DNA of 64,000 bases from Flavobacterium bizetiae. GTDB lineage: Bacteria > Bacteroidota > Bacteroidia > Flavobacteriales > Flavobacteriaceae. Below are positions 1 through 64,000 of this stretch, piece by piece; the stretch's first letter is position 1; each line of letters begins with the position of its first letter. The translations under genes and the position numbers were made by a program. The notes below the pieces were generated by a model. That model searched no databases. It had not been told where the DNA came from and saw nothing but the letters and a program-made list of their open reading frames with translations. The stretch is from the NCBI RefSeq assembly GCF_902804475.1, contig NZ_CADCSU010000114.1:1-64000 (forward strand), given 5' to 3'.

Positions 1-13
1 ATATTTATGTTTG

Positions 14-27
14 TGTAATCGATTACA
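14..27. promoter_or_regulatory. LacI/GalR-type operator candidate upstream of the susC-like gene
   Basis: TGTAATCGATTACA is a perfect 14-bp palindrome with the central CG typical of LacI/GalR-family operators. It lies about 157 bp upstream of the SusC-like start. Sugar-utilisation loci of Bacteroidota are often controlled by LacI-family proteins, so this is probably the PUL operator. No LacI gene is inside the window, and the site could also serve a gene to the left. No clear TAnnTTTG box was found between it and the gene. Confidence 0.55.
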
Positions 28-183
28 ACTTTTTATTACAGCATTAAAAACCACAGTCTTTTTATTGAATTAAACAGACGTAATGCTAGGCTTAGGATTA
101 TTTTGATCAATAAAAAGTTAGAAAGATTAAACCTTAAAAAACCACTTAAAACAATAAACTATTAATAACTTAAACAATCAACC

Positions 184-3100
184 ATGAATTTTAAAGATTT
201 ATTTAACAAAGGAACCAATTGTTGCTTTGCAGTTGTTTTCTTATTGTGTTTACTGACGGGCAATCGAATGAATGCTCAGACTGTAATACTCGAAGGAACG
301 GTGAGAGATGCTGCAGGATTAACTTTACCCGGTGTTAATGTATTAGAAAAAGGAACAAAAAATGGTGTCTCTACAGATTTTGACGGGCATTACAAAATAA
401 AACTTTCAAGTCCTAAAGCTATCTTGACATATTCTTTTTTAGGTTTTAAAGCTAAAGAAGTTGCTGTTGCGGGAAAAACGAAAATAGATGTCGTATTAGT
501 TGAAGACTCTAATGAATTAAACGAAGTTGTTGTTGTTGGATACGGAACAGTAAAAAAATCAGATTTAACCGGAGCAGTTTCTACTTTATCTGGTAATGAT
601 TTGAAAAAGATTCCTGTTGCCAGTGTTGCTGAAGCTTTAACTGGTCGTGTGGCGGGTGTTAACGTAACTTCTTCTGAAGGATCTCCGGATTCAGAGATTA
701 AAATTAGAGTTCGTGGAGGTGGATCATTAACACAAGACAGTTCTCCTTTAATTATAGTTGATGGTTTTCCTGTTAATAGTTTAAATGATATTTCGTCTTC
801 AGATATTGAAAACATGACGATATTGAAAGATGCTTCTTCGACTGCAATTTACGGGTCAAGAGGTGCAAATGGAGTTATTATCGTAACCACTAAAAAAGGT
901 AAAGACGGAAAAATAGCAGTGAATTTTAATATGTTTTATGGTATGAAAAACATGGTCAATCAGATCGATGTTTTACAACCTGATGATTTTGTAAAATGGC
1001 AATATGAATATGCTCTTTTAGCAAAAGGAAAAACCGATTCTTACGAACAGTATTTTGGTAATTGGCAGGATCGTGATATGTATCAGGGTGTTAAAGGTAC
1101 TAATTGGCAAAAACAAATTTACGGTCGTACAGGAGAAGTTCAGAGCCGTGATTTAGGAATTCGTGGCGGATCAGATAAAATTAATTATAATTTTAATTAT
1201 GCTCACTATGATGAAAAAGCAATCATGGTAGGTTCTGATTTTAAAAGAAACAATTTATCGCTTTCCTTAAATAGTAAAGCAACTAATAAAATAGATCTTA
1301 CGTTTACTATGCGTTATTCTGATACCGAGATAAATGGTGGTGGAAGCAATGAGCAAAAAGAAAATCCGGCTGATTCACGTATGAAACACGTTGTAGGATA
1401 TGCACCAATACCAATGCCAGGCTTAACTACAGATGATACAGATGAAGCAAGTTCAGGATATTTGGTTTATCCGTTTGTTGCTGTGGCAGATACAGATCGT
1501 CAGCAGTTGAGAAAAAATTTCAATATGTTGGGAAGTTTTTCATGGAAACTGGCAGACGGACTTACGTTTAAAACAGAATTAGGATTAGATAATTATAATT
1601 ATCTGGATTATCGTTTTTACGGGCGCTCTACTTTTTATGCGAGAAATACTCCCACTTTAGAACACAGAGGTATGCCATCGCTATTGATGTCGGATCGTAA
1701 AGATTACCGTTTTAGAAATGCTAATACGCTGAATTATGATTTGAAAAAAATCATGGGAAAAAATCATAGTTTAAAAGTGCTTGTTGGAGAAGAATCAATT
1801 GATTATCGTAGAACTGATGTATCTTCTACAATCGAAGGTTTGCCAAACTTCTTTGATTTAAATCAATCGATACATCTTACTTCACAAGGATCACCTCGTA
1901 TTGTAGATAACTTTTATTTTCCAGACGATAAATTGCTTTCTTTCTTCGGACGTGTAAATTATGATTATAAAGACCGTTACCTTTTTACAGCTACTTATCG
2001 TGCAGACGGTTCAAGTAAATTCTTAGGAAGCAATAAATGGGGATTTTTTCCGGCAGCAGCAGTAGCATGGAAAATTTCAGAAGAAAGTTTCATGAAAGAA
2101 ATTTCATGGATAAATGCTCTTAAATTAAGGTTGAGTTATGGAGAATCAGGAAATAACAATATTCCAACAGGTCAGACTATTCAAAGTTATAATGCTAATA
2201 ATAGTACATGGATCAATAATTCAGGTAATTATTGGGCACCATCTGTAGTATTGGCAAATCCTGATTTAAAGTGGGAAACTACTGTTACACAAAACTTAGG
2301 TTTAGATTTTGATTTTCTAAAAGGTCGTATCTACGGTTCTTTTGAACTTTATAAAAATGTAACTCAGGATCTTTTGATCAATTTCCCGATAAGCGGAACA
2401 GGTTATTCTACTCAATATAGAAATATGGGAGAAACTCAAAATACTGGTTTCGAAGCTACTTTGAATTTGGTAGCCATTCAAAAAGCAGATTACGGATTGA
2501 ACTTTTCATTTAATTTAGGAGTAAATAAAAATCGTATTAACTCTTTGGGTAGTATGAGTGACTTTGGTGCTGCTACTGCATGGACTTCAGGATTAGGAAA
2601 TGATTATTCTGTAGCTGTTGGATCACCAATAGGGATGATGTACGGTTATAAGAGCGATGGACGTTATGAGGTTTCAGACTTTGATTATGTTGGTGGTAAA
2701 TATGTTCTGAAAACAGGTGTTGCAAATGCATCAACAGTTGTTGGAGCGGTACAGCCTGGTTATATGAAACTAAAAGATTTAAATGGCGATGGCGTAGTAG
2801 ATAGTAAAGATCAAACTGTAATTGGAAATTCGAATCCAAAATATACAGGAGGTTTTGTATTAAATGCCAATGCATATGGTTTTGATTTATCTGCAGCTTT
2901 CAATTTTAGTGTTGGTAATGATATTTACAATGCCAATAAAGTTGAGTTTACAACTTCTAACCCAAACAACGGACAATATAGAAATCTAAGTTCTGAAATG
3001 GCCGACGGTCAAAGATGGACTAATATTGATGCATCAGGTCAGTTAGTGACAGATCCTGCGACTTTAACTGCTCTAAATGCAAATACTACAATGTGGTCTC

Positions 3101-3390
3101 CATACATGAGAAACTTTGTTATTAGTGACTGGGCAATCGAAGACGGATCATTTTTAAGATTGAATACTTTGACTTTAGGATATACTACTCCAAAATCGCT
3201 TACTTCTGCATTGGGTATTTCTAAATTGAGATTTTATGGTACTGCAAGTAATGTTTTTCTAATTACTAATTATTCTGGTCCTGATCCTGAGGTTTCAACA
3301 AAAAGAGCAACGCCTCTTACTCCGGGTGTAGATTATTCAGCATATCCGCGTAGCAGACAATTTGTTTTTGGTTTAAACCTTAATTTTTAA
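184..3390 (+). CDS. SusC/RagA-family TonB-linked outer membrane protein
   Basis: This is a 1068-residue outer-membrane transporter that imports oligosaccharides together with the SusD partner encoded just downstream. A signal peptide covers about residues 1-31, ending in NAQ. A CarboxypepD_reg-like domain follows (about 35-108), then the SusC signature LNEVVVVGYGTVKKSDLTGA at about 112-131, a plug domain and a long beta-barrel ending in aromatic Phe (GLNLNF). A DLNGDGVVD segment near residue 860 is a common SusC feature. The ATG start gives a proper signal peptide. The SusD-like gene starts 16 bp later, so the two are co-transcribed. The substrate cannot be read from this protein; the third gene suggests pectin or another uronic-acid glycan. 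The family call is very secure. Confidence 0.96.
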   Translation: MNFKDLFNKGTNCCFAVVFLLCLLTGNRMNAQTVILEGTVRDAAGLTLPGVNVLEKGTKNGVSTDFDGHYKIKLSSPKAILTYSFLGFKAKEVAVAGKTKIDVVLVEDSNELNEVVVVGYGTVKKSDLTGAVSTLSGNDLKKIPVASVAEALTGRVAGVNVTSSEGSPDSEIKIRVRGGGSLTQDSSPLIIVDGFPVNSLNDISSSDIENMTILKDASSTAIYGSRGANGVIIVTTKKGKDGKIAVNFNMFYGMKNMVNQIDVLQPDDFVKWQYEYALLAKGKTDSYEQYFGNWQDRDMYQGVKGTNWQKQIYGRTGEVQSRDLGIRGGSDKINYNFNYAHYDEKAIMVGSDFKRNNLSLSLNSKATNKIDLTFTMRYSDTEINGGGSNEQKENPADSRMKHVVGYAPIPMPGLTTDDTDEASSGYLVYPFVAVADTDRQQLRKNFNMLGSFSWKLADGLTFKTELGLDNYNYLDYRFYGRSTFYARNTPTLEHRGMPSLLMSDRKDYRFRNANTLNYDLKKIMGKNHSLKVLVGEESIDYRRTDVSSTIEGLPNFFDLNQSIHLTSQGSPRIVDNFYFPDDKLLSFFGRVNYDYKDRYLFTATYRADGSSKFLGSNKWGFFPAAAVAWKISEESFMKEISWINALKLRLSYGESGNNNIPTGQTIQSYNANNSTWINNSGNYWAPSVVLANPDLKWETTVTQNLGLDFDFLKGRIYGSFELYKNVTQDLLINFPISGTGYSTQYRNMGETQNTGFEATLNLVAIQKADYGLNFSFNLGVNKNRINSLGSMSDFGAATAWTSGLGNDYSVAVGSPIGMMYGYKSDGRYEVSDFDYVGGKYVLKTGVANASTVVGAVQPGYMKLKDLNGDGVVDSKDQTVIGNSNPKYTGGFVLNANAYGFDLSAAFNFSVGNDIYNANKVEFTTSNPNNGQYRNLSSEMADGQRWTNIDASGQLVTDPATLTALNANTTMWSPYMRNFVISDWAIEDGSFLRLNTLTLGYTTPKSLTSALGISKLRFYGTASNVFLITNYSGPDPEVSTKRATPLTPGVDYSAYPRSRQFVFGLNLNF

Positions 3391-3406
3391 TTTAAAAAGC
3401 ATCAAG

Positions 3407-5224
3407 ATGAAACATAAAATAATAATAGCAGGATTAATAATAGCAGGACTTTTTACGTCTTGCCAGGAAGATTATTTAGACGCTCCGGCTCAATCAACAT
3501 TAGACGAAGCATTAATTTTTTCAACTCCGGGATTAGCCAAAGATGCCGTTAATGGAATTAAAATCACATTTGGAGATACGAATTCATACAGAGGTCGTTT
3601 TTTACCTTTTTATGGATTAAACACAGATACAGAATGGTATAATTCAGGAGAAACTACGTCTAATGACAAACCTGATTTGACCAATTATGATGCAAAATCA
3701 AATAACAGCCAAATGGACCTTATCGAAACTCCAGGTGGGGGTGGAGGTAACCCGTGGACCTCAATGTACAGAGGAATCGAGCGTGCGAATCTTTGTATTC
3801 GTGGTTTACGCACTTACGGTAATCCTGTAGCTGGTTCTGAATTGGGCTATCTTTTAGGAGAAGCTTTAACTTTAAGAGCGATTTTTTATTCTGATTTAAT
3901 CAAACAACATGGTGATGTACCAGCCCGTTTTGAACCGGTTAATTCACAAACATTATACTTGCCAAGAACAAATCGTGATGTAATTTACAAACAAATTATT
4001 CAGGATTTGGGTGAGGCAGCAAATTTGGTTCCATGGCCTAATGAAAGTACAGCTACAAGTACAGTAGAAGGAATTAATAAAGCTTTTGTAAAAGGACTTC
4101 GCGCACGTTTAGCTTTGGCTGCAAGCGGCTACCAACAGTATAAAGATGGTGTGAGAAGAAGTACTGATCCGGATCTTTCGGTAGCAAACATGTACAGACT
4201 GGCACTTGATGAAACCCGTTCAGTAATTGCAAGTGGTAAGGCAAATCTAAATCCATCTTTTGAAACTCTTTGGAAAAATGTAAATAAAGAAGTTTTAACT
4301 GCCGGCGGAGAATCTCTTTGGGAGATACCATTTGGTGCCGGTAGAGGTAAAATGTTAATTAGTTTTGCTGTTCTTCATAATGCTATAGATCAATATCAAA
4401 CTGGCGGTACGAGCATTGGAGGTTCTGCAGGACCATTACCAACTGTTTTTTATGACTATGATGTAAAAGATACACGTAGAGATGTTACTTGTGTTCCTTA
4501 CGCATACGGTAAAGCGGTAAATGGAAAAGCACAGCAAGAATTAGGTGTTATAAACAAATGGTATTTTGGGAAATATCGCATTGAGTGGATGAACCGTATT
4601 CTTAATAATAAAGATGATGACGGTATAAACAAAGTGTATATGCGTTACGCTGAAGTACTTTTAATTGCGGCTGAAGCAGCAAATGAATTAGAAGGACCGG
4701 GTGCAGCTGCTCCGTATTTAAAAGAAGTACGCAGAAGAGCATTTGCTGCTGCTGATCAGGCTCAAAAAGTAGATGCTTATGTAGATGCTTTTAGCGGAAA
4801 AGAAGCAATGTTTCAGGCGATTGTTGACGAAAATAAATACGAGCTTACAGGAGAAATGGAGCGTAAGCAACAACTTATTCGCTGGAATTTACTGAAAACG
4901 AATTTGGATCTGGCGAAAGAAAAAATGTTCAACTTACAACGACGTAGCGGAGAATATGCCACTGTACCAACGGATTTATATTATAAGTATAAAGAAGATA
5001 ATGAAACACTAATTGTGTATGGTTTAAATAAAGGAGAAACTCAAAATCCGGGTGCTGGTTATACTCTTTTTGTTGATAGTAAAGGAGCAAGTGCATGGAA
5101 TGTTTTGAAAGATGATAAGATAAATTCACTTTATAAATTAGGCGTTAATCCGGATACAAAACAATATTGGCCAATATGGGAATCACTTATAAATACTAGT
5201 AACGGACAATTAGTCAATTATTAG
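3407..5224 (+). CDS. SusD/RagB-family nutrient-binding outer membrane lipoprotein
   Basis: This 605-residue surface lipoprotein is the glycan-binding lid of the SusC transporter. The signal peptide ends in a lipobox with Cys19 (GLFTSCQED), followed by acidic residues that fit export to the surface. The N-terminal part (TPGLAKDAVNGI and following) and the C-terminal part with RYAEVLLIAAEAANE around residues 408-422 are typical of SusD TPR-like helices. It is second in the operon, 16 bp after susC and 46 bp before the third gene. A glycine-rich stretch (TPGGGGGNPW) near residue 108 is a loop before the helical core. The family is secure; the ligand is inferred only from context. Confidence 0.95.
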   Translation: MKHKIIIAGLIIAGLFTSCQEDYLDAPAQSTLDEALIFSTPGLAKDAVNGIKITFGDTNSYRGRFLPFYGLNTDTEWYNSGETTSNDKPDLTNYDAKSNNSQMDLIETPGGGGGNPWTSMYRGIERANLCIRGLRTYGNPVAGSELGYLLGEALTLRAIFYSDLIKQHGDVPARFEPVNSQTLYLPRTNRDVIYKQIIQDLGEAANLVPWPNESTATSTVEGINKAFVKGLRARLALAASGYQQYKDGVRRSTDPDLSVANMYRLALDETRSVIASGKANLNPSFETLWKNVNKEVLTAGGESLWEIPFGAGRGKMLISFAVLHNAIDQYQTGGTSIGGSAGPLPTVFYDYDVKDTRRDVTCVPYAYGKAVNGKAQQELGVINKWYFGKYRIEWMNRILNNKDDDGINKVYMRYAEVLLIAAEAANELEGPGAAAPYLKEVRRRAFAAADQAQKVDAYVDAFSGKEAMFQAIVDENKYELTGEMERKQQLIRWNLLKTNLDLAKEKMFNLQRRSGEYATVPTDLYYKYKEDNETLIVYGLNKGETQNPGAGYTLFVDSKGASAWNVLKDDKINSLYKLGVNPDTKQYWPIWESLINTSNGQLVNY

Positions 5225-5270
5225 AGTGTAGTGTTTCGCAAATCAAATATTAATAATAGTATAACTTATT

Positions 5271-6839
5271 ATGAAGACAAAATATATATTAAAAGGATTA
5301 CTGGCCACATTGGTGATGTTACTTGTTTTTTCCGGCTGTGAAAGTTACAATGAAGCAGTAGTAGACGATATAGGAGCAAGCAGAGAATTTTCTCCAATCG
5401 GGTTAACTACAAGAATTAGAAATCAGACTACAGTCGAATTAAATTGGACTGTAAAAGACGAGGAAGTGGCCAATTATTATGTGGTAGAATTTAGTGCAGA
5501 TGATCCTGATTTTAAAACAATCTATAAAACGGTTAAAGTAGCACCTAAAGAACTTCCTATACAAGTGCAGTTAGAAGGAGAAACCGTTTATTCGATCAGA
5601 GTAAAAGCAGTAAGCGCGACTGGATTAGAAGATTCTAAATGGTCTGTTACAACGGCGACAACATTAACAGAACAACTTTATCTTGCTTCTGTAGATGGAG
5701 ATATTGATGCAAAGCAGGTTACGTTAAGATGGCCAGCTAATAGCAATGTTACTCAAATTGTGTTGAGTCCGGGAAATATTACACATACTATTACTTCTGA
5801 AGAAAAAGCTAATGGTATTGCTGTTATTACAGGATTAACAAGTGAAACTGCCTATACAGCTACTTTGTTTAATGGAACGAAGAAAAGAGGTGACAAAGCA
5901 TTTACTACCGGAATAGATATAGGAACTGGTATTTTGGTTAGAAGTACAGATGATTTAATGCAAAAAATTGCGGATGCAGCATCAGGATCTGTATTAGTTT
6001 TAGAGCCTGGTGATTATTTGGCGGACAATCAAATAGGAGCGATTACTTTAAACAAATCAATTACGTTAAGAGGACTTCGTAGTTTTGACAGACCAAAACT
6101 TCATGTGAATTTTGCATTATCAAATGGGGCAGCTAACTTGAGTTTGATAGATCTGGATTTAAAAGGCGATAAAGGATCTGGTGGAGTTTCAGTTATAAAA
6201 TTTAACGACAACAATGTCACTTATGGTTCTGTTTTAATAAGCGGTTGTAACATACATGATTATGGAGTGTCATTAATAAGTGCAAATTTAAGCGCAGCGA
6301 GAATCACTTCTATAATAGTAGATAATACTGTTGTTACAAATGTATTAACAGTTGGTGGTGAATTTATAGATTTAAGAGGTTCATATCTTGGACAGCTTAC
6401 TCTTAAAAACAGTACTTTTAATAATTGCGCAACAGCAAGATATTTTATTCGTATGGATGCAGGTCTTACTGGCGTAACTAACAATATATTAATTGATAGC
6501 TGTACTATATCTAATCCAAACATGGTGGCTACGAATGCAAATTCAATTTTATATATTCGTTTTGCTAGTAATGCAATAATTATTAAAAACACATTGTTTG
6601 CAAACACGCTTGCACCATACACAAGAGAAAATGTTACTGCGAATCCGACATTCTCAGGTAATAATTATTTCAATACACCAAATTTAAATGGTAATGTTAA
6701 CGCAATTGGAAATAATAGACCCGATGCAACCGGAACAGCATTAAACCCTCAATTTGGAAATGCTGCAGGAGGTGATTTTACAATCAATAATCAAACTTTA
6801 AAAGACAATGGGGTTGGTGACCCACGTTGGATAAAATAG
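5271..6839 (+). CDS. Surface lipoprotein with Fn3 and right-handed beta-helix region (DUF5123/DUF4957-like)
   Basis: This is a 522-residue lipoprotein with lipobox Cys23 (LVFSGCESY). Two fibronectin type III-like modules occupy roughly residues 40-130 and 135-212. From about 225 on the sequence looks like a parallel beta-helix with repeated short strands and Asn ladders (for example NKSITLRGLRSFDRPKL, SLIDLDLKGD, LKNSTFNNC). That architecture matches DUF4957/DUF5123 proteins found third in SusC/SusD operons of pectin loci. It may be a surface glycan-binding protein, or a pectate-lyase-like fold without activity; I see no lyase catalytic motif. It ends the operon and a strong terminator follows. 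The assignment rests on recalled family architecture, so the substrate is tentative. Confidence 0.8.
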   Translation: MKTKYILKGLLATLVMLLVFSGCESYNEAVVDDIGASREFSPIGLTTRIRNQTTVELNWTVKDEEVANYYVVEFSADDPDFKTIYKTVKVAPKELPIQVQLEGETVYSIRVKAVSATGLEDSKWSVTTATTLTEQLYLASVDGDIDAKQVTLRWPANSNVTQIVLSPGNITHTITSEEKANGIAVITGLTSETAYTATLFNGTKKRGDKAFTTGIDIGTGILVRSTDDLMQKIADAASGSVLVLEPGDYLADNQIGAITLNKSITLRGLRSFDRPKLHVNFALSNGAANLSLIDLDLKGDKGSGGVSVIKFNDNNVTYGSVLISGCNIHDYGVSLISANLSAARITSIIVDNTVVTNVLTVGGEFIDLRGSYLGQLTLKNSTFNNCATARYFIRMDAGLTGVTNNILIDSCTISNPNMVATNANSILYIRFASNAIIIKNTLFANTLAPYTRENVTANPTFSGNNYFNTPNLNGNVNAIGNNRPDATGTALNPQFGNAAGGDFTINNQTLKDNGVGDPRWIK

Positions 6840-6863
6840 TTCGTTTTTTAAGTATTAGTTAGA

Positions 6864-6899
6864 AAAAAGGGATGTAGTCTAAAAACTACATCCCTTTTT
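6864..6899. terminator. Bidirectional intrinsic terminator
   Basis: A perfect 15-bp hairpin (arms 6864-6878 and 6885-6899, loop CTAAAA) is flanked by A- and T-runs. It can end the PUL operon on the + strand and, less strongly, the minus-strand pentapeptide gene. Confidence 0.9.
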
Positions 6900-6957
6900 G
6901 TTTTAAAGTCAAGATAAAAAAGCTGAGACTAAAAACTGCGACTGAAAACTTTAAAAA

Positions 6958-7530
6958 CTACTCAATATCCAAATCAAATTTTTCTAATAATCCTGCAAGA
7001 GCAGTATGAGAAACTTTGGTTCTTTTAATTTTATTTTCGGCCGGATCAAAAGTATAATTTCGTGAAGACCTGAAATCAGTTTTTTCTAAAATACAATCCT
7101 GAAAAGTAGCATTCGCAAGATCACAATTTTTAAAAACAGACAAAGACAAATCAGTATTAGAGAAATCGACATCTTTGAGGGAACAATCGATGAAGTTGGT
7201 TTTCTTTAGTTTTTTATAAATAAAAGTAGAATAATCAAGAAGGCAATCCTGAAAAGACATTGAAAATAAAAAGCTATTGCTGGCACTAAAATCAAGTCCC
7301 ATTAATTTACAGCCTATAAATTTAATATTCTTTAACCCTGTATTTCTAAGAACAGAAAGTGAGAGATTACAATTCTTAAAAGTACAATCCAGAAAATCGA
7401 TATAACTAAAATCGCTTTTAGAAAAGTTGCAATTGATAAACTCGCAGTTTACAAATTCGTTATCAGATAATTTCTGGTCAGAATAATCAATAGTGTCAAA
7501 AGTTTTGTTCTGGTGCAATGCAGCTTCCAT
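6958..7530 (-). CDS. Pentapeptide-repeat protein
   Basis: This 190-residue protein consists almost entirely of pentapeptide repeats, with Phe or Leu recurring every five residues (FVNCEFINCNFSKSDF, then FLDCTFKNCNL, and so on) from about residue 24 to 160. Such proteins fold as a square right-handed beta-helix. The layout is like the Qnr/McbG group that mimics DNA and protects gyrase, but many relatives have unknown roles and sequence reading cannot decide. Cys is unusually frequent at the i+1/i+2 positions, as in many Bacteroidota members. There is no signal peptide, so it is cytoplasmic. It is encoded 43 bp after the small hypothetical gene at 7574 on the same strand. Confidence 0.85.
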   Translation of the reverse strand: MEAALHQNKTFDTIDYSDQKLSDNEFVNCEFINCNFSKSDFSYIDFLDCTFKNCNLSLSVLRNTGLKNIKFIGCKLMGLDFSASNSFLFSMSFQDCLLDYSTFIYKKLKKTNFIDCSLKDVDFSNTDLSLSVFKNCDLANATFQDCILEKTDFRSSRNYTFDPAENKIKRTKVSHTALAGLLEKFDLDIE

Positions 7531-7573
7531 ATTGTTAAGTTGAGGTTTAAAAAGAAATATTTGTAAAATGAAT

Positions 7574-7774
7574 TTATTCTAATTCGATACAATCGAAAAT
7601 ATCGTTTTTCAGCGCTATTTCGTTTATTTCTTCTTCGCTGTCAATTCTTAAAATATTATCACAATCTTCCAAATCAAAATTCCATACAGAATTCGGAATC
7701 AGTTCAGAAAGTAAGGCATTTGCAAATTCTAACTTCGAATTTGTATCGACAGAAGTTTTAAAAACATAAATCAT
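7574..7774 (-). CDS. Small conserved-looking hypothetical protein (66 aa)
   Basis: The longest open frame begins with TTG at 7798. The ATG at 7774 gives MIYVFKTSVD and is the better start, yielding 66 residues. The protein is small, acidic and ends in IFDCIELE. Its beta-alpha-beta-like pattern (IYVFKTSV, a helix with LEFANALLSEL, then NILRIDS) resembles small ferredoxin-like folds such as heavy-metal-associated domains, but the CxxC metal motif is absent. I do not recognise a named family. It lies between an AraC regulator and the pentapeptide-repeat gene on the same strand. Confidence 0.6.
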   Translation of the reverse strand: MIYVFKTSVDTNSKLEFANALLSELIPNSVWNFDLEDCDNILRIDSEEEINEIALKNDIFDCIELE

Positions 7775-7844
7775 AATTCGCTTTTTTTTACTTGGCAAAT
7801 TTCAATAAATGCTTTCCGATTTGATAGGATTCTGCAAGCAATAA

Positions 7845-8765
7845 TTAGGACTTATCAATCAATTTTCGATACTGAACAGGAGTAATACTTTCGTGTTTTT
7901 TAAAGAATCTGCTAAAGTAAGAATGATCCTCATGACCTACTTGCATTGCGATTTCACTTACAGAAAGTGTAGTTTGATAGAGTAAATATTTGGCCTCAAG
8001 TAATATGGTTTCTTCAATCCATTTGGCGGCGGATTTGCCGGTTACAGTTTTTACAGATTTGTTTAAATGATTGGGAGTAACATTGAGTAAAGAAGCATAA
8101 TAATTAACCTGATGATGTGTTTTAATATTGGTATAAATCAGCTCTTTAAATTTATTGGCAATCACCTCAGCAGCCGAAATACTTTTAGAACTTTTAACCG
8201 AATTTTTATTCATTTCATAAAACAACGTAATCAAATACGATTGAACGATGTTGAGATTTGCATTCGAAGTTTCAGAATATTCTTTTTGAAGTCGGTTCAA
8301 AATGGCTGTAATGTCAGGAACATCTTTTTGATCTAAGGTAATTTTTGGATTGCCGGAAATTTTCATGAAATCAAATTCATTAAGCATTTCTCGGCTCCCA
8401 TATTTTCTAATTAAAATATCAGGATGAAACTGGCATATAAAACCTTTATGTATATTATTGATATTGTCAAGCGAGAAAATCTGGCCAGCCGGCACCATAA
8501 TAATTTCGTTATCGGTTGTGGTATATTCCTGATAGCCCAACTTCATAACATGCTGACCTGAGGAAACAAAAATTAAGGTATGGCAAGAATGTTTAGAAGG
8601 CGGAACTGGATATTGCATCTGCATCATTTCTCCTATTTCGAGACAGAAAAAATGATCAGAATTTGATTTAAAAAGCAAATGAATAGGATTGTCCTCTCCC
8701 AGAAACTTCTCCCGAAACCCCTGCGGACTATATGTTTTTACCTTTTCATTTGTTTTACTTTTCAT
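7845..8765 (-). CDS. AraC-family transcriptional regulator
   Basis: This 306-residue regulator has an N-terminal cupin-like sensing domain (about 40-160) and a C-terminal pair of helix-turn-helix motifs (about 205-303). The second HTH carries the AraC signature (VSEIAMQVGHEDHSYFSRFF and a following CPxQYR-type TPVQYRKL). It starts 3 bp after the stop of the upstream gene at 8769 (reading leftward), so the two are probably translated from one mRNA. Neighbouring targets are not obvious; the 66-aa and pentapeptide genes downstream are candidates. Confidence 0.9.
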   Translation of the reverse strand: MKSKTNEKVKTYSPQGFREKFLGEDNPIHLLFKSNSDHFFCLEIGEMMQMQYPVPPSKHSCHTLIFVSSGQHVMKLGYQEYTTTDNEIIMVPAGQIFSLDNINNIHKGFICQFHPDILIRKYGSREMLNEFDFMKISGNPKITLDQKDVPDITAILNRLQKEYSETSNANLNIVQSYLITLFYEMNKNSVKSSKSISAAEVIANKFKELIYTNIKTHHQVNYYASLLNVTPNHLNKSVKTVTGKSAAKWIEETILLEAKYLLYQTTLSVSEIAMQVGHEDHSYFSRFFKKHESITPVQYRKLIDKS

Positions 8766-8768
8766 GGT

Positions 8769-9332
8769 TTAATAATACAATCTAAAATCGAGCAATTTGC
8801 ACAAAGCATAATGTTTTTGATACAATTCTTCAACTACTTCGGTAATGTCATCATTATCCTGATAAAGGCTAAAAAATGCTTTGTCGATGGTACTGCAACT
8901 TGCAATTTTATTATAAGTAGATCCGTAACCCGAAATGGCGCGCGCCCCGGTTATGTCCAGAAAATATTGAGCTTCTTCATCGTTTAAATCCAGTACTTTC
9001 AGGTTAGCAAAATGAATGATTTTACCTTTCATTTTGCCTTCAAAAAGTTCGGCTATTTCTTCAAGGCTGTAATAATAATCGTGAAGGCAAATGTTATTGG
9101 CTTCGCCCGGCATTACCAAATAAATAATTTCATAATCCTTAAAATTATGATCTTCATAAAGTAATACATTCAAACTTTCTTCAAGACCTTCAATCGTATC
9201 GCAGGTTTTATAAATACTTGCAATACCCTGATCAATAGCAATTTCTTCCAGGTTTTTTACTACTAGAGTCGCTTTGTCGTCGTCTACGTCTGGAACACCT
9301 TCGAGGCAGAAGATGAATTTTTCGTAATCCAT
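8769..9332 (-). CDS. Conserved hypothetical protein, DUF6642-like
   Basis: This 187-residue cytoplasmic protein is acidic and begins MDYEKFIFCLEGVPD. It alternates beta-strands and helices (YEIIYLVMPGEAN, GKIIHFANLKVL, ARAISGYGSTY), suggesting a Rossmann-like or CHAT-like alpha/beta fold. The start FIFCLEG and the central GYGS element remind me of proteins annotated DUF6642 in Flavobacteria, but I am not certain. It is transcribed with the AraC regulator that begins 3 bp downstream, so it may be that regulator's partner. There is no signal peptide or membrane segment. Confidence 0.6.
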   Translation of the reverse strand: MDYEKFIFCLEGVPDVDDDKATLVVKNLEEIAIDQGIASIYKTCDTIEGLEESLNVLLYEDHNFKDYEIIYLVMPGEANNICLHDYYYSLEEIAELFEGKMKGKIIHFANLKVLDLNDEEAQYFLDITGARAISGYGSTYNKIASCSTIDKAFFSLYQDNDDITEVVEELYQKHYALCKLLDFRLYY

Positions 9333-9511
9333 ACTATTGTGTTTGGGGTTGCTGATAAGTCTTTGTTTTCCTATCTCACAAAAGTATTTTTTATTGTCGA
9401 AAAACTGCTATCCGAAAAGTTTTTTAACGCATTTTTGACATTGAAGAAATAATCGATTCCTTATTATGAGCCCAATCTTGTCATTCTCATTTTTATGATA
9501 AAACTTTTTTT

Positions 9512-9606
9512 TAGAAGCTAATCCCGCTATCCGTTCCAATCTTTTGTGGCTCCCGATAGCTATCGGGACCGCCACAAAAGGATTTCCTCTTCTATCGGGG
9601 CTAGGA
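9512..9606. repeat. Palindromic intergenic repeat element (REP-like)
   Basis: The core is the perfect 18-bp palindrome TCCCGATAGCTATCGGGA at 9551-9568, nested in an outer inverted repeat CTTTTGTGGC/GCCACAAAAG (9541-9550 and 9571-9580). A further TATCGGGGCTAG lies to the right and GCTAATCCCGCTATCCG to the left. From memory, nearly identical elements recur between genes in Flavobacterium genomes. The surrounding gap 9333-9764 holds no credible gene; an open frame at 9408-9695 is only a reading of this element. Confidence 0.8.
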
Positions 9607-9764
9607 CACTCATTTTCATAATAATATTTTCGTATAGTTTGTTCATTCCGAAAAATAAGGACATGAGCGAGCAATCCCCAAGGGCAGCTTCGCAAACAAG
9701 AGGAAATGGAATTTTACTTTATTTAAATAAAAAGTAAAAACCTTAAAAGAAGAAAGTAGATTAT

Positions 9765-9962
9765 TTAGTTTTTAATTCGTTTTGAATATAAATTCATTCC
9801 AAACACAATCGAAGAAAGTACAAACGGAACAAAAGCAGAAAGTTGCCAGAAAAGATCAGATCCGGTTTTAAGTCCGGTATTGGATATCTGGAATATTCCT
9901 AAAGCAATAAAAAAAAGACAAATGATAAATAAAGTAAATTGAATTTTATAGTTGATCTTCAT
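9765..9962 (-). CDS. Small two-helix membrane protein
   Basis: This 65-residue protein has two hydrophobic segments, about residues 8-27 (IQFTLFIICLFFIALGIFQ) and 39-58 (FWQLSAFVPFVLSSIVFGM), with a positively charged C-terminus (YSKRIKN). It has an ATG start and is followed on the same strand by no close gene. The zinc-ribbon gene lies 36 bp upstream in the transcription direction. I recognise no family; it is an inner-membrane protein of unknown role. Confidence 0.55.
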   Translation of the reverse strand: MKINYKIQFTLFIICLFFIALGIFQISNTGLKTGSDLFWQLSAFVPFVLSSIVFGMNLYSKRIKN

Positions 9963-9998
9963 AGCTTGATGATTTTTATAAAAATAAATAAAAAACAG

Positions 9999-10388
9999 CT
10001 ATTCTGCCCTATTCAAAACCAAAAATTTCTGCCACCATTTTGGTGCCGCTTCTTGTAGCGTTTCGGTATAATTGATAATTGTAGTGGCTCTTTTATTTCC
10101 GCATGCCGCGCAAAAAGAAGCTTTGGGAGTTCTGTAAGGTTTAGAACAATTCTCGCATGCAGAACCGTATAAATCGATACGATGATGCATAATTGCGTTA
10201 GGATTGTTCTCTTCAAATCCTGTCAAATCCTTATAATAATCAAGTAAATCCTTAAAGCGTTTCTTTCTTGTCATGCTGCATTTTCCGGTTTGAAAACCTT
10301 CACGATACAATTTAGAGGCTATTTTATATTCTTCCTCATCAAGCATAGGAACTTCCATTTTACAACGCCAACACCAAAGGTTTTTCAT
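9999..10388 (-). CDS. Zinc-ribbon-containing hypothetical protein
   Basis: This 129-residue protein carries three CxxC pairs: WCWRC at residues 6-9, CENC near 78-81 and CAAC near 93-96, consistent with structural zinc sites. The middle part is helical and charged (EEEYKIASKLYREGF). The overlapping frame on the same strand (10013-10216) lacks any such pattern and is not the gene. Function is unknown; zinc ribbons of this kind occur in small regulatory or scaffold proteins. It is followed by the 65-aa membrane protein, possibly in the same transcript. Confidence 0.7.
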   Translation of the reverse strand: MKNLWCWRCKMEVPMLDEEEYKIASKLYREGFQTGKCSMTRKKRFKDLLDYYKDLTGFEENNPNAIMHHRIDLYGSACENCSKPYRTPKASFCAACGNKRATTIINYTETLQEAAPKWWQKFLVLNRAE

Positions 10389-10582
10389 GGTTTGATTTTT
10401 TCAGGTTTAAAATGTATAAAGAATTACTTTTATGAATTTTAATAGAATGTTTCGCTAATTTATAATCGTTTACTGAGAATAATTTACGGTTTCTCACATT
10501 CTGCTAACAAAATTCGTTTTTTTAACATTTATAACACTACGTAGAAATACCTGATTTTGAAGTCGGGATGTAAATTTTAAAC

Positions 10583-10614
10583 AAAAAAAAGCGGATTAGT
10601 TTGTACTAACCCGC
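10583..10614 (-). terminator. Intrinsic terminator after the SMR exporter gene
   Basis: Read on the minus strand, the 10-bp stem GCGGGTTAGT/ACTAATCCGC (10591-10614, loop ACAA, one G-T pair) is followed by eight T. It ends transcription of the Crp/Fnr-SMR unit. The rest of the 10389-10641 gap shows no gene. Confidence 0.88.
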
Positions 10615-10641
10615 TTGTCTTGAATATCGAATACTATGTTT

Positions 10642-10968
10642 TTAGTGCGATACCGCTTTTAAGCCTATGATCGAACCAATAAGAGTTGTAATAAAAAAGA
10701 GGCGCCAGAAATTAGCAGGATCTTTAAAAATTAAAATTCCAATTAAAACCGTTCCAACCGCTCCAATACCTGTCCATACGGCATATGCGGTTCCTATTGG
10801 TAAAGCTTGTATTGCTTTCATTAAAAGTCCCATACTCACGATAAGGGATATTAAAAATCCGGTGTACCACATGTACATTTCGTTTCCGGTTGTTTCTTTT
10901 GCTTTTCCTAAACACAGTGTAAAGCCCACTTCAAATAAGCCGGCAATAATTAAAATAATCCAGTTCAT
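10642..10968 (-). CDS. SMR-family small multidrug / guanidinium exporter (SugE/Gdx-like)
   Basis: This 108-residue inner-membrane protein has four transmembrane helices and works as an antiparallel dimer driven by proton exchange. The essential Glu13 in helix 1 is present (WIILIIAGLFEVG), and the IGTAYAVWTGIGAVGT stretch in helix 3 is typical of the family. The helix-1 region with LCLGKAKETTG resembles the SugE/Gdx branch, which exports guanidinium, rather than the EmrE drug-export branch, but the split cannot be settled by eye. The gene follows a Crp/Fnr-type regulator by 66 bp on the same strand and ends at a strong terminator. Confidence 0.9.
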   Translation of the reverse strand: MNWIILIIAGLFEVGFTLCLGKAKETTGNEMYMWYTGFLISLIVSMGLLMKAIQALPIGTAYAVWTGIGAVGTVLIGILIFKDPANFWRLFFITTLIGSIIGLKAVSH

Positions 10969-11034
10969 ATCTTTTTTTTTGCAAAGGTTAAAAAAGGAAT
11001 TCGCCCGGAATTTTACATTTGTTAAAAAATGAAA

Positions 11035-11598
11035 CTATTTTATTTCAGCACGGATTCTGCTCAGACTCACCTGAGATATTCCTAAATAAGAAGCAATATG
11101 TCCCAATTGAACACGCTGAATTAAATGCGGATAATCCGTAAGAAGTTCTTTATAGCGTTCTGTAGCAGTACGAAATTGTCTTGAAATTAAGCGTTCTTCG
11201 GTTTTTACCAATTCTTTTTCGGCAAACTTTCGTCCCCAATTGGCAATATGTATATCTTCTTCAAAGAGTTTTTGCAGTTTTTCAGCTTTTAATTCATATA
11301 AATCACAATCTTCGAGAAGTTCAATATCTTCATAACCTTTCTGATGTGCCACATAACTCTTCATCGATAAAACCGTATCTCCTTCTTTTCCAAACCAAAA
11401 AGTAACCTCGTTATCGTCGCGATTGGCGTACGCTCTTGCAATTCCTTTTCGGATAAAATAAATTGTAGTTTCAATTTTATCAGCCCGCAATAAAATATGG
11501 CCTTTAGAGAAACGGACTTCTTTCGCACAATTTTGAAGTTTTAGTTTTGAAAGTTCCGGAAGGGGATATATCAGGTCAAGAATTTGATCTATTTCCAT
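11035..11598 (-). CDS. Crp/Fnr-family transcriptional regulator
   Basis: This 187-residue regulator has an N-terminal cyclic-nucleotide-binding-like beta-roll (about 20-115; FSKGHILLRADKIETTIYFI and FIRKGIARAY) and a C-terminal winged helix (about 145-187) whose recognition helix is LGISQVSLSRIRAEI. No Fnr-type Cys cluster is visible, so it is not an oxygen-sensing FNR. The protein resembles the many short Bacteroidota Crp-like proteins beside transporter genes. It sits 66 bp upstream of the SMR exporter and probably controls or accompanies it. Confidence 0.88.
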   Translation of the reverse strand: MEIDQILDLIYPLPELSKLKLQNCAKEVRFSKGHILLRADKIETTIYFIRKGIARAYANRDDNEVTFWFGKEGDTVLSMKSYVAHQKGYEDIELLEDCDLYELKAEKLQKLFEEDIHIANWGRKFAEKELVKTEERLISRQFRTATERYKELLTDYPHLIQRVQLGHIASYLGISQVSLSRIRAEIK

Positions 11599-11935
11599 GT
11601 TATGTTTTTATTTTAAAATGTTTTAATCAAGCCACAGATTTACTTCGTTTGTTCTAATTTCATTCTCGATTCAAGAAAGTGTTTTGCGACTTTGACAAAG
11701 AGTTACTAACTTAAAAAGAATCTACTTAAAAAACTTTATGACTCTGTGTCTTTGCAAAATTAAATTATAAAGGTTTCTCTCAACAGCGAGAAATTTGCAC
11801 ATAGAGACGCGGAGTCGCAAAGTTTCTCACTAACAGTTTAAGTTATAAAAATAGAACTTAAAAAAGAGTTAGATAGAATTAAAGGCTTATAAAGAAAACT
11901 GCTAGATCTGCGTGAAAAATATCTAACACTTAGAT
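11599..11935. repeat. Gene-free interval with imperfect inverted repeat
   Basis: This 337-bp interval has no credible gene. It contains GACTCTGTGTCTTTGCAAAATT (about 11741-11762) and, about 40 bp on, a roughly complementary copy (AATTTGCACATAGAGACGCGGAGTC, about 11790-11813). A segment with TTTGCGACTTTGAC is nearby. This vocabulary of CTTTGCGACT and CTTTG words is a recurring intergenic filler of Flavobacterium genomes. Promoters for neither flanking gene were clear. Confidence 0.5.
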
Positions 11936-13441
11936 TTATAAAATAGCATCAAGAGACTGTCGTAAAATAGTAACTGCATTTTCCATTTCAGATGAATCAA
12001 AATGTCCAAAGCCCAAACGCGTTGCCGTAAGGTTTTTGGTTTGATATAAAACTGTTTTAGGCAAAAATAATCCATTTATGGCACATTGTTTCTGCAATTT
12101 TATCAAATTAAAATCATCCAGCCATTCTACCCAAATCGCCAAACCCCGAAGCGGAACCTGGAATTTTATTTTTCCGTTTAGTTTTTCTTTCAGCAATACA
12201 ACAAAATAATCCCGGCGTTCTTTATAGATTTTTTTGTTCTTTTTCGAAAGGCGATGTACTTCGCCTTCCTTGATCCAATCGGTTAAAACCTGTTCTTTGA
12301 TTACATCGATTCCCGGTTCGAGAATATTTTGATGTTTTTCAAGTTCTTTTATAAAATCTGCCGGAGCAGCAATAAATCCGTAACCAAAACCTGCCGGCAA
12401 AGATCTCCCAAAAGACCCAATATAAACCACTCTTTCGTTTGAATCTAAAGCGGCGAGGGGCAAAACGGGATTATTATCATAATGAAAATCAAAATCATAA
12501 TCGTCTTCTATAATTACAAATCCGTAACGATTGGCCAGTTCCAAGACCTCCATTCGTTTTTTTGCACTTAAGGAAGTGGTTGTTGGATAATGATAATTTG
12601 AGGTTAAATACAAAATCCTGATTTGATGTTCGTCGCAAATTTGTTTCAGCTGTTCTGTAATTATGCCGTCTTTGTCAACCGGAATCGTGATAACTTGTGC
12701 GCCACTATCAGACAATGTCATATTAGAAATATAATATCCGGGAGAAGCCACCACAACTTTGTCACCCGGAGAAATAAGCAGTTTAGTAACCAGATACAAA
12801 CTAATTTCGTGACTGTTTGTAGTAAGTAAATTAGAGGTCGAAATACGAATGCCTCTCGTTAAGTTTAAAAAATTAGAAAATTGGGTTTTAAAATTCAAAT
12901 GCGATTGCGCCTGAACTTGTTCCCAGGTTTTAGTCGTTTTTTGGTTTTTTAATTTAGAAACATACAATCTCGCCAGAACATCACTTTGTACCAATCGCAA
13001 ATCAGGCAAACCATCATTAAACTGATACGGCAAATCGCTTGTTTCTTTTGGATTTTCAAGAATCGTAGAACGTTTAAAAGTAAAACCTTCGTTTGTTTTC
13101 CGCATATTGTTGCTTTCATCAGAAGAAAAATCGGCTTTATTTTTTTGTTGTTTTTCAGATAAAATAAACGTTCCCTTATTGGGCAGAATTTCTATCCAGC
13201 CTTGTAACTCTAAATCCTGAAAAGCTTTGATTAATGTATTGCGATTAACTTCTAACACCTTGCATAATATGCGGGTTCCCGGAAGTTTTGTACCCTCAGG
13301 AAGTAAGCCTATTTGTATTGCTTTGATAAACTCAAAAACAATTTGCAGATACAAAGCGGTAGTTTCTTCAGGCTTTAGCTGAATGAAACTTTTAAAAGGA
13401 ATTTGAACCGGACTATCCATTTTTGTAAAACTGGTATACAT
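11936..13441 (-). CDS. MocR/PdxR-type regulator (GntR HTH plus aminotransferase-like domain) lacking the PLP lysine
   Basis: This 501-residue fusion has a GntR-like winged helix (about 26-95, with GTKLPGTRILCKVLEVNRNT) and a class-I aminotransferase-like domain (about 140-501). In active MocR proteins the cofactor lysine sits in a GSFSK-type motif; here the motif reads GSFGRS with Arg346 (codon AGA on the minus strand, near 12406). The phosphate-binding RLGY-type element is also altered (GFGYGF), although EDDYDFDF is kept. The domain may no longer form a PLP Schiff base. The ATG at 13441 is used, though an ATG at 13420 (MDSPVQIP) is a plausible alternative. It is divergent from a TonB receptor and a shared inverted repeat lies between them, so it probably regulates that gene and itself. 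Confidence 0.9.
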   Translation of the reverse strand: MYTSFTKMDSPVQIPFKSFIQLKPEETTALYLQIVFEFIKAIQIGLLPEGTKLPGTRILCKVLEVNRNTLIKAFQDLELQGWIEILPNKGTFILSEKQQKNKADFSSDESNNMRKTNEGFTFKRSTILENPKETSDLPYQFNDGLPDLRLVQSDVLARLYVSKLKNQKTTKTWEQVQAQSHLNFKTQFSNFLNLTRGIRISTSNLLTTNSHEISLYLVTKLLISPGDKVVVASPGYYISNMTLSDSGAQVITIPVDKDGIITEQLKQICDEHQIRILYLTSNYHYPTTTSLSAKKRMEVLELANRYGFVIIEDDYDFDFHYDNNPVLPLAALDSNERVVYIGSFGRSLPAGFGYGFIAAPADFIKELEKHQNILEPGIDVIKEQVLTDWIKEGEVHRLSKKNKKIYKERRDYFVVLLKEKLNGKIKFQVPLRGLAIWVEWLDDFNLIKLQKQCAINGLFLPKTVLYQTKNLTATRLGFGHFDSSEMENAVTILRQSLDAIL

Positions 13442-13442
13442 T

Positions 13443-13468
13443 AGTAGTACGGCAAGATACTACTTTTG
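13443..13468. promoter_or_regulatory. Inverted-repeat operator overlapping the TonB-receptor promoter
   Basis: AGTAGTA-N8-TACTACT (arms 13443-13449 and 13458-13464) is a perfect 7-bp inverted repeat in the 43-bp gap between the divergent MocR and receptor genes. Its right arm overlaps TACTTTTG (13461-13468), a match to the Bacteroidota -7 box TAnnTTTG for the receptor. It is therefore a likely repressor site, with the MocR protein the obvious candidate. The same site lies just upstream of the MocR ATG, which suggests autoregulation. Confidence 0.6.
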
Positions 13469-13484
13469 CAAAAAATTAAAACAA

Positions 13485-15347
13485 ATGACAAAACTTTATT
13501 TTGCTGCACTGACTCTATTAAGTGTTAGTTTACAAGCTCAGGTGCAAAAAGATACCATTAATATTGATGAAGTAATTATTCATGAAAATAGGTTTAGTAC
13601 ACCAATATCTAAGAAAAACAGAAACGTTTATGTAATAGATCAGGCCACAATTGCAAAATTGCCGGGACGATCTGTTCAGGAAATTTTACAATATGCAAAT
13701 GGTGTTGATTTAAGACAAAGAGGCCCTTTTGGAAGTCAGGCTGATGTAAGTGTTGATGGTGGAAGTTTCGAACAAACGGTCGTTCTCTTAAACGGAACTA
13801 AAATAATCGATTCTCAAACCGCGCACAATATGCTAAACCTGCCTATTCCGGTTGAGGTAATCGAAAGAATCGAAATCATTCGCGGACCAGCGGCGCTTAC
13901 TTATGGTGTAAATAGTTTAACGGGAGCTATTAATATTATTACCAAAAAACCAACGCAATCCGGATTTTTAGTCAATTCTTATGCAGGTTCGAATTTTGAA
14001 AAAGATACGCAAAATACGGGCGATACTTTTTACGGAACCGGAATTCAGGTGGGTGGAGTTTTAAGCAAAGAAAAACAACAACATTCACTTTTTGCATCTC
14101 ACGATAAAAGTAACGGATACCGCTACAATACGGCTTTCGAAAATAATAAAATATTTTATCAGGGTAATTATCAGTTGAACAATGCCAACGAAATTTTAAC
14201 TTCTTTCGGGTATATCAACAACGGTTTTGGTGCAAACGGTTTTTACGCCGCTCCGGGTGATAAAAATTCTAGCGAAGTCGTACAAACAACTTTTGCCTCT
14301 ATACAATCGAAACATCAATTGTCTGAAAAATGGACTTTGATGCCCAGAGTAAGTTACAGATACAATTATGATGATTACCGTTATTACGGAATTGCAAATC
14401 TTAAAGCAGGCAGAAGTCAGCATTATAGTAATTCAGTAGCGGCAGAAGTGAACACGACCTATAAAATGGAAACGGGAGAATTAGGTTTTGGTGCCGAAGT
14501 ACGAAGCGAAGATATCAGTTCGTCTAATATTGGTGATCATAATCGCGATAATTTTGGGATTTATTTGCAATACAGAACAACTTTTATCGAAAAACTGGAT
14601 GTGAATTTTGGAACTTACCTAAATTACAATTCAGATTATAAATGGCAGGCATATCCGGGATTAGATGCTAGTTATGCGATTACAGATGCTTTTAAAATCA
14701 TTGGAAATATTGGTACAAGTCAGCGTATTCCTTCGTTTACAGATTTATATCTCAACCAGCGTCCGGGAAATATAGGAAATCCTAATTTAGAAACCGAAAA
14801 TGCTTTTCAGAGTGAAATCGGATTTAAATACATCAAAAGAGATTTTAGTTTTAATGCCAATTATTTCTTCAGAAAGATCAGCAATTTTATAGACTGGACC
14901 AGAAACGTAACTACTGAGCCTTGGCAAAGTAACAATTACGGAAACCTGAATACTAACGGTTTTAATTTACGTACGAACTACAGAGTGAATTTTTCTAACG
15001 AATCTAAGTTGAATATTAATCTTGCATATTCTTATCTGGATTTTAAATTTCAGGATGTAATTTCAACTGTTTATGCTAAATATTTAGTTTCATCTTTAGA
15101 GCATCAGGTAACCAACACCATAGATTTTCAACATAAAAATTTCACCGCTTTATTCGCGACTCGTTTCAGTCAAAGAGTAACCGGACCATCATATTGGGTA
15201 AATGATTTTAGAGTAAGTCAATCGATCAAAAAAGTAACCGTATATGTTGATGCGCAAAATATTTTCAACACTACTTATTATGAGGTAGGAGCGGTACCGC
15301 TTCCTTCTAGATGGTTTAGTCTGGGAGTAAAATTTGTGACTTTCTAA
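13485..15347 (+). CDS. TonB-dependent outer membrane receptor (BtuB/siderophore-receptor size)
   Basis: This 620-residue receptor has a signal peptide (about 1-18, SVSLQAQ) and no CarboxypepD_reg extension. The plug runs from about residue 38 to 158 with the motifs SKKNRNVYVIDQ, DVSVDGGSFEQTVVLLNGT and IIRGPAALTYGVNSLTGAIN. The barrel ends SLGVKFVTF with terminal Phe. Its size and lack of extension fit receptors for small metal chelates or cobalamin. The nearby siderophore-interacting protein gene favours an iron chelate, but a MocR neighbour could point to another ligand. It is divergent from the MocR gene and is closed by its own terminator. Confidence 0.92.
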   Translation: MTKLYFAALTLLSVSLQAQVQKDTINIDEVIIHENRFSTPISKKNRNVYVIDQATIAKLPGRSVQEILQYANGVDLRQRGPFGSQADVSVDGGSFEQTVVLLNGTKIIDSQTAHNMLNLPIPVEVIERIEIIRGPAALTYGVNSLTGAINIITKKPTQSGFLVNSYAGSNFEKDTQNTGDTFYGTGIQVGGVLSKEKQQHSLFASHDKSNGYRYNTAFENNKIFYQGNYQLNNANEILTSFGYINNGFGANGFYAAPGDKNSSEVVQTTFASIQSKHQLSEKWTLMPRVSYRYNYDDYRYYGIANLKAGRSQHYSNSVAAEVNTTYKMETGELGFGAEVRSEDISSSNIGDHNRDNFGIYLQYRTTFIEKLDVNFGTYLNYNSDYKWQAYPGLDASYAITDAFKIIGNIGTSQRIPSFTDLYLNQRPGNIGNPNLETENAFQSEIGFKYIKRDFSFNANYFFRKISNFIDWTRNVTTEPWQSNNYGNLNTNGFNLRTNYRVNFSNESKLNINLAYSYLDFKFQDVISTVYAKYLVSSLEHQVTNTIDFQHKNFTALFATRFSQRVTGPSYWVNDFRVSQSIKKVTVYVDAQNIFNTTYYEVGAVPLPSRWFSLGVKFVTF

Positions 15348-15375
15348 GTATTTCCTTTTTAGTTTTATTATAATG

Positions 15376-15415
15376 AAAAAGCCCTTTTGTCTGTTTGAGA
15401 TAAAAGGGTTTTTGT
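15376..15415. terminator. Terminator after the TonB receptor
   Basis: A stem built from AAGCCCTTTT and AAAAGGGTTT (arms about 15379-15388 and 15402-15411) is followed by a T-run. It separates the receptor gene from the AraC-SIP pair. Confidence 0.85.
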
Positions 15416-15433
15416 ATTTAAAAAGGATTGCCC

Positions 15434-15472
15434 GATATTGATAATCATTTTAGGATTAATTTTCTAAGTTTG
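15434..15472 (+). promoter_or_regulatory. Fur-box-like site and promoter of the AraC-SIP unit
   Basis: GATATTGATAATCATTTTA at 15434-15452 matches the classical Fur box GATAATGATAATCATTATC at 16 of 19 positions. A -7 box TAAGTTTG follows at 15465-15472, 43 bp before the TTG start of the AraC gene. Iron-repressed control of a siderophore module would be expected. The consensus is derived from Proteobacteria, so its validity here is inference. Confidence 0.6.
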
Positions 15473-15515
15473 TACAACCTCATCGTTTACTATTTATAAC
15501 TCCAAAAAAAGCAAT

Positions 15516-16364
15516 TTGAAAATTCCTATTTACAATCAGAGATCAGAAGCCGTAGGAGGAATTTATATTGCTGAATTGACTGCATTAGGAAAAGATGCGG
15601 CGACGATGAATAGATTAGGAACGCATCGCGATGATTTTTATATTTTTTTGATACTCACAAAAGGAAAAGCAATCATGGAGTGCGACATGATCGATGTAAA
15701 AACCAGCGCGCAAAGTATTGTCATAATTAAGCCTTTTCAAATTCATGCGCCAAAATTTGTTTCGCCGGATGCCGCCGGATATTATATTGGTGTCGCTCCG
15801 TTTTTGATTCCGAATAATTGTGCTGCGGTATTTCAAAACTTAAAAATTACAGATCAGGCTCATAAAATCGATAAAATACAAAAGAAAGATCTCCTTGAAA
15901 CAGTAGGTTTATTGCATCGTGCTTTTGAAACTATTACAGTAAATAAAACCGCGATTGTAAACGGTTTCTTTACAGCTCTTATTTATCGTTTCGTGAATTT
16001 ATATTCAGAATCTAATCATTCGTTATCAGAACATAAAAATCAATCTACTCAGATTTATTCTAATTTTAAGCAATTGATTTCGAACACCACTTTTTTAGAA
16101 AGTCCTTCCTTTTTTGCTCAAAAACTAAACATTACAACTTCGCATTTAAATTATTGTGTGAATGCTTCTACGGGTAAATCAGTTACTTATTGGTTGCAAA
16201 ATGCCATGATTTTAGAAGCGCAACGATTTTTGTATTATACTGAATATGATGCTAAAGAAATTGCCTTTATGTTAGGTTTTGAAGATCATACTTACTTTTC
16301 GAGATTATTCAAAAAAGTAACCGGAGAAACTCCTTTAGCCTTTCGAATGAAATTCCGCGAATAG
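15516..16364 (+). CDS. AraC-family regulator, probably of siderophore/iron use
   Basis: This 282-residue protein begins at TTG (15516); the next in-frame ATG is about 30 codons inside and would remove part of the sensor, so TTG is kept. The cupin-like N-terminal domain covers about 20-150. The C-terminal double HTH (about 185-282) has the signature ESPSFFAQKLNITTSHLN, then AKEIAFMLGFEDHTYFSRLF and ETPLAFRMKF. It lies behind a Fur-like box and 79 bp before the siderophore-interacting flavoprotein. The pair resembles iron-responsive AraC regulators encoded beside siderophore genes. Confidence 0.88.
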   Translation: MKIPIYNQRSEAVGGIYIAELTALGKDAATMNRLGTHRDDFYIFLILTKGKAIMECDMIDVKTSAQSIVIIKPFQIHAPKFVSPDAAGYYIGVAPFLIPNNCAAVFQNLKITDQAHKIDKIQKKDLLETVGLLHRAFETITVNKTAIVNGFFTALIYRFVNLYSESNHSLSEHKNQSTQIYSNFKQLISNTTFLESPSFFAQKLNITTSHLNYCVNASTGKSVTYWLQNAMILEAQRFLYYTEYDAKEIAFMLGFEDHTYFSRLFKKVTGETPLAFRMKFRE

Positions 16365-16443
16365 TCCAATCATCCCACTTGGTTATGCAATCTGTGTTTC
16401 TGGTTTTAATCTCAATTTTGCATTGAAATTAAAACAGACCACT

Positions 16444-17169
16444 ATGAATTCGATGCCTAAAATTATTGGAGATTTTATGGAACTCGCTTTTAGCAGCAAG
16501 ATTTGCAAAGTAAAAGTTACCGATACTATAATGCTTAGTGAAAATATCAAAATGATCCAATTCAAAGGTCATTTTCCGCACATTAATTTTAAAATTGGTC
16601 AGGCTATAATTATCAGGATTGATGATACTAATTATCGCAATTATACCCCAAGTAAATGGAATAGCGAAGAAGGAACCTTTGAAGTGATTTTTCATGTTCA
16701 TAAAAAAGGTCCCGGAAGTCGTTTTGTCGAAAACCTAAAACCAAATGATCAAATTACGGTAGGTTTGCCGCGAGGTTTTGAATTTTTTAAAACCGAAGAA
16801 AAATACCAGTTTTTTTATGGAGATGAAACCTGTATAAGCGTTTTTAAAAGTTTTAAGGATGAAATTAATGCGAATGAAAACAACTATTTGGGCATTTTAG
16901 AATTAGATCCAGCTTCTGCAGAAGTACCAAAAGATTTAGGAATTGCGGTTGATATTATACCCAAATCGGCTAATAGTGCTGAACGTGCGGTAAATATTCT
17001 AAATAATTTCGACGATACCATTTGGGATTTATGGCAACACGCACATTTTTATTTAATGGGAAATGCAAAGTCTATTCAAACCTTTAGAAAAGCCTTAAAA
17101 GCAAAAGGTATTTCGAATAAAAAAATCTATACGCAAGCGTATTGGGCAGAAGGGAAAATTGGACTTTGA
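16444..17169 (+). CDS. Siderophore-interacting flavoprotein (SIP/ViuB-type ferric-siderophore reductase)
   Basis: The longest frame begins with TTG at 16423; the ATG at 16444 (MNSMPKIIGDF) is preferred and gives 241 residues, the usual SIP length. The FAD-binding domain holds RNYTP and KKGPGSRFVENL, and the C-terminal NAD(P)H-binding-like domain holds FYGDETCISVFKSF and HFYLMGNAKSIQTFRKALK. SIP proteins reduce Fe(III)-siderophores in the cytoplasm to release iron. No siderophore biosynthesis gene is present here, so the cell probably uses imported siderophores. It forms a unit with the AraC gene. Confidence 0.9.
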   Translation: MNSMPKIIGDFMELAFSSKICKVKVTDTIMLSENIKMIQFKGHFPHINFKIGQAIIIRIDDTNYRNYTPSKWNSEEGTFEVIFHVHKKGPGSRFVENLKPNDQITVGLPRGFEFFKTEEKYQFFYGDETCISVFKSFKDEINANENNYLGILELDPASAEVPKDLGIAVDIIPKSANSAERAVNILNNFDDTIWDLWQHAHFYLMGNAKSIQTFRKALKAKGISNKKIYTQAYWAEGKIGL

Positions 17170-17309
17170 TCTTTTATTATTAATTAGTTGAGATTGCTTT
17201 ATTGAAATTTGATACAATTTAGAACAACCAATTTCAGCCCTTTTGTATCTTAAAAGAGTAGTTTTGAGGCGAAACAAATTTAGTTTTTTAACCACTAAAA
17301 AGACTCAAA

Positions 17310-18569
17310 ATGGTACATGAAAGAGTGATGGAGAAGTTGTCGATTTTGGCTGATGCGGCGAAATATGATGTTTCATGTTCGTCAAGTCAAAGCAATCGAA
17401 AAAATAAGGATAACGGATTAGGAAATGCGAAAGGATATGGAATTTGCCATTCGTATACTGAAGACGGACGTTGTGTTTCGTTGCTGAAAATTTTACTAAC
17501 CAATCATTGTATTTTTGATTGCGCCTACTGCGTAAGCCGAAAAAGTAATGATGTAAAGCGAGCTGCTTTTACCGTGCAGGAAGTCGTGGATCTAACGATT
17601 GGTTTCTATAGAAGAAATTATATCGAAGGTTTATTCTTGAGTTCCGGCATTTTTGATAATCCTGATTATACAATGGAACGTTTGGTAAGGATTGCCAAGA
17701 AATTGCGTCTGGAGGAAAATTTTAATGGATACATACATCTTAAAGCGATTCCTGGTGCGAGCGACGAATTGCTGCAACAAGCCGGAATGTACGCCGATCG
17801 TTTGAGCGTAAATGTAGAAATGCCAACCGAGCAAAGTCTTAAATTATTAGCGCCGGACAAAAATCATATCGATGTGATTAAACCAATGGAATATCTTAAA
17901 AAAGAAATCGTTGGTCATAAAGAGGAGAAAAAACTCAACTACAAAGCCCCACTTTTTGCTCCGGCGGGACAAAGCACTCAAATGGTTATTGGAGCAACTC
18001 AGGAAAATGATATGGAAATTCTGGGCATGGCCAATTATTTCTATGATCAAATGAACATGAGACGTGTATATTACTCAGGATATGTACCCATAAGTTACGA
18101 TAACAGACTTCCAGCCATTGGAACTCCTGTACCAATGATTCGCGAAAACCGTTTGTATCAGGCCGACTGGCTGATTCGTTTGTACGGATTTAATGTAAAT
18201 GAAATTGTAGGTTTCGATCAGCCCAATCTTGATCTTGACATTGACCCAAAATTAGGCTGGGCATTGCGAAATATGAATCAGTTTCCGGTTGATGTAAATA
18301 CGGCCGATATCGAACTCATTAAACGTATTCCCGGTATTGGCTTTTTGAGCGCCAGGAAAATTGTAGCTGCCAGAAAATTTAAAAAACTCGTTCCTCAGGA
18401 TTTACAAAAATTAGGAATCGCCTATACACGCGCCAAATATTTTCTGGCCTTTGCAACGCCTTTTCAATTACAAAAGGATTTAACCTCTATTCAAATCAAA
18501 GATCAAATTTTAGATTCGCAAAAGAGTAAATACAAGAATGACTTTTCGAACCAACTTGCTTTATTTTAA
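17310..18569 (+). CDS. Radical SAM protein of the putative DNA modification/repair family (TIGR03916-like)
   Basis: This 419-residue protein has a radical-SAM CxxxCxxC motif with Cys67, Cys71 and Cys74 (NHCIFDCAYC), ligands for a [4Fe-4S] cluster that cleaves S-adenosylmethionine. The C-terminal part has a helix-hairpin-helix DNA-binding motif near residues 340-355 (IKRIPGIGFLSARKI). It is followed 5 bp later by a TIGR03915-like gene; the pair is widespread and predicted to act in DNA metabolism, sometimes fused to uracil-DNA glycosylase. To my knowledge the reaction is not established. ATG at 17310 is used; an ATG at 17328 (MEKLSIL) is possible. Confidence 0.9.
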   Translation: MVHERVMEKLSILADAAKYDVSCSSSQSNRKNKDNGLGNAKGYGICHSYTEDGRCVSLLKILLTNHCIFDCAYCVSRKSNDVKRAAFTVQEVVDLTIGFYRRNYIEGLFLSSGIFDNPDYTMERLVRIAKKLRLEENFNGYIHLKAIPGASDELLQQAGMYADRLSVNVEMPTEQSLKLLAPDKNHIDVIKPMEYLKKEIVGHKEEKKLNYKAPLFAPAGQSTQMVIGATQENDMEILGMANYFYDQMNMRRVYYSGYVPISYDNRLPAIGTPVPMIRENRLYQADWLIRLYGFNVNEIVGFDQPNLDLDIDPKLGWALRNMNQFPVDVNTADIELIKRIPGIGFLSARKIVAARKFKKLVPQDLQKLGIAYTRAKYFLAFATPFQLQKDLTSIQIKDQILDSQKSKYKNDFSNQLALF

Positions 18570-18574
18570 TAAAA

Positions 18575-19357
18575 ATGACACAGGTAATTTACGATAGTAC
18601 TTTTGAAGGCTGGGTTACAGCCGTTTTTGAAATTTATGAATATAAATTGCAGGATATTGTTTTTGCTAAAAACGAAGCTTCTGCCGATTTGCTTTTTTCT
18701 ACCAATCATTTCGTGATTACAGATGAGGTAAAAGTAAATCGGGTTTTAAGTGGTTTAAAAAAACGCCTTTCTCAAAATGCATATCACGGTTTGTACCAGG
18801 CTTTTTTATCAGAAACCCATAAAATTGAAGAAATCATGTTTCGGTATGTGCAATATGTATTGTCAAGTACCATAAATATAGAAGATGATTTTAGCAATAA
18901 CGATGTTTTAGAATTACGAAAAGCCATTAGGCTTACCGGAAAAGAAGCACATCGTATGGAAGCATTCGTCAGGTTTAAGTTAACCAAAGACCAATTGTAC
19001 TACGCAATTGTCGAACCGGATTGCAATGTATTGCCCGTGATAGAAACTCATTTTAAAAACCGTTACGCTGATCAGCGCTGGTTAATTTATGATAGCAAAC
19101 GTAAATATGGTGTGTATTACGATCTGAAAAATGTATCGACTGTAGAATTGCAATTTAATGCTGAATCGAGTTCCTCAAAATCTTTAGCCGAAATAGGGGA
19201 CGAAGGCGAAGAACTTTTTCAGGATCTGTGGCGTAATTATTTCAAAAGTGTGAATATCGAATCGAGAAAAAATACAAAACTCCATCTTCAGCATATGCCA
19301 AAACGATATTGGAAACATCTGACGGAGAAAATTCCGGATATTAAAAAGAGAGTTTGA
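18575..19357 (+). CDS. Partner of the radical-SAM DNA repair protein (TIGR03915/DUF4130-like)
   Basis: This 260-residue protein of unknown biochemical role is encoded 5 bp after the radical-SAM gene. Recognisable features are FEGWVTAVFEIYEYK near residues 9-23, RLTGKEAHRMEAFVRFK-type residues around 128-145, and a C-terminal LHLQHMPKRYWKHLTEK. In some genomes this domain is fused to a uracil-DNA glycosylase; here the protein ends without one. It has no signal peptide and is cytoplasmic. The call rests on sequence memory plus gene order. Confidence 0.87.
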   Translation: MTQVIYDSTFEGWVTAVFEIYEYKLQDIVFAKNEASADLLFSTNHFVITDEVKVNRVLSGLKKRLSQNAYHGLYQAFLSETHKIEEIMFRYVQYVLSSTINIEDDFSNNDVLELRKAIRLTGKEAHRMEAFVRFKLTKDQLYYAIVEPDCNVLPVIETHFKNRYADQRWLIYDSKRKYGVYYDLKNVSTVELQFNAESSSSKSLAEIGDEGEELFQDLWRNYFKSVNIESRKNTKLHLQHMPKRYWKHLTEKIPDIKKRV

Positions 19358-19374
19358 TGTTAAAATAAATGTCT

Positions 19375-20955
19375 TTACAGATAACGCAATTTTTCTTCTT
19401 CGATATCTAAGTAATGCATTTGGCGTCTAATGATCGTTTCATCCAGAGTTCGGTCTTCTTTATTTTTATTGATGAGCCATTGTCTTTGCTTATTTAATAA
19501 ATCAAGATAAATTACTTTAAGCTCTTTTCCTATTTCTTCGTCATCAATACCATTGCTGTATTGTTCCCATTTCTGAATAAGATGCTGCAGCGAAGTATTG
19601 TTTTCGATTTCGTCGCTATAATTGGTTTTAAGATAATTTAAAGCAAATTCAGCTAATTCGTGACGCAGATTATTATGCGCTTCTTCTTTTGGCAAAGGAT
19701 CATAAATAGCGGTAAGATTAATTTTTTTAATGAAATAAGGCAATGTTAATCCCTGAATGACCAAGGTTAAAAGAATAACGATAAAAGTGATAAACAAAAT
19801 AAGATTCCGTTGCGGAAAGCCGTTGCCATTATTCAAATAAACGGGTATCGATAAGGCTGCAGCCAATGATACAACACCTCTCATTCCTGTCCAACCCAGT
19901 ATAAATGGCGTTTTGTAACCCGGATTTCTTCTGTCGGCTACCGTAATAAAGTTGCGCGCAATAAGTGTCACGAGAACCGCTCCGTAAGAAGATAACATTC
20001 TGCTGATAATTAAAACAAAGGTGATCAGAACGCCATACCCGATTGCCGACGAAATGCTAACATCTTCGACTTTCAGTCCGTCTGTAATTTGAGGCAGATC
20101 TAAACCAATCAGCATAAACACAAAACCATTTAAAATAAAAGTAAGACTTTGCCAGACATTGATACCCTGCAAACGGGACCTACTACTCAAAAAACGATGT
20201 CTGTTATTCGATAAAAGCAAACCGCCGCATACTACGGCCAGGACGCCCGAACTATGAACTTCTTCGGCAGCGAGGTAAATAATATAAGGTGTAATCAATG
20301 ATAAAACAATGTCGACATTGGCATCGGTAGGCAAATATTTATGCGCTTTCATAAAAAGCCATCCAATTAATAAACCAATTCCAACGCCGCCAAAAATCAT
20401 CCAGCTAAAACTTACCGCCGCTTTATAAAATATAAATTGCTCAGTCGCGACGGCAATCATCGCAAATCTGAAGATAATTAAAGACGATGCATCGTTCAGT
20501 AAACTTTCGCCTTCTAAAATGGAAGAAATAGTTTTAGGTACTTTCACAAATTTTAAAATAGCACCGGCACTTACCGCATCAGGAGGTGATACAATGCCGC
20601 CCAAAACAAAACCTAACGCTAATGAAAATCCCGGTATAATATAATTCGCGACTAATGCAACAGAAAGTGCAGAGACAAAAACGACTACAAAGGCAAAACT
20701 CGTAATAATACGTCGCCAGCGCCACATTTCTTTCCAGGAAACTGTCCATGCCGCTTCATATAATAAAGGCGGAAGAAATATAAAGAAGATCAGATCAGGT
20801 TCGATTTTTATTAAAGGTACTTTTGGAATAAAACTAATAGCCAGTCCGGCCAATACAAGTAATATCGGATAAGCAACTTTTATTTTATTAGCCAACATAA
20901 TCAGTAATAAAATAACAATTAACAGGCCTAAATAAAAAGGGAAGTTATCAAGCAT
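19375..20955 (-). CDS. CPA1-type Na+/H+ antiporter
   Basis: This 526-residue inner-membrane protein has about 12 hydrophobic helices across residues 1-420 and a charged cytoplasmic tail (about 430-526). The CPA1 motif PPDAVSAGAILK (about 122-133) and EGESLLNDASSLIIF (about 148-162), with the ion-binding Asp residues, are clear. It exchanges Na+ (or K+) for protons and helps pH and salt homeostasis. The AraC gene ends 33 bp upstream on the same strand, so it may be co-transcribed with it. Confidence 0.92.
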   Translation of the reverse strand: MLDNFPFYLGLLIVILLLIMLANKIKVAYPILLVLAGLAISFIPKVPLIKIEPDLIFFIFLPPLLYEAAWTVSWKEMWRWRRIITSFAFVVVFVSALSVALVANYIIPGFSLALGFVLGGIVSPPDAVSAGAILKFVKVPKTISSILEGESLLNDASSLIIFRFAMIAVATEQFIFYKAAVSFSWMIFGGVGIGLLIGWLFMKAHKYLPTDANVDIVLSLITPYIIYLAAEEVHSSGVLAVVCGGLLLSNNRHRFLSSRSRLQGINVWQSLTFILNGFVFMLIGLDLPQITDGLKVEDVSISSAIGYGVLITFVLIISRMLSSYGAVLVTLIARNFITVADRRNPGYKTPFILGWTGMRGVVSLAAALSIPVYLNNGNGFPQRNLILFITFIVILLTLVIQGLTLPYFIKKINLTAIYDPLPKEEAHNNLRHELAEFALNYLKTNYSDEIENNTSLQHLIQKWEQYSNGIDDEEIGKELKVIYLDLLNKQRQWLINKNKEDRTLDETIIRRQMHYLDIEEEKLRYL

Positions 20956-20988
20956 TCTTTTGGTTTATGAAATCTGGTTTAAGGATTT

Positions 20989-21885
20989 TTAGTTTAAATT
21001 TCTGTATTCAATCGGGGTGTAGCCCGTATTCTTTTTAAACATTCGATTAAAATGCTGGGGATATTTAAAACCTAATTCAAACGCGATTTGGCTTACCGAT
21101 TTTTCAGTATCAAAAATTCGTTCTTTCGCTAAGGTAATTAATTTTAAATGAATGTGTTCCTGCGCTGATTTACCTGTTTCTTTTTTTATTAAATCTCCAA
21201 AATAATTAGAAGAAAGGTGCAAACGATCTGCAAAATATCCAACAGAAGGCAAACCTGAATCCTGCGTATTGCCAGATTGAAAATATTCGTTTAGCAAATT
21301 TTCAAATTTGGATAAAATATCGGTATTGATGTTCGCACGCGTGATAAACTGCCTGTCATAAAAACGCACACAATAATTTAAAAGCAGTTCTATATTATTA
21401 CTGATAATATTTTTGCTGTGCTTATCAATAGACTGACTTAACTCGTATTCTAATTTACTAAATAAATCTTTTATAATCTGTTGTTCTTTTAAAGATAAAT
21501 GAAGCGCTTCATGAAAATCATAAGAAAAGAAAGAATATTGACTGATGTTTTTCGCCAGTGAAGTTCCTCTTGTCAAATCAGGATGAAAAAGTAAGGTCAA
21601 ACCGGTAGATTTATAATTGTCGGTATTATTAACCTCGAGTACTTGTCCGGGTGCGACAAAAACCATTGTACCATCGTCATAATCATAATTGTTGCGTCCG
21701 TATCTTAATTCGCCACAATTTCCGGCTTTTAAAAATATTGCATAAAAACCAAAGTGTATGCGCGTATGATTGGGTAAAGGTTTACTATTCGAATTATCAA
21801 AAACACTTATTAAAGGATGTTGCGTTTCGACACCTTTTAATTGATTGTACTGAGTAACTTTTTCGAGTTTGATGAAAGGATCCAT
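20989..21885 (-). CDS. AraC-family transcriptional regulator
   Basis: This 298-residue protein has an N-terminal cupin-like domain (about 35-160; HFGFYAIFLKAGNCGELRYG) and a C-terminal double HTH (about 190-298) with VSQIAFELGFKYPQHFNRMF and TPIEYRN. It is divergent from the aldo/keto reductase gene (22054), a common pairing, and close upstream of the antiporter on its own strand. The aldo/keto reductase is the more likely target. No inverted-repeat operator stands out in the 168-bp divergent region. Confidence 0.9.
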   Translation of the reverse strand: MDPFIKLEKVTQYNQLKGVETQHPLISVFDNSNSKPLPNHTRIHFGFYAIFLKAGNCGELRYGRNNYDYDDGTMVFVAPGQVLEVNNTDNYKSTGLTLLFHPDLTRGTSLAKNISQYSFFSYDFHEALHLSLKEQQIIKDLFSKLEYELSQSIDKHSKNIISNNIELLLNYCVRFYDRQFITRANINTDILSKFENLLNEYFQSGNTQDSGLPSVGYFADRLHLSSNYFGDLIKKETGKSAQEHIHLKLITLAKERIFDTEKSVSQIAFELGFKYPQHFNRMFKKNTGYTPIEYRNLN

Positions 21886-21972
21886 GATGCGTCTGTGAAA
21901 TTATATACACAAATATACTACTCAGATTTTTAATAACTTAGCGTGATTAGGCAAATCAGTAAAAATGGTTAG

Positions 21973-23034
<1,062 letters not shown>

Positions 23035-23041
23035 AAAAGTA

Positions 23042-23080
23042 AAACCCTTAAATAAATAATTATTTAAGGGTTTGTTTTTT
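23042..23080. terminator. Terminator between convergent aldo/keto reductase and map genes
   Basis: A perfect 13-bp stem (AAACCCTTAAATA at 23042-23054, TATTTAAGGGTTT at 23061-23073, loop AATAAT) is followed by a T-rich run. It can act for both the + gene and the minus-strand methionine aminopeptidase. Confidence 0.88.
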
Positions 23081-23098
23081 AATATCGTTTAGAATCTT

Positions 23099-23863
23099 TT
23101 AATTCCAGATTCCGTTCATTGCAGTCAGAATAATAGGTTTGCCGTTTGTAACCACAATGGTATGTTCGTGTTGCGCCATATGTCCGCCTTTGTTGCCCAC
23201 CATTGTCCAGCCATCATTAAGTTCTACAGCAAGCGACGAAGAAGTCGATATAAAAGTTTCAATTGCTACAACCGAATCCTTTTTAAAACGTCTTTGATCA
23301 AATCGGTTTTTATAGTTTAGTAATTCATCCGGTTGTTCATGCAAGCTTCTTCCAATACCATGTCCTCCAAGATTTTTGATTACTTTGTAACCTCTTTTTT
23401 TAGCTTCTGTTTCGATTAGATAACCTATTTCAGAAATTTTCACTCCGCCTTTTATATTGTCGATTGCTTTTTGTAAAATATCTTTTGAGGCATCAACCAA
23501 TTGCTGATGTCCGTTTACATCTTCGCCAATTACAAATGAACCGCCGTTATCAGACCAGAAACCATCCAATTCTGCCGAAACATCAATGTTGATTAAATCG
23601 CCTTCTTTTAAAATTCTTTTATCAGAAGGAATGCCGTGGCAAAATTCATTATTTACACTAATACAAGTCCATCCCGGAAAACCATACGTTAAATAAGGCG
23701 CCGATTTTGCACCTAAATCATTCAGTATTTTTCCGCCAAATTCGTCTAATTCCTTTGTTGTCATTCCAGCTTTGGCAAAGTTTCTCATTTCCTTAAGAGT
23801 ATAAGCAACAGCTTCACTCACCTTTTGCATTCCGATTAATTCGGATTCTTGTTTTATTGACAT
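23099..23863 (-). CDS. map: Type I methionine aminopeptidase
   Basis: This 254-residue cytoplasmic metalloenzyme removes the initiator Met from nascent proteins. The metal-binding residues read Asp94 (INIDVSAE), Asp105 (FWSDNGG), His168 (GGHGIG), Glu202 (AIETF) and Glu233 (QHEHTIV), and His76 (CHGIP) is kept. Length and motif order are those of bacterial MetAP-I without the N-terminal zinc extension. It lies 39 bp downstream of the sirtuin gene on the same strand. It sits outside the ribosomal-protein operon, so it may be a second copy in this genome, but that cannot be checked here. Confidence 0.93.
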   Translation of the reverse strand: MSIKQESELIGMQKVSEAVAYTLKEMRNFAKAGMTTKELDEFGGKILNDLGAKSAPYLTYGFPGWTCISVNNEFCHGIPSDKRILKEGDLINIDVSAELDGFWSDNGGSFVIGEDVNGHQQLVDASKDILQKAIDNIKGGVKISEIGYLIETEAKKRGYKVIKNLGGHGIGRSLHEQPDELLNYKNRFDQRRFKKDSVVAIETFISTSSSLAVELNDGWTMVGNKGGHMAQHEHTIVVTNGKPIILTAMNGIWN

Positions 23864-23902
23864 GATTCTATTTTTTTTCTGATTTTGTAATTTTCGTTTG
23901 GA

Positions 23903-24727
23903 CTAACAAATGTTCTTAAAAATTTCTTTTATGGTTTTAAGAGTTTCAGTTGATGTACCACGAATAATAATTTTATTTTTCTTGTCTTTAATCAATTTTG
24001 TAAACAAATTGTCTTCTGTATTAATGTCAACAATTGTTCCTCCATATTTTAAAGTAGTTTCAGCAATGGCTATTGGTAAATTTGTTGCTCCGGAAGTGCC
24101 GGCAATAAATAAAATACCTGAATTTTTAGCAATTTTTAAAGCGCTAAATCTTTTGTTTGTTTTTTCGTCATAACGCTCATCAAACCATAAAATATTGGGT
24201 CTCATCCAGCTGCCGCATTCTTTGCATTTTAGTAATTCAATATCATTTGCTGTTAAATCTTCGTCTATGTCTTTTCCTTTTATTTCATCCGGAAGATTTA
24301 CTATTTCCCTACAACCGTTAGAACATTTAATTTCTCTGTTATTGCCATGAATTTCATAAATTCTTTTTGTTCCGGCGCGTCGGTGTAAATTGTCTATGTT
24401 TTGAGTTATTAAATGAAATTTATCTTCTAAAAGATTTTCAATCTCTACTATTTCGCGATGACTTTCGTTGGGTTTGGCATTTTCAAACATTTTTTTTCTA
24501 AAAAGCGAATATTGCCAAACCTCTTCCGGGTGTTCTTTAAAATATTTATAAGTTCCAAATTCTTCCGGTTTATGAAATTGAGTTCCTTTTATCCATATTC
24601 CATCTATTCCTCTGTAAGTTGGTATTCCGCTATCAGCAGAAATTCCTGCACCGGTCAAAAAAGTGAACAAATTTCTGTTATTTTTATCGTATACCTTCTT
24701 TATTATTTCATAAAGTTGTTCTTCCAT
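23903..24727 (-). CDS. Sir2-family NAD-dependent protein deacylase
   Basis: This 274-residue sirtuin has the NAD-binding GAGISADSGIPTYRG (26-40), QNID (109-112) and the catalytic His127 (YEIHGNN). A four-Cys zinc site is present (C135, C139, C168, C171; CSNGC and CKECG). PNILWFDE (177-184) and the C-terminal GTSGATNLP are typical. It removes acyl groups from lysine using NAD+. It is followed by the methionine aminopeptidase gene with a 39-bp gap, so they may share a transcript. Whether it prefers acetyl or longer acyl groups cannot be told. Confidence 0.92.
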   Translation of the reverse strand: MEEQLYEIIKKVYDKNNRNLFTFLTGAGISADSGIPTYRGIDGIWIKGTQFHKPEEFGTYKYFKEHPEEVWQYSLFRKKMFENAKPNESHREIVEIENLLEDKFHLITQNIDNLHRRAGTKRIYEIHGNNREIKCSNGCREIVNLPDEIKGKDIDEDLTANDIELLKCKECGSWMRPNILWFDERYDEKTNKRFSALKIAKNSGILFIAGTSGATNLPIAIAETTLKYGGTIVDINTEDNLFTKLIKDKKNKIIIRGTSTETLKTIKEIFKNIC

Positions 24728-24802
24728 ATCCTGATTTTAATTTCAAAAAAGAACAAATACTATTGCCTTTAAAAATTTGAAAATGAATTATTAAATACAA
24801 AA

Positions 24803-25165
24803 CTAATTATTTTCTAGCAGTTCAATATCCATAGTTTTAATTAGTCCGTCCTGAAAAGTATAAATATGCTTGACAATTCCGTCAAATATTAAATTTCCCT
24901 GAAGATCTTTTACATTCTGTTTTACCTTAACCTCCAGACTTCCATTTTCCCTTTCATTAAAACCAACTGGTTCAACTTTAGGATTTATTTCTGTCCATTG
25001 TCTTGTCCAGTATTCCTTGATTTCATTGTGCCCGCTTATGTAACCGCCTTCCCATGCTTTTGACCATTGTACGTCTTTTTGCATGGTCGATAAGGCGTTG
25101 TCAATATTTCTTTCGTTAAAAGAATGATATGCTTTCCTTATAGTATCTTCAAATTGATTTGCCAT
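24803..25165 (-). CDS. SnoaL/NTF2-like small domain protein
   Basis: This 120-residue single-domain protein has the NTF2-like cone fold pattern: an N-terminal helix pair (IRKAYHSFNERNIDNALS), then strands with VQWSKAWEGGYISGHNEIKEYW and KHIYTFQDGLIKTMDIELLE. Such proteins often bind small hydrophobic molecules or act as isomerases; a few have no enzyme role. There is no signal peptide. It stands alone on the minus strand, 75 bp from the sirtuin gene. The family is likely, the function unknown. Confidence 0.78.
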   Translation of the reverse strand: MANQFEDTIRKAYHSFNERNIDNALSTMQKDVQWSKAWEGGYISGHNEIKEYWTRQWTEINPKVEPVGFNERENGSLEVKVKQNVKDLQGNLIFDGIVKHIYTFQDGLIKTMDIELLENN

Positions 25166-25361
25166 TATCTTTCAAAATTTAGTTTTAAGATTTATTCTAA
25201 AATCCTTGATTCAAATATTTGTTTACCAAAAAATCCACCATTTTTTAGTTTTGGTTATTTGATGAAAAGTTTAAACCATTGCTAATATAAAACTATTTCA
25301 CAAACAACGAACTACACCATTTATAAAACCCAAAAATCAATTTTGTAAGCTCTTTTTTTAA

Positions 25362-25389
25362 TTGAATCAAAAAGGATTTAATATATTTG
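25362..25389 (+). promoter_or_regulatory. Bacteroidota promoter of the GNAT gene, possibly leaderless mRNA
   Basis: TTG (25362-25364), 17-nt spacer and TATATTTG (25382-25389) match the Flavobacterium promoter model. The -7 box ends only 4 nt before the ATG at 25394, so the transcript may begin at or next to the start codon. The remaining part of 25166-25361 shows no gene. Confidence 0.65.
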
Positions 25390-25393
25390 AAAT

Positions 25394-25873
25394 ATGAGTA
25401 TAGATACTAAAAACATAACGATCAGGCCTGCTGACAAGAATGATTTGCCTAAGCTAGCCCAATTTCTGCAAATTCTTGTTGATGCAGAACGACCATTTGA
25501 TCCCACACTTAAAGAGGGTGAAATATTTTATTATGATATACAGGAATTGATAGAAGATAAGGCAACAGAAATTTTGGTTGTCGAAAGTAATAATGAAATT
25601 ATTGCAAGTGGTTATGCGCAAATTCGGGCTGCAAAACCATATGAAAAATACGAACTATTCGGATATCTCGGTTTTATGTTTGTAAGTTCAGAATTTAGAG
25701 GAAAAGGCATTAGCGGTCTTTTGCTTGAAGCGCTTAAAAAATGGGTTTTATCTCAGGGAATTACCGAGGTAAGATTACAGGTATATGATGAAAACGAAGC
25801 TGCAGTGCGTGCCTATGAAAAAGCAGGTTTCAAAAAAATCCTTACTACAATGCGTTGTGATATAAGTGAATGA
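25394..25873 (+). CDS. GNAT-family N-acetyltransferase
   Basis: This 159-residue enzyme transfers an acetyl group from acetyl-CoA. The acetyl-CoA pyrophosphate-binding loop reads FRGKGISGLLLEAL (about 105-118), and the C-terminal VRLQVYDENEAAVRAYEKAG is the classic GNAT beta-bulge and helix. The N-terminal domain starts ITIRPADKNDLPKLAQF. The start ATG follows the promoter box by 4 nt and there is no Shine-Dalgarno sequence. The substrate is unknown. It is closed by a strong terminator. Confidence 0.9.
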   Translation: MSIDTKNITIRPADKNDLPKLAQFLQILVDAERPFDPTLKEGEIFYYDIQELIEDKATEILVVESNNEIIASGYAQIRAAKPYEKYELFGYLGFMFVSSEFRGKGISGLLLEALKKWVLSQGITEVRLQVYDENEAAVRAYEKAGFKKILTTMRCDISE

Positions 25874-25902
25874 TTGTATCAGAGTAGCATTCATTCAAAA
25901 TG

Positions 25903-25940
25903 AAAAGCCCTTAAACTAGTACAGTTTAAGGGCTTTTTTT
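25903..25940. terminator. Intrinsic terminator after the GNAT gene
   Basis: A perfect 15-bp stem (arms AAAAGCCCTTAAACT at 25903-25917 and AGTTTAAGGGCTTTT at 25923-25937, loop AGTAC) ends in a T-run. Confidence 0.9.
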
Positions 25941-26298
25941 GCAATAAAGGGTTAGGATTCAAACTTCACTTAAAAGAAGAAATCAAAGATATTCACTCAA
26001 AAGCAGCTTTGCTTTTTGTAATTATTTACTTTCAGAATAAAATATTAAAATAGAAAAAGTGAATTGTTTCCAGCTTTTTATGAGTTAAGGATAAATTTTT
26101 ATCATTAAAAAATAATTTATTAAGTTGTTGTTTATTAATGATTTGTAAATATGAGAGCAAACTAATTCATCTCTTTAAAATAGGAGTTTTTACATTTTTA
26201 ATTTATACTATTTTTATTCAGTCTAAATTAAGTTATATTTGCAACTTTTAATCACCGTTCTGTTATACATCGTATAATCGCATTTCAAAATAAATACA
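25941..26298 (+). promoter_or_regulatory. Gene-free leader of the TonB/peroxidase operon, with a -7 box
   Basis: The 358-bp AT-rich interval has no credible gene. TATATTTG at 26234-26241 is a perfect -7 box 57 bp upstream of the receptor ATG. The expected -33 TTG is not obvious; CAGTCTAAATTAAG lies just before the box. No Fur-like or other perfect palindrome was recognised, which is notable for an operon that may handle iron or haem. Confidence 0.5.
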
Positions 26299-29124
26299 AT
26301 GACTTCTTGTAATAGTCTCCCCGCAATAACTGTTAAAAGTGTAAAATCTATTCTTGTTTTATTATTCCTTTTGTTTTTTAACCTTGGTTTTACACAAAGC
26401 ATCAATAAAATAAATATTCAGATTATCGTTAAGGATGCCGAAAGTAAACTGCCAGTAAAAGGAGTTTTACTTGAGGCAGAAGGATTAGCTCAAAAAGGAG
26501 AAATGTTGTCAAATGATTTTGGAAATCTTATTCTGAATGATGTTGCAATGGGGAGTTATAAAATAAAACTATCTCATAAAGGGTATAAAATCCTTGAAAA
26601 AAAGCTGGACTTTACAACCAGTCAAACTCTCACTTTAGAGTTAATTCCGTCAAGCATTGAGCTAAATGAAGTTGTGGTCACGGCAACAGAATCTCGCGGA
26701 ATGACCAGTACATCGATCATCGATAAACGAGCGATGCAGCATTTACAGCCTTCAAGTTTTACAGATTTATTAGAATTACTGCCTGGTGGACGCTCAAAAG
26801 ATCCTGTGTTTAATGCTTCTAACCATATAAAATTAAGAGAAGTAGGAACGTCTGACGCCAATTATGATATTTCATCACTTGGAACTTCTTTTGTTATTGA
26901 CGGAATTCCTTTGAATACCGATGCCAATTTGCAATACACAACAGGACCAAATGTCACTATTACAAAAGGTTCCGGATATGCCAATACACGCAGAAACACC
27001 ACGTCAAAAGGCGTAGACATGCGTTCTATTTCTACAGATCAAATTGAGAAAGTAGAAATCATCAGAGGAATTTCATCTGTAGAATATGGCGATTTAACTA
27101 GCGGACTGATCAAAATTAAACGAAAAAGCGGACGCAGTAATTGGGAATCACGTTTTAAAGCAGATGAATTTAGTAAGTTATTTTATGTAGGCAAAGGATT
27201 TGAATCTGAAGAAAAGCGTTTGGTATTGAATGTTGGTTTAGATTATCTCGATGCAAAATCAGATCCCAGAAATAGTTTCGAAAATTACAAACGAATCACA
27301 GCATCCGTAAGGGCTCAAAAAACATGGGAAAATGAAAATCATCTTTTGCAATGGAATTCGAGTTTAGATTATAGCGGTTCTATGGACAATGAAAAAGCAG
27401 ATCCAAATGTGGGTTATGCAAAAATAGACCGATATACTTCTGATTATAACCGATTTTCGATGGCTAATTCTTTCGATTTAAATTTTAAAACCTCATCATT
27501 TTTTAAATCGGTTCAATTGGCGACATCCATTAGTCAGCAATATGATAAAATCGAACAGACAAAATGGGTACAGGTTTCGAATGCAACGGCGATACCTAAT
27601 AATACAGAACAAGGCGAATCTGACGGTATTTTTTTGACTCCGCAGTATACTTCAAATCTTTTGGTAGACGGAAAACCGTTTGATGCTTTTTTAAAAGCGA
27701 TGGGAAATTTTGAAATGCGTTTATTTGGATTAAAACATGCTCTGAAAGCAGGCTCAGAATGGATGTATTCTAAAAATAACGGAAAAGGGCAGGTGTATGA
27801 TACCACGCATCCGCCATCTCCTGAAATGTCTACACGTCCCAGATCCTACAAAGACATTCCGGCAAGTACAGATATTTCTTTTTTTGCTGAAGATGCCATT
27901 ACAATTTCGCTTGGAAAACATCAATTGAATGCTGCTGGCGGAATTCGGGCCATGTCGTTATTGAATGTGCCATCTGCTTATGCTATTTCCGGAAAATATT
28001 ATTTCGATCCCAGAGTAAATGCGCAATGGGTTTTGCCGTCTTTTAAAATTGGTGAAAAGTCTTTTAAAACAGAATTTACGGCAGGTTTCGGGCAGTACAC
28101 TAAATTTCCGACGCTCGCTCAGCTTTATCCTGATTTTATATATAATGATCTGGTGCAGCTCAACTTTTACCATAATACGCCTGAATACAGAAGAATTAAT
28201 TTAATGACTTATAAAACTTCTCCTGTAAATTATGATTTAAAACCAGCAATTAATAAAAAATGGGAAATTCGAACTGATTTTTTATATGATAATAATCGAT
28301 TTTCGGTGACTTTTTTTAATGAACGGTTAGATTCCGGATTCAGAAATGGTTCCCGTTATCAGGCGCTTTCTTATAAAAAATACGACAATAATTCTATCGA
28401 TCCTACAACCCTGACAGCTCCGCCTGATCTTGCTCAGATGAGGTTTGTCATGGATACTTTACTGACGTCGTACAGCATTACCAATAACGGAAGTAAATTA
28501 CTAAAAACCGGAGTAGAGTTTCAATTTTCTTCGAAGCGTTTTACAGCAATTAATACCCGTTTTACCGTAAATGGCGCCTGGTTTAAAACCACGTATACCA
28601 ATAGCAATCCTGTTTATAAAAGCGGACAAAAAGATATTATTATAAACGGAAAACGACTTCCGTACATAGGTCTTTATCAATGGGATGATGGCTCAGAAAA
28701 GCAACAATTAAATACCAACTTAATTGTAGATACTTATGTTCCTTCACTTGGTTTGGAGTTTTCGAGTTCGTTTCAGTTTTTATGGTTTATAAGCGATCAG
28801 TCTACGCTGCTAAACGGAACGCCAATCGCGTATATAGATCCTTCCGGAAAAGAGCATCCTTATCTCGAAAAAGACAAAACCGATCCTATTTTGCAATGGC
28901 TGGACATCAAATACAACGATGCTTTGTTTCAGGAAAAAACAATCCCAATGTCGATGAACATGAATTTAAAAGTCTCTAAAGATTTTTATAAAAGATTTAG
29001 AATTTCCATGTTCGTTAACCGACTCTTTAGTTACTATCAAAACTACGAAATCAACGGTCAGAAAATAGAACGAAGAGGACTTAACTCTCCTTATTTCGGG
29101 ATGGAAATCAACTTAAATTTTTAA
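26299..29124 (+). CDS. TonB-dependent receptor with CarboxypepD_reg-like N-terminus
   Basis: This 941-residue outer-membrane transporter has a signal peptide (about 1-34, ending LGFTQS), then a CarboxypepD_reg-like domain (about 38-115, with KLPVKGVLLEAEG), the spacer LNEVVVTATESRG, a plug (about 130-265, SVEYGDLTSGLIKIKRKSGR) and a barrel ending GMEINLNF with terminal Phe. It is the first gene of a four-gene operon with a lipoprotein, a barrel protein and a di-haem peroxidase. The substrate is unknown; the context suggests a metal, haem or redox-linked ligand. It is not a SusC homologue: no SusD follows. Confidence 0.93.
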   Translation: MTSCNSLPAITVKSVKSILVLLFLLFFNLGFTQSINKINIQIIVKDAESKLPVKGVLLEAEGLAQKGEMLSNDFGNLILNDVAMGSYKIKLSHKGYKILEKKLDFTTSQTLTLELIPSSIELNEVVVTATESRGMTSTSIIDKRAMQHLQPSSFTDLLELLPGGRSKDPVFNASNHIKLREVGTSDANYDISSLGTSFVIDGIPLNTDANLQYTTGPNVTITKGSGYANTRRNTTSKGVDMRSISTDQIEKVEIIRGISSVEYGDLTSGLIKIKRKSGRSNWESRFKADEFSKLFYVGKGFESEEKRLVLNVGLDYLDAKSDPRNSFENYKRITASVRAQKTWENENHLLQWNSSLDYSGSMDNEKADPNVGYAKIDRYTSDYNRFSMANSFDLNFKTSSFFKSVQLATSISQQYDKIEQTKWVQVSNATAIPNNTEQGESDGIFLTPQYTSNLLVDGKPFDAFLKAMGNFEMRLFGLKHALKAGSEWMYSKNNGKGQVYDTTHPPSPEMSTRPRSYKDIPASTDISFFAEDAITISLGKHQLNAAGGIRAMSLLNVPSAYAISGKYYFDPRVNAQWVLPSFKIGEKSFKTEFTAGFGQYTKFPTLAQLYPDFIYNDLVQLNFYHNTPEYRRINLMTYKTSPVNYDLKPAINKKWEIRTDFLYDNNRFSVTFFNERLDSGFRNGSRYQALSYKKYDNNSIDPTTLTAPPDLAQMRFVMDTLLTSYSITNNGSKLLKTGVEFQFSSKRFTAINTRFTVNGAWFKTTYTNSNPVYKSGQKDIIINGKRLPYIGLYQWDDGSEKQQLNTNLIVDTYVPSLGLEFSSSFQFLWFISDQSTLLNGTPIAYIDPSGKEHPYLEKDKTDPILQWLDIKYNDALFQEKTIPMSMNMNLKVSKDFYKRFRISMFVNRLFSYYQNYEINGQKIERRGLNSPYFGMEINLNF

Positions 29125-29151
29125 CTTTTAATATTAATAAATACAGCAATT

Positions 29152-30360
29152 ATGAAAATTAAATTACTTCCCATTTATCTAACAATAGCCGTAATGGCAC
29201 TATTACAATCTTGCTCTAAAGATGATAACAACGATAGTGGCAAACAAACTGCTTTGACGCTAAAATTGGTAAATCCAACAGATCTTACTAGTGTTACTTT
29301 TTCTGATCTTTCGGTTTCTTTTAAAGAATTGAATACAGGAAAAGTAACGCCAAGCAGCGCTTTTGTAAATAATAATCTTTCGATTAATCTAAATGAAGGT
29401 TCTTATGAAATTTCTGTTGATGGAAAAATTAAGTACGATGCTGACGGAACTATTGTCGAAGCTTCTGTAAGCGGTTATAAAGAATCGGTAGTAGTTACCG
29501 GAGGAACCGCTGTTGTTTCCTTAAACCTTTTCCTGAAAACAACACAATCAGATTTTGTTATCGAAGAGATATTCTTTACAGGAACAAAGACTGCCGAAGG
29601 CAAACAATATCAGGGTGATAAATACTTTAAAATTCACAACAATACAGATCATATTTTATATGCAGATGGATTAATGATTGCGCAATCAGAATTTATGACT
29701 GTTGATAAACAAGATTACACGCCAAATATTATGGCACAATCATTTGCAGCATCAGCGATTGCAATTGTTCCCGGAACCGGAAAAACGTATCCAATTGCGC
29801 CGGGTGAATTTTTTATTATTGCCGATGATGCTATTAACCACAAAGAATATAATCCAGGTTCAATCGATTTAAGAACGGCTACTTTCGAATTTTATACAGA
29901 AGATGCCGATGATGTAGATAATCCTGCGGTGCCTAATATGGAGAATTTATTTTCTTCGATGATCATTCACAATAGAGGTTTCAAAAGTTTTGTAATTGCC
30001 CGTTTACCAGTCAGCAAAAACACCTATTTAGCAGATTACACCTATGATTATGAATATAATTTAGTGTTTGGAGGAGAAAGTTACCCAATGGGAGAAAGTG
30101 TTTATTCTATCCCAAATGCATGGATTGTAGATGCTGTAAACTTAAGCGTTCAGTCAGAATTTAAATGGATTGTTACAGCTCCGTCATTAGATAAAGGATG
30201 GACATACTGCGGAAAAGTTGATGCTGACCAAACACGTTACGGAAAAAGTGTTCGTCGTAAGGTGCTTTCGACAACATCAAACGGTAAAAAAATATTGAAG
30301 GATACTAATAATTCTACATTAGATTTTAGCCCTGAAGCTAAACCATCTTTAATGAACTAA
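29152..30360 (+). CDS. Outer membrane lipoprotein, DUF4876-like
   Basis: This 402-residue lipoprotein has lipobox Cys21 (LLQSCSKDD). After a prealbumin-like N-terminal domain (about 32-125; LVNPTDLTSVTFSDLSVSFK) it has a beta-rich domain with IEEIFFTGTKTAEGKQYQGD (about 140-160) and GEFFIIADDAINHKE (about 222-236), resembling lamin-tail-like or DUF4876 domains. Such proteins follow TonB receptors in Bacteroidota and may be their surface-exposed partners. It starts 27 bp after the receptor and is followed by the barrel gene after 7 bp. The role is inferred. Confidence 0.8.
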   Translation: MKIKLLPIYLTIAVMALLQSCSKDDNNDSGKQTALTLKLVNPTDLTSVTFSDLSVSFKELNTGKVTPSSAFVNNNLSINLNEGSYEISVDGKIKYDADGTIVEASVSGYKESVVVTGGTAVVSLNLFLKTTQSDFVIEEIFFTGTKTAEGKQYQGDKYFKIHNNTDHILYADGLMIAQSEFMTVDKQDYTPNIMAQSFAASAIAIVPGTGKTYPIAPGEFFIIADDAINHKEYNPGSIDLRTATFEFYTEDADDVDNPAVPNMENLFSSMIIHNRGFKSFVIARLPVSKNTYLADYTYDYEYNLVFGGESYPMGESVYSIPNAWIVDAVNLSVQSEFKWIVTAPSLDKGWTYCGKVDADQTRYGKSVRRKVLSTTSNGKKILKDTNNSTLDFSPEAKPSLMN

Positions 30361-30367
30361 TACAATC

Positions 30368-31879
30368 ATGAGCTTTCGTTTCGTCTTACTGTTTTTTATT
30401 TTTAGTTCCGGTATTTTGCATGCGCAGGACAGTACTTCGGTGCTGCTGCGCATTCATGAAAATCAGCTTCCTGAAAATAATTTTTCTAATGCCTTTTATA
30501 CAAATCCTGCCAATATGTTTTATGCGCGACATTATTCGTTATCGCAATTAAGTGCCGGTTATAATAATTCGTCGCAGCAAACCAATATACAGGAATTAGG
30601 AAATGGCATTCGTCAGTTTCTGGTCAACGCACAATCTTATTATAAGATCGATGCCGAAAACACCGTTTGGGGAAATGCCTATTATAAAAATGACCAACGT
30701 AAAAATGTACAATGGAATGAAAGCTCAGATTTTCAAATCATATATCCATATGTAACCGCTGATTCTATAGGAGGAAATCTCTCTTTCGAGGAATATTCTT
30801 TTAAAGGAGGTTATACTAAAGCTTTTCAAAAAATGACACTCGGGATTGTGGCTGATTATCGCGCTTTGATGGAATATCGTGATACAGATCCCAGACCTAA
30901 AAATACGGTTTCAGATCTTAACGTGGCAGTTGGTCTTTCGCAAAACATAGGAAATCATTATGCTATTGGAACTTCAGTTAATCTTCAGAAATATACCCAA
31001 TCGAATAATTTAAAATTCTTTAGCGAATTAGGCGCTCCGGCTGTTTATCATATGACTGGTCTTGGTATGTACAGTAACTTGCTTACCGGAAACAAACTAA
31101 GCTCTTTTTATGACGGAAAAGGATATGGCGCAAATGTGCAATTTTTTCCTAAAGATCGAAATGGATTTGCCCTATCTGTAGGTTACAATCATTTTGATTA
31201 CGAAAAAATAATGACCGAATTTCAAAATCTTATTGCCTCGAGTATTCTGGAAAAAAGATACGAAGGTGAAGTTTCATATTTAAAAAAATCCGAAGAAAGA
31301 TCGTGGGGTACAAAAGTTGAATTTTATTATAGCGACCGTGCCGGAACCGAGAATATATTCGACAACCAAACCACAACATCGTATATCAAAATATCTGAGT
31401 ATACTAAATATACCAATCAGGTAACATCGATATTATTTTCCGGATTGTACAGTAATCCCAATCCTGAATTTTCGTGGTCGGTGGCACCAAGTTTCAATTT
31501 AAAAAATACTGCCACAAAATATATTGATCCTTTACGCAAAGTCGATGTTCAGAAGGCTATTGGCCGAATCGATTTTTCTGTATCAAAACTTTTTTCGAAA
31601 TCGCTAATCAATCTGTCAACTTCTTTCGAGCATAGTTGGGCTTTAGATGCTAAAATGAATCTTAGCGATCGTACCGAAACCAATCAGATTTTCGAAATGT
31701 TAGATTACAATTTCGCTTATTTATCTTCTGCTTATACCAAAGTTAATCTGGCATCGCGTTGGGATTATAAATACGCAGCCAACCTTAATTTTTTTGCTAA
31801 AGCAGGTTTCGATTACTACAATTATTCTAATAATAAAAACAATACCTATTTTCAAATGTCAATGGGTTTGACATTTTAA
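30368..31879 (+). CDS. Outer membrane beta-barrel protein, DUF6850-like
   Basis: This 503-residue protein has a signal peptide (about 1-20, ending GILHAQDS) and an N-terminal segment NAFYTNPANMFYARHYSLSQ typical of outer-membrane barrel families. Alternating amphipathic strands run to the end (QMSMGLTF, terminal Phe). I recall the family as DUF6850, with moderate certainty. It has no plug domain, so it is a passive or partner barrel. It is third in the receptor-peroxidase operon, 7 bp after the lipoprotein and 32 bp before the peroxidase gene. Confidence 0.75.
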   Translation: MSFRFVLLFFIFSSGILHAQDSTSVLLRIHENQLPENNFSNAFYTNPANMFYARHYSLSQLSAGYNNSSQQTNIQELGNGIRQFLVNAQSYYKIDAENTVWGNAYYKNDQRKNVQWNESSDFQIIYPYVTADSIGGNLSFEEYSFKGGYTKAFQKMTLGIVADYRALMEYRDTDPRPKNTVSDLNVAVGLSQNIGNHYAIGTSVNLQKYTQSNNLKFFSELGAPAVYHMTGLGMYSNLLTGNKLSSFYDGKGYGANVQFFPKDRNGFALSVGYNHFDYEKIMTEFQNLIASSILEKRYEGEVSYLKKSEERSWGTKVEFYYSDRAGTENIFDNQTTTSYIKISEYTKYTNQVTSILFSGLYSNPNPEFSWSVAPSFNLKNTATKYIDPLRKVDVQKAIGRIDFSVSKLFSKSLINLSTSFEHSWALDAKMNLSDRTETNQIFEMLDYNFAYLSSAYTKVNLASRWDYKYAANLNFFAKAGFDYYNYSNNKNNTYFQMSMGLTF

Positions 31880-31911
31880 TTTGATATTAAAAAAATCTCT
31901 ATTGCTTTATA

Positions 31912-33054
31912 ATGAAGTCTATTTTATTAAAAACCTTTCTTTTCGTTTTCTCCGTCAGCATTGTATATTCATTGTTGAGTTTTGGTGCTTCTATGAGCGA
32001 TAAAATAACAAACGAAAATTGGCGGGAACTGTATAGTAAACCAACCAAACAATGGCCAAAACCTACAATCGATAAAGATGTTGTCTGGCAGGAATTAGAA
32101 TCTTTGGATATTGATACCAGCTATTATGAGAGAATGGAAGATCCGAAAGTGATTTTAGGTCAGATGCTTTTTTTTGATCCAAAACTTTCCGGTTCGAATC
32201 AGGTTTCGTGCAGCAGTTGTCATGATCCGGAATTGGCCTGGGGAGATGGGAGAGAAGTATCTTTAGGAAATGACCATCTGCAAGGCAAAAGAAATACACC
32301 ATCATTATATAATATAAATGCCCGAAAATCATTTTTTTGGGATGGTCGTGCAAGTACTTTAGAAGAACAGGCGCAAGGCCCGATTACGGCACATCATGAA
32401 ATGAATATGGATTCGAAAAGTCTCGCTAAAAAACTGAAAAAAGTAAAAGGTTACGCCGGCTTATTTCAGAATGCTTACGGAAATACTGATATTACTTATG
32501 AAAAAATCCTGCAGTCGTTAGCCACTTTTCAAAAAACAATACTCAGCAAAAGAAGCCGATTTGATGATTTTGTAGATGGCGATTACACGCAGTTATCTGA
32601 TCAGGAAATACACGGACTTCATCTTTTTCGTACCAAAGCACGTTGCATCAATTGTCATTCAGGAAAATATTTAACCGATGAATCATTTCATAATATCGGT
32701 TTAACCTATTATAAAAGAGAATTTGAAGATTTAGGACTTTATAATATTACCAAAAAAGCAGAAGATGTGGGGAAATTCAGAACTCCCTCGCTTCGTGATG
32801 TAATGTATACCGGACCGTGGATGCACAACGGTTTTTTTGATAATATGACAGGCATTATCAATATATACAACAGCGGAATGCATATGATTGATCCTGATGA
32901 AGCTGAAAAAGCCGCTGATCCTTTATTTCCAAAAACAGATGTTTTGTTACAGCCCTTAAACCTTGATGATACCGAAATTGAAGCCTTAGTTGCATTTATC
33001 AAAACATTATCCGGCCGACAATACAAAATGGAGCGTCCGCAGATACCGAGATAG
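31912..33054 (+). CDS. Di-haem cytochrome-c peroxidase (CcpA/MauG family)
   Basis: This 380-residue periplasmic enzyme reduces H2O2 or oxidises a partner through two covalent haems. The CxxCH sites are Cys100-Cys103-His104 (CSSCH) and Cys245-Cys248-His249 (CINCH). The region FFWDGRA at 141-147 and TGPWMHNGFF near 298-307 are family features. A hydrophobic N-terminus (about 1-26) acts as signal or anchor. Although named peroxidases, many members such as MauG instead modify proteins. It is the last gene of the operon; a 20-bp hairpin follows. The exact reaction is unknown. Confidence 0.93.
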   Translation: MKSILLKTFLFVFSVSIVYSLLSFGASMSDKITNENWRELYSKPTKQWPKPTIDKDVVWQELESLDIDTSYYERMEDPKVILGQMLFFDPKLSGSNQVSCSSCHDPELAWGDGREVSLGNDHLQGKRNTPSLYNINARKSFFWDGRASTLEEQAQGPITAHHEMNMDSKSLAKKLKKVKGYAGLFQNAYGNTDITYEKILQSLATFQKTILSKRSRFDDFVDGDYTQLSDQEIHGLHLFRTKARCINCHSGKYLTDESFHNIGLTYYKREFEDLGLYNITKKAEDVGKFRTPSLRDVMYTGPWMHNGFFDNMTGIINIYNSGMHMIDPDEAEKAADPLFPKTDVLLQPLNLDDTEIEALVAFIKTLSGRQYKMERPQIPR

Positions 33055-33070
33055 ATCAATATTAAAGTTG

Positions 33071-33120
33071 TAAAGTGAGATAAGAGGATTTAAATATTTG
33101 AATCCTTTTATCTCACTTTA
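33071..33120. terminator. Long hairpin closing the peroxidase operon
   Basis: Arms 33071-33090 and 33101-33120 (19 of 20 bp paired, loop TAAATATTTG) form a very stable hairpin 16 bp after the peroxidase gene. The T-run is poor, so it could be an mRNA-stabilising hairpin as well as a terminator. Confidence 0.7.
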
Positions 33121-33158
33121 TATTTCATGACCTATTCTTTGCGTAACAGAAAGATAAT

Positions 33159-33416
33159 TTATTTCTCTTCTTCTAAACCGTCAACGGCCGAAATCTGATC
33201 CAGGATATTCGTTTGGTTAGGCGAAATGTAATTTTTTACTTCGCTAGGAGTTTCTTTCTTAAAAAGAAGATCTAAGGCGTGATAAAGTCGTAATAAAACT
33301 TCTTTGTCTTCTTTTTCAATTTCTAAAGCAGTATTAAAATTAAAAACATAATTATTCGAATTGCGTACTTCTACTTTTATCGTTTTTGATGTGATTTTAA
33401 ATTTAACTATATCCAT
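33159..33416 (-). CDS. Hypothetical protein (85 aa)
   Basis: This 85-residue cytoplasmic protein begins MDIVKFKITSKTIKVEV and is rich in charged residues, with a helical centre (KEDKEVLLRLYHALDLLFKK) and an acidic tail. I recognise no family. It stands alone on the minus strand between the peroxidase operon and the tRNA gene. The composition resembles its neighbours and the ATG is good, so it is probably real. Confidence 0.5.
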   Translation of the reverse strand: MDIVKFKITSKTIKVEVRNSNNYVFNFNTALEIEKEDKEVLLRLYHALDLLFKKETPSEVKNYISPNQTNILDQISAVDGLEEEK

Positions 33417-33481
33417 TGTTTCTTCTTTTTTAGATATTTGAGATGTTCTTATGAAGTTCTTTTAAACAAAACTACAATAAA

Positions 33482-33512
33482 AAAACCCTAATCAATTGAT
33501 GATTAGGGTTTT
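33482..33512. terminator. Terminator after tRNA-Met
   Basis: A perfect 13-bp stem (AAAACCCTAATCA at 33482-33494, TGATTAGGGTTTT at 33500-33512) lies just beyond the 3' end of the tRNA on the minus strand, with A/T-runs on both sides. Confidence 0.88.
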
Positions 33513-33520
33513 GTTTTTTG

Positions 33521-33594
33521 TAGCGAGGACGGGAGTTGAACCCGTGACCTCAGGGTTATGAATCCTGCGCTCTAACCAACTGAGCTACCTCGCC
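33521..33594 (-). tRNA. tRNA-Met (anticodon CAT)
   Basis: The minus-strand 74-nt gene has acceptor stem GGCGAGG/CCTCGCT, D-arm AGCTCAGTTGGTTAGAGC, anticodon loop with CAT (+ strand ATG at 33558-33560) and T-arm ACGGGTTCAACTCCCGT. CCA is not encoded. The sequence type is elongator tRNA-Met; a CAT anticodon can also be a tRNA-Ile read by lysidine, but I see no feature for that. Confidence 0.95.
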
Positions 33595-33747
33595 AAGATT
33601 GCAAGTGAACCGTGTTCCTCATTGCGGGTGCAAAGATAGAAATAATATTAATTGTTGCAAGAATAAAATGAAGAAAAAAAAATATTTTTAAAAATGCATT
33701 GTTTTTGGACATATATTCTTATATTTCGAAAAAATTAAAAGTAGCAC

Positions 33748-34140
33748 ATGGATCCAAAAATACGTTACGAAATCGAGTTTCCCATAAATTCTTCGCCGCA
33801 ATTATTATATCAATATATATCAACACCGTCAGGTTTGTCAGAATGGTTTGCAGACAATGTAAACTCAAGAGGCGAATTTTTCACTTTTATCTGGAATGAC
33901 TCGCAGGAAAAAGCACGTTTGGCCTCTAAAAAAACAGGAGAAAAAGTAAAATTCAAATGGGTTGACGAAAGCAGTAAGGATACAGAATACTTTTTTGAGT
34001 TGCATATCTTAGTCGATGAACTGACTAAAGATGTGTCATTAATGGTAGTCGATTTCGCTGAAAAAGAAGAAGTAGGAGAAGCTAAACAATTGTGGGAGAA
34101 TCAGATCTCAGATCTAAAACATCTTATAGGATCTGTTTAG
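33748..34140 (+). CDS. START-like domain protein (SRPBCC fold)
   Basis: This 130-residue cytoplasmic protein of the SRPBCC/START-like group begins MDPKIRYEIEFPINSSPQ and has the usual LYQYISTPSGLSEWFADNVN segment near residues 20-40. The fold binds hydrophobic ligands; the ligand is unknown. The family is strongly conserved in Flavobacteria next to the aminotransferase class IV, YqgE and HU genes, as here. The smaller overlapping frame at 33699 is not a gene. A TATATTTC box at 33720-33727 may be its promoter. Confidence 0.82.
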   Translation: MDPKIRYEIEFPINSSPQLLYQYISTPSGLSEWFADNVNSRGEFFTFIWNDSQEKARLASKKTGEKVKFKWVDESSKDTEYFFELHILVDELTKDVSLMVVDFAEKEEVGEAKQLWENQISDLKHLIGSV

Positions 34141-34160
34141 TAAAATTCTATTTTATACCT

Positions 34161-34194
34161 TATATTTGCCCTGAACAAAATTCAGGGTTTTTTT
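34161..34194 (+). promoter_or_regulatory. Promoter box with nested intrinsic terminator before the aminotransferase gene
   Basis: TATATTTG (34161-34168) is a perfect -7 box and is followed directly by the hairpin CCCTGAA-CAAAA-TTCAGGG (34169-34187) and seven T ending at the ATG. Transcripts coming from the upstream START-like gene would meet a terminator, while RNA started at this promoter begins inside the hairpin and would escape it. Confidence 0.7.
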
Positions 34195-35034
34195 ATGATC
34201 AATTTTAACGGAAACATAGTAGCACAAGACGATAATGTATTAACTCAAAATCGTGCTTTTTTGTATGGAGATGGTGTTTTTGAAACACTAAAAATAGTGA
34301 ATAATAAAATCTTGTTTGTCGAAGATCATTACTTTAGATTAATGGCTTCGATGCGTGTGGTTCGAATGGAAATTCCGATGAACTTTACAATGGAATATTT
34401 TGAAGAGCAGGTTTTAAATCTTGTAAATCAAAAAAATATTTCGGGTTCAGCCAGAGCAAGAATTACGGTTTTTAGAAATGATGGAGGTTTGTATTTGCCA
34501 AAAACAAACGAAGTTTCATTTTTAATTCACGCAACGGCACTTGAAAGCACTTTTTATGCTCTAAATACTGCAGAATACGAAGTAGATTTGTATAAAGACT
34601 TCTATGTAACCAAACAGTTATTATCGTCGATTAAAACGACTAATAAAATGATAAATGTTACCGGAAGCATTTTTGCTCACGAAAATGGTCTGGCTAACTG
34701 CATTTTAGTAAATGATACTAAAAATGTTGTTGAAGCATTACAGGGGAACTTATTTATGGTTGTGGGTAAAAAATTGATTACGCCGCCTGTTTCTGAAGGA
34801 TGTTTGAACGGAATTATGCGTAAGCAAATATTAGCTTTGTCTAAAAAAATAACAGACATAGAAGTAGTTGAAGAAATAATTTCGCCATTTGATCTTCAAA
34901 AAGCTGACGAATTATTTCTGACAAATGTAATCACGGGGATACAACCGATAACTAAGTATCGAAAAAAGGAGTTTACAAGCAATCTGGCTCATTTATTAGT
35001 GCAAAAACTGAATGAATCTATATCTGAAAATTAA
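34195..35034 (+). CDS. Class IV aminotransferase (PabC-like or D-amino/branched-chain type)
   Basis: This 279-residue PLP enzyme has the family's LYGDGVFETLKI start (about 23-34) and the catalytic lysine Lys147 in SSIKTTNKM. Members include aminodeoxychorismate lyase (PabC), branched-chain and D-amino acid aminotransferases; the C-terminal NVITGIQPITKYRKKEF is compatible with PabC-like proteins. The exact activity cannot be chosen by eye. The ATG follows a terminator hairpin by seven T, so there is no ribosome-binding site of the usual kind. The 3' end overlaps the convergent YqgE gene by 4 bp. Confidence 0.88.
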   Translation: MINFNGNIVAQDDNVLTQNRAFLYGDGVFETLKIVNNKILFVEDHYFRLMASMRVVRMEIPMNFTMEYFEEQVLNLVNQKNISGSARARITVFRNDGGLYLPKTNEVSFLIHATALESTFYALNTAEYEVDLYKDFYVTKQLLSSIKTTNKMINVTGSIFAHENGLANCILVNDTKNVVEALQGNLFMVVGKKLITPPVSEGCLNGIMRKQILALSKKITDIEVVEEIISPFDLQKADELFLTNVITGIQPITKYRKKEFTSNLAHLLVQKLNESISEN

Positions 35035-35591
35035 TTCAGATACGGATTTTCAGGTGCATTCGACCAAATAAGATAGTCGCCTCCGAGCTCAATAATTTGC
35101 TCTTTCCAAAAATGGGTGGTCGATTTTCCGATAATTTTGTTTTTATAACTATTATCAGTAATGATCCAGGAGTTTCCCTGCATTTCACTCTCAAGCTGAT
35201 TTTCGTCCCAACCGGTATAACCTAAGAAAAAGCGAATATTGTTTTTACCAATAGATCCGTCGTTTATTAAGTCTTTAGTCGATTCAAAATCACCTCCCCA
35301 ATAAATTCCGTTAGAAATCTCAACACTGTTAGGTATTAATTCCGGAATATTGTGAATAAAATAAAGGTTGTCCTGTTCAACCGGGCCTCCGTTATATATT
35401 TTGAAACTGGCGTCAATTTCAGGTATCAAATCATTAATAGTATACTTTAAAGGCTTATTAATGATGAATCCTATTGATCCTTCTTTGTTATGGTCTGCTA
35501 ATAAAATTACCGATCTATTAAAAGATAAATCTCCAATTATAGAAGGCTCGGCAATAAGCAGGTGTCCTTTTTTTAATTTTTCTGAAATCAT
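35031..35591 (-). CDS. YqgE/AlgH family protein
   Basis: The ATG at 35591 gives MISEKLKKGHLLIAEPS, the family's normal start, for 186 residues. A longer frame from 35675 begins inside the HU terminator hairpin and is not used. Family features are FNRSVILLADHNKEGSIGFI and NGGPVEQDNLYFIHN, then the FLGYTGWDENQLESEM element. The role of YqgE/AlgH proteins is poorly defined; some regulate alginate genes, others have no known function. It is convergent with the aminotransferase gene. Confidence 0.92.
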   Translation of the reverse strand: MISEKLKKGHLLIAEPSIIGDLSFNRSVILLADHNKEGSIGFIINKPLKYTINDLIPEIDASFKIYNGGPVEQDNLYFIHNIPELIPNSVEISNGIYWGGDFESTKDLINDGSIGKNNIRFFLGYTGWDENQLESEMQGNSWIITDNSYKNKIIGKSTTHFWKEQIIELGGDYLIWSNAPENPYLN

Positions 35592-35660
35592 ACGGCTACA
35601 ATTTTTATTAAATTTAATCATAAAATTTTTAAAATCCCAAATAAAATCGTTAAACCGCAC

Positions 35661-35687
35661 AAAAAAACCCTCCATGAGGAGGGTTTT
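35661..35687 (-). terminator. Terminator after the HU gene
   Basis: On the minus strand, AAAACCCTCC-TCAT-GGAGGGTTTT (35687-35664) is followed by a T-run; it lies 33 bp beyond the HU stop. It also contains the false ATG of the longer YqgE frame. Confidence 0.9.
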
Positions 35688-35719
35688 GATTATATTATAA
35701 GTTTAGAGAACTTTCTTAC

Positions 35720-35992
35720 TTAGTTCACTGCACCTTCTAATTCTGCTCCAGCTTTGAATTTTACAACATTTTTAGCAGCGATTTGAATAGTTTTTCCAGT
35801 TTGAGGGTTTCTTCCGTCTCTAGCAGCTCTAGCAGATACTGACCAAGATCCAAAACCTACTAATGAAACTCTACCACCTTTTTTCAAAGTAGCTCCTACG
35901 TTTCCTAAAAATGACTCTAAAGCTAATTTTGCCGCAGCTTTTGTAATTCCTGCATCAGCAGCGATAGCATCGATTAATTCTGATTTGTTCAT
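35720..35992 (-). CDS. HU-family DNA-binding protein
   Basis: This 90-residue nucleoid protein binds and bends DNA as a dimer. It begins MNKSELIDAIAADAGITK and has the DNA-arm motif GRNPQTGKTIQI (about 61-72) with the conserved Pro that intercalates. The strong promoter TTG-N19-TAAATTTG is upstream (36037-36066) and a terminator follows. It is a single-gene unit, consistent with high expression. In Flavobacteria this HU copy is adjacent to fmt, as here. Confidence 0.95.
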   Translation of the reverse strand: MNKSELIDAIAADAGITKAAAKLALESFLGNVGATLKKGGRVSLVGFGSWSVSARAARDGRNPQTGKTIQIAAKNVVKFKAGAELEGAVN

Positions 35993-36036
35993 AATAATTA
36001 GTTATTAATTGTTGGTTAAAAAAAATTGTTAATACA

Positions 36037-36066
36037 CAAATTTAGTAGGAAATCCGTTCCTTGCAA
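36037..36066 (-). promoter_or_regulatory. Promoter of the HU gene
   Basis: On the minus strand TTG (36066-36064), exactly 19 nt, then TAAATTTG (36044-36037) match the Bacteroidota sigma-A consensus exactly. The 5' untranslated leader is about 40 nt. Confidence 0.85.
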
Positions 36067-36172
36067 GTGTTTTCTTTAATTTTAGCAAAAATTGTTGATA
36101 ACTTGCTTTTTTTGTTCATAACGCTGGTTGTTTGTCGGTGAAAATCAGGTAAAAACCCCTGTTTTATTGACC

Positions 36173-37120
36173 TTAATAGACCTTTGCGTTATCAGAAAAA
36201 GTTATCCCATTTAATAATTCTGCTACTTGCATTCTCTTTTTTCCTGGTAATTGTAAACTTAAAAGTTGAATAAAGCCGTCTTTGATCGCAATTTTAATTT
36301 CTTTTTTACTGCTAATCAAGCTTCCAACTTCGTATGAATGGCTTTCTGAAATGAGTTTTGCCTCGTATATTTTGATGCTTAATTCTTCATCTTTGTCTTT
36401 TAAGAAACACCACGAAGCAGGATATGGGCTTAAACCGCGAATTAAATTATTAATTTCTTCTCCGGATTTCGTCCAGTCGATCTTACAATTTTCCTTGTTT
36501 AATTTGTAAGCCGTTTTAATTTCGGCATCGTCTTCCTGAATTGTAGTTGTTACGTTTCCGTTTTCAATTACCTTTAATGTATCGATTACGGTTTTGCTTC
36601 CTAATAACATTAATCGGTCGTGCAATTGTCCGGCATTTTCTTCCGGTTCGATAGCAATTTCAGAATTTAGGATCATTGCTCCGGTATCTATTTTGTCATC
36701 AATGAAAAATGTGGTTACTCCGGTTTTTGTTTCTCCGTTAATAATAGCCCAATTGATAGGTGCGGCACCGCGATAATTGGGTAACAATGATGCATGAAGG
36801 TTAAAAGTTCCTAAGCTTGGCATTTCCCAAACCACTTTTGGTAACATTCTAAAAGCAACTACAATTTGTAAATTGGCGTTAAGCGCTTTTAATTCAGCAA
36901 GAAAGCTTTCGTCTTTTAAATTTGTTGGTTGTAATAAAGTAAGATTGTTTGCCAAAGCATATTCTTTTACAGCCGAATATTTTATTTTTTGTCCGCGTCC
37001 AGCCGGTTTGTCTGCAGCTGTAATAACGCCAACAACATCATAATTGTTTTTGATAATGGTGTCCAGAATGCCTACGGCAAATTCCGGAGTTCCCATAAAT
37101 ATGATTCTCAATTTTTCCAT
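36173..37120 (-). CDS. fmt: Methionyl-tRNA formyltransferase
   Basis: This 315-residue enzyme formylates initiator Met-tRNA. The catalytic triad is Asn107, His109 and Asp145 (FNLHASLLPNYRG; DDKIDTG), matching Escherichia coli Fmt Asn106, His108 and Asp144 with one extra residue. The N-terminal IIFMGTPEFAV is typical. The ATG (37118-37120) overlaps the recQ stop by one base, so translation is coupled. No def (deformylase) gene is nearby, in contrast to many bacteria. Confidence 0.96.
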   Translation of the reverse strand: MEKLRIIFMGTPEFAVGILDTIIKNNYDVVGVITAADKPAGRGQKIKYSAVKEYALANNLTLLQPTNLKDESFLAELKALNANLQIVVAFRMLPKVVWEMPSLGTFNLHASLLPNYRGAAPINWAIINGETKTGVTTFFIDDKIDTGAMILNSEIAIEPEENAGQLHDRLMLLGSKTVIDTLKVIENGNVTTTIQEDDAEIKTAYKLNKENCKIDWTKSGEEINNLIRGLSPYPASWCFLKDKDEELSIKIYEAKLISESHSYEVGSLISSKKEIKIAIKDGFIQLLSLQLPGKKRMQVAELLNGITFSDNAKVY

Positions 37121-39015
37121 TATAATTTTAAAGTGTATTTATTGTTTGCCTGAATAGTAATATAATTGTTCTCCAGTAATTCCTGAAGTGCCAAAATTAC
37201 ATCATTTGCATCAAGTTTTATTTGGGTTTCAATTTCTCTCGAAGTCAAAGCTGCGGATTTTAATAAGTGCAGAATTTTATCTGCAATCGAATCAGCCTCG
37301 GTGATTTTGCCTTTTTGTGTAATACAATAAGAGCAAACACCACAATTTTCTTTGGTTTCTTCTCCAAAGTAATCCAAAATCAATCTGTTTTTGCAGGTTT
37401 TATTGTCCTTTATATAATGTAGTACAGATAAAAGCTGGTCTTTTTTAAGCTGATTTTGTTTTTCGAGATATTTAGCGACTCTGTTTATGGTAAGATTATC
37501 TTCGCGAACTTCATTAAATAATATAGTAGCGTCGTTATTTTTAGATTTGTATTCGATGATTTCTTTCTCTTTTAGTTTTTCTAAAACAGCAGAAACCTGA
37601 GCTTCGGTATGATGTGATTTTTTTGCAATGAGCGAAATATTAAACGGCATTTTCATTTCGTAAATTCCGGGATAAGTTCTCAAAATTGCTAAGATAATTT
37701 CTTCATCATTAGGATTCAGACTCATGTATCTAATTACTTCCTTCGATTCAATCAAAAACTGCATCGTAATTTTTTCAGAGAATTCCTGAGACATCGTAAT
37801 GATTCCCTGTTGATTTAAAAACTGCAAGGCATTGTATGTTTTTAAGGTAGGGAAGTCATACTTCTGGCAAAAATGATTCAGTTTAAACGAAAAAGAATCG
37901 TCTAAACCTTCGCCGTAAGCAATCTGAAAATAATTGCAAAGCTTGACATACATTGTATTCAGGAATTTTTTATCCGGCAAAATGCTCAAAAATTGCTGTT
38001 CGGTTTGATTGCTGTCTGAAGAATTGGTTAAAACAACCGAAAATGCTTTTTCGCCATTTCGTCCCGCTCTTCCGGATTCCTGATAATAATTTTCTATGTT
38101 TTCAGGAAGCTGAGTATGAATAACCGTTTTTACGTTGTCTTTGTCGATTCCCATTCCAAACGCATTCGTGGCAACAATTACCTGCGCTTGTTCGGACATC
38201 CACAATTGCATGTTTTTGTCTTTTTCTTTTGCCGAAAGGCCTCCGTGATAATACGTCGATTTAAATCCTAAAGATTGTAATTGCGTCGACATATTCAGGC
38301 ACGATTTTCTATTTCGTACATATATAATAGAAGGCTGCGGGTTTTTCTTTAAGATTTGTTCCGTTCGGTACAATTTGTCTTCGACTTCAAAAACCATGTA
38401 GGCGATATTTTTTCTTTCAAAAGATTGCTGAAAAAGTATCGGATCTTTTAATCCTAATTCTGTTTTAATATCTTCAATCACTCTTGGAGTTGCCGTTGCT
38501 GTTAAAGCCAAAAACGGAATCTTCGGAAAATGTTTTTTAAGTTCTGAAATCTTCAAATAAGCCGGACGAAAATCATGTCCCCATTGCGAAACACAATGCG
38601 CTTCATCAATGGCAATTAAATTTATAGGAAGATTTTTTAAGCGTTCTAAAATCCAGTCAGACTGAAGCCGCTCCGGAGAAAGGTATAAGAATTTGTAATT
38701 CCCAAATTGGCAATTGTCCAGAAGATCAATAATTTCCTCGGTGTGAATTCCGCCTGTAAGCGCAATCGCTTTAATTTCGCGTTTTTGTAAATTGGCCACC
38801 TGATCTTTCATCAAAGCAACCAGAGGAGAAACGACCAGGCAAATGCCTTCTTTCATCATGGCCGGAACCTGAAAACAAATCGATTTTCCGCCGCCGGTTG
38901 GGAGCAGCGCAAAAGTATCCTGACCATCCAAAACCGAGTCAATAATCTCCTTTTGCAACGGTCTAAAACTGTCGTGTTTCCAGTATTTTAAAAGAATTTT
39001 TTGCGCTTCAGGCAT
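37120..39015 (-). CDS. recQ: RecQ-family ATP-dependent DNA helicase
   Basis: This 631-residue helicase has Walker A LLPTGGGKS (37-45), DEAH (137-140), and helicase motifs including NAFGMGIDK and ESGRAGRNGE. A zinc-type Cys cluster follows (CKNRLILDYFGEE, then CGVCSYC), and a winged-helix domain ends the protein. I see no HRDC domain, so it is a shorter RecQ. It unwinds DNA 3' to 5' in repair and recombination. It is transcribed with fmt, a pairing not known to have a functional meaning. Confidence 0.92.
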   Translation of the reverse strand: MPEAQKILLKYWKHDSFRPLQKEIIDSVLDGQDTFALLPTGGGKSICFQVPAMMKEGICLVVSPLVALMKDQVANLQKREIKAIALTGGIHTEEIIDLLDNCQFGNYKFLYLSPERLQSDWILERLKNLPINLIAIDEAHCVSQWGHDFRPAYLKISELKKHFPKIPFLALTATATPRVIEDIKTELGLKDPILFQQSFERKNIAYMVFEVEDKLYRTEQILKKNPQPSIIYVRNRKSCLNMSTQLQSLGFKSTYYHGGLSAKEKDKNMQLWMSEQAQVIVATNAFGMGIDKDNVKTVIHTQLPENIENYYQESGRAGRNGEKAFSVVLTNSSDSNQTEQQFLSILPDKKFLNTMYVKLCNYFQIAYGEGLDDSFSFKLNHFCQKYDFPTLKTYNALQFLNQQGIITMSQEFSEKITMQFLIESKEVIRYMSLNPNDEEIILAILRTYPGIYEMKMPFNISLIAKKSHHTEAQVSAVLEKLKEKEIIEYKSKNNDATILFNEVREDNLTINRVAKYLEKQNQLKKDQLLSVLHYIKDNKTCKNRLILDYFGEETKENCGVCSYCITQKGKITEADSIADKILHLLKSAALTSREIETQIKLDANDVILALQELLENNYITIQANNKYTLKL

Positions 39016-39080
39016 TGGTCTCGTTTTAAAGTTAAAAAATTTAGAAATCAGTTTCTAGTTTTGCAACTTTAAACACCTGC

Positions 39081-39614
39081 CTAAATTTTATCTAAGATAT
39101 AAAGAATTCTGTTGTCAACCGTATCTTTTGGCACCTCAATTAAGTCGTAACCATATTTCTTATAGGTTTCAACAAGGTGTTTTTGAATGGTTAATGCCTG
39201 TTCGAAATTTTCGTAACGCTCTGTGTCGCATTCGTAAATTTCTTCCCAAGGTGGTAAAATAAAAGTTTTTGTGTATTTAAAATCCTCGCAGGCTTTTACA
39301 AAATGCTCCGGATAATCATCGCCAATATAATCCATATAGGCTACAACATCAGGAATTCCGCGATCTATAAAAACTACATTATCAGGTTCTTCAAGAGCGT
39401 CTTCGTATTGTTTGATGCGTCCTTCCAGCAACATTTCGCTAAATAAAAGAGGTTGTTCCAGAAACAATTGGTCGATACCACGTTGTTGTGCTTCGAGTGT
39501 AACTTGTCTTGAAATTTCAGGATAACAACAGTAGCCACGAGCCACTAATTCGTTGATTAGAGTAGATTTTCCCGTTCCCGGGCCACCAATGAGAACTATG
39601 ATTTGTTTTTGCAC
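39081..39614 (-). CDS. P-loop ATPase/kinase, AAA_28 (NadR-like) family
   Basis: This 177-residue nucleoside-triphosphate-binding protein has Walker A GGPGTGKSTLI (9-19) near the N-terminus and YPEISRQVTLEAQQRG after it. The middle has VVFIDRGIPDVVAYMDYIGD (about 80-99). It resembles the ribosylnicotinamide kinase domain of NadR, but NadR's N-terminal part is missing. The natural substrate is unknown. A TAAATTTG box at 39632-39639 on the minus strand lies 18 bp before the start. It stands alone, 66 bp upstream of recQ in the same direction. Confidence 0.82.
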   Translation of the reverse strand: MQKQIIVLIGGPGTGKSTLINELVARGYCCYPEISRQVTLEAQQRGIDQLFLEQPLLFSEMLLEGRIKQYEDALEEPDNVVFIDRGIPDVVAYMDYIGDDYPEHFVKACEDFKYTKTFILPPWEEIYECDTERYENFEQALTIQKHLVETYKKYGYDLIEVPKDTVDNRILYILDKI

Positions 39615-39726
39615 TTTCTTAAAATAAAGCGCAAATTTACCTAAACTTATTGTATTTAAAAAGATTATTTTGCCTTGAGCGAATGATTTCGCAATTTTAG
39701 GTTATAAAGGTCCTGTTTTTGGCTAA

Positions 39727-39889
39727 AACTGGACTGAAGTCCAGCTCTACAAAATGAATCGTTCCTCTGGAACTCCAACGAAAAAGAGTCGTAGGCTTGG
39801 CAAATATTGTAGGGCTGGACTTTAGTCCAGTTGAGATGATATATATTGACGAATTTTAATTTTGAATAGCCGTTGGTTTCAACCAACGG
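39727..39889. repeat. Cluster of palindromic intergenic repeats
   Basis: A 26-nt inverted repeat (39727-39752 and 39807-39832, 24 of 26 paired) has arms that are themselves palindromic (CTGGACTGAAGTCCAG; CTGGACTTTAGTCCAG). At 39870-39889 a second palindrome CCGTTGGTTTCAACCAACGG follows. Similar GGCTTTAGCC words occur next to it. The region 39640-39903 has no gene; an open frame at 39665-39886 merely reads the repeats. Confidence 0.75.
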
Positions 39890-39903
39890 AATAAAGGATT
39901 TGA

Positions 39904-40581
39904 TTAGGTTTTGGCTTTAGCCGAATTATTTTTGATCTTTTTATCTTCAAAAATAAGCTTTAGGTCACAATATAAATAAATTCCAATAATTCCAAGCATT
40001 GGAATTGCTAATAGAAATCCTTTTTCTGGAATAATTGAAAAAATACTGATTAATATTAATGCAAAACAAAATGGGTAAGTAAATAATCTTGTTAGTATTT
40101 TAGATTTGGACCATTCTCGTTCTTGTTTGTCTTCTGTTTTGACACCAATTATTTTGTAAAAATCATTTAATTGCTCTTTTTTCTCATATTTAGATATTTT
40201 ATTACTGACTAAATAACAAACAAAAGTTAAAAAGAGAAAAGCACTTATGCAGGCGAAGAAACGCTTGAATTCAAAATCAGTAAAAGCGTTTAATAGTAAA
40301 GGAAAGAAGAAGAACAAGGGAAATAATAATTGTGAAAACTTTGCAATTGGATTTAATTTATCAGTGGTTTTTATAAGTTTATTTTCAGAATTAAATTCAA
40401 AAGTGAAAATCGGATAGGACATTCCTGTGGTATTTGTTCTTTTCCACACTTTAATTGTATTCTCTTTAATTTCACCAAATGATCTATACTGTTTTGTAAT
40501 TGAGTAAAGAAAATGATTCTTGATAGTGTCTTCTTTTTTGACTTCTATCAACTTTTGAATATCTGACTTAGTTATTTCCAT
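39904..40581 (-). CDS. Multi-pass membrane protein of unknown function
   Basis: This 225-residue protein has a soluble N-terminal domain (1-80, charged and beta-rich) and four hydrophobic segments at about 83-104, 108-127, 168-186 and 189-206. The C-terminal residues (NNSAKAKT) are encoded by a GGCTTTAGCC-like repeat that reaches the stop codon, so the reading frame may have been extended by an element. I recognise no family. The gene for the alpha/beta hydrolase ends 15 bp upstream on the same strand, so they may be co-transcribed. Confidence 0.65.
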   Translation of the reverse strand: MEITKSDIQKLIEVKKEDTIKNHFLYSITKQYRSFGEIKENTIKVWKRTNTTGMSYPIFTFEFNSENKLIKTTDKLNPIAKFSQLLFPLFFFFPLLLNAFTDFEFKRFFACISAFLFLTFVCYLVSNKISKYEKKEQLNDFYKIIGVKTEDKQEREWSKSKILTRLFTYPFCFALILISIFSIIPEKGFLLAIPMLGIIGIYLYCDLKLIFEDKKIKNNSAKAKT

Positions 40582-40596
40582 TTTACTAATACAAGA

Positions 40597-41511
40597 TTAC
40601 TCACAAAACAAATATTTCCCATTACCCGCACCTTTCTTTTCTGAAGGAATAATAACGTGCGACTCAAATCTTTTTCCTTTCAAAACATCATTTACAAAAT
40701 CCAGAACATATTGCTGTCCCTGATGAAAAAGATATCCTGAGAATTCGTGTCCGCCACCGCAAAAAGTAATCAGTTCAATGTCTTTATGAAGTTCATTCAT
40801 ATGATTGTAAACAGCGTAAGAACCAAATAAAATCATCCATCCCGAAGCATTTGTTGGGCACGAACGGTGCGAACCTGCATTGTAGGGAACCGTGTTGTCA
40901 TTGTTTCCGTGTGCTAATAACATTGGAATCGCTTTTTCTTTCGTAATTAAATTGATATCCATAATAGCACCTGAACCTCCAATAAATCCGGCATATTTAA
41001 AGTTTTGAGGCAAATTGTTTTGATATAAATTCATGAGTTTATAATCCCAAAAGGAAGCATGGAAACCAATTTCGGCACCGGCACTAATACCGGAAATGAA
41101 TATTTTTGATGTGTCGAGATTGTATTTATTTGCATTTTCAATCAAAAACGAAGTCGCCTGCCACATATCGCTCACGCCAAGTTGTATTGCTTTTACTTTT
41201 TCGGTTAGAGATCCTTTGCATCCAAAATCTTTTCCTTTCATATATAAAGTATACGAAATGCTGGCAACTGCGTAACCATTTTTAGCCATAAAGATTCCGA
41301 AGTCTTTCTCGCCCGTGCGTTCTCCACCAGAAAATCCTCCACCAAAAGCAAAAATGATTAACGGAATTTTTTCGTTAGCTTTCTTCTTTGGTAAATACAA
41401 ATCAAGATCAAGTTTGATGCTGTCATTTTGGAAATAAGTCATCGTTTTGATCTCTTGTGCCTGAATGTTGTTGAATGTGAGTGCGATAAAAAGTAAAAGA
41501 ATCTTTTTCAT
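40597..41511 (-). CDS. Exported alpha/beta hydrolase (esterase/peptidase-like)
   Basis: This 304-residue protein has a signal peptide (about 1-19, LTFNNIQAQ) and so acts in the periplasm or outside. The oxyanion-region GGGFSGGER (57-65), nucleophile Ser143 in GISAGAE, AHGNNDNTVPY with the likely acid and FCGGGHEF with the catalytic His are all present. Substrates could be esters or acylated glycans; the sequence does not tell. It is a separate unit from recQ. The 41512-41794 gap upstream holds no gene. Confidence 0.85.
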   Translation of the reverse strand: MKKILLLFIALTFNNIQAQEIKTMTYFQNDSIKLDLDLYLPKKKANEKIPLIIFAFGGGFSGGERTGEKDFGIFMAKNGYAVASISYTLYMKGKDFGCKGSLTEKVKAIQLGVSDMWQATSFLIENANKYNLDTSKIFISGISAGAEIGFHASFWDYKLMNLYQNNLPQNFKYAGFIGGSGAIMDINLITKEKAIPMLLAHGNNDNTVPYNAGSHRSCPTNASGWMILFGSYAVYNHMNELHKDIELITFCGGGHEFSGYLFHQGQQYVLDFVNDVLKGKRFESHVIIPSEKKGAGNGKYLFCE

Positions 41512-41726
41512 TATAGTGTAGTTTAATCTTTCAAAGTCGCTGTTTCGAGACTTTGAGGGTAAAGTATCAAATATAAAAGTTTTGCTATGAATTTAAAGGG
41601 TTTTCACGAACTTTAACTTTAGAATGAACCAAAAATCAGTAAATCTTGCGGGGAGATTTACCGCAATATAATTAGTACCGATTGTTAAAATAAGCAACAA
41701 AGAATCTGCTCTTTACTCCATAAAAA

Positions 41727-41774
41727 AAATCTAAAATCTAAAATCTGAAATCTGAAATCAAAAACGTATATTTG
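41727..41774 (+). promoter_or_regulatory. Promoter box with five 7-bp tandem repeats
   Basis: Five copies of AAATCTA/AAATCTG-like heptamers run from 41727 to 41760, followed at 41767-41774 by TATATTTG, 20 bp before the DUF493 ATG. No TTG stands at the usual place, so the heptamer tract may replace it. The tract could be a binding array or a simple replication-slippage repeat. Confidence 0.55.
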
Positions 41775-41794
41775 CGTTCTATTTTAATGAGCAA

Positions 41795-42091
41795 ATGGAG
41801 AACGATAAAGAAAAAAACACCGCCGAATTTTACGAAAGATTAAAGGTTGAGTTAGATAACACAAATACTTGGCCTGCAGAATATTTGTATAAATTTATAG
41901 TGCCTTCGGTTGACGATAATGTTGATCGGGTTGAAAAAGCTTTTGACAGTATGGGCGCCGTTATTAAAACAACAAAATCTAAAACAGGTAAATTTACCAG
42001 CGTTTCTGTAGATGTTACGATGCATAGTGCTGACCATGTGATTAGCAAATACAAAGAAGTTTCTATTATAGAAGGTATAGTTTCATTATAA
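41795..42091 (+). CDS. DUF493/YbeD-like protein
   Basis: This 98-residue small protein of the DUF493 family has an alpha/beta fold of ferredoxin type, with AEYLYKFIVPSVDDNVDRV and the C-terminal KYKEVSIIEGIVSL. The biological role of YbeD-like proteins is not settled. It is followed 3 bp later by the DUF4290 gene, so both are co-expressed. Confidence 0.88.
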   Translation: MENDKEKNTAEFYERLKVELDNTNTWPAEYLYKFIVPSVDDNVDRVEKAFDSMGAVIKTTKSKTGKFTSVSVDVTMHSADHVISKYKEVSIIEGIVSL

Positions 42092-42094
42092 ATT

Positions 42095-42814
42095 ATGGTT
42101 GAAAAGTATAAAAAAGAAGTCGCGAATGACGTTGTTTTTAATTTAGAATACAATTCTGAAAGACAGCGTTTACTTATTCCGGAATATGGTCGTCATTTGC
42201 AAAAACTGATCGATCAGGCAACTATTATCGAAGATGATGAAACGCGCAATAAAGCTGCGAAATACATTATTCAGGTAATGGGAAGTTTGAATCCGCATTT
42301 GCGCGATGTACCGGATTTTCAACATAAATTATGGGATCAGCTTTTTATCATGTCTGATTTTAAATTGAATGTAGAATCGCCGTATCCAATTCCGTCAAGA
42401 GATGTATTGCAGCTTAAGCCGGATGTTTTACATTACCCGCAAAATTTCCCTAAATACAGATTTTATGGTAACAATATCAAATACATGATTGATGTTGCCA
42501 ATAAGTGGGAAGATGGAGAAATGAAAAATGCATTGGTATTGGTAATTGCCAACCATATGAAAAAATCATATCTGAGCTGGAACAAAGACACGGTAAAAGA
42601 TGATGTGATTTTCGAACATTTATACGAATTGTCAGGCGGAAAAATCAACTTGTTGCAAAGCACAGAAGAGCTTTTAAACACAACTGATTTATTGCGTACC
42701 AATAAACGTATGTCTAACAAAATCACGCCACCCGGACAACCAAAAATCCAAAGCAACAAAAACAATAAAGGCCCGGGAAAACCAAAACCTTTTCAGAAAA
42801 ATAATCAAAAGTAA
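42095..42814 (+). CDS. DUF4290 domain protein
   Basis: This 239-residue protein is specific to Bacteroidota. The N-terminal half (EYGRHLQKLIDQATIIED; AAKYIIQVMGSLNPHLRDVP; WDQLFIMSDFKLNV) is highly characteristic, and the tail is Lys/Asn/Pro-rich (about 205-239) and disordered. It is helical and cytoplasmic. The role is unknown. The DUF493-DUF4290-murA order is conserved among Flavobacteria, which hints at a link with cell-envelope growth. Confidence 0.88.
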   Translation: MVEKYKKEVANDVVFNLEYNSERQRLLIPEYGRHLQKLIDQATIIEDDETRNKAAKYIIQVMGSLNPHLRDVPDFQHKLWDQLFIMSDFKLNVESPYPIPSRDVLQLKPDVLHYPQNFPKYRFYGNNIKYMIDVANKWEDGEMKNALVLVIANHMKKSYLSWNKDTVKDDVIFEHLYELSGGKINLLQSTEELLNTTDLLRTNKRMSNKITPPGQPKIQSNKNNKGPGKPKPFQKNNQK

Positions 42815-42819
42815 AAAAG

Positions 42820-43005
42820 GGACTAAGATACTAAGCAGCTAAGATGCTAAGGTTTTTTACGAATAGAAAAACTTAGAACCTAAGAACCTTAGCACCTCAG
42901 AACCTTAAAAAAAACAATCAGAAATAAAAAAAAGTGCTAAGCAGCTAAGCGACTAAGAGCAAAACTTAGAACCTCAGAACCTTAGTAACTCAGAACCTAA
43001 AAGAA
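42820..43005. repeat. Intergenic tract of CTAAG/CTTAG-type repeats
   Basis: This 195-bp gap before murA contains two copies of a degenerate pattern: ACTAAGATACTAAGCAGCTA (about 42831-42850) and ACTTAGAACCTAAGAACCTT (about 42869-42888), with related copies at about 42932-42955 and 42962-42998. A third location at 45697-45733 carries the same ACTTAGAATCTTAGAACCTT form. The words are partly inverted to each other. No gene is present. Confidence 0.7.
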
Positions 43006-43009
43006 AAAT

Positions 43010-44323
43010 ATGGGAATTTTTAAAATCGAAGGAGGAACTCCTTTAAAAGGAGAAATCACTCCGCAAGGAGCAAAAAATGAGGCATTACAAATTTTATGTG
43101 CCGTGCTTCTAACGGGGGATAAAGTAAAAATTAATAATATTCCCGATATTATTGACATCAATAAATTAATCACTTTGTTGGGTAATTTAGGAGTTAAAAT
43201 TCAACGCAATGAACCGGGGTCGATTACGTTTCAGGCTGATGAAGTTAATGTAGGATATTTAGAAACCGAAGCTTTCAAAAAAGAAGGAGGAGCGCTTCGT
43301 GGTTCTATTATGATTGTTGGACCATTATTAGCACGTTTCGGAAAAGGATATATTCCAAAACCGGGAGGAGATAAAATTGGTCGTCGTAGATTAGATACAC
43401 ACTTTGAAGGTTTTATTAACCTTGGAGCAAAATTCAGATACAACAGAGAAGATCACTTTTACGGAGTAGAATCTCCAAAAGAAGGATTGAAAGGAACAGA
43501 TATGCTTCTTGACGAAGCATCAGTAACCGGAACAGCGAATATCGTTATGGCTGCTGTTTTGGCAAAAGGAACAACTACAGTTTACAATGCTGCTTGTGAG
43601 CCTTACCTGCAACAATTGTGTAAAATGTTAAACTCTATGGGAGCTAACATTACAGGAGTAGGTTCTAACTTATTAACTATTGAAGGTGTTGAAAGCCTTG
43701 GAGGATGTGAGCACAGAATTTTGCCTGATATGATCGAAATTGGTTCTTGGATTGGTCTTGCGGCTATGACAAAAAGCGAAATCACGATCAAAAATGTAAG
43801 CTGGGAAAACTTAGGTTTAATCCCAAACACCTTTAGAAAATTGGGTATTACAATCGAAAAACGTAATGACGATATTTATATTCCTGCTCACAAAGACGGA
43901 TATGAAGTAAAAACAGATATTGATGGTTCTATTTTAACCATTGCCGATGCGCCTTGGCCAGGATTTACTCCTGACTTATTGAGTATTGTTTTGGTTGTGG
44001 CAACACAAGCAAAAGGCGATGTTTTAATTCACCAAAAAATGTTCGAAAGCCGTTTGTTTTTCGTGGACAAATTAATCGATATGGGAGCAAAAATTATGTT
44101 ATGTGATCCGCACAGAGCTGTGGTTATGGGACATAATTTCGAATCTCAACTAAAAGCAACAACAATGTCATCTCCGGATATTCGTGCGGGAATCTCATTA
44201 TTAATTGCAGCGTTATCGGCAAAAGGAACAAGCACAATTCAAAATATCGAACAAATCGATCGTGGATACGAGCGTATCGACGAGCGTTTAAGAGCCATTG
44301 GAGCTAAAATTGTGAGAGCATAA
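43010..44323 (+). CDS. murA: UDP-N-acetylglucosamine 1-carboxyvinyltransferase
   Basis: This 437-residue cytoplasmic enzyme starts peptidoglycan synthesis by transferring enolpyruvate from PEP to UDP-GlcNAc. The fold halves (PQGAKNEALQIL; PDIRAGISLLIAALSAKG) are well kept. The catalytic loop, GGCTIG in E. coli, reads GGDKIG with Asp121 (GAT codon near 43370) at the place of E. coli Cys115. The same Cys-to-Asp change makes MurA of mycobacteria and chlamydiae insensitive to fosfomycin. It follows the DUF493-DUF4290 pair after a repeat tract. Confidence 0.96.
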   Translation: MGIFKIEGGTPLKGEITPQGAKNEALQILCAVLLTGDKVKINNIPDIIDINKLITLLGNLGVKIQRNEPGSITFQADEVNVGYLETEAFKKEGGALRGSIMIVGPLLARFGKGYIPKPGGDKIGRRRLDTHFEGFINLGAKFRYNREDHFYGVESPKEGLKGTDMLLDEASVTGTANIVMAAVLAKGTTTVYNAACEPYLQQLCKMLNSMGANITGVGSNLLTIEGVESLGGCEHRILPDMIEIGSWIGLAAMTKSEITIKNVSWENLGLIPNTFRKLGITIEKRNDDIYIPAHKDGYEVKTDIDGSILTIADAPWPGFTPDLLSIVLVVATQAKGDVLIHQKMFESRLFFVDKLIDMGAKIMLCDPHRAVVMGHNFESQLKATTMSSPDIRAGISLLIAALSAKGTSTIQNIEQIDRGYERIDERLRAIGAKIVRA

Positions 44324-44361
44324 AACGTAAAATATTTAGTTAAATAAATATTCAAAAAAAT

Positions 44362-44429
44362 AAACCATTAAGAAATTAAAGGAAATTAAGATCACAACAT
44401 CTTAATGAATCTTGATATCTTAATGGTTT
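44362..44429. repeat. Inverted repeat between murA and the CDF transporter gene
   Basis: A perfect 12-bp pair AAACCATTAAGA (44362-44373) and TCTTAATGGTTT (44418-44429) encloses a smaller palindrome ATTAAGAT-CACAAC-ATCTTAAT (44386-44407). The pattern may act as a processing hairpin or terminator for murA, but no T-run is present. The rest of 44324-44472 is AT-rich filler. Confidence 0.7.
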
Positions 44430-44472
44430 TGATATCTTAAAACTTGATTTTAAAATCCTTTAAGAAGCTCAA

Positions 44473-45348
44473 ATGACAGATGAACAAAAAGCTGTAAAAG
44501 CTACTATATTTAGTATAGTTGGAAACACCTGCTTAGCCTTGGTAAAAGGACTGGCAGGTTTTTTTGGCAATTCATACGCCTTAATTGCAGATGCTATAGA
44601 GTCTACTGCAGATATCTTTTCGTCGTGTTTGGTATTATTCGGAATCAAATATTCTAATAAACCGGCAGATGAAAATCACCCGTACGGTCACGGTCGGGCA
44701 GAACCATTGATTACCTTTTTGGTCGTTGGTTTTTTAATTACCTCGGCAACAATTATTGGGTACGAAAGTATTGCAAATATTCAAACTCCACACGGATTAC
44801 CAAAATCATGGACTTTGTATGTTCTGGGTGTTATTATCGTCTGGAAAGAATACTCTTATCGATTGGTAATGAAACGAAGCAAAGAAACGAATAGTTCTTC
44901 ATTAGCTGCCGATGCCTGGCACCATCGTAGTGATGCTGTAACATCAGTTGCTGCATTTATCGGGATTTCGATCGCGCTAATTATGGGAAAAGGGTATGAA
45001 TCAGCAGATGACTGGGCGGCGCTTTTTGCTGCTTTTTTTATCTTATATAACAGTTATAAAATTTTCAGACCTGCGCTTGGCGAAATTATGGATGAAAATT
45101 TGAATGATGATTTAGTAGAAGAAATCCGTATTGAATCCCTAACCGTTGTAGGTATTCTGGGAACCGAGAAATGTTTTATCCGTAAAGCCGGAATGAAATA
45201 TCATGTAGATCTTCATGCCATAGTATCGGCTAAAATTTCGGTAAAAGAAGGACACGATCTGTCGCACAGACTACAAGACACCTTAAAAGAAAGAATTCCT
45301 GAATTAGGCAATGTCCTGATTCACATTGAACCAGATGATTATCACTAA
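44473..45348 (+). CDS. Cation diffusion facilitator family transporter
   Basis: This 291-residue inner-membrane exporter of divalent metals has six predicted helices and a C-terminal cytoplasmic metal-binding domain (about 200-291, HVDLHAIVSAKISVKEGH). Motifs seen are ADAIESTADIFS in helix 2, ENHPYGHGRAEPL after it and ADAWHHRSDAVTS in helix 5, where the HxxxD pair is kept. The first motif has Glu instead of His in the usual position, so the metal could be Fe, Mn or Zn. It is monocistronic with its own terminator. Confidence 0.92.
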   Translation: MTDEQKAVKATIFSIVGNTCLALVKGLAGFFGNSYALIADAIESTADIFSSCLVLFGIKYSNKPADENHPYGHGRAEPLITFLVVGFLITSATIIGYESIANIQTPHGLPKSWTLYVLGVIIVWKEYSYRLVMKRSKETNSSSLAADAWHHRSDAVTSVAAFIGISIALIMGKGYESADDWAALFAAFFILYNSYKIFRPALGEIMDENLNDDLVEEIRIESLTVVGILGTEKCFIRKAGMKYHVDLHAIVSAKISVKEGHDLSHRLQDTLKERIPELGNVLIHIEPDDYH

Positions 45349-45410
45349 AAAAAGGTGCAAAGGTTCAAAGTTACAAAGGGACTAAGGTTTTCTTTTGTAA
45401 CGATAAATAA

Positions 45411-45450
45411 AAAAATCCGCTTATTCTAAAAGAGTAGACGGATTTTTTTT
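45411..45450 (+). terminator. Intrinsic terminator after the CDF transporter
   Basis: AAAAATCCG at 45411-45419 pairs with CGGATTTTT at 45439-45447 across an imperfect upper stem (about 19 nt between arms) and ends in eight T. Confidence 0.8.
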
Positions 45451-45540
45451 GGCGTTACCTCCGGCCCGGGCTGTCCGCTGTATCTTTTTATTTTTAAAGA
45501 AAAAATAAAAAGGATGCCGCTTCCATCCCTAACGCGCACT
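45451..45540. repeat. Recurrent Flavobacterium intergenic element
   Basis: The segment GGCCCGGGCTGTCCGCTGTA (45463-45482), an A/T inverted repeat (CTTTTTATTTTT and AAAAATAAAAAG, about 45484-45512) and GGATGCCGCTTCCATCCC (about 45512-45529) form a pattern I recall as repeated between genes in Flavobacterium. It carries no reading frame. It is unusually GC-rich against its surroundings. Confidence 0.65.
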
Positions 45541-45574
45541 CAGGTAATGAGAGTTTATATGCAAAAGCAATACA

Positions 45575-45688
45575 CAATCTTGTCATCCCGAGGAACGAGG
45601 GACCTTCGCAAGAAATACCACAATCAAAATCGCCAATCTTTGTCGAGTTACTAACGAAGATCCCTCGTTCCTCGGGATGACAAGATTG
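45575..45688. repeat. Long inverted repeat with 28-bp perfect arms
   Basis: Arms 45575-45602 and 45661-45688 are perfectly complementary over 28 bp (CTTGTCATCCCGAGGAACGA at the core), and the match continues 6 bp further with one mismatch. The loop is about 46 nt. It is far longer than a terminator and resembles the widespread short mobile repeat elements of Bacteroidota. The 45349-45732 gap holds no gene. Confidence 0.85.
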
Positions 45689-45732
45689 GGAAAAAAAACT
45701 TAGAATCTTAGAACCTTAGCACCTCAGTACCT

Positions 45733-48222
45733 TTAATCTAATACGTTCAAAATCTTCAACCCAAATACGACACCATTTTGTTGAATACCGCCTTGATAAG
45801 AATGTACATAATCGACTCTGAACAGTTTAAATTTCCCGAAACCAAGATTATCCAAACCAACGGTAAATTCAGTATAAGGTTTACGATCCGGAATGGCCAG
45901 CGAATGAAAACCAAGATTCATGGTTGATTTTAAAAGATTCAAAAGCGGAATTTTATTCATAATATATCCCATGTCATTGTGTTCTAAATGCATTTCGAAA
46001 TAGCTGTCGTTGGTGCTATTGGCGTAATATGGCATTAGGTTAAAAACATTCAGATAACGTTCGCTTGTTCCTATATGCGTTTGATTTCCGTTAAAATGTC
46101 TGTAATCGATAAACGAAATATTTTCGGCATTAAAGAACTTTCCTGCTCTTAAATTCATTCCCAGAGTTCCTTTATTGCCTAATGATAAATCGTAAACAAC
46201 AGAAGCTCCAATGCGTTCAAATTCGTATTTTTTCTCGCTCGCGGCAAATGCTTTTTCGAAAGCTAAAAATACAGTTGGATATTTATCATTTTTAATATTG
46301 TATCTGCCGTCAGGTCTTGAAATGTATTTGTTGCCAAAGTTAATTCGGGTACTTATTACGGCTTTAAATAAATGATGTGGATCAAAAGCCGGTGTTGTAA
46401 AATCATTTGGTGCCAACGGATTATTAGAAGAATAAATATCATCTTTTTTAAAGAAAGAATAATCAGTTGTATTAAAGAGGGGTTTTCGTTGCTCGTAACC
46501 CAATTTTCCAAATAAGTTTACGCCATTTAGAATGTTTTGCGAATAGCCAATCTGAGCATATTCCAGATTATACAATTTCATATAATTGTCCTTAAAAAAT
46601 AAAGAACTTACAGAGTTGACCAGCTTACTTATGGGTTCGGAACCATTAAATTGAGCCACTTTTGTTCCTCCCGAAACATTCATAGTGGCAAAATTTATGT
46701 TGTTGAACTTATGTGTAAAATCTCCGGTAATCCTAAATCGCTCATCTGAAAAACCATAATTAAAAGTCGTGCTTATCGAAGTGCTTTTACCTTCGTCTTC
46801 ATTCCATTTTTTAAACGAGAAACCAGAATCTAAATTAAAACCCTGAATGGTATTAAAACTTAAAGAAGCGATGTTTAATAATCCTTTGTAATCAAACGAG
46901 TATTTTTTGAAAGTGTTTTTATAATCATATCCCATTAAAATATCGGTGACTTTAAACTTATTGTTTTTTGTGTCTACCGAATCCATATATTTTTGAGATT
47001 TTCTGATGGTTTGCAAACTGTCTTTTTTAGTATAATCCGTACTTTCTTCAATGGTTAGCGGAATTGGCCTGATCTGATTCCAGAAAGCGTCATCTTTTTT
47101 GTTGGCATTGGCTTCAAAAGCAACAATTTCATTTCCAAAAGTTTTCTTCTCAAACGAAGCTGGAAACTCATAATTAGAATATACATAATTAAATTTCCCT
47201 GAGAATTTTACGCCAAAGATGCCCGCATTAAAATCCAGCGTTTGTGCGTTTTTTGTCCAGATTTTATTTTTTGTGTTGTAACTAAAGCTTTGTTTTAGGG
47301 TCATGACTTCAGTAAATTCATTCTTCATTCGGTACCCTTTTATATCTAAATCCAGGGCATAAATGGCAAAACTATCGTCGACAATATAAATATAACCCTC
47401 AAAAACAGGTTCTTTATCACGTTTTGGTATTACTTTAATTTTGTAAACCTGCTGATTGTTATCATCATAAAATGTTCCTTCGAGCTTGTATTTGTAATAG
47501 CTGAAAGCGTTATCAGCAATAGGAGAGATGAGCTTAACATCAAAGTCAAGTGTGTTATCATAAAAATCGTAGGTCGATAACGAAGCAGTGTTATAACTAT
47601 ATCCTTTATTGTTTCCGGAAATTTTAGAAGCAATAATTTTCTCTTTTAATTTGTCCGGTTTTTCAAAAGTAATTTTAGAAATTGTTTCAGATAAATATAA
47701 AATTCCTGTTCCTGTCGAATCCAGATTGGAGGCCATATCCTGACCAAGATCTACTTTTTTGCCCAGAATTTTTTTCGGCAAATCTTTCACTTTAAACATT
47801 CCCTTCGAATAAAAATCAGCCGTATATCGTGCCGTTTTATCTGAGTTGTCTTTTTTTTCTGCTATAGCACTTCTGATAATTGCATCGGCAGGATTTTTTT
47901 TAGGATCAATTACAACCTCGTTTAAGGCAAAGCTTTCTTCCTGCATTTTGATGTCTAAAACAATTGTCTTCGAATCGCCGGAAACATCTACTTTTTGAGT
48001 CTTGAAACCTAAGTATTGAAAAACGATTTTGTTTTTACCAACCTTCTTTATGTTGAGTTGGTATTTTCCTTGTTCGTTCGAAGTAGTTCCGCTATAAGTG
48101 TTTTCTTCAAACACAGAAACAAAGGGCAGGGGATTCCCTTTTTCATCGGTTATAGTTCCCTTTATTTGGGCAAAATTGGAAATTGAAAAAAATAAAAAGG
48201 CTAGTAAAGTATAGTTTTTCAT
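45733..48222 (-). CDS. DUF5686 and carboxypeptidase-like regulatory domain outer membrane protein
   Basis: This 829-residue outer-membrane protein begins with a signal peptide (about 1-18, SISNFAQI) and a CarboxypepD_reg-like domain (about 20-95, ITDEKGNPLPFVSVFEENT). A DUF5686-type region follows (about 130-450, with KVKDLPKKILGKKVDLGQ), then a C-terminal beta-barrel ending LKILNVLD. The family is widespread in Bacteroidota; no enzymatic or transport role is established. It lies 70 bp downstream of aroQ on the same strand. Confidence 0.88.
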   Translation of the reverse strand: MKNYTLLAFLFFSISNFAQIKGTITDEKGNPLPFVSVFEENTYSGTTSNEQGKYQLNIKKVGKNKIVFQYLGFKTQKVDVSGDSKTIVLDIKMQEESFALNEVVIDPKKNPADAIIRSAIAEKKDNSDKTARYTADFYSKGMFKVKDLPKKILGKKVDLGQDMASNLDSTGTGILYLSETISKITFEKPDKLKEKIIASKISGNNKGYSYNTASLSTYDFYDNTLDFDVKLISPIADNAFSYYKYKLEGTFYDDNNQQVYKIKVIPKRDKEPVFEGYIYIVDDSFAIYALDLDIKGYRMKNEFTEVMTLKQSFSYNTKNKIWTKNAQTLDFNAGIFGVKFSGKFNYVYSNYEFPASFEKKTFGNEIVAFEANANKKDDAFWNQIRPIPLTIEESTDYTKKDSLQTIRKSQKYMDSVDTKNNKFKVTDILMGYDYKNTFKKYSFDYKGLLNIASLSFNTIQGFNLDSGFSFKKWNEDEGKSTSISTTFNYGFSDERFRITGDFTHKFNNINFATMNVSGGTKVAQFNGSEPISKLVNSVSSLFFKDNYMKLYNLEYAQIGYSQNILNGVNLFGKLGYEQRKPLFNTTDYSFFKKDDIYSSNNPLAPNDFTTPAFDPHHLFKAVISTRINFGNKYISRPDGRYNIKNDKYPTVFLAFEKAFAASEKKYEFERIGASVVYDLSLGNKGTLGMNLRAGKFFNAENISFIDYRHFNGNQTHIGTSERYLNVFNLMPYYANSTNDSYFEMHLEHNDMGYIMNKIPLLNLLKSTMNLGFHSLAIPDRKPYTEFTVGLDNLGFGKFKLFRVDYVHSYQGGIQQNGVVFGLKILNVLD

Positions 48223-48292
48223 GTAAGTGGTTTGTCTAACAAAAATAGAATAAGTTAAAAATGAGCTTATTAAAAATTTGTTAAATAAATAC

Positions 48293-48706
48293 TTATAAAA
48301 AAGACTGAATGGCCAGATTGTAACTTTTTAAACCAAAACCTAAAATAACACCTTTTGCATTTCCGGAAAGATATGATTGATGTCTGAAACTTTCGCGTGC
48401 ATAAGTATTCGAAATGTGTACTTCGATTACAGGTGTTGTAACTGCTTTGATTGCATCTCCTAAACCAATTGAAGTATGGGTATAAGCGCCCGCATTCAAA
48501 ATGATTCCGTCATAAGTAAAACCGAATTCTTGAATTTTTCCAATTAATTCGCCTTCGATATTACTTTGATAATACGAAAGTTCGATGTTTGGATATGCTT
48601 TTTGCAACATTTCAAAATAATCTTCAAAAGTCTGGCTTCCGTAAACTTCGGGTTCTCTTTTTCCTAGAAGATTTAAATTGGGTCCGTTGATAATAGCGAT
48701 TTTCAT
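48293..48706 (-). CDS. aroQ: Type II 3-dehydroquinate dehydratase
   Basis: This 137-residue shikimate-pathway enzyme removes water from 3-dehydroquinate. Active-site residues seen are Arg17 and Tyr22 (LLGKREPEVYG), Asn71 (LNAGAYTHTS), His97 (EVHISN) and Arg108 (ESFRHQS). The length is normal for the dodecameric class. In Flavobacteria this gene is often close to xerD, with small beta-barrel genes between, exactly as here. It is on the minus strand, diverging from xerD. Confidence 0.95.
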   Translation of the reverse strand: MKIAIINGPNLNLLGKREPEVYGSQTFEDYFEMLQKAYPNIELSYYQSNIEGELIGKIQEFGFTYDGIILNAGAYTHTSIGLGDAIKAVTTPVIEVHISNTYARESFRHQSYLSGNAKGVILGFGLKSYNLAIQSFL

Positions 48707-48804
48707 ATTTAAGTTATTTTGAAAAAATATTTTTTTATTGATATTAGAATTGCAATTTACATTTTAATTGATTTTGCAATTGGTATTGAACTGTGTAAAA
48801 ATAA

Positions 48805-48836
48805 AAAAACCGTTCTAATTAATAGAACGGTTTTTA
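48805..48836. terminator. Terminator downstream of the beta-barrel gene at 48858
   Basis: A stem AAAACCGTTCTA/TAGAACGGTTTT lies between aroQ's 5' region and the barrel gene on the minus strand, with A- and T-runs on both sides. It closes the minus-strand barrel gene 22 bp after its stop. Confidence 0.82.
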
Positions 48837-48857
48837 TAAAAGTATGTTATATATTTT

Positions 48858-49418
48858 TTAGAATAAGAATCCTGCAGAAATTTGGAAAGTTGAGTTTTTA
48901 ACATCAGCATTTTTCGAAGCCTCTGTTAATCCTAAACCATAACGACCTTGAAGGAAAATATTTTTAGTAAGCTTTACACCTAATCCGGCATTAAGACCAA
49001 ATTCGAAAGTTTCTCCATCCTTAACATCAAAATCATTTTTTTCACTTAATAAAAATGATGCCTGAGGACCAACTTCTAAGCTGAAAGTATTATTTAAGTA
49101 AAACTTAGCCATTACTGGAATAGATAAATATCCTAATTCATTTTTAAATTCAGATACTGCATTTTTGTATGTTGCACCTTGTGTAGAATATAAAAGCTCT
49201 GGTTGAATAGAGAATTTTTCTAATAATTTGATTTCTGCAACTACACCCACATGGTAGCTAGTAATTCCGTCTTTATCAAATGCAACTCCTTCCAGACCTG
49301 CATCACCCGTCTGACTAGCAAAGTTAACCCCTGCTTTAACTCCAAATTGTAGTAATTGTGCTTGCATTGTAGCTGATGTTGCTAGGAACAAAACAGCTGC
49401 TAAAATTATTTTTTTCAT
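48858..49418 (-). CDS. Small outer membrane beta-barrel protein (PorT/OMP_b-brl_2-like)
   Basis: This 186-residue protein has a signal peptide (about 1-20, ATSATMQAQ) and an eight-strand-type barrel with LLQFGVKAGVNFASQTGD, KFSIQPELLYSTQG, LEVGPQASFLLSEK and a C-terminal Phe (QISAGFLF). It is a clear paralogue of the four plus-strand genes downstream (KAGLNLSTLTGD, QPEVLFSTQG, VEAGPQIGFLVSAK) but is divergent from them. Function is unknown; such proteins are abundant structural or passive-pore proteins of Bacteroidota. Confidence 0.88.
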   Translation of the reverse strand: MKKIILAAVLFLATSATMQAQLLQFGVKAGVNFASQTGDAGLEGVAFDKDGITSYHVGVVAEIKLLEKFSIQPELLYSTQGATYKNAVSEFKNELGYLSIPVMAKFYLNNTFSLEVGPQASFLLSEKNDFDVKDGETFEFGLNAGLGVKLTKNIFLQGRYGLGLTEASKNADVKNSTFQISAGFLF

Positions 49419-49705
49419 AAAAGTGTTTTTTAAAATTTGGTATTTTTTAACGTTATCTATTAGTCAAAACTACATTATTTTGATTTTATTGTTTTACATA
49501 TTGGTTTAAATAATTAATAAAATTCGCACTCATTTCTGTTATTTCTGCTCTTTATTTTATGTTTTTGTCTTTAATCCTTTGAATTTCAGTTTTTTGTTTC
49601 ATTATCAATTCTGGCTTATTTTGATACTTTTCAGTCTTCCTTTGGACTTTTTTTAACAAGTATAGGATTATTTTTATGAAATAATAACAAACAAAAATTG
49701 TAAAC

Positions 49706-50227
49706 ATGAAAAAAATTATTTTAGCTGCTATTGCAGTAATGACAGTTGGTTTTGCTAGTGCACAAGAGCAAACTAAAAAAGGAAAATATCTTATAGAAGG
49801 TAATACTTCTTTTGGAGGAAATGGACTTGGTAATACAGGTTTTGCATTGAGCTCAGAAGATGGAGAAACACAATGGAACATTGGAGCAGAAGGTGGTTAC
49901 TTTGTTATGGATAATTTGGCTGTAAAAGTTGGTTTAGGTTATGGTGATACCGGAGCTGATTATGGAGGTTCTATTTTTTCATACAAAGTAGGAGCAAAAT
50001 ATTATGTAATCAACAAAATTCCATTTGAACTTTCTTATACAGGAGCAAGCGTAAAAGATGCAGATGAAAATCCATCTTACTTAGGAATTCAGGGTGGTTA
50101 CGCATGGTTTGTTGGAAACAATATTTCTATTGAGCCTGGTGTTCGTTATAATGTAACATTAAACGACAATTATGGTACAGGTAAAGATGTTCTTCAATTT
50201 AATATTGGTTTTGCATTGCATTTCTAA
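49706..50227 (+). CDS. Small outer membrane beta-barrel protein, divergent member
   Basis: This 173-residue protein has a signal peptide almost identical to the next gene's (MKKIILAAIAVM), but the mature part differs: KGKYLIEGNTSFGGNGLG, FVMDNLAVKVGLGYGDTGA and IGFALHF with terminal Phe. It is an eight-strand-type barrel, of the general OMP_b-brl group rather than the paralogue group around it. It is followed by a terminator of the same CCTTCCT type as the other cluster genes. The function is unknown. Confidence 0.85.
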   Translation: MKKIILAAIAVMTVGFASAQEQTKKGKYLIEGNTSFGGNGLGNTGFALSSEDGETQWNIGAEGGYFVMDNLAVKVGLGYGDTGADYGGSIFSYKVGAKYYVINKIPFELSYTGASVKDADENPSYLGIQGGYAWFVGNNISIEPGVRYNVTLNDNYGTGKDVLQFNIGFALHF

Positions 50228-50250
50228 TACCAGAATTACACTATTTTTCA

Positions 50251-50283
50251 AAAGCCTTCCTAAGTATTTAGGAAGGTTTTTTT
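50251..50283 (+). terminator. CCTTCCT-type terminator (copy 1)
   Basis: CCTTCCTAA (50255-50263) pairs with TTAGGAAGG (50268-50276), loop GTAT, followed by seven T. Confidence 0.9.
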
Positions 50284-50386
50284 GTTTAGGGTTGTTTTGT
50301 TTATAACAAAATAAGAGTTGTTAGTTTGTCTCTAGTAAGGTTAACTGTCTAATTACCACTTTATTTGTTAAAAAGCAAATTATTTT

Positions 50387-50410
50387 TTGTGAAGTATATT
50401 TTTATATTTG
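50387..50410 (+). promoter_or_regulatory. Promoter module of barrel gene at 50441
   Basis: TTG at 50387-50389, then AAGTATATTTT and the -7 box TATATTTG at 50403-50410. The 13-nt spacing is shorter than normal, but the same AAGTATATTT-[CT]-TATATTTG block recurs before other cluster genes. Confidence 0.65.
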
Positions 50411-50440
50411 ATTATTAAATTTAACCCAAAACAAATTAAA

Positions 50441-51019
50441 ATGAAGAAAATTATTTTAGCTGCTATAGCAGTAATGGCATTTGGATTTACTAATGCACAA
50501 CAAACAAGATTTGGAATAAAAGGAGGTCTTAACCTTTCAACAGTAGTTGGCGGAGATGTTGACGATACTAAATCATTAGTTGGTTTTCACGTTGGAGGTT
50601 TTGCTGAAATTCATGTTGTAGAGAAATTTTTTATCCAACCAGAACTTTTATTCTCAACGCAGGGAAGTAAATTTGATGGTTTTGGAGGAGATTACGATTA
50701 TAAATTGAATTATTTAAATATTCCGGTTTTAGCAAAATATTATATAGTAGATAAAAAATTTAGTGTTGAAGCAGGACCACAATTAGGTGTTTTATTGTCT
50801 GCAAAACTTGATGGTGAAGATATTAAAGATTATACAAGATCAGTAGATTTTGGTTTTAACATTGGAGCGGGTTATAGTTTTACTGATAATCTTTCAGTAG
50901 GTCTTCGTTATACTATTGGTTTATCTCCTCTTTCAGATAAAGATATTGATAATGAAGATGATTATTACAATAGTGCTAAAAACAGTAACCTTGCGTTATC
51001 TCTGGCTTATAAATTCTAA
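50441..51019 (+). CDS. Small outer membrane beta-barrel protein, paralogue 1
   Basis: The longest frame begins with TTG at 50408 inside the promoter; the ATG at 50441 (MKKIILAAIAVM) is the true start, giving 192 residues. A signal peptide (about 1-20, GFTNAQQ) is followed by TRFGIKGGLNLSTVVGGD, GGFAEIHVVEKFFIQPELLF, VEAGPQLGVLLSAK and the C-terminal LALSLAYKF. It is a porin-family eight-strand barrel paralogous to its three downstream neighbours. It has its own promoter and terminator. Confidence 0.88.
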   Translation: MKKIILAAIAVMAFGFTNAQQTRFGIKGGLNLSTVVGGDVDDTKSLVGFHVGGFAEIHVVEKFFIQPELLFSTQGSKFDGFGGDYDYKLNYLNIPVLAKYYIVDKKFSVEAGPQLGVLLSAKLDGEDIKDYTRSVDFGFNIGAGYSFTDNLSVGLRYTIGLSPLSDKDIDNEDDYYNSAKNSNLALSLAYKF

Positions 51020-51041
51020 TTACTTAGTATTAAATAATCTC

Positions 51042-51075
51042 AAAAAACCTTTCTGGATTTCAGGAAGGTTTTTTT
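51042..51075 (+). terminator. CCTTCCT-type terminator (copy 2)
   Basis: AAACCTTTCTG pairs with CAGGAAGGTTT (one U-G pair), followed by seven T; it lies 22 bp after the gene's stop. Confidence 0.88.
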
Positions 51076-51150
51076 ATGCTCAAAATTTTTGATAATAAGA
51101 ATTTACCACCCAAAATTATAGTATCTGATTTATTCCAGTTTTTAATACGT

Positions 51151-51165
51151 ATATTTCTATATTTG
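51151..51165 (+). promoter_or_regulatory. Promoter module of barrel gene at 51193
   Basis: The block GTATATTTCTATATTTG ends in the -7 box TATATTTG at 51158-51165, 27 bp before the ATG. It is the same block seen before the genes at 50441 and 52000. Confidence 0.65.
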
Positions 51166-51192
51166 GCGAAATTAATCAACCAAAAAAATAAA

Positions 51193-51816
51193 ATGAAAAA
51201 AGTTATTTTATCTGCAATTGCAGTTATGGCATTTGGCTTCGCAAATGCACAAGATGTTAAATATGGTCTTAAAGGTGGCCTAAATATTTCGAACTTTACA
51301 GGAGATACAGATGGAGCTAATTTAAAATCAAGAGCAGGTTTTAATGTTGGAGGCTTTGTAGAAATAAAACTTTCTGAAAAATTTTCTATTCAGCCGGAAC
51401 TTTTGTACTCTACTCAGGGAACTAAAATTGCAAATATTGGAGATTACTTAGACGATGAATTTTTTACGGGAGATATTAATTTTAATTTATCCTATATCAA
51501 TGTGCCGGTGATGTTTAAGTATTATGTAGCAGAAAAATTTAGTATCGAGGCTGGTCCGCAAATTGGATTTTTAACTTCAGCAAAAACAAAAACAAAATTA
51601 GATGGATTTAGTCAAACCGTTGAAGACGATGTTAAAGACAGTTTCGAATCAATCGATTTTGGATTAAATTTTGGAGCAGGTTATGATTTTACAGAACATT
51701 TTGCAATAGGAGCAAGATATAATTTAGGATTAGCGAACATCGCGAAAACTGAGGCAGGAGACGATACTAAACTTCATAATAGCGTTTTCTCATTTTCTGC
51801 GGCATACAAATTTTAG
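51193..51816 (+). CDS. Small outer membrane beta-barrel protein, paralogue 2
   Basis: The longest frame starts at 51076 inside the preceding terminator; the ATG at 51193 (MKKVILSAIAVM) gives 207 residues. Signal peptide to about residue 20 (GFANAQD), then KYGLKGGLNISNFTGDTD, EKFSIQPELLYSTQG, VAEKFSIEAGPQIGFLTSAK and the C-terminal SFSAAYKF. It has a longer third loop (KTKTKLDGFSQTVEDDVK) than its paralogues. Its own promoter and terminator flank it. Confidence 0.88.
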   Translation: MKKVILSAIAVMAFGFANAQDVKYGLKGGLNISNFTGDTDGANLKSRAGFNVGGFVEIKLSEKFSIQPELLYSTQGTKIANIGDYLDDEFFTGDINFNLSYINVPVMFKYYVAEKFSIEAGPQIGFLTSAKTKTKLDGFSQTVEDDVKDSFESIDFGLNFGAGYDFTEHFAIGARYNLGLANIAKTEAGDDTKLHNSVFSFSAAYKF

Positions 51817-51840
51817 CCAATTTCAAGCATAATTTTATAA

Positions 51841-51872
51841 AGTCTTCCTAAATTGTTTAGGAAGGCTTTTTT
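51841..51872 (+). terminator. CCTTCCT-type terminator (copy 3)
   Basis: CTTCCTAAA (51844-51852) pairs with TTTAGGAAG (51856-51864), loop TTG, followed by a T-run. Confidence 0.9.
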
Positions 51873-51944
51873 GTAAGAAAAGTTCATTTTTAATAAGATT
51901 TTGCGCCTAGTTACTACAAAAAATGTTAAAATACAAGTAATTTT

Positions 51945-51968
51945 TTGGTAAGTATATTTCTATATTTG
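51945..51968 (+). promoter_or_regulatory. Promoter module of barrel gene at 52000
   Basis: TTG at 51945-51947, then AAGTATATTTC and TATATTTG at 51961-51968, 31 bp before the ATG. The 13-nt spacing equals that of the copy at 50387. Confidence 0.65.
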
Positions 51969-51999
51969 CCCCGAATTAATTTAGCCAAAACAAATAATA

Positions 52000-52563
52000 A
52001 TGAAAAAAGTTCTTTTATCTGCAATCGCAGTTATGGCATTTATGAGTGTTAGCGCTCAAGAAACAAGATTTGGAGTTAAAGCTGGTCTTAACCTTTCTAC
52101 TTTAACAGGTGACGCTGAAGATGCTAAATCTTTAGTAGGTTTTCAAGTAGGTGGTTTTGCTGAAATCAAACTTACTGATAAATTTGCAATTCAACCTGAG
52201 GTTTTATTCTCTACTCAAGGAGCTAAATTTGACGATATTGAGGGTGATTCTAAGACTAAATTAAATTACATTAACGTTCCTGTTTTAGCGAAATATTTTA
52301 TTACAGAAGCTTTTTCAGTAGAAGCAGGTCCACAAATTGGATTTTTAGTATCAGCAAAATCTGACGGTGAAGATATCAAAGATTTTACTAAATCTGTAGA
52401 TTTTGGTTTCAATTTAGGAGCTGGATACAACTTTACAGAAAATCTTTCAGTAGGTCTTCGTTATACTCTTGGTTTATCTCCTGTTAATGATAATGGTGAT
52501 GATTTTGAGGATTATACTGTTAGAAACGGTAATTTTGCTTTAGCGGTAGGATACAAATTCTAA
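52000..52563 (+). CDS. Small outer membrane beta-barrel protein, paralogue 3
   Basis: This 187-residue protein (MKKVLLSAIAVM) has a signal peptide to about residue 19 (MSVSAQE), then TRFGVKAGLNLSTLTGDAED, LTDKFAIQPEVLFSTQGAKF, VEAGPQIGFLVSAKSDGED and LAVGYKF. It is the family's most typical copy. Codon use (AAT/TTA/GCT-rich) looks tuned for high expression. It has its own promoter and terminator. Confidence 0.9.
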   Translation: MKKVLLSAIAVMAFMSVSAQETRFGVKAGLNLSTLTGDAEDAKSLVGFQVGGFAEIKLTDKFAIQPEVLFSTQGAKFDDIEGDSKTKLNYINVPVLAKYFITEAFSVEAGPQIGFLVSAKSDGEDIKDFTKSVDFGFNLGAGYNFTENLSVGLRYTLGLSPVNDNGDDFEDYTVRNGNFALAVGYKF

Positions 52564-52588
52564 TTAAATAAGATAATTTCATACTTAA

Positions 52589-52618
52589 GAAACCTTCCTG
52601 ATTCAGGAAGGTTTTTTT
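52589..52618 (+). terminator. CCTTCCT-type terminator (copy 4)
   Basis: AACCTTCCTG (52591-52600) pairs with CAGGAAGGTT (52604-52613), loop ATT, followed by a T-run. Confidence 0.9.
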
Positions 52619-52681
52619 ATTTCTGCTTGTCATAGTTTTGAAAACTAATTACTTAAATAAATTAGGTTAAAGATAAATTTT

Positions 52682-52689
52682 TATATTTG
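52682..52689 (+). promoter_or_regulatory. -7 promoter box of barrel gene at 52748
   Basis: TATATTTG at 52682-52689, preceded by AGATAAATTT rather than the AAGTATATTT block, so this copy is the most diverged of the set. Confidence 0.6.
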
Positions 52690-52747
52690 TATAAGAATAT
52701 TCTGTTTTTTATTGTTGTATTGGTTCTTTAATTTTAAATTTATAGAA

Positions 52748-53332
52748 ATGAGAAAAATTACTTTATCAATTGTAACATGTTTGGTATTTGTGTTTGCAAA
52801 TGCCCAGTCAACCAGATTTGGAGTAAAAGGAGGGTTGAATATTTCTAATTTTACAGGCTATCAGGAAGATGTTAAATCGTTGGCCGGTTTTCATATTGGA
52901 GGATTTGCAGAAATAAAAATTTCGAAAAAATTTGCGATTCAGCCTGAGTTTTTGTTTTCTACCCAGGGAACTACTATCGAAGGTTATGATGGCGATTCGA
53001 ATACAAACGTCAAACTCAATTATTTAAATATTCCCGTTTTAGCTAAATATTATGTTACAGATGCTTTTTTTGTTGAAGCCGGACCACAAATTGGGTTTTT
53101 ATTATCGGCTAAAAGTAGTGGAGTAGATATTGGTGATTTGTATAAATCGACAGATTATGGACTTAATCTTGGCCTGGGGTATAATTTTACAGAAAATATT
53201 TCAGGAAATGTGCGTTACACAATTGGTTTAACAGATATTAATGATGTATCTGATGATTCTCAATATCCTGATTTGTATGATGCAAGCTTTAAAAACAGCA
53301 ATTTTGCATTATCATTAGCTTATAAATTTTAA
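52748..53332 (+). CDS. Small outer membrane beta-barrel protein, paralogue 4
   Basis: The longest frame begins with TTG at 52712; the ATG at 52748 (MRKITLSIVTCL) is preferred, giving 194 residues. Signal peptide to about residue 20 (FVFANAQ), then TRFGVKGGLNISNFTGYQED, KKFAIQPEFLFSTQG, VEAGPQIGFLLSAK and LALSLAYKF. Its signal sequence differs from those of the other copies and its promoter is also diverged. A terminator of the same type follows, then xerD. Confidence 0.88.
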   Translation: MRKITLSIVTCLVFVFANAQSTRFGVKGGLNISNFTGYQEDVKSLAGFHIGGFAEIKISKKFAIQPEFLFSTQGTTIEGYDGDSNTNVKLNYLNIPVLAKYYVTDAFFVEAGPQIGFLLSAKSSGVDIGDLYKSTDYGLNLGLGYNFTENISGNVRYTIGLTDINDVSDDSQYPDLYDASFKNSNFALSLAYKF

Positions 53333-53352
53333 TATTAACATCAATATATTTT

Positions 53353-53382
53353 AAAAACCTTCCTCATCAGGGAGGTTTTTTT
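53353..53382 (+). terminator. CCTTCCT-type terminator (copy 5)
   Basis: AACCTTCCT (53356-53364) pairs with AGGGAGGTT (53369-53377) through one U-G pair, loop CATC, followed by a T-run. Confidence 0.88.
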
Positions 53383-53410
53383 ATATCTAAAAATGTTTTA
53401 CTTTGTAAGT

Positions 53411-54307
53411 ATGAATTGGAGCAGGTATATAAAAGATTATCAATCGTATTTACGCATCGAAAGAGGGTTGTCGAAAAACACCATTGAGAATTATGGTTTT
53501 GATATCGAACGATTGTGTCTTTTTTTAGAAACCAATCAAATTGATGTTTCGCCTTTAAAGATCAGCGAAGAAACCATACAGCAATTTATTTATGCTGTTG
53601 CCAAAGAAGTTAATCCGCGTTCGCAAGCCCGTATTATTTCGGGATTGAAAAGCTTTTTTAATTATCTGGTTTTTGAAGATTACAGAAATGATAATCCGCT
53701 TGAATTAATCGAAACGCCTAAAACAGGTCGTAAATTACCCGATACCCTATCTGTAATGGAAATAGATGCGCTAATTGCTGCGATAGATCTTAGTTCTAAC
53801 GAAGGCGAACGAAATCGTGCTATGTTAGAAACCTTGTACGGTTGCGGTCTCCGGGTCTCAGAATTGGTTTCGCTTAAAATATCCGATTTGTTTTTTGATG
53901 AAGGTTTTATAAAAATAACCGGAAAAGGAAACAAAGAGCGCTTTGTACCCATTGGCAAACTGACTCAAAAATACATGCAGATTTATCAAAAAGAAGTTCG
54001 TGTAAACCTTACCATAAAAAAAGGTCATGAAGATACCTTGTTTCTGAACCGAAGAGGCAATCAGCTTACGCGCGCTATGATCTTTACGATTATCAAAGAT
54101 TTGGCGGTAAAGATAAGCCTGCATAAAAGCATTAGTCCGCATACCTTAAGGCATTCATTTGCAACTCACTTACTTGAAAATGGTGCCGATTTAAGATCCA
54201 TTCAATTAATGTTGGGTCACGAATCGATTACAACAACTGAAATTTACGTGCATTTAGATCGAAGTTTTCTAAAAGAAGTCATGCATTCCTACCATCCGAG
54301 AAAATAA
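53411..54307 (+). CDS. xerD: Site-specific tyrosine recombinase XerD
   Basis: The start at 53411 (MNWSRYIKDYQSYLR) gives 298 residues, the usual XerD length; an ATG at 53393 adds six residues. The catalytic set is Arg148, Lys172, His244, Arg247, His270 and Tyr279 (GCGLRVSEL, HTLRHSF, MLGHES, TEIYVHL). With XerC it resolves chromosome dimers at dif. The N-terminal SAM-like domain (about 1-95) is typical. It lies downstream of the barrel cluster and diverges from aroQ. Confidence 0.95.
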   Translation: MNWSRYIKDYQSYLRIERGLSKNTIENYGFDIERLCLFLETNQIDVSPLKISEETIQQFIYAVAKEVNPRSQARIISGLKSFFNYLVFEDYRNDNPLELIETPKTGRKLPDTLSVMEIDALIAAIDLSSNEGERNRAMLETLYGCGLRVSELVSLKISDLFFDEGFIKITGKGNKERFVPIGKLTQKYMQIYQKEVRVNLTIKKGHEDTLFLNRRGNQLTRAMIFTIIKDLAVKISLHKSISPHTLRHSFATHLLENGADLRSIQLMLGHESITTTEIYVHLDRSFLKEVMHSYHPRK

Positions 54308-54464
54308 TTTTTTGCCAAGACAAGCCATTTTAAGTGAAAATTTAATATATTGTGTAATATTTTATATTAATTAGGAAATAAAAAAACATGAACTGAGTCT
54401 CTTTTTTGTTCTTTTTTGTTGAGATATTATTTTAAATAATTGAATCTACATAAATAAGTAATAT

Positions 54465-55988
54465 ATGGTTTTTGATTTATATGGAAATGAGGATTGCTTA
54501 GAGGTAAATAATTTTTACAAGAAGCTATTTGCAGAAATGCCTGATTTACTTTTTCAGTTTGTTATTGATTGCGATAATAATTATACTTTTCCCCTTGTCA
54601 GTAAATCAGCTGATGAAATTTTCGAGCTTACTGCCGAGATGTTTTCAAACGACCCTAAAGTCATTATTTACGATAGAATTTTTCCGCAGGATCGCGATTT
54701 CTTTTTTGATTCCTTAGTCAAAGCCCGTCGAGAAGTGAAACCCTGGCAAATCGAGTTTAGAGCGATTTTGCCTAAAAAAGGATTGCGTTGGTTTAAGATT
54801 TCTTCTAAAACTGAATTGTCTCCCGTGGATGGTTGTGTTAGTTTTTACGGTCACGTTTCTGATATTACAGAACTAAAAGATAAGGAAGAAAAGCTGCGTA
54901 TATCCGAAGAACGTTTTCAGTTTGCACTTGAAGCTTCTACTGCAGGAATCTGGGATTGGGATATGGTGACCAATAACGTATTTTATTCTTCATTATCATT
55001 AAAAATTTTAGAACTTGATTCTACTGATATTTTTGATGATCCTGAGCGCTGGGATAAAATTGTTCATCCCGATGATTTGCCTAAATACTATTCTGATATC
55101 CAGGAGCATTTTGATAATAAAATTCCGTATTACGAAAATTATCATCGCGTAATGACTTCGAGTGGAAATTATAAATGGATTCTGGATCGCGGCAAAGTGA
55201 TTAAAAGAGATGAAAACGGAAAACCATTACGTGTTATTGGTACGCATACCGATGTTTCTTTGCAAAAAGAAAAAGAATTAGAACTTTTAAAAACCATGAA
55301 ACTATACAGTGATCAAAATAGCCGACTGGTTAATTTTTCGCATATCGTTTCGCATAATTTAAATACGCAGGCGGGTAATATCAAATCGATTTTAGATTTT
55401 ATTGATGCCGATATCGAACGACAAACAGTTAATGAAATGCTGGAGCATTTAAGAACAGTTTCTAACGATCTTAATGATACGATTTCAAATTTAACTCAGA
55501 TTGTAAAAACGCAAAGCAATATCAATATTGCGGTTGTGCCATTAAAACTTTGTGAGTATATCGATAAAACGATCTCGACTATTAAAGGGTTTGATAAACA
55601 AAAGAATGTTACGATAATAAATAACGTTCCTAAATATCTCACTATTAATTTTAATCCGGCTTATATGGAAAGTGTTTTGTTGAATTTTGCAACAAATGCC
55701 ATAAAATATGCACATCCGGACCGTGATCCTGTTATTGTTTTTGATTTCTCGATTGAACCCGAAGGACATAAATCCTTAAAAATTACCGATAACGGATTGG
55801 GTATTGATTTGAATGTTTACGGTGATTTGTTGTTTGGTATGTATAAAACATTTCACAAACATCAGGAAGCCCGCGGAATTGGTTTGTACATTACCAGAAA
55901 CCAAATTGAAGCGATGAAAGGAACGATTTCTGTAGAAAGTGAGGTTGGAGTAGGTACAAGTTTTAAAATCATCTTTAATGATGTTTAA
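54465..55988 (+). CDS. Cytoplasmic PAS-domain sensor histidine kinase
   Basis: This 507-residue kinase has two PAS-type sensor regions (about 15-140 and 148-268; the second ends in RVIGTHTDVSLQKE), then a dimerisation helix with the phospho-acceptor His297 (FSHIVSHNLN) and an HATPase domain (NFATNAIKYAH, ITDNGLGID, GIGLYITRNQIEAM). No signal peptide or membrane helix is visible, so it senses a cytoplasmic signal. No response regulator lies next to it; it is an orphan kinase. A hairpin terminator follows. Confidence 0.9.
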   Translation: MVFDLYGNEDCLEVNNFYKKLFAEMPDLLFQFVIDCDNNYTFPLVSKSADEIFELTAEMFSNDPKVIIYDRIFPQDRDFFFDSLVKARREVKPWQIEFRAILPKKGLRWFKISSKTELSPVDGCVSFYGHVSDITELKDKEEKLRISEERFQFALEASTAGIWDWDMVTNNVFYSSLSLKILELDSTDIFDDPERWDKIVHPDDLPKYYSDIQEHFDNKIPYYENYHRVMTSSGNYKWILDRGKVIKRDENGKPLRVIGTHTDVSLQKEKELELLKTMKLYSDQNSRLVNFSHIVSHNLNTQAGNIKSILDFIDADIERQTVNEMLEHLRTVSNDLNDTISNLTQIVKTQSNINIAVVPLKLCEYIDKTISTIKGFDKQKNVTIINNVPKYLTINFNPAYMESVLLNFATNAIKYAHPDRDPVIVFDFSIEPEGHKSLKITDNGLGIDLNVYGDLLFGMYKTFHKHQEARGIGLYITRNQIEAMKGTISVESEVGVGTSFKIIFNDV

Positions 55989-56006
55989 AATCATAAATTA
56001 ATATAA

Positions 56007-56045
56007 ATAATAAAGGCTATCTGTAGAAGATAGCCTTTATTATTT
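56007..56045. terminator. Bidirectional terminator between the kinase and rny
   Basis: A perfect 17-bp stem, AATAATAAAGGCTATCT (56007-56023) with AGATAGCCTTTATTATT (56029-56045), separates the convergent genes. Confidence 0.9.
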
Positions 56046-56060
56046 TATAGAGTTTAGAGA

Positions 56061-57623
56061 TTACTTCGCAATATTTACTGCTCTTGTTTCTCTAATTACA
56101 GTTACTTTTACCTGACCTGGATAAGTCATTTCAGTTTGGATTTTTTGTGAAATCTCGAAAGATAAGTTTGCTGCATTATCATCAGAAACTTTTTCGCTTT
56201 CTACAATTACACGTAGTTCTCTACCAGCCTGAATTGCGTATGCATTTTTTACACCGCTAAAACCGTAAGCTACTTCTTCAAGATCTTTCAAACGCTGAAT
56301 GTATGAATCTAAAACCTGACGTCTTGCACCTGGTCTTGCTCCTGAAATAGCATCACAAACCTGAACGATAGGAGAAAGTAATGATTTCATTTCGATCTCG
56401 TCGTGGTGAGCTCCAATGGCGTTACAAACTTCTTCTTTTTCACCATATTTCTCCGCCCATTGCATACCTAATAATGCGTGAGGTAAATCACTTTCAGTAT
56501 CCGGCACTTTACCGATATCATGTAGTAAACCTGCTCTTTTTGCCAGTTTTACGTTAAGCCCTAATTCAGCCGCCATGATACCACAAAGTTTAGAAACCTC
56601 TCTTGAATGTTGCAATAAGTTTTGTCCGTAAGATGAACGGTATTTCATTCTACCAACAACTTTTATCAATTCCGGGTGTAAACCGTGAATTCCTAAGTCA
56701 ATAACCGTACGTTTACCAACTTCGATAATTTCGTCGTCAATTTGTTTAGCTGTTTTAGCAACAACTTCTTCAATTCTTGCCGGGTGAATACGTCCGTCAG
56801 TTACCAATTTGTGCAATGACAAACGGGCGATTTCTCTACGAACCGGATCAAAACAAGAAAGGATAATAGCTTCCGGTGTATCATCAACAATGATTTCTAC
56901 TCCGGTTGCAGCTTCAAGCGCTCTAATGTTACGACCTTCACGACCAATAATTCTACCTTTTACATCATCAGATTCAATGTTAAATACTGAAACGCAATTT
57001 TCAACTGCTTCCTCAGTTCCAACTCTCTGGATGGTATTGATGATAATTTTCTTAGCTTCTTGTTGTGCTGTAAGTTTAGCCTCTTCAATGGTATCCTGAA
57101 TATGAGACATTGCTTTACTCTTCGCTTCGGCTTTTAAACCTTCAACCAATTGTTCTTTTGCTTCTTCAGCAGAAAGCCCTGAAATTACTTCAAGTTGTTG
57201 CAATTGACTTTTGTGTAGTTTGTCAACTTCAGCTTGTTTTTTATCTAAAACTTCAATTTTGTTGTTGTATTCATTTGTTTTAGCTTCAAAATCGTCGTTT
57301 ACTTTTTTAGCTTTAGAAAGTTCGTTAGAAACCTGAGATTCTTTATCGCGAACTCTTTTTTCTACTTCTGCTACTTTTTTATCTCTCGCTAAAATAACTT
57401 GTTCATGCTCAGATTTTAATTCAATGAATTTTTCTTTAGCCTGAAGAATTTTATCTTTTTTAATGTTCTCTGCTTCTAAATTAGCATCTTTTAAAATTGA
57501 AGAAGCTTCTTTTTTTGCGTTCTTGATTAGATTAGAAATATTGCTTTTTTCGATAATTTTAGCGATTGCAAAACCTGCCGCAATCCCTATAATACCTGAA
57601 ATAATGATCGTTATTATGTCCAT
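56061..57623 (-). CDS. rny: Ribonuclease Y
   Basis: This 520-residue endoribonuclease starts mRNA decay. It has an N-terminal membrane helix (about 3-22, [19 protein letters not shown]), a long coiled coil (about 28-190), a KH domain (about 210-275, [18 protein letters not shown]) and an HD domain with LLHDIGK (about 366-372). It is downstream of the 6S RNA gene and zapA on the same strand, a classic order. Its position opposite the kinase is convergent. Confidence 0.96.
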
Positions 57624-57643
57624 GTTTGTTAAAATTTATATAT

Positions 57644-57806
57644 AAAAAAAGCCTACATTAATTGCTTGAATAAACTCGTAAAGACAAGTTTTGAGCTAAC
57701 TCACTGTTCAAGTTTCCCAGCCAAAAGGAGGGCATACTATAGTAGCGACGATTTGCTCATTCTAAATTGTTAGTGTTGAGTTTACCAATTGTGAACTAAT
57801 GTAGGC
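57644..57806 (-). ncRNA. ssrS: 6S RNA (6S-Flavo type)
   Basis: On the minus strand, the region begins GCCTACATTAGTTCAC (57806 leftward) and ends TTAATGTAGGC plus seven T (57660-57644), so the ends pair to close a long imperfect hairpin. An internal purine-rich bulge (CTCCTTTTGGCTGGG region) and the surrounding pairs fit 6S RNA, which mimics an open promoter and traps RNA polymerase. Its place between zapA and rny matches 6S RNA synteny. I recall this class as 6S-Flavo. The 5' end may be a few bases upstream. Confidence 0.85.
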
Positions 57807-57832
57807 AGTATCTTAGTTTCTGTAAAGAACGT

Positions 57833-58126
57833 TTAATTTTCGAGATATTGATCTAATAGCGAATTTAATCTTTTAATTCTTTCGATGGTTTCTTCGCCAT
57901 CGATTGCGTTATCAATTTGTTTTTGTTCTACTTGTGATGCAAATTGCAAGGCACACATAGCCAGAACATCTTGTTTATCACGAACCGCGTAACTTTCTTC
58001 GAATTGCTTGATCATAGCATCAATTTTTTTAGAAGCACTTCTAAGTCCTTCTTCCTGAGTTGGTTCTACCGTTAATGGGTAAACTCTGTCTGCAATTGAT
58101 ATTTTAATTCTTAGCTTTCCGTCCAT
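57833..58126 (-). CDS. zapA: Cell division protein ZapA
   Basis: This 97-residue protein cross-links FtsZ filaments. It begins MDGKLRIKISIADRVYPLTV and has the helical EGLRSASKKIDAMIKQFEE element, then a coiled coil to the C-terminus. The upstream 96-aa coiled-coil gene ends 6 bp before it, so the two are co-transcribed. The 6S RNA gene lies 27 bp downstream, an arrangement also seen in proteobacteria. Confidence 0.92.
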   Translation of the reverse strand: MDGKLRIKISIADRVYPLTVEPTQEEGLRSASKKIDAMIKQFEESYAVRDKQDVLAMCALQFASQVEQKQIDNAIDGEETIERIKRLNSLLDQYLEN

Positions 58127-58132
58127 GTCTTT

Positions 58133-58423
58133 CTAGTCTGATAGTTGTGCTATACAGTAATCAATTTCGCGAATTAATGAATTTATTTTAAGCTTTGTCT
58201 CTCTCTTGTTATTGTCGCTGCCGAGCAACGAATTGGCTATCTTAAGTGTGTCATATTGCTTCTTCAAAGCCTCCATTTCTTCAGATTGTTTCTGGATAAT
58301 TTGCGCAGCTTTGGCTAATTCTAATTGTAATACCTGATTGTGCTTCTCTAAACCTTTTGACTTCTCAAAAAGCTTTTCGACTTTATATTCAAGAGTATCA
58401 ATTATTTCTGCAATTACACTCAT
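58133..58423 (-). CDS. Small coiled-coil protein encoded with ZapA
   Basis: This 96-residue cytoplasmic protein is almost entirely a coiled coil (LEYKVEKLFEKSKGLEKHNQ through EEMEALKKQYDTLK), ending LNSLIREIDYCIAQLSD-like. It is the first gene of the zapA transcript with 6 bp between genes and a strong promoter upstream. It may be a functional partner of ZapA at the division site, analogous to ZapB, but no similarity to ZapB could be shown. Otherwise unknown. Confidence 0.75.
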   Translation of the reverse strand: MSVIAEIIDTLEYKVEKLFEKSKGLEKHNQVLQLELAKAAQIIQKQSEEMEALKKQYDTLKIANSLLGSDNNKRETKLKINSLIREIDYCIAQLSD

Positions 58424-58451
58424 TGTAAATCCTATTCATTACTTAATCATA

Positions 58452-58481
58452 CAAAGTTAGTATTCCTTTTTATTAATGCAA
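58452..58481 (-). promoter_or_regulatory. Promoter of the coiled-coil-zapA unit
   Basis: TTG (58481-58479), exactly 19 nt, then TAACTTTG (58459-58452) on the minus strand fit the TTG-N19-TAnnTTTG model. The leader to the ATG at 58423 is about 20 nt. Confidence 0.8.
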
Positions 58482-58593
58482 TTTTTTATCGATTTTTTTA
58501 CATTAAAAATAACCAATTAAATGAAATTCAATTAATTGTATTTTTGTAGCTTTTTACTCGGTTTTGGCTTGTTAATTTTTTATCTTAGCAAAA

Positions 58594-60285
58594 ATGTTGT
58601 TTATGAAATCCTCACTATTTGCCTTATTTTTTTGTCCATTTATTTTTGCCCAAACGCAATATCCAAAGAATGATTTCCGCCCGCCGCTTGATATCCCAAT
58701 GCAACTTTCCGGTAATTTTGGGGAGTTAAGGCCCAATCATTTTCATGCCGGGTTCGATTTAAAAACGAATCAAAGAGAAGGATTAAGTGTTCATGCCATT
58801 GCCGACGGATATGTTTCAAGAATAAAAATTTCGACTTTCGGTAACGGAAAATGTATCTATATTACCCATGCGAACGGATATACCTCAGTCTATGGACATT
58901 TACAAACTCCTGTAGGTGAAATTCAGGAATATGTAAAAAAAACACATTACAAAGAAAAAGCATACGAAATCGAAATGTTCCCAAAACCAAACGAATTGCC
59001 GGTTACAAAAGGGCAAATTATTGGACTTTCGGGAAATACAGGTTCTTCTGAAGGACCACATTTGCATTTTGAAATTCGTGATTCTAAAACGGAATTTGTG
59101 ATCAATCCGATATTTTTTGGTTTTGATAAAAATATTAAGGATACGAAAAAGCCAACATTGTCAGGTTTGTATGTTTATCCTTTAGATAATGCAACGGTAA
59201 ATCAGTCTAAGCAGCCATTGCTGGTTAGTATGACGCTTCAAAAAGACGGAACTTATTTAGCGGGTAAAGTAAAAACCAATGGAAAAATTGGTTTTGGAAT
59301 CAATGCGGTAGATACCGATGATGTTTCTCATAACAAAAATGGCGTATTTAATGTTTCCAGTTTTTTAAACGGAAATCAAAACTACAATTATCAGTTTAAT
59401 ACCTATTCGTTTGATGAAATGCGTTACATCAATGCTTTTATTGATTATTCAAGATATAAAAAGACAAGTCAGCGCGTTCAGAAACTTTTTATGAAAACGC
59501 CTTTTGCTTTAAGCATTATCAAAACAGATGCAGATCGCGGTATAATTTCGGCTCAGCCAAATCTTGCTTCGATGTACAGAATTGAAGTTTCTGATTATTT
59601 CGGAAATCAAAATTCAATTACAGTTCCAATCGAGTACGATACGGCAACTCCACTTGTTCAGGCAGAACCCGTAACGTCAAAATATTTCATTAGATACAAT
59701 AAAGATTCAAATTTCGAGAAAGATAATATGTCGGTTTTCTTTCCGGCAGGAACTTTCTACGATGATTTTAATATGAATTTTGATGTAAAAAATAATAAAG
59801 TTTACATTCATGATGATACCGTTCCCGTACATTCAAACTTTACAATTACGATTAAAGATGATACTTATCCTGAATCTTTGCGAGATAAACTTTATATAGG
59901 GAAAGGAACGAGTTATAACGGAACCATTAGAAAAGGGGATGTTTTTACTGCCAAAGCTAAAATACTTGGTCAATATGGTTTGGTTCTCGATACCATTGCT
60001 CCGGTGATTAGAATTGCAAAACCTGTTGAAGGAAAATGGATCAGTGACCAGAAAAAAATTGACTTTACCATTAGCGATGCTGCATCAGGAATAAAATCGT
60101 ACAACGGATACCTAAACGGAAAGTGGGTTTTGTTTGAATATGAAAATAAAGCCAGAAGAATTACGCACACTTTTGATAATGAATTGTTACTGGAAGGTGA
60201 AAATGATTTAAAAATAGAAGTAATTGATAATGTGGGTAATTCTGCTATCTTTGAAACTCGTTTTTTTAGAAGTCAACAAAAATAA
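58594..60285 (+). CDS. M23-family metallopeptidase (LytM-type)
   Basis: This 563-residue exported protein has a signal peptide (about 1-20, FFCPFIFAQ). The LytM/M23 domain (about 28-170) has the zinc ligands in HAGFD (His51, Asp55) and HLHFE (His156, His158), and so could cut peptidoglycan cross-bridges. A long C-terminal beta-rich region (about 180-563) follows and may bind or anchor it. ATG at 58594 is used, an ATG at 58603 (MKSSLFAL) is possible. It is followed 11 bp later by a TonB receptor gene. Confidence 0.9.
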   Translation: MLFMKSSLFALFFCPFIFAQTQYPKNDFRPPLDIPMQLSGNFGELRPNHFHAGFDLKTNQREGLSVHAIADGYVSRIKISTFGNGKCIYITHANGYTSVYGHLQTPVGEIQEYVKKTHYKEKAYEIEMFPKPNELPVTKGQIIGLSGNTGSSEGPHLHFEIRDSKTEFVINPIFFGFDKNIKDTKKPTLSGLYVYPLDNATVNQSKQPLLVSMTLQKDGTYLAGKVKTNGKIGFGINAVDTDDVSHNKNGVFNVSSFLNGNQNYNYQFNTYSFDEMRYINAFIDYSRYKKTSQRVQKLFMKTPFALSIIKTDADRGIISAQPNLASMYRIEVSDYFGNQNSITVPIEYDTATPLVQAEPVTSKYFIRYNKDSNFEKDNMSVFFPAGTFYDDFNMNFDVKNNKVYIHDDTVPVHSNFTITIKDDTYPESLRDKLYIGKGTSYNGTIRKGDVFTAKAKILGQYGLVLDTIAPVIRIAKPVEGKWISDQKKIDFTISDAASGIKSYNGYLNGKWVLFEYENKARRITHTFDNELLLEGENDLKIEVIDNVGNSAIFETRFFRSQQK

Positions 60286-60296
60286 AACCAAAGCGA

Positions 60297-62756
60297 TTGA
60301 ACCATAATAAGCTACTATTTGTTTTTCTTTTTTTATGCATTACGTGTTTTTCATTTGCCCAAAGTGCTCATGTTAAAGGTGTTATTTTAGATGAGCAAAA
60401 TCGACCTGTTTCAGATGTAAATGTTACCTCTTTAGGAGCAACAAAACAATCTGATGCAAACGGTTTTTTTGAAATTAATGTACCTTCAAATAAAAAAACG
60501 TCGCTGATTTTTACTCATATTTCTTTAAAAATGATGAGTCTTACAGTGAATTTAAAGCCGAATGAGGTTTTTGTTTTTAATCCTGTAATGAATAACTCTG
60601 AAGAACAAATGGGAGAGGTTTTTGTTTCTTCCCGAAATAAAAAACGTGTTCAGGGTATTGCTACTGTTGATGCAGCTACAATTAAAAAAATTCCCGGAGC
60701 AAACGCAGGAATAGAAAATATTCTAAAAACATTACCCGGAGTAAATTCAAACAATGAACTAAGTACGCAATATGCCGTTCGTGGCGGTAATTATGATGAG
60801 AATTTAGTGTATGTAAACGAAGTCGAAGTGTATCGTCCGTTTTTAATTCGTTCCGGACAGCAAGAAGGTTTGAGTTTTACCAATACAGATTTAGTTCAGA
60901 ATGTTGATTTTTCGGCTGGAGGATTTCAGGCCAAATTTGGGGATAAGCTATCTTCTGTTTTAGATATTACGTATAGAAAACCAACTCAGTTTGGCGCATC
61001 ATTAGAAGCCAGTTTATTGGGCGTAAGCATTTCTGTTGATGCCGTTTCTAAAAACAAAAAATGGTCAGCAGTAACCGGAGTGCGTTATCGGAATAATAGT
61101 TTATTGGTGAATAGTCAGGATACACAAACCAATTATACGCCTAGTTTTGCCGATATTCAAACGAATATTAATTATGATATTTCGAATAAATGGCAAGTGA
61201 GTTTTTTAGGTAATATTTCGCAGAATAAATATTTATACCAGCCATTAACACGCGAAACTAAATTTGGAACTATAGATCAGCCTATGTCGCTTGCGGTATA
61301 TTACGAAGGCAAAGAGCGGGATCAATATGACACTTATTTTGGAGCTTTAAAGACAACCTACAAAGTATCGCCAACTCTAACCTTAAAGTTTATCGGATCG
61401 CTGTTTCATACTATAGAGGAAGAGCATTTTGATATTTTGGCACAATACCGTTTAGGAAACATAGGCGAGGACGGCCCAACTCAAGTCGATTTTACACGAG
61501 GAATTGGTTCGCAGCTCAATCATGCCAGAAATGATTTGGATGCTTTAATTGCAAACGCAGAAATTAAAGGTTTTAAGGAATGGAAAAACGACAGTCAATT
61601 AGAGTTTGGTTTAAAATACACCAGAGAATCTATTCGTGACAGAATTGTAGAGTGGGAGATGATCGATTCAGCTGGTTTTTCTATCAATCCGCCAATTGCT
61701 ATTTTGCCAAAAAATAATCAACCGTACGAACCTTATACCGGGCCGCTTTTGCCGTATCAAAATGTTCGCGCTACAAACTTTAATACTATAAACAGATTTT
61801 CGGGTTATGCCCAATACAATAAAAAATCAGAATTGGGATCTAGTCAGATTTGGTATAATTTGGGAGCCCGTTTTCAGAGTTGGGATGTTTCCGGTGCTGC
61901 GATCGAAGGAAAAAATCAAATAGTGTTTAGTCCGCGTGCTCAGTTTGCTATTAAGCCGGATTGGGATATGGATATGGTTTTCAGGCTTTCGGGCGGAATA
62001 TACCATCAGCCACCATTTTACAGAGAACTTCGTGATCTGAATGGCGTTGTCAATCCAAATGTAAAAGCGCAAGAATCTGTACATATTGTTTTGAGTAATG
62101 ATTATAATTTTAAGATGTGGAATCGCCCTTTTAAATGGGTGACGGAATTGTATTATAAATCACTTTCTGATGTAAATGTGTATTCGATCGATAATGTGAG
62201 AATTCGTTATATCGCCAATAATAATGCAACAGCCTACGCGCAAGGTCTTGATTTTAGACTGAACGGAGAGTTTGTGCCCGGAACAGAATCCTGGATTAGT
62301 TTCGGGTATTTAAAAACCGAAGAGAATTACGAGAATAAAGGTTATATCGCCAGACCAACAGATCAGCGTTTAAAATTTGCCATGTTATTTCAGGATTATA
62401 TGCCTAATATTCCGAGTGTGAAATTATATCTTAACTTGGTTTACAATACCGGTTTGCCTGGTGGATCTCCTGCATATTCTGATCCTTATTTGTATCAAAA
62501 TCGCTTGAATGATTATAGAAGAGCAGATGTTGGTTTTGCCAAAGTTTTTGTAGATAATAGTACGAAAGTAGCCAAAGCAAAGTGGTTGAAAAACTTTAAA
62601 GAACTATCCGTAGGATTAGAGATTTTTAATCTATTTAATAATCAAAACGCAATAACCAATACTTGGGTTCGCGATGTGTATTCTAAAAATCAATACGCCA
62701 TTCCGAATTATATGACTTCGAGAGTTTTTAATATTAAGCTAAACGCGCGGTTATGA
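60297..62756 (+). CDS. TonB-dependent receptor with CarboxypepD_reg-like N-terminus
   Basis: This 819-residue outer-membrane receptor begins with TTG (60297); the next Met is far inside and would lose the signal peptide (about 1-21, CFSFAQS), so TTG is kept. A CarboxypepD_reg-like domain (about 24-105) is followed by a plug (about 120-230; NSNNELSTQYAVRGGNYDEN) and barrel ending KLNARL, without the usual terminal Phe. The substrate is unknown. It follows the M23 peptidase gene and overlaps the next gene by 4 bp. Confidence 0.9.
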   Translation: MNHNKLLFVFLFLCITCFSFAQSAHVKGVILDEQNRPVSDVNVTSLGATKQSDANGFFEINVPSNKKTSLIFTHISLKMMSLTVNLKPNEVFVFNPVMNNSEEQMGEVFVSSRNKKRVQGIATVDAATIKKIPGANAGIENILKTLPGVNSNNELSTQYAVRGGNYDENLVYVNEVEVYRPFLIRSGQQEGLSFTNTDLVQNVDFSAGGFQAKFGDKLSSVLDITYRKPTQFGASLEASLLGVSISVDAVSKNKKWSAVTGVRYRNNSLLVNSQDTQTNYTPSFADIQTNINYDISNKWQVSFLGNISQNKYLYQPLTRETKFGTIDQPMSLAVYYEGKERDQYDTYFGALKTTYKVSPTLTLKFIGSLFHTIEEEHFDILAQYRLGNIGEDGPTQVDFTRGIGSQLNHARNDLDALIANAEIKGFKEWKNDSQLEFGLKYTRESIRDRIVEWEMIDSAGFSINPPIAILPKNNQPYEPYTGPLLPYQNVRATNFNTINRFSGYAQYNKKSELGSSQIWYNLGARFQSWDVSGAAIEGKNQIVFSPRAQFAIKPDWDMDMVFRLSGGIYHQPPFYRELRDLNGVVNPNVKAQESVHIVLSNDYNFKMWNRPFKWVTELYYKSLSDVNVYSIDNVRIRYIANNNATAYAQGLDFRLNGEFVPGTESWISFGYLKTEENYENKGYIARPTDQRLKFAMLFQDYMPNIPSVKLYLNLVYNTGLPGGSPAYSDPYLYQNRLNDYRRADVGFAKVFVDNSTKVAKAKWLKNFKELSVGLEIFNLFNNQNAITNTWVRDVYSKNQYAIPNYMTSRVFNIKLNARL

Positions 62757-63388
62757 TAAATAAGCGTGAAAAAAGAAAAAGAATTTTTTACGTGCCGGGA
62801 ATAATATCTTTGGTTTTTATTCCGTTGTTGTGTTTGTATTCTTGGTATAGAAAAGATGTCTTTAAGAGCGAAGGATGTATTGATATCTATTTTCCTGAAA
62901 AGTCTTTTACCAAGTCAAATTTGGAATCTATTAAAAGAAATTATCAGGTTTTTAATTTTAATAGTTCTGAAGTTTTAGAATCTAAAGACTTAAAAAATCT
63001 TCAGACTGTTTTAAGGAAGATGAATCGTGAAAATGATACTATAAATGGTGTTCAGATTCATTTGGGAAATAAAATGGCTTATGAAGTTTATGTTAGAATT
63101 TTGGATATTTTAGCAATTGAACAAATGCCTACTTACCAACAATATAACAATGATTTTTTTGTTTTAATGTTGCCAAAACCGAAGGCTGATAAAAATTTAC
63201 GAGAAATAACTCCCATTACATGTGGTTATTGGGAAGCTAATAAAGAGTTTGTCTTAAAAGAACGGAAAGAAAAGCAATTTCAATATGTTTTAGCGCTGTA
63301 TAAAAAGTATTGGTATCTTTTTCTAGCTTATCTGGGAATCGTAGTTCTCAACATCTTTGCCTTAGTAAAATTCAATAAAACGAAATAA
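62753..63388 (+). CDS. Inner membrane protein of unknown function (211 aa)
   Basis: This 211-residue protein has a basic N-terminus (INKREKRKR), one hydrophobic helix (about 14-32) and a second at about 186-206 (WYLFLAYLGIVVLNIFALV). The 150-residue segment between them is polar and presumably periplasmic. Its start overlaps the receptor stop (ATGA), so translation is coupled. The topology could allow coupling of the receptor to the inner membrane, but no TonB, ExbB or ExbD motif is seen. I recognise no family. Confidence 0.65.
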   Translation: MINKREKRKRIFYVPGIISLVFIPLLCLYSWYRKDVFKSEGCIDIYFPEKSFTKSNLESIKRNYQVFNFNSSEVLESKDLKNLQTVLRKMNRENDTINGVQIHLGNKMAYEVYVRILDILAIEQMPTYQQYNNDFFVLMLPKPKADKNLREITPITCGYWEANKEFVLKERKEKQFQYVLALYKKYWYLFLAYLGIVVLNIFALVKFNKTK

Positions 63389-63434
63389 TACAATCAAAAA
63401 TACTATATTTGATATCCTAATATAATTAGCTTAC

Positions 63435-64000
63435 ATGAAAAGATCCTTAACCTATATAGCCTTAGCAATCATCGGAACATTAGCGAGTTGTAAAGATGAA
63501 GTTCAGAAACCGAAAGTAATTTATGATGCTGCCAATAAATCAAATGTGGTGTCAAAGACGGATTCAACGCAGATTGAAATAGCCGATTTACCTATTCAGA
63601 TGGAAGGAACGAGTTATTTAATTCATCCTGTTGGTGATTTACGTGTTTTCGAAAAGGGAACCAAATCACGCTACGGATCGTCTAGTGTAAATGATGTAAG
63701 CTTTACTATTTCTAATTTAGGGGAGTATGAAATTACAGGATATTTACAAAATTTAAAATTTCAAAAAATAGATTCAGATTCTATTCGTCCTTTAACAGAT
63801 AAGCCGGCTTTGATCTTAACGGCTACTTATTTAAAGTCAGTTGCAGACAGAACTCAAAACCAAATTATGGTTTATACTCTTGCTGATTCAGATACTAATA
63901 AAGACGGTAAAATTGATTCAGGAGATATTAAAACATTATATCTAAGTAATATCAGCGGAGAAAATTTCACAAAGATTTCCGAAGATTTTCAGGAATTAAT
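63435..64000 (+). CDS. Lipoprotein, 3' end cut by the window edge
   Basis: The open frame has ATG at 63435, a signal peptide and lipobox with Cys (about residue 19, TLASCKDEV), and runs off the window (188 complete codons). It has an EF-hand-like loop DTNKDGKIDSGD near residues 155-166, suggesting calcium binding, in an otherwise beta-rich sequence. It follows the 211-aa membrane protein by 46 bp and may be part of the same unit. No family is recognised. Confidence 0.7.
   Translation, partial: MKRSLTYIALAIIGTLASCKDEVQKPKVIYDAANKSNVVSKTDSTQIEIADLPIQMEGTSYLIHPVGDLRVFEKGTKSRYGSSSVNDVSFTISNLGEYEITGYLQNLKFQKIDSDSIRPLTDKPALILTATYLKSVADRTQNQIMVYTLADSDTNKDGKIDSGDIKTLYLSNISGENFTKISEDFQEL

Follow-up and report, generated by a model that had tools for sequence, protein, structure and literature searches.

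What does a MauG-resembling two-haem enzyme do behind a set of genes for outer-membrane import? The question is raised by four + strand genes in a 64,000-nucleotide stretch of the Flavobacterium bizetiae genome (contig NZ_CADCSU010000114.1, positions 1 to 64,000; hereafter the window), which open reading frames and Pfam identify as encoding a TonB-dependent receptor (TBDT), a DUF4876 lipoprotein, a DUF6850 barrel and a di-haem CCP_MauG enzyme, the fourth gene being the part of the locus still worth explaining. The original prediction treated these genes, spaced by 27, 7 and 32 bp in operon order and closed by a 20-bp hairpin, as one unit; the coordinates and hairpin were confirmed, and Pfam agreed with all four family assignments:

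26210-26228, + strand: Fur-box-like site ATTTTTATTCAGTCTAAAT, matching the Riemerella Fur box at 14 of 19 positions
26234-26241, + strand: TATATTTG, read off the sequence as fitting TAnnTTTG, which we take to be the Bacteroidota -7 element consensus
26299-29124, + strand: TonB-dependent receptor of 941 aa with a CarboxypepD_reg_2-like N-terminal domain and a plug (Pfam)
29152-30360, + strand: DUF4876 lipoprotein of 402 aa (Pfam, 8.6e-64)
30368-31879, + strand: predicted DUF6850 outer-membrane beta-barrel of 503 aa with short N-terminal helices (25-52; Pfam and structural model)
31912-33054, + strand: di-haem CCP_MauG protein of 380 aa (Pfam, 5.6e-54, plus Cytochrom_C)
33072-33119, + strand: probable terminator, a hairpin of 20 pairs, five of them G-C (hairpin scan)

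The four genes do form a single conserved unit. Terminator-like sites numbered 16 in the region versus 5.5 (sd 2.7) in shuffles, three of the 16 being nested versions of the 33072-33119 hairpin. Another hairpin (25903-25937) separates the operon from the upstream gene (25394-25873); it is listed on the - strand, and on the + strand too a T run comes after it. No Rfam riboswitch was found between 25800 and 33800, where the sole match was a tRNA (33521-33594, - strand).

DUF4876 was present in 29 of 296 sampled Bacteroidota genomes. The order TBDT-DUF4876-DUF6850 was kept in 87 of 98 distinct DUF4876 loci, with the TBDT immediately 5' of DUF4876 in 89, and the di-haem gene was found in 60, directly 3' of DUF6850 in 58 of them; in three loci (L049, L085 and L127) fewer than 450 bp remain beyond the last core gene, leaving absence of the enzyme there undecided. 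L086, which shares a contig with L066, was left out of the 98 loci but is still contained in the 99-row tree; trees were built quickly and carry long-branch warnings. One locus, L107 from genome G366, is a Pfam DUF4876 match that the ORF-level search missed. Flavobacteriales typically have the enzyme (29 of 34 sampled DUF4876 genomes), while outside this order the fourth position is taken by ABC/DUF4857 genes, by BNR or HEAT-repeat proteins, or by nothing identifiable. Another Flavobacterium with the operon is the environmental F. frigoritolerans LS1R47 (locus L088). Gene order is thus conserved in relatives, as originally proposed. Permanent linkage of all four genes is only partly borne out: the first three usually remain linked, and the fourth is swapped by lineage. 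This exchange offers a handle on the fate of the carrier after import.

Among 61 genomes tested for COX1, all those bearing the enzyme were COX1-positive, and the four without COX1 (G286, G294, G359 and G366, the last 81% complete) had no CCP gene at their DUF4876 loci. The first three genes occur without the enzyme in many COX1-bearing genomes, so import in general does not require it. The link between COX1 and CCP is therefore one-sided, as COX1-positive genomes may lack CCP and the ABC/DUF4857 module is found in such genomes too (of its seven rows, four are from genomes with COX1, L063, L068, L139 and L142; two from genomes without, L075 and L090; and one, L089, from an untested genome). 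On these grounds we rejected the idea that the fourth gene divides cleanly between aerobes and anaerobes, and the proposal that anaerobic relatives use a PepSY module was withdrawn.

Given the conserved gene order and a total of only five CCP_MauG genes in the 5.8 Mb genome, the adjacency of operon and enzyme is not due to chance. Four of the five, this operon included, lie in or near import loci, the others being a second DUF4876-DUF6850-CCP set whose receptor side is lost at a contig end (C15), a sigma-FecR-SusC-SusD-lipoprotein-CCP operon (C77) and, close to a TBDT, an MbnP/MbnH-like pair (C83). The view that such an enzyme is unusual among import genes is therefore not supported.

The promoter region points to iron. 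The reference used here is the Riemerella Fur box of PMC5609570, from an organism other than the Flavobacterium host; that paper reports EMSA for the box and mentions -7/-33 promoter elements for Bacteroidota, while PMC7976709 gives another putative Riemerella Fur box with an E. coli-like consensus. The window's own match is not significant alone (259 of 2000 shuffles of the same upstream sequence reach 14), though together with TATATTTG it forms a conserved block in the otherwise diverging upstream regions of five aligned Flavobacterium genomes. Boxes of at least 14/19 precede 48 of 53 testable CCP-bearing operons (seven of the 60 lack a testable upstream region), compared with 18 of 228 neighbour genes at the same loci and 7.7 (sd 2.4) in shuffles, the 53 operons being non-independent in that many species are close relatives. 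The tested operons without such a box are L050, L055, L071, L087 and L130. Among 31 operons without CCP, the published box was no commoner than in controls, three reaching 14. The F. bizetiae genome has a FUR-family gene and 13 matches to the box pattern, versus six for a reversed control. Beyond this operon, five matches precede other TBDTs, one precedes a DUF4198 gene next to one of those receptors and one precedes the C77 operon; five more have no TBDT nearby, one of them lying before an ECF sigma gene. We infer Fur control of the operon.

Fur-like boxes, the box before five other TBDTs and the low-iron transcriptomes of relatives together make an iron-import operon the most likely reading. 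In PMC10434189, as far as its available text goes, DUF4876/TBDT loci of Bacteroides and Porphyromonas are strongly induced at low iron, with BT3625-33 up 36.7-128 fold and PG1019-22 up 20.8-214.5 fold. The locus is thus probably a Fur-repressed operon that takes up an iron carrier by TonB-dependent import, which supports metal uptake, raised by the original prediction, as the likely role, the metal being iron, and we infer that the imported ligand is an iron compound. At low iron, Fur would leave the box at 26210-26228 and the four genes would be transcribed to the hairpin, as box conservation and gene spacing suggest. The lipoprotein, presumably exported to the surface, would then capture the iron compound and pass it to the receptor, consistent with its lipobox and its pairing with a TBDT; the probability just given applies to these two steps. 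DUF6850, whose predicted fold is a barrel, may assist this system in the outer membrane.

Profile and structural comparisons of these three proteins yielded families and folds. The receptor matches the Pfam plug domain (1.1e-10) and, slightly under the cut-off of 32.2 bits, CarbopepD_reg_2 (1.5e-07, 31.8 bits), and fits the siderophore-receptor model TIGR01783 weakly (23.4 bits, below the cut-off of 223.5). The lipoprotein has Cys21 followed by SKDDNND, and its model (pLDDT 91.4) contains a transthyretin-like domain at residues about 32-129 and possibly a lamin-tail-like domain at about 132-332, the match to the Lamin-B1 tail 3jt0 being weak (Z 7.0, 2.9 A over 104 residues); its match to PDB 4q1z, the solved relative BT_1938, has a Z of 29.4. 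The DUF6850 protein covers its whole Pfam model (2.8e-96), and its structural model (pLDDT 92.4) has 18 strands of at least 12 residues, as in a membrane beta-barrel. Outer-membrane barrels, mostly porins, matched it in VIA-align (Z 15.0-18.6, rmsd 4.0-5.9 A), which places porins top, whereas Foldseek places TBDT barrels top (TM 0.3-0.4). For lipoprotein and barrel, the structure searches gave folds rather than functions, and a literature search on DUF6850 found no papers in the collection searched. Non-aromatic positions enriched in CCP-bearing operons are DUF4876 Asp134 and TBDT Gly680.

The di-haem enzyme carries the motifs CSSCH (100-104) and CINCH (245-249), and Tyr319, Trp143 and Glu163 are each present in 61 of 61 aligned operon rows, counts that still contain L086. 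Tyr319 aligns with Tyr294 of MauG (PDB 3l4m), which we take to be the low-spin haem ligand, and the classical peroxidase 4aal has Met at this position, presumably the ligand of its high-potential haem. Tyrosine in place of the classical Met favours MauG-like oxidation over plain H2O2 removal, as the original prediction had allowed. In the periplasm, the enzyme may, judging by the aligned Tyr, act with H2O2 as a MauG-type oxidant whose attack on the imported carrier would either free the iron or use the carrier up, a step that we consider less likely than not. The fuller scheme, an oxidative branch of iron acquisition in which a Fur-controlled MauG-type enzyme and periplasmic H2O2 break or oxidise the carrier imported by TBDT-DUF4876-DUF6850 and free its iron, with some relatives using other post-import modules, e.g. 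PepSY/ABC/DUF4857, is rather unlikely as a whole; if true, it would bring a MauG-type enzyme into iron nutrition. Literature searches combining CCP, TBDT and iron limitation with Flavobacterium or Elizabethkingia found no papers in the same collection.

The enzyme could instead be an ordinary cytochrome-c peroxidase that clears periplasmic H2O2 and so averts Fenton chemistry with incoming iron or haem. Its CCP_MauG family, its best PDB sequence matches (classical peroxidases at 157 bits versus about 100 for MauG) and the uniform presence of COX1 in the tested genomes bearing it would all fit, but the invariant Tyr does not, nor does the Asn at the position aligned with the distal His of classical peroxidases (His in 29 of 61 rows), and spending two haems under iron starvation would be costly, although this is an argument rather than evidence; we consider detoxification unlikely. 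A maturase, oxidising a residue of the lipoprotein, barrel or receptor to build a ligand site as MauG and MbnH do on their partners, would accommodate the Tyr, and both lipoprotein and barrel must cross the periplasm. There is precedent in MbnH/MbnP beside TBDTs and in the conversion of Trp to kynurenine in the related MopE (PMC3621798, in the portion available), and this genome has an MbnP/MbnH-like pair of its own. MbnP is, however, absent from the operon (no match among its four proteins in a profile search), no Trp of the three partner proteins is conserved in at least 80% of CCP-bearing operons, and no aromatic residue of these proteins tracks the enzyme. As the enriched aromatics (DUF6850 Tyr143 and Tyr348, TBDT Tyr845) are common to CCP-free members of the same groups, no target emerged, and a maturase appears improbable.

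The ligand may also be haem, copper or a metal-bound peptide rather than an iron chelate, with the box reflecting general iron-starvation control. In P. gingivalis, a DUF4876 gene changes along with HmuY when haemin does (PMC10470040), MbnH-like genes belong to copper loci according to PMC3621798, and one box-sharing receptor (L158) scores best against vitamin B12 and haem receptor models. The other four box-sharing receptors best fit siderophore-receptor models, all under curated cut-offs, and the hmu haem system is a separate locus in B. thetaiotaomicron and P. gingivalis (PMC10434189, available text), leaving a non-chelate ligand possible but doubtful. Iron may not be the sole signal, as a transcriptome table in a paper on oxidative stress (PMC10101095) shows PG_1019/PG_1020 shifting along with hmuY.

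Like the operon, the iron-responsive loci BT3625-BT3633, BT1938-39 and PG1019-PG1022 combine a TBDT with a DUF4876 lipoprotein, and in gut and oral species relatives of the TBDT-DUF4876-DUF6850 core respond strongly to iron. Low-iron induction is a published feature of those loci, and what was found for the window operon is a promoter box; the available text of PMC10434189 names no di-haem gene or DUF6850 there and assigns no function. L068, L075 and L089 carry a BT3625-33-like set (PepSY, ABC, DUF4857) behind TBDT-DUF4876-DUF6850. The MbnP/MbnH and MbnT genes of methanobactin and copper loci (PMC3621798) likewise unite a TBDT, a partner protein and a MauG-like di-haem enzyme, but here the partner is DUF4876, the enzyme scores below the MbnH model cut-off (TIGR04039, 213.4 against 362.85 bits) and the promoter box is of iron type. 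The enzyme shares with MauG its di-haem family and the aligned Tyr, but falls below the MauG cut-off (TIGR03791, 249.2 against 443.85 bits) in an operon without methylamine dehydrogenase (mau) genes, and differs from classical bacterial cytochrome-c peroxidases in having Tyr319 in place of Met. The BT2473-BT2482 locus encodes a 'thiol oxidoreductase' that we take to be di-haem and distantly CCP-like. This locus, iron-responsive in the published data, has a peptidase M75 and a porin, with M75 in place of the TBDT and DUF4876 (PMC10434189). The system is thus one of a known kind: the original view of it as undescribed stands in that it is uncharacterised, but it is not unseen, as DUF4876/TBDT loci have already been reported as iron-regulated in Bacteroidetes (PMC10434189).

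The four genes form a real, conserved operon. The arrangement proposed from the sequence, four closely spaced open reading frames ending at a hairpin, was borne out in full when the window was checked, and Pfam upheld the likeness of the lipoprotein to DUF4876 and of the barrel to DUF6850, with the four proteins matching the TonB-dependent receptor (TBDT) plug domain, DUF4876, DUF6850 and CCP_MauG. A tRNA gene (33521-33594, - strand) lies 3' of the hairpin. DUF4876 was present in 29 of 296 genomes in a phylum-wide sample; a sample of the order gave 34 of 395, and one of the genus, which is Flavobacterium judging by the closest named loci, gave 20 of 199. DUF6850 was found in 27 of the 29 DUF4876-bearing genomes of the phylum sample. 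DNA flanking the DUF4876 matches, together with four named loci, was annotated by iterated profiles and, once a duplicate contig was dropped, gave 98 DUF4876 loci. The order TBDT, DUF4876, DUF6850 was kept in 87 of these, and the di-haem gene (CCP) followed the core in 60, directly so in 58, with a median DUF6850-CCP gap of 6 bp (≤60 bp in 59 of 61 rows, duplicate included). Tandem pairs of the full four-gene operon occurred at L070 and L124.

The MauG-like enzyme is the lineage-typical fourth part of the operon. CCP was carried by 29 of 34 DUF4876 genomes in the order sample, 19 of 20 in the genus sample (the twentieth stops at a contig end) and 7 of 29 in the phylum sample, three of these 7 lying outside the order. 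It has been passed on largely by inheritance, in two deep groups, because its label changes 7 times across the 99 rows of a quick DUF4876 tree. The window's genome holds one DUF4876 locus from each group, in the window and on contig C15, whose enzymes are 48% identical and DUF4876 proteins 27%.

Fourth slot behind the core, counted over 98 loci with the duplicate removed
CCP: 60 loci
BNR-repeat proteins: 10 loci
ABC/DUF4857: 7 loci (L063, L068, L075, L089, L090, L139, L142)
HEAT-repeat protein: 1 locus
Nothing recognised: 20 loci

The seven ABC-set loci pair DUF4857 with an ABC ATPase and/or a small permease, and PepSY-type genes are added in L068, L075 and L089. Restriction of this set to oxidase-free genomes was ruled out, as four of its loci (L063, L068, L139 and L142) are in COX1-bearing genomes; L075 and L090 are in genomes without COX1 (six of the seven loci covered). 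The one BNR protein scanned, from L056, has a T9SS tail. At L072:7644-16209 the first two genes are swapped (DUF4876-TBDT-DUF6850), and a subtilase bearing a T9SS tail comes after this set.

A Fur-like box lies upstream of the receptor gene:
26210-26228: Fur-box-like site, ATTTTTATTCAGTCTAAAT
This site immediately precedes TATATTTG, and in five Flavobacterium genomes the ATTTTTATTCAGTCTAAAT-TATATTTG block is conserved where the rest of the upstream region diverges. It resembles the Riemerella anatipestifer Fur box ATTTAGAATTATTCTAAAT, for which the accessible part of PMC5609570 reports an EMSA; a one-base variant was used for rhuB, according to an extract of PMC10986502. Matches of at least 14/19 to the Riemerella box within 150 bp upstream preceded 48 of 53 testable CCP-bearing operons, which come from related species and are not 53 independent tests, against a shuffle expectation of 7.7 (sd 2.4, maximum 14) and 18 of 228 neighbouring genes at the same loci. 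Some relatives match at 17 or 18 of 19. The window's own match is modest, its score being reached by 259 of 2000 shuffles, and the claim therefore rests on conservation. Among operons counted as lacking CCP, 3 of 31 reached 14/19, much as in controls.

A FUR-family gene was found in the window's genome, where a degenerate, near-palindromic box pattern gave 13 matches, some on the opposite strand, versus 6 for the reversed control. One is the window operon and five precede other TBDTs, of which those at L146, L147, L152 and L155 best fit siderophore-receptor models and that at L158 vitamin B12 and haem receptor models, all below curated cut-offs. Another precedes a DUF4198 gene adjoining the L152 receptor. 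For five matches (L148, L149, L150, L154 and L156) the displayed flanks contain no TBDT; that at L150 stands before an ECF sigma gene. Other CCP loci of this genome, and one further box, are:
L143:7554-16931, - strand: contig C77 operon of ECF sigma, FecR, SusC, SusD, lipoprotein and CCP
G000:C77:31012-31030: Fur-like box before the C77 sigma gene, one of the 13 matches
L145:3853-10348 (contig C83): MbnP and adjacent MbnH-like CCP, near a siderophore-type TBDT
L144:5639-8983 (contig C83): putative lipoprotein (485 aa), then a 596-aa protein
The C77 lipoprotein (488 aa) has no Pfam match and its CCP is 380 aa long. The MbnP of L145 matches PF20243 (3.7e-43), and these genes are a probable MbnP/MbnH pair; in L144, CCP_MauG forms the C-terminal half of the 596-aa protein.

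Both haem motifs, Trp143, Glu163 and Tyr319 are invariant in the 61-row enzyme alignment. Its counterpart in MauG is Tyr294, and in the classical peroxidase 4aal the residue aligned to Tyr319 is a Met; both counterparts are taken to be haem ligands. Judged from the alignment, Tyr319 is a mark of a wider MauG-like group and is not specific to the operon, because all five CCP_MauG proteins of the window's genome have Tyr at the equivalent position. At what is presumably the distal-His position of classical enzymes, the window enzyme has Asn and 29 of 61 rows have His. The enzyme scored below the curated cut-offs of both MauG and MbnH models, and a quick tree did not set operon enzymes apart from the C77 enzyme. 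Modification of a partner protein might leave an aromatic residue tracking enzyme presence; none was seen among the operon partner proteins compared, which leaves oxidation of an imported carrier as the preferred, though unproven, putative role.

The DUF4876 model (pLDDT 91.4) matches the solved relative BT_1938 (4q1z, Z 29.4); its residues 29-129 match beta domains of the transthyretin-like and related kinds (Z up to 9.3), and for residues 132-332 there is a weak match to a lamin tail (3jt0, Z 7.0). The DUF6850 model (pLDDT 92.4) is a single barrel of 18 long strands with short N-terminal helices, for which Foldseek ranked TBDT barrels highest and VIA-align porins. No ligand was seen in either model.

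An iron-import role is likely, with a second signal also possible, because of the published expression of DUF4876 loci taken together. On iron depletion, the consulted portion of PMC10434189 gives inductions of 36.7-128 fold for BT3625-33 and 3.5-7.4 fold for BT1933-39 of B. thetaiotaomicron, and 20.8-214.5 fold for PG1019-22 of P. gingivalis. A P. gingivalis DUF4876 gene shifts together with hmuY when haemin changes (PMC10470040, in excerpt), and PG_1019/PG_1020 stand beside hmuY in a transcriptome table from an oxidative-stress paper (PMC10101095, likewise in excerpt). The operon is probably an iron-starvation operon.

DUF4876 was named by three papers of the literature searched and DUF6850 by none; the operon is of a known kind, though unstudied. 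HEAT-repeat proteins of ~740 aa follow DUF6850 at L056, L057, L058, L062 and L079, most of which also have BNR proteins, and for BT1933-39 of B. thetaiotaomicron the part of PMC10434189 consulted likewise names a HEAT-repeat protein alongside DUF4876 and a TBDT. Product names given there for BT3625-BT3633 agree with the ABC/PepSY/DUF4857 arrangement of the compared loci.
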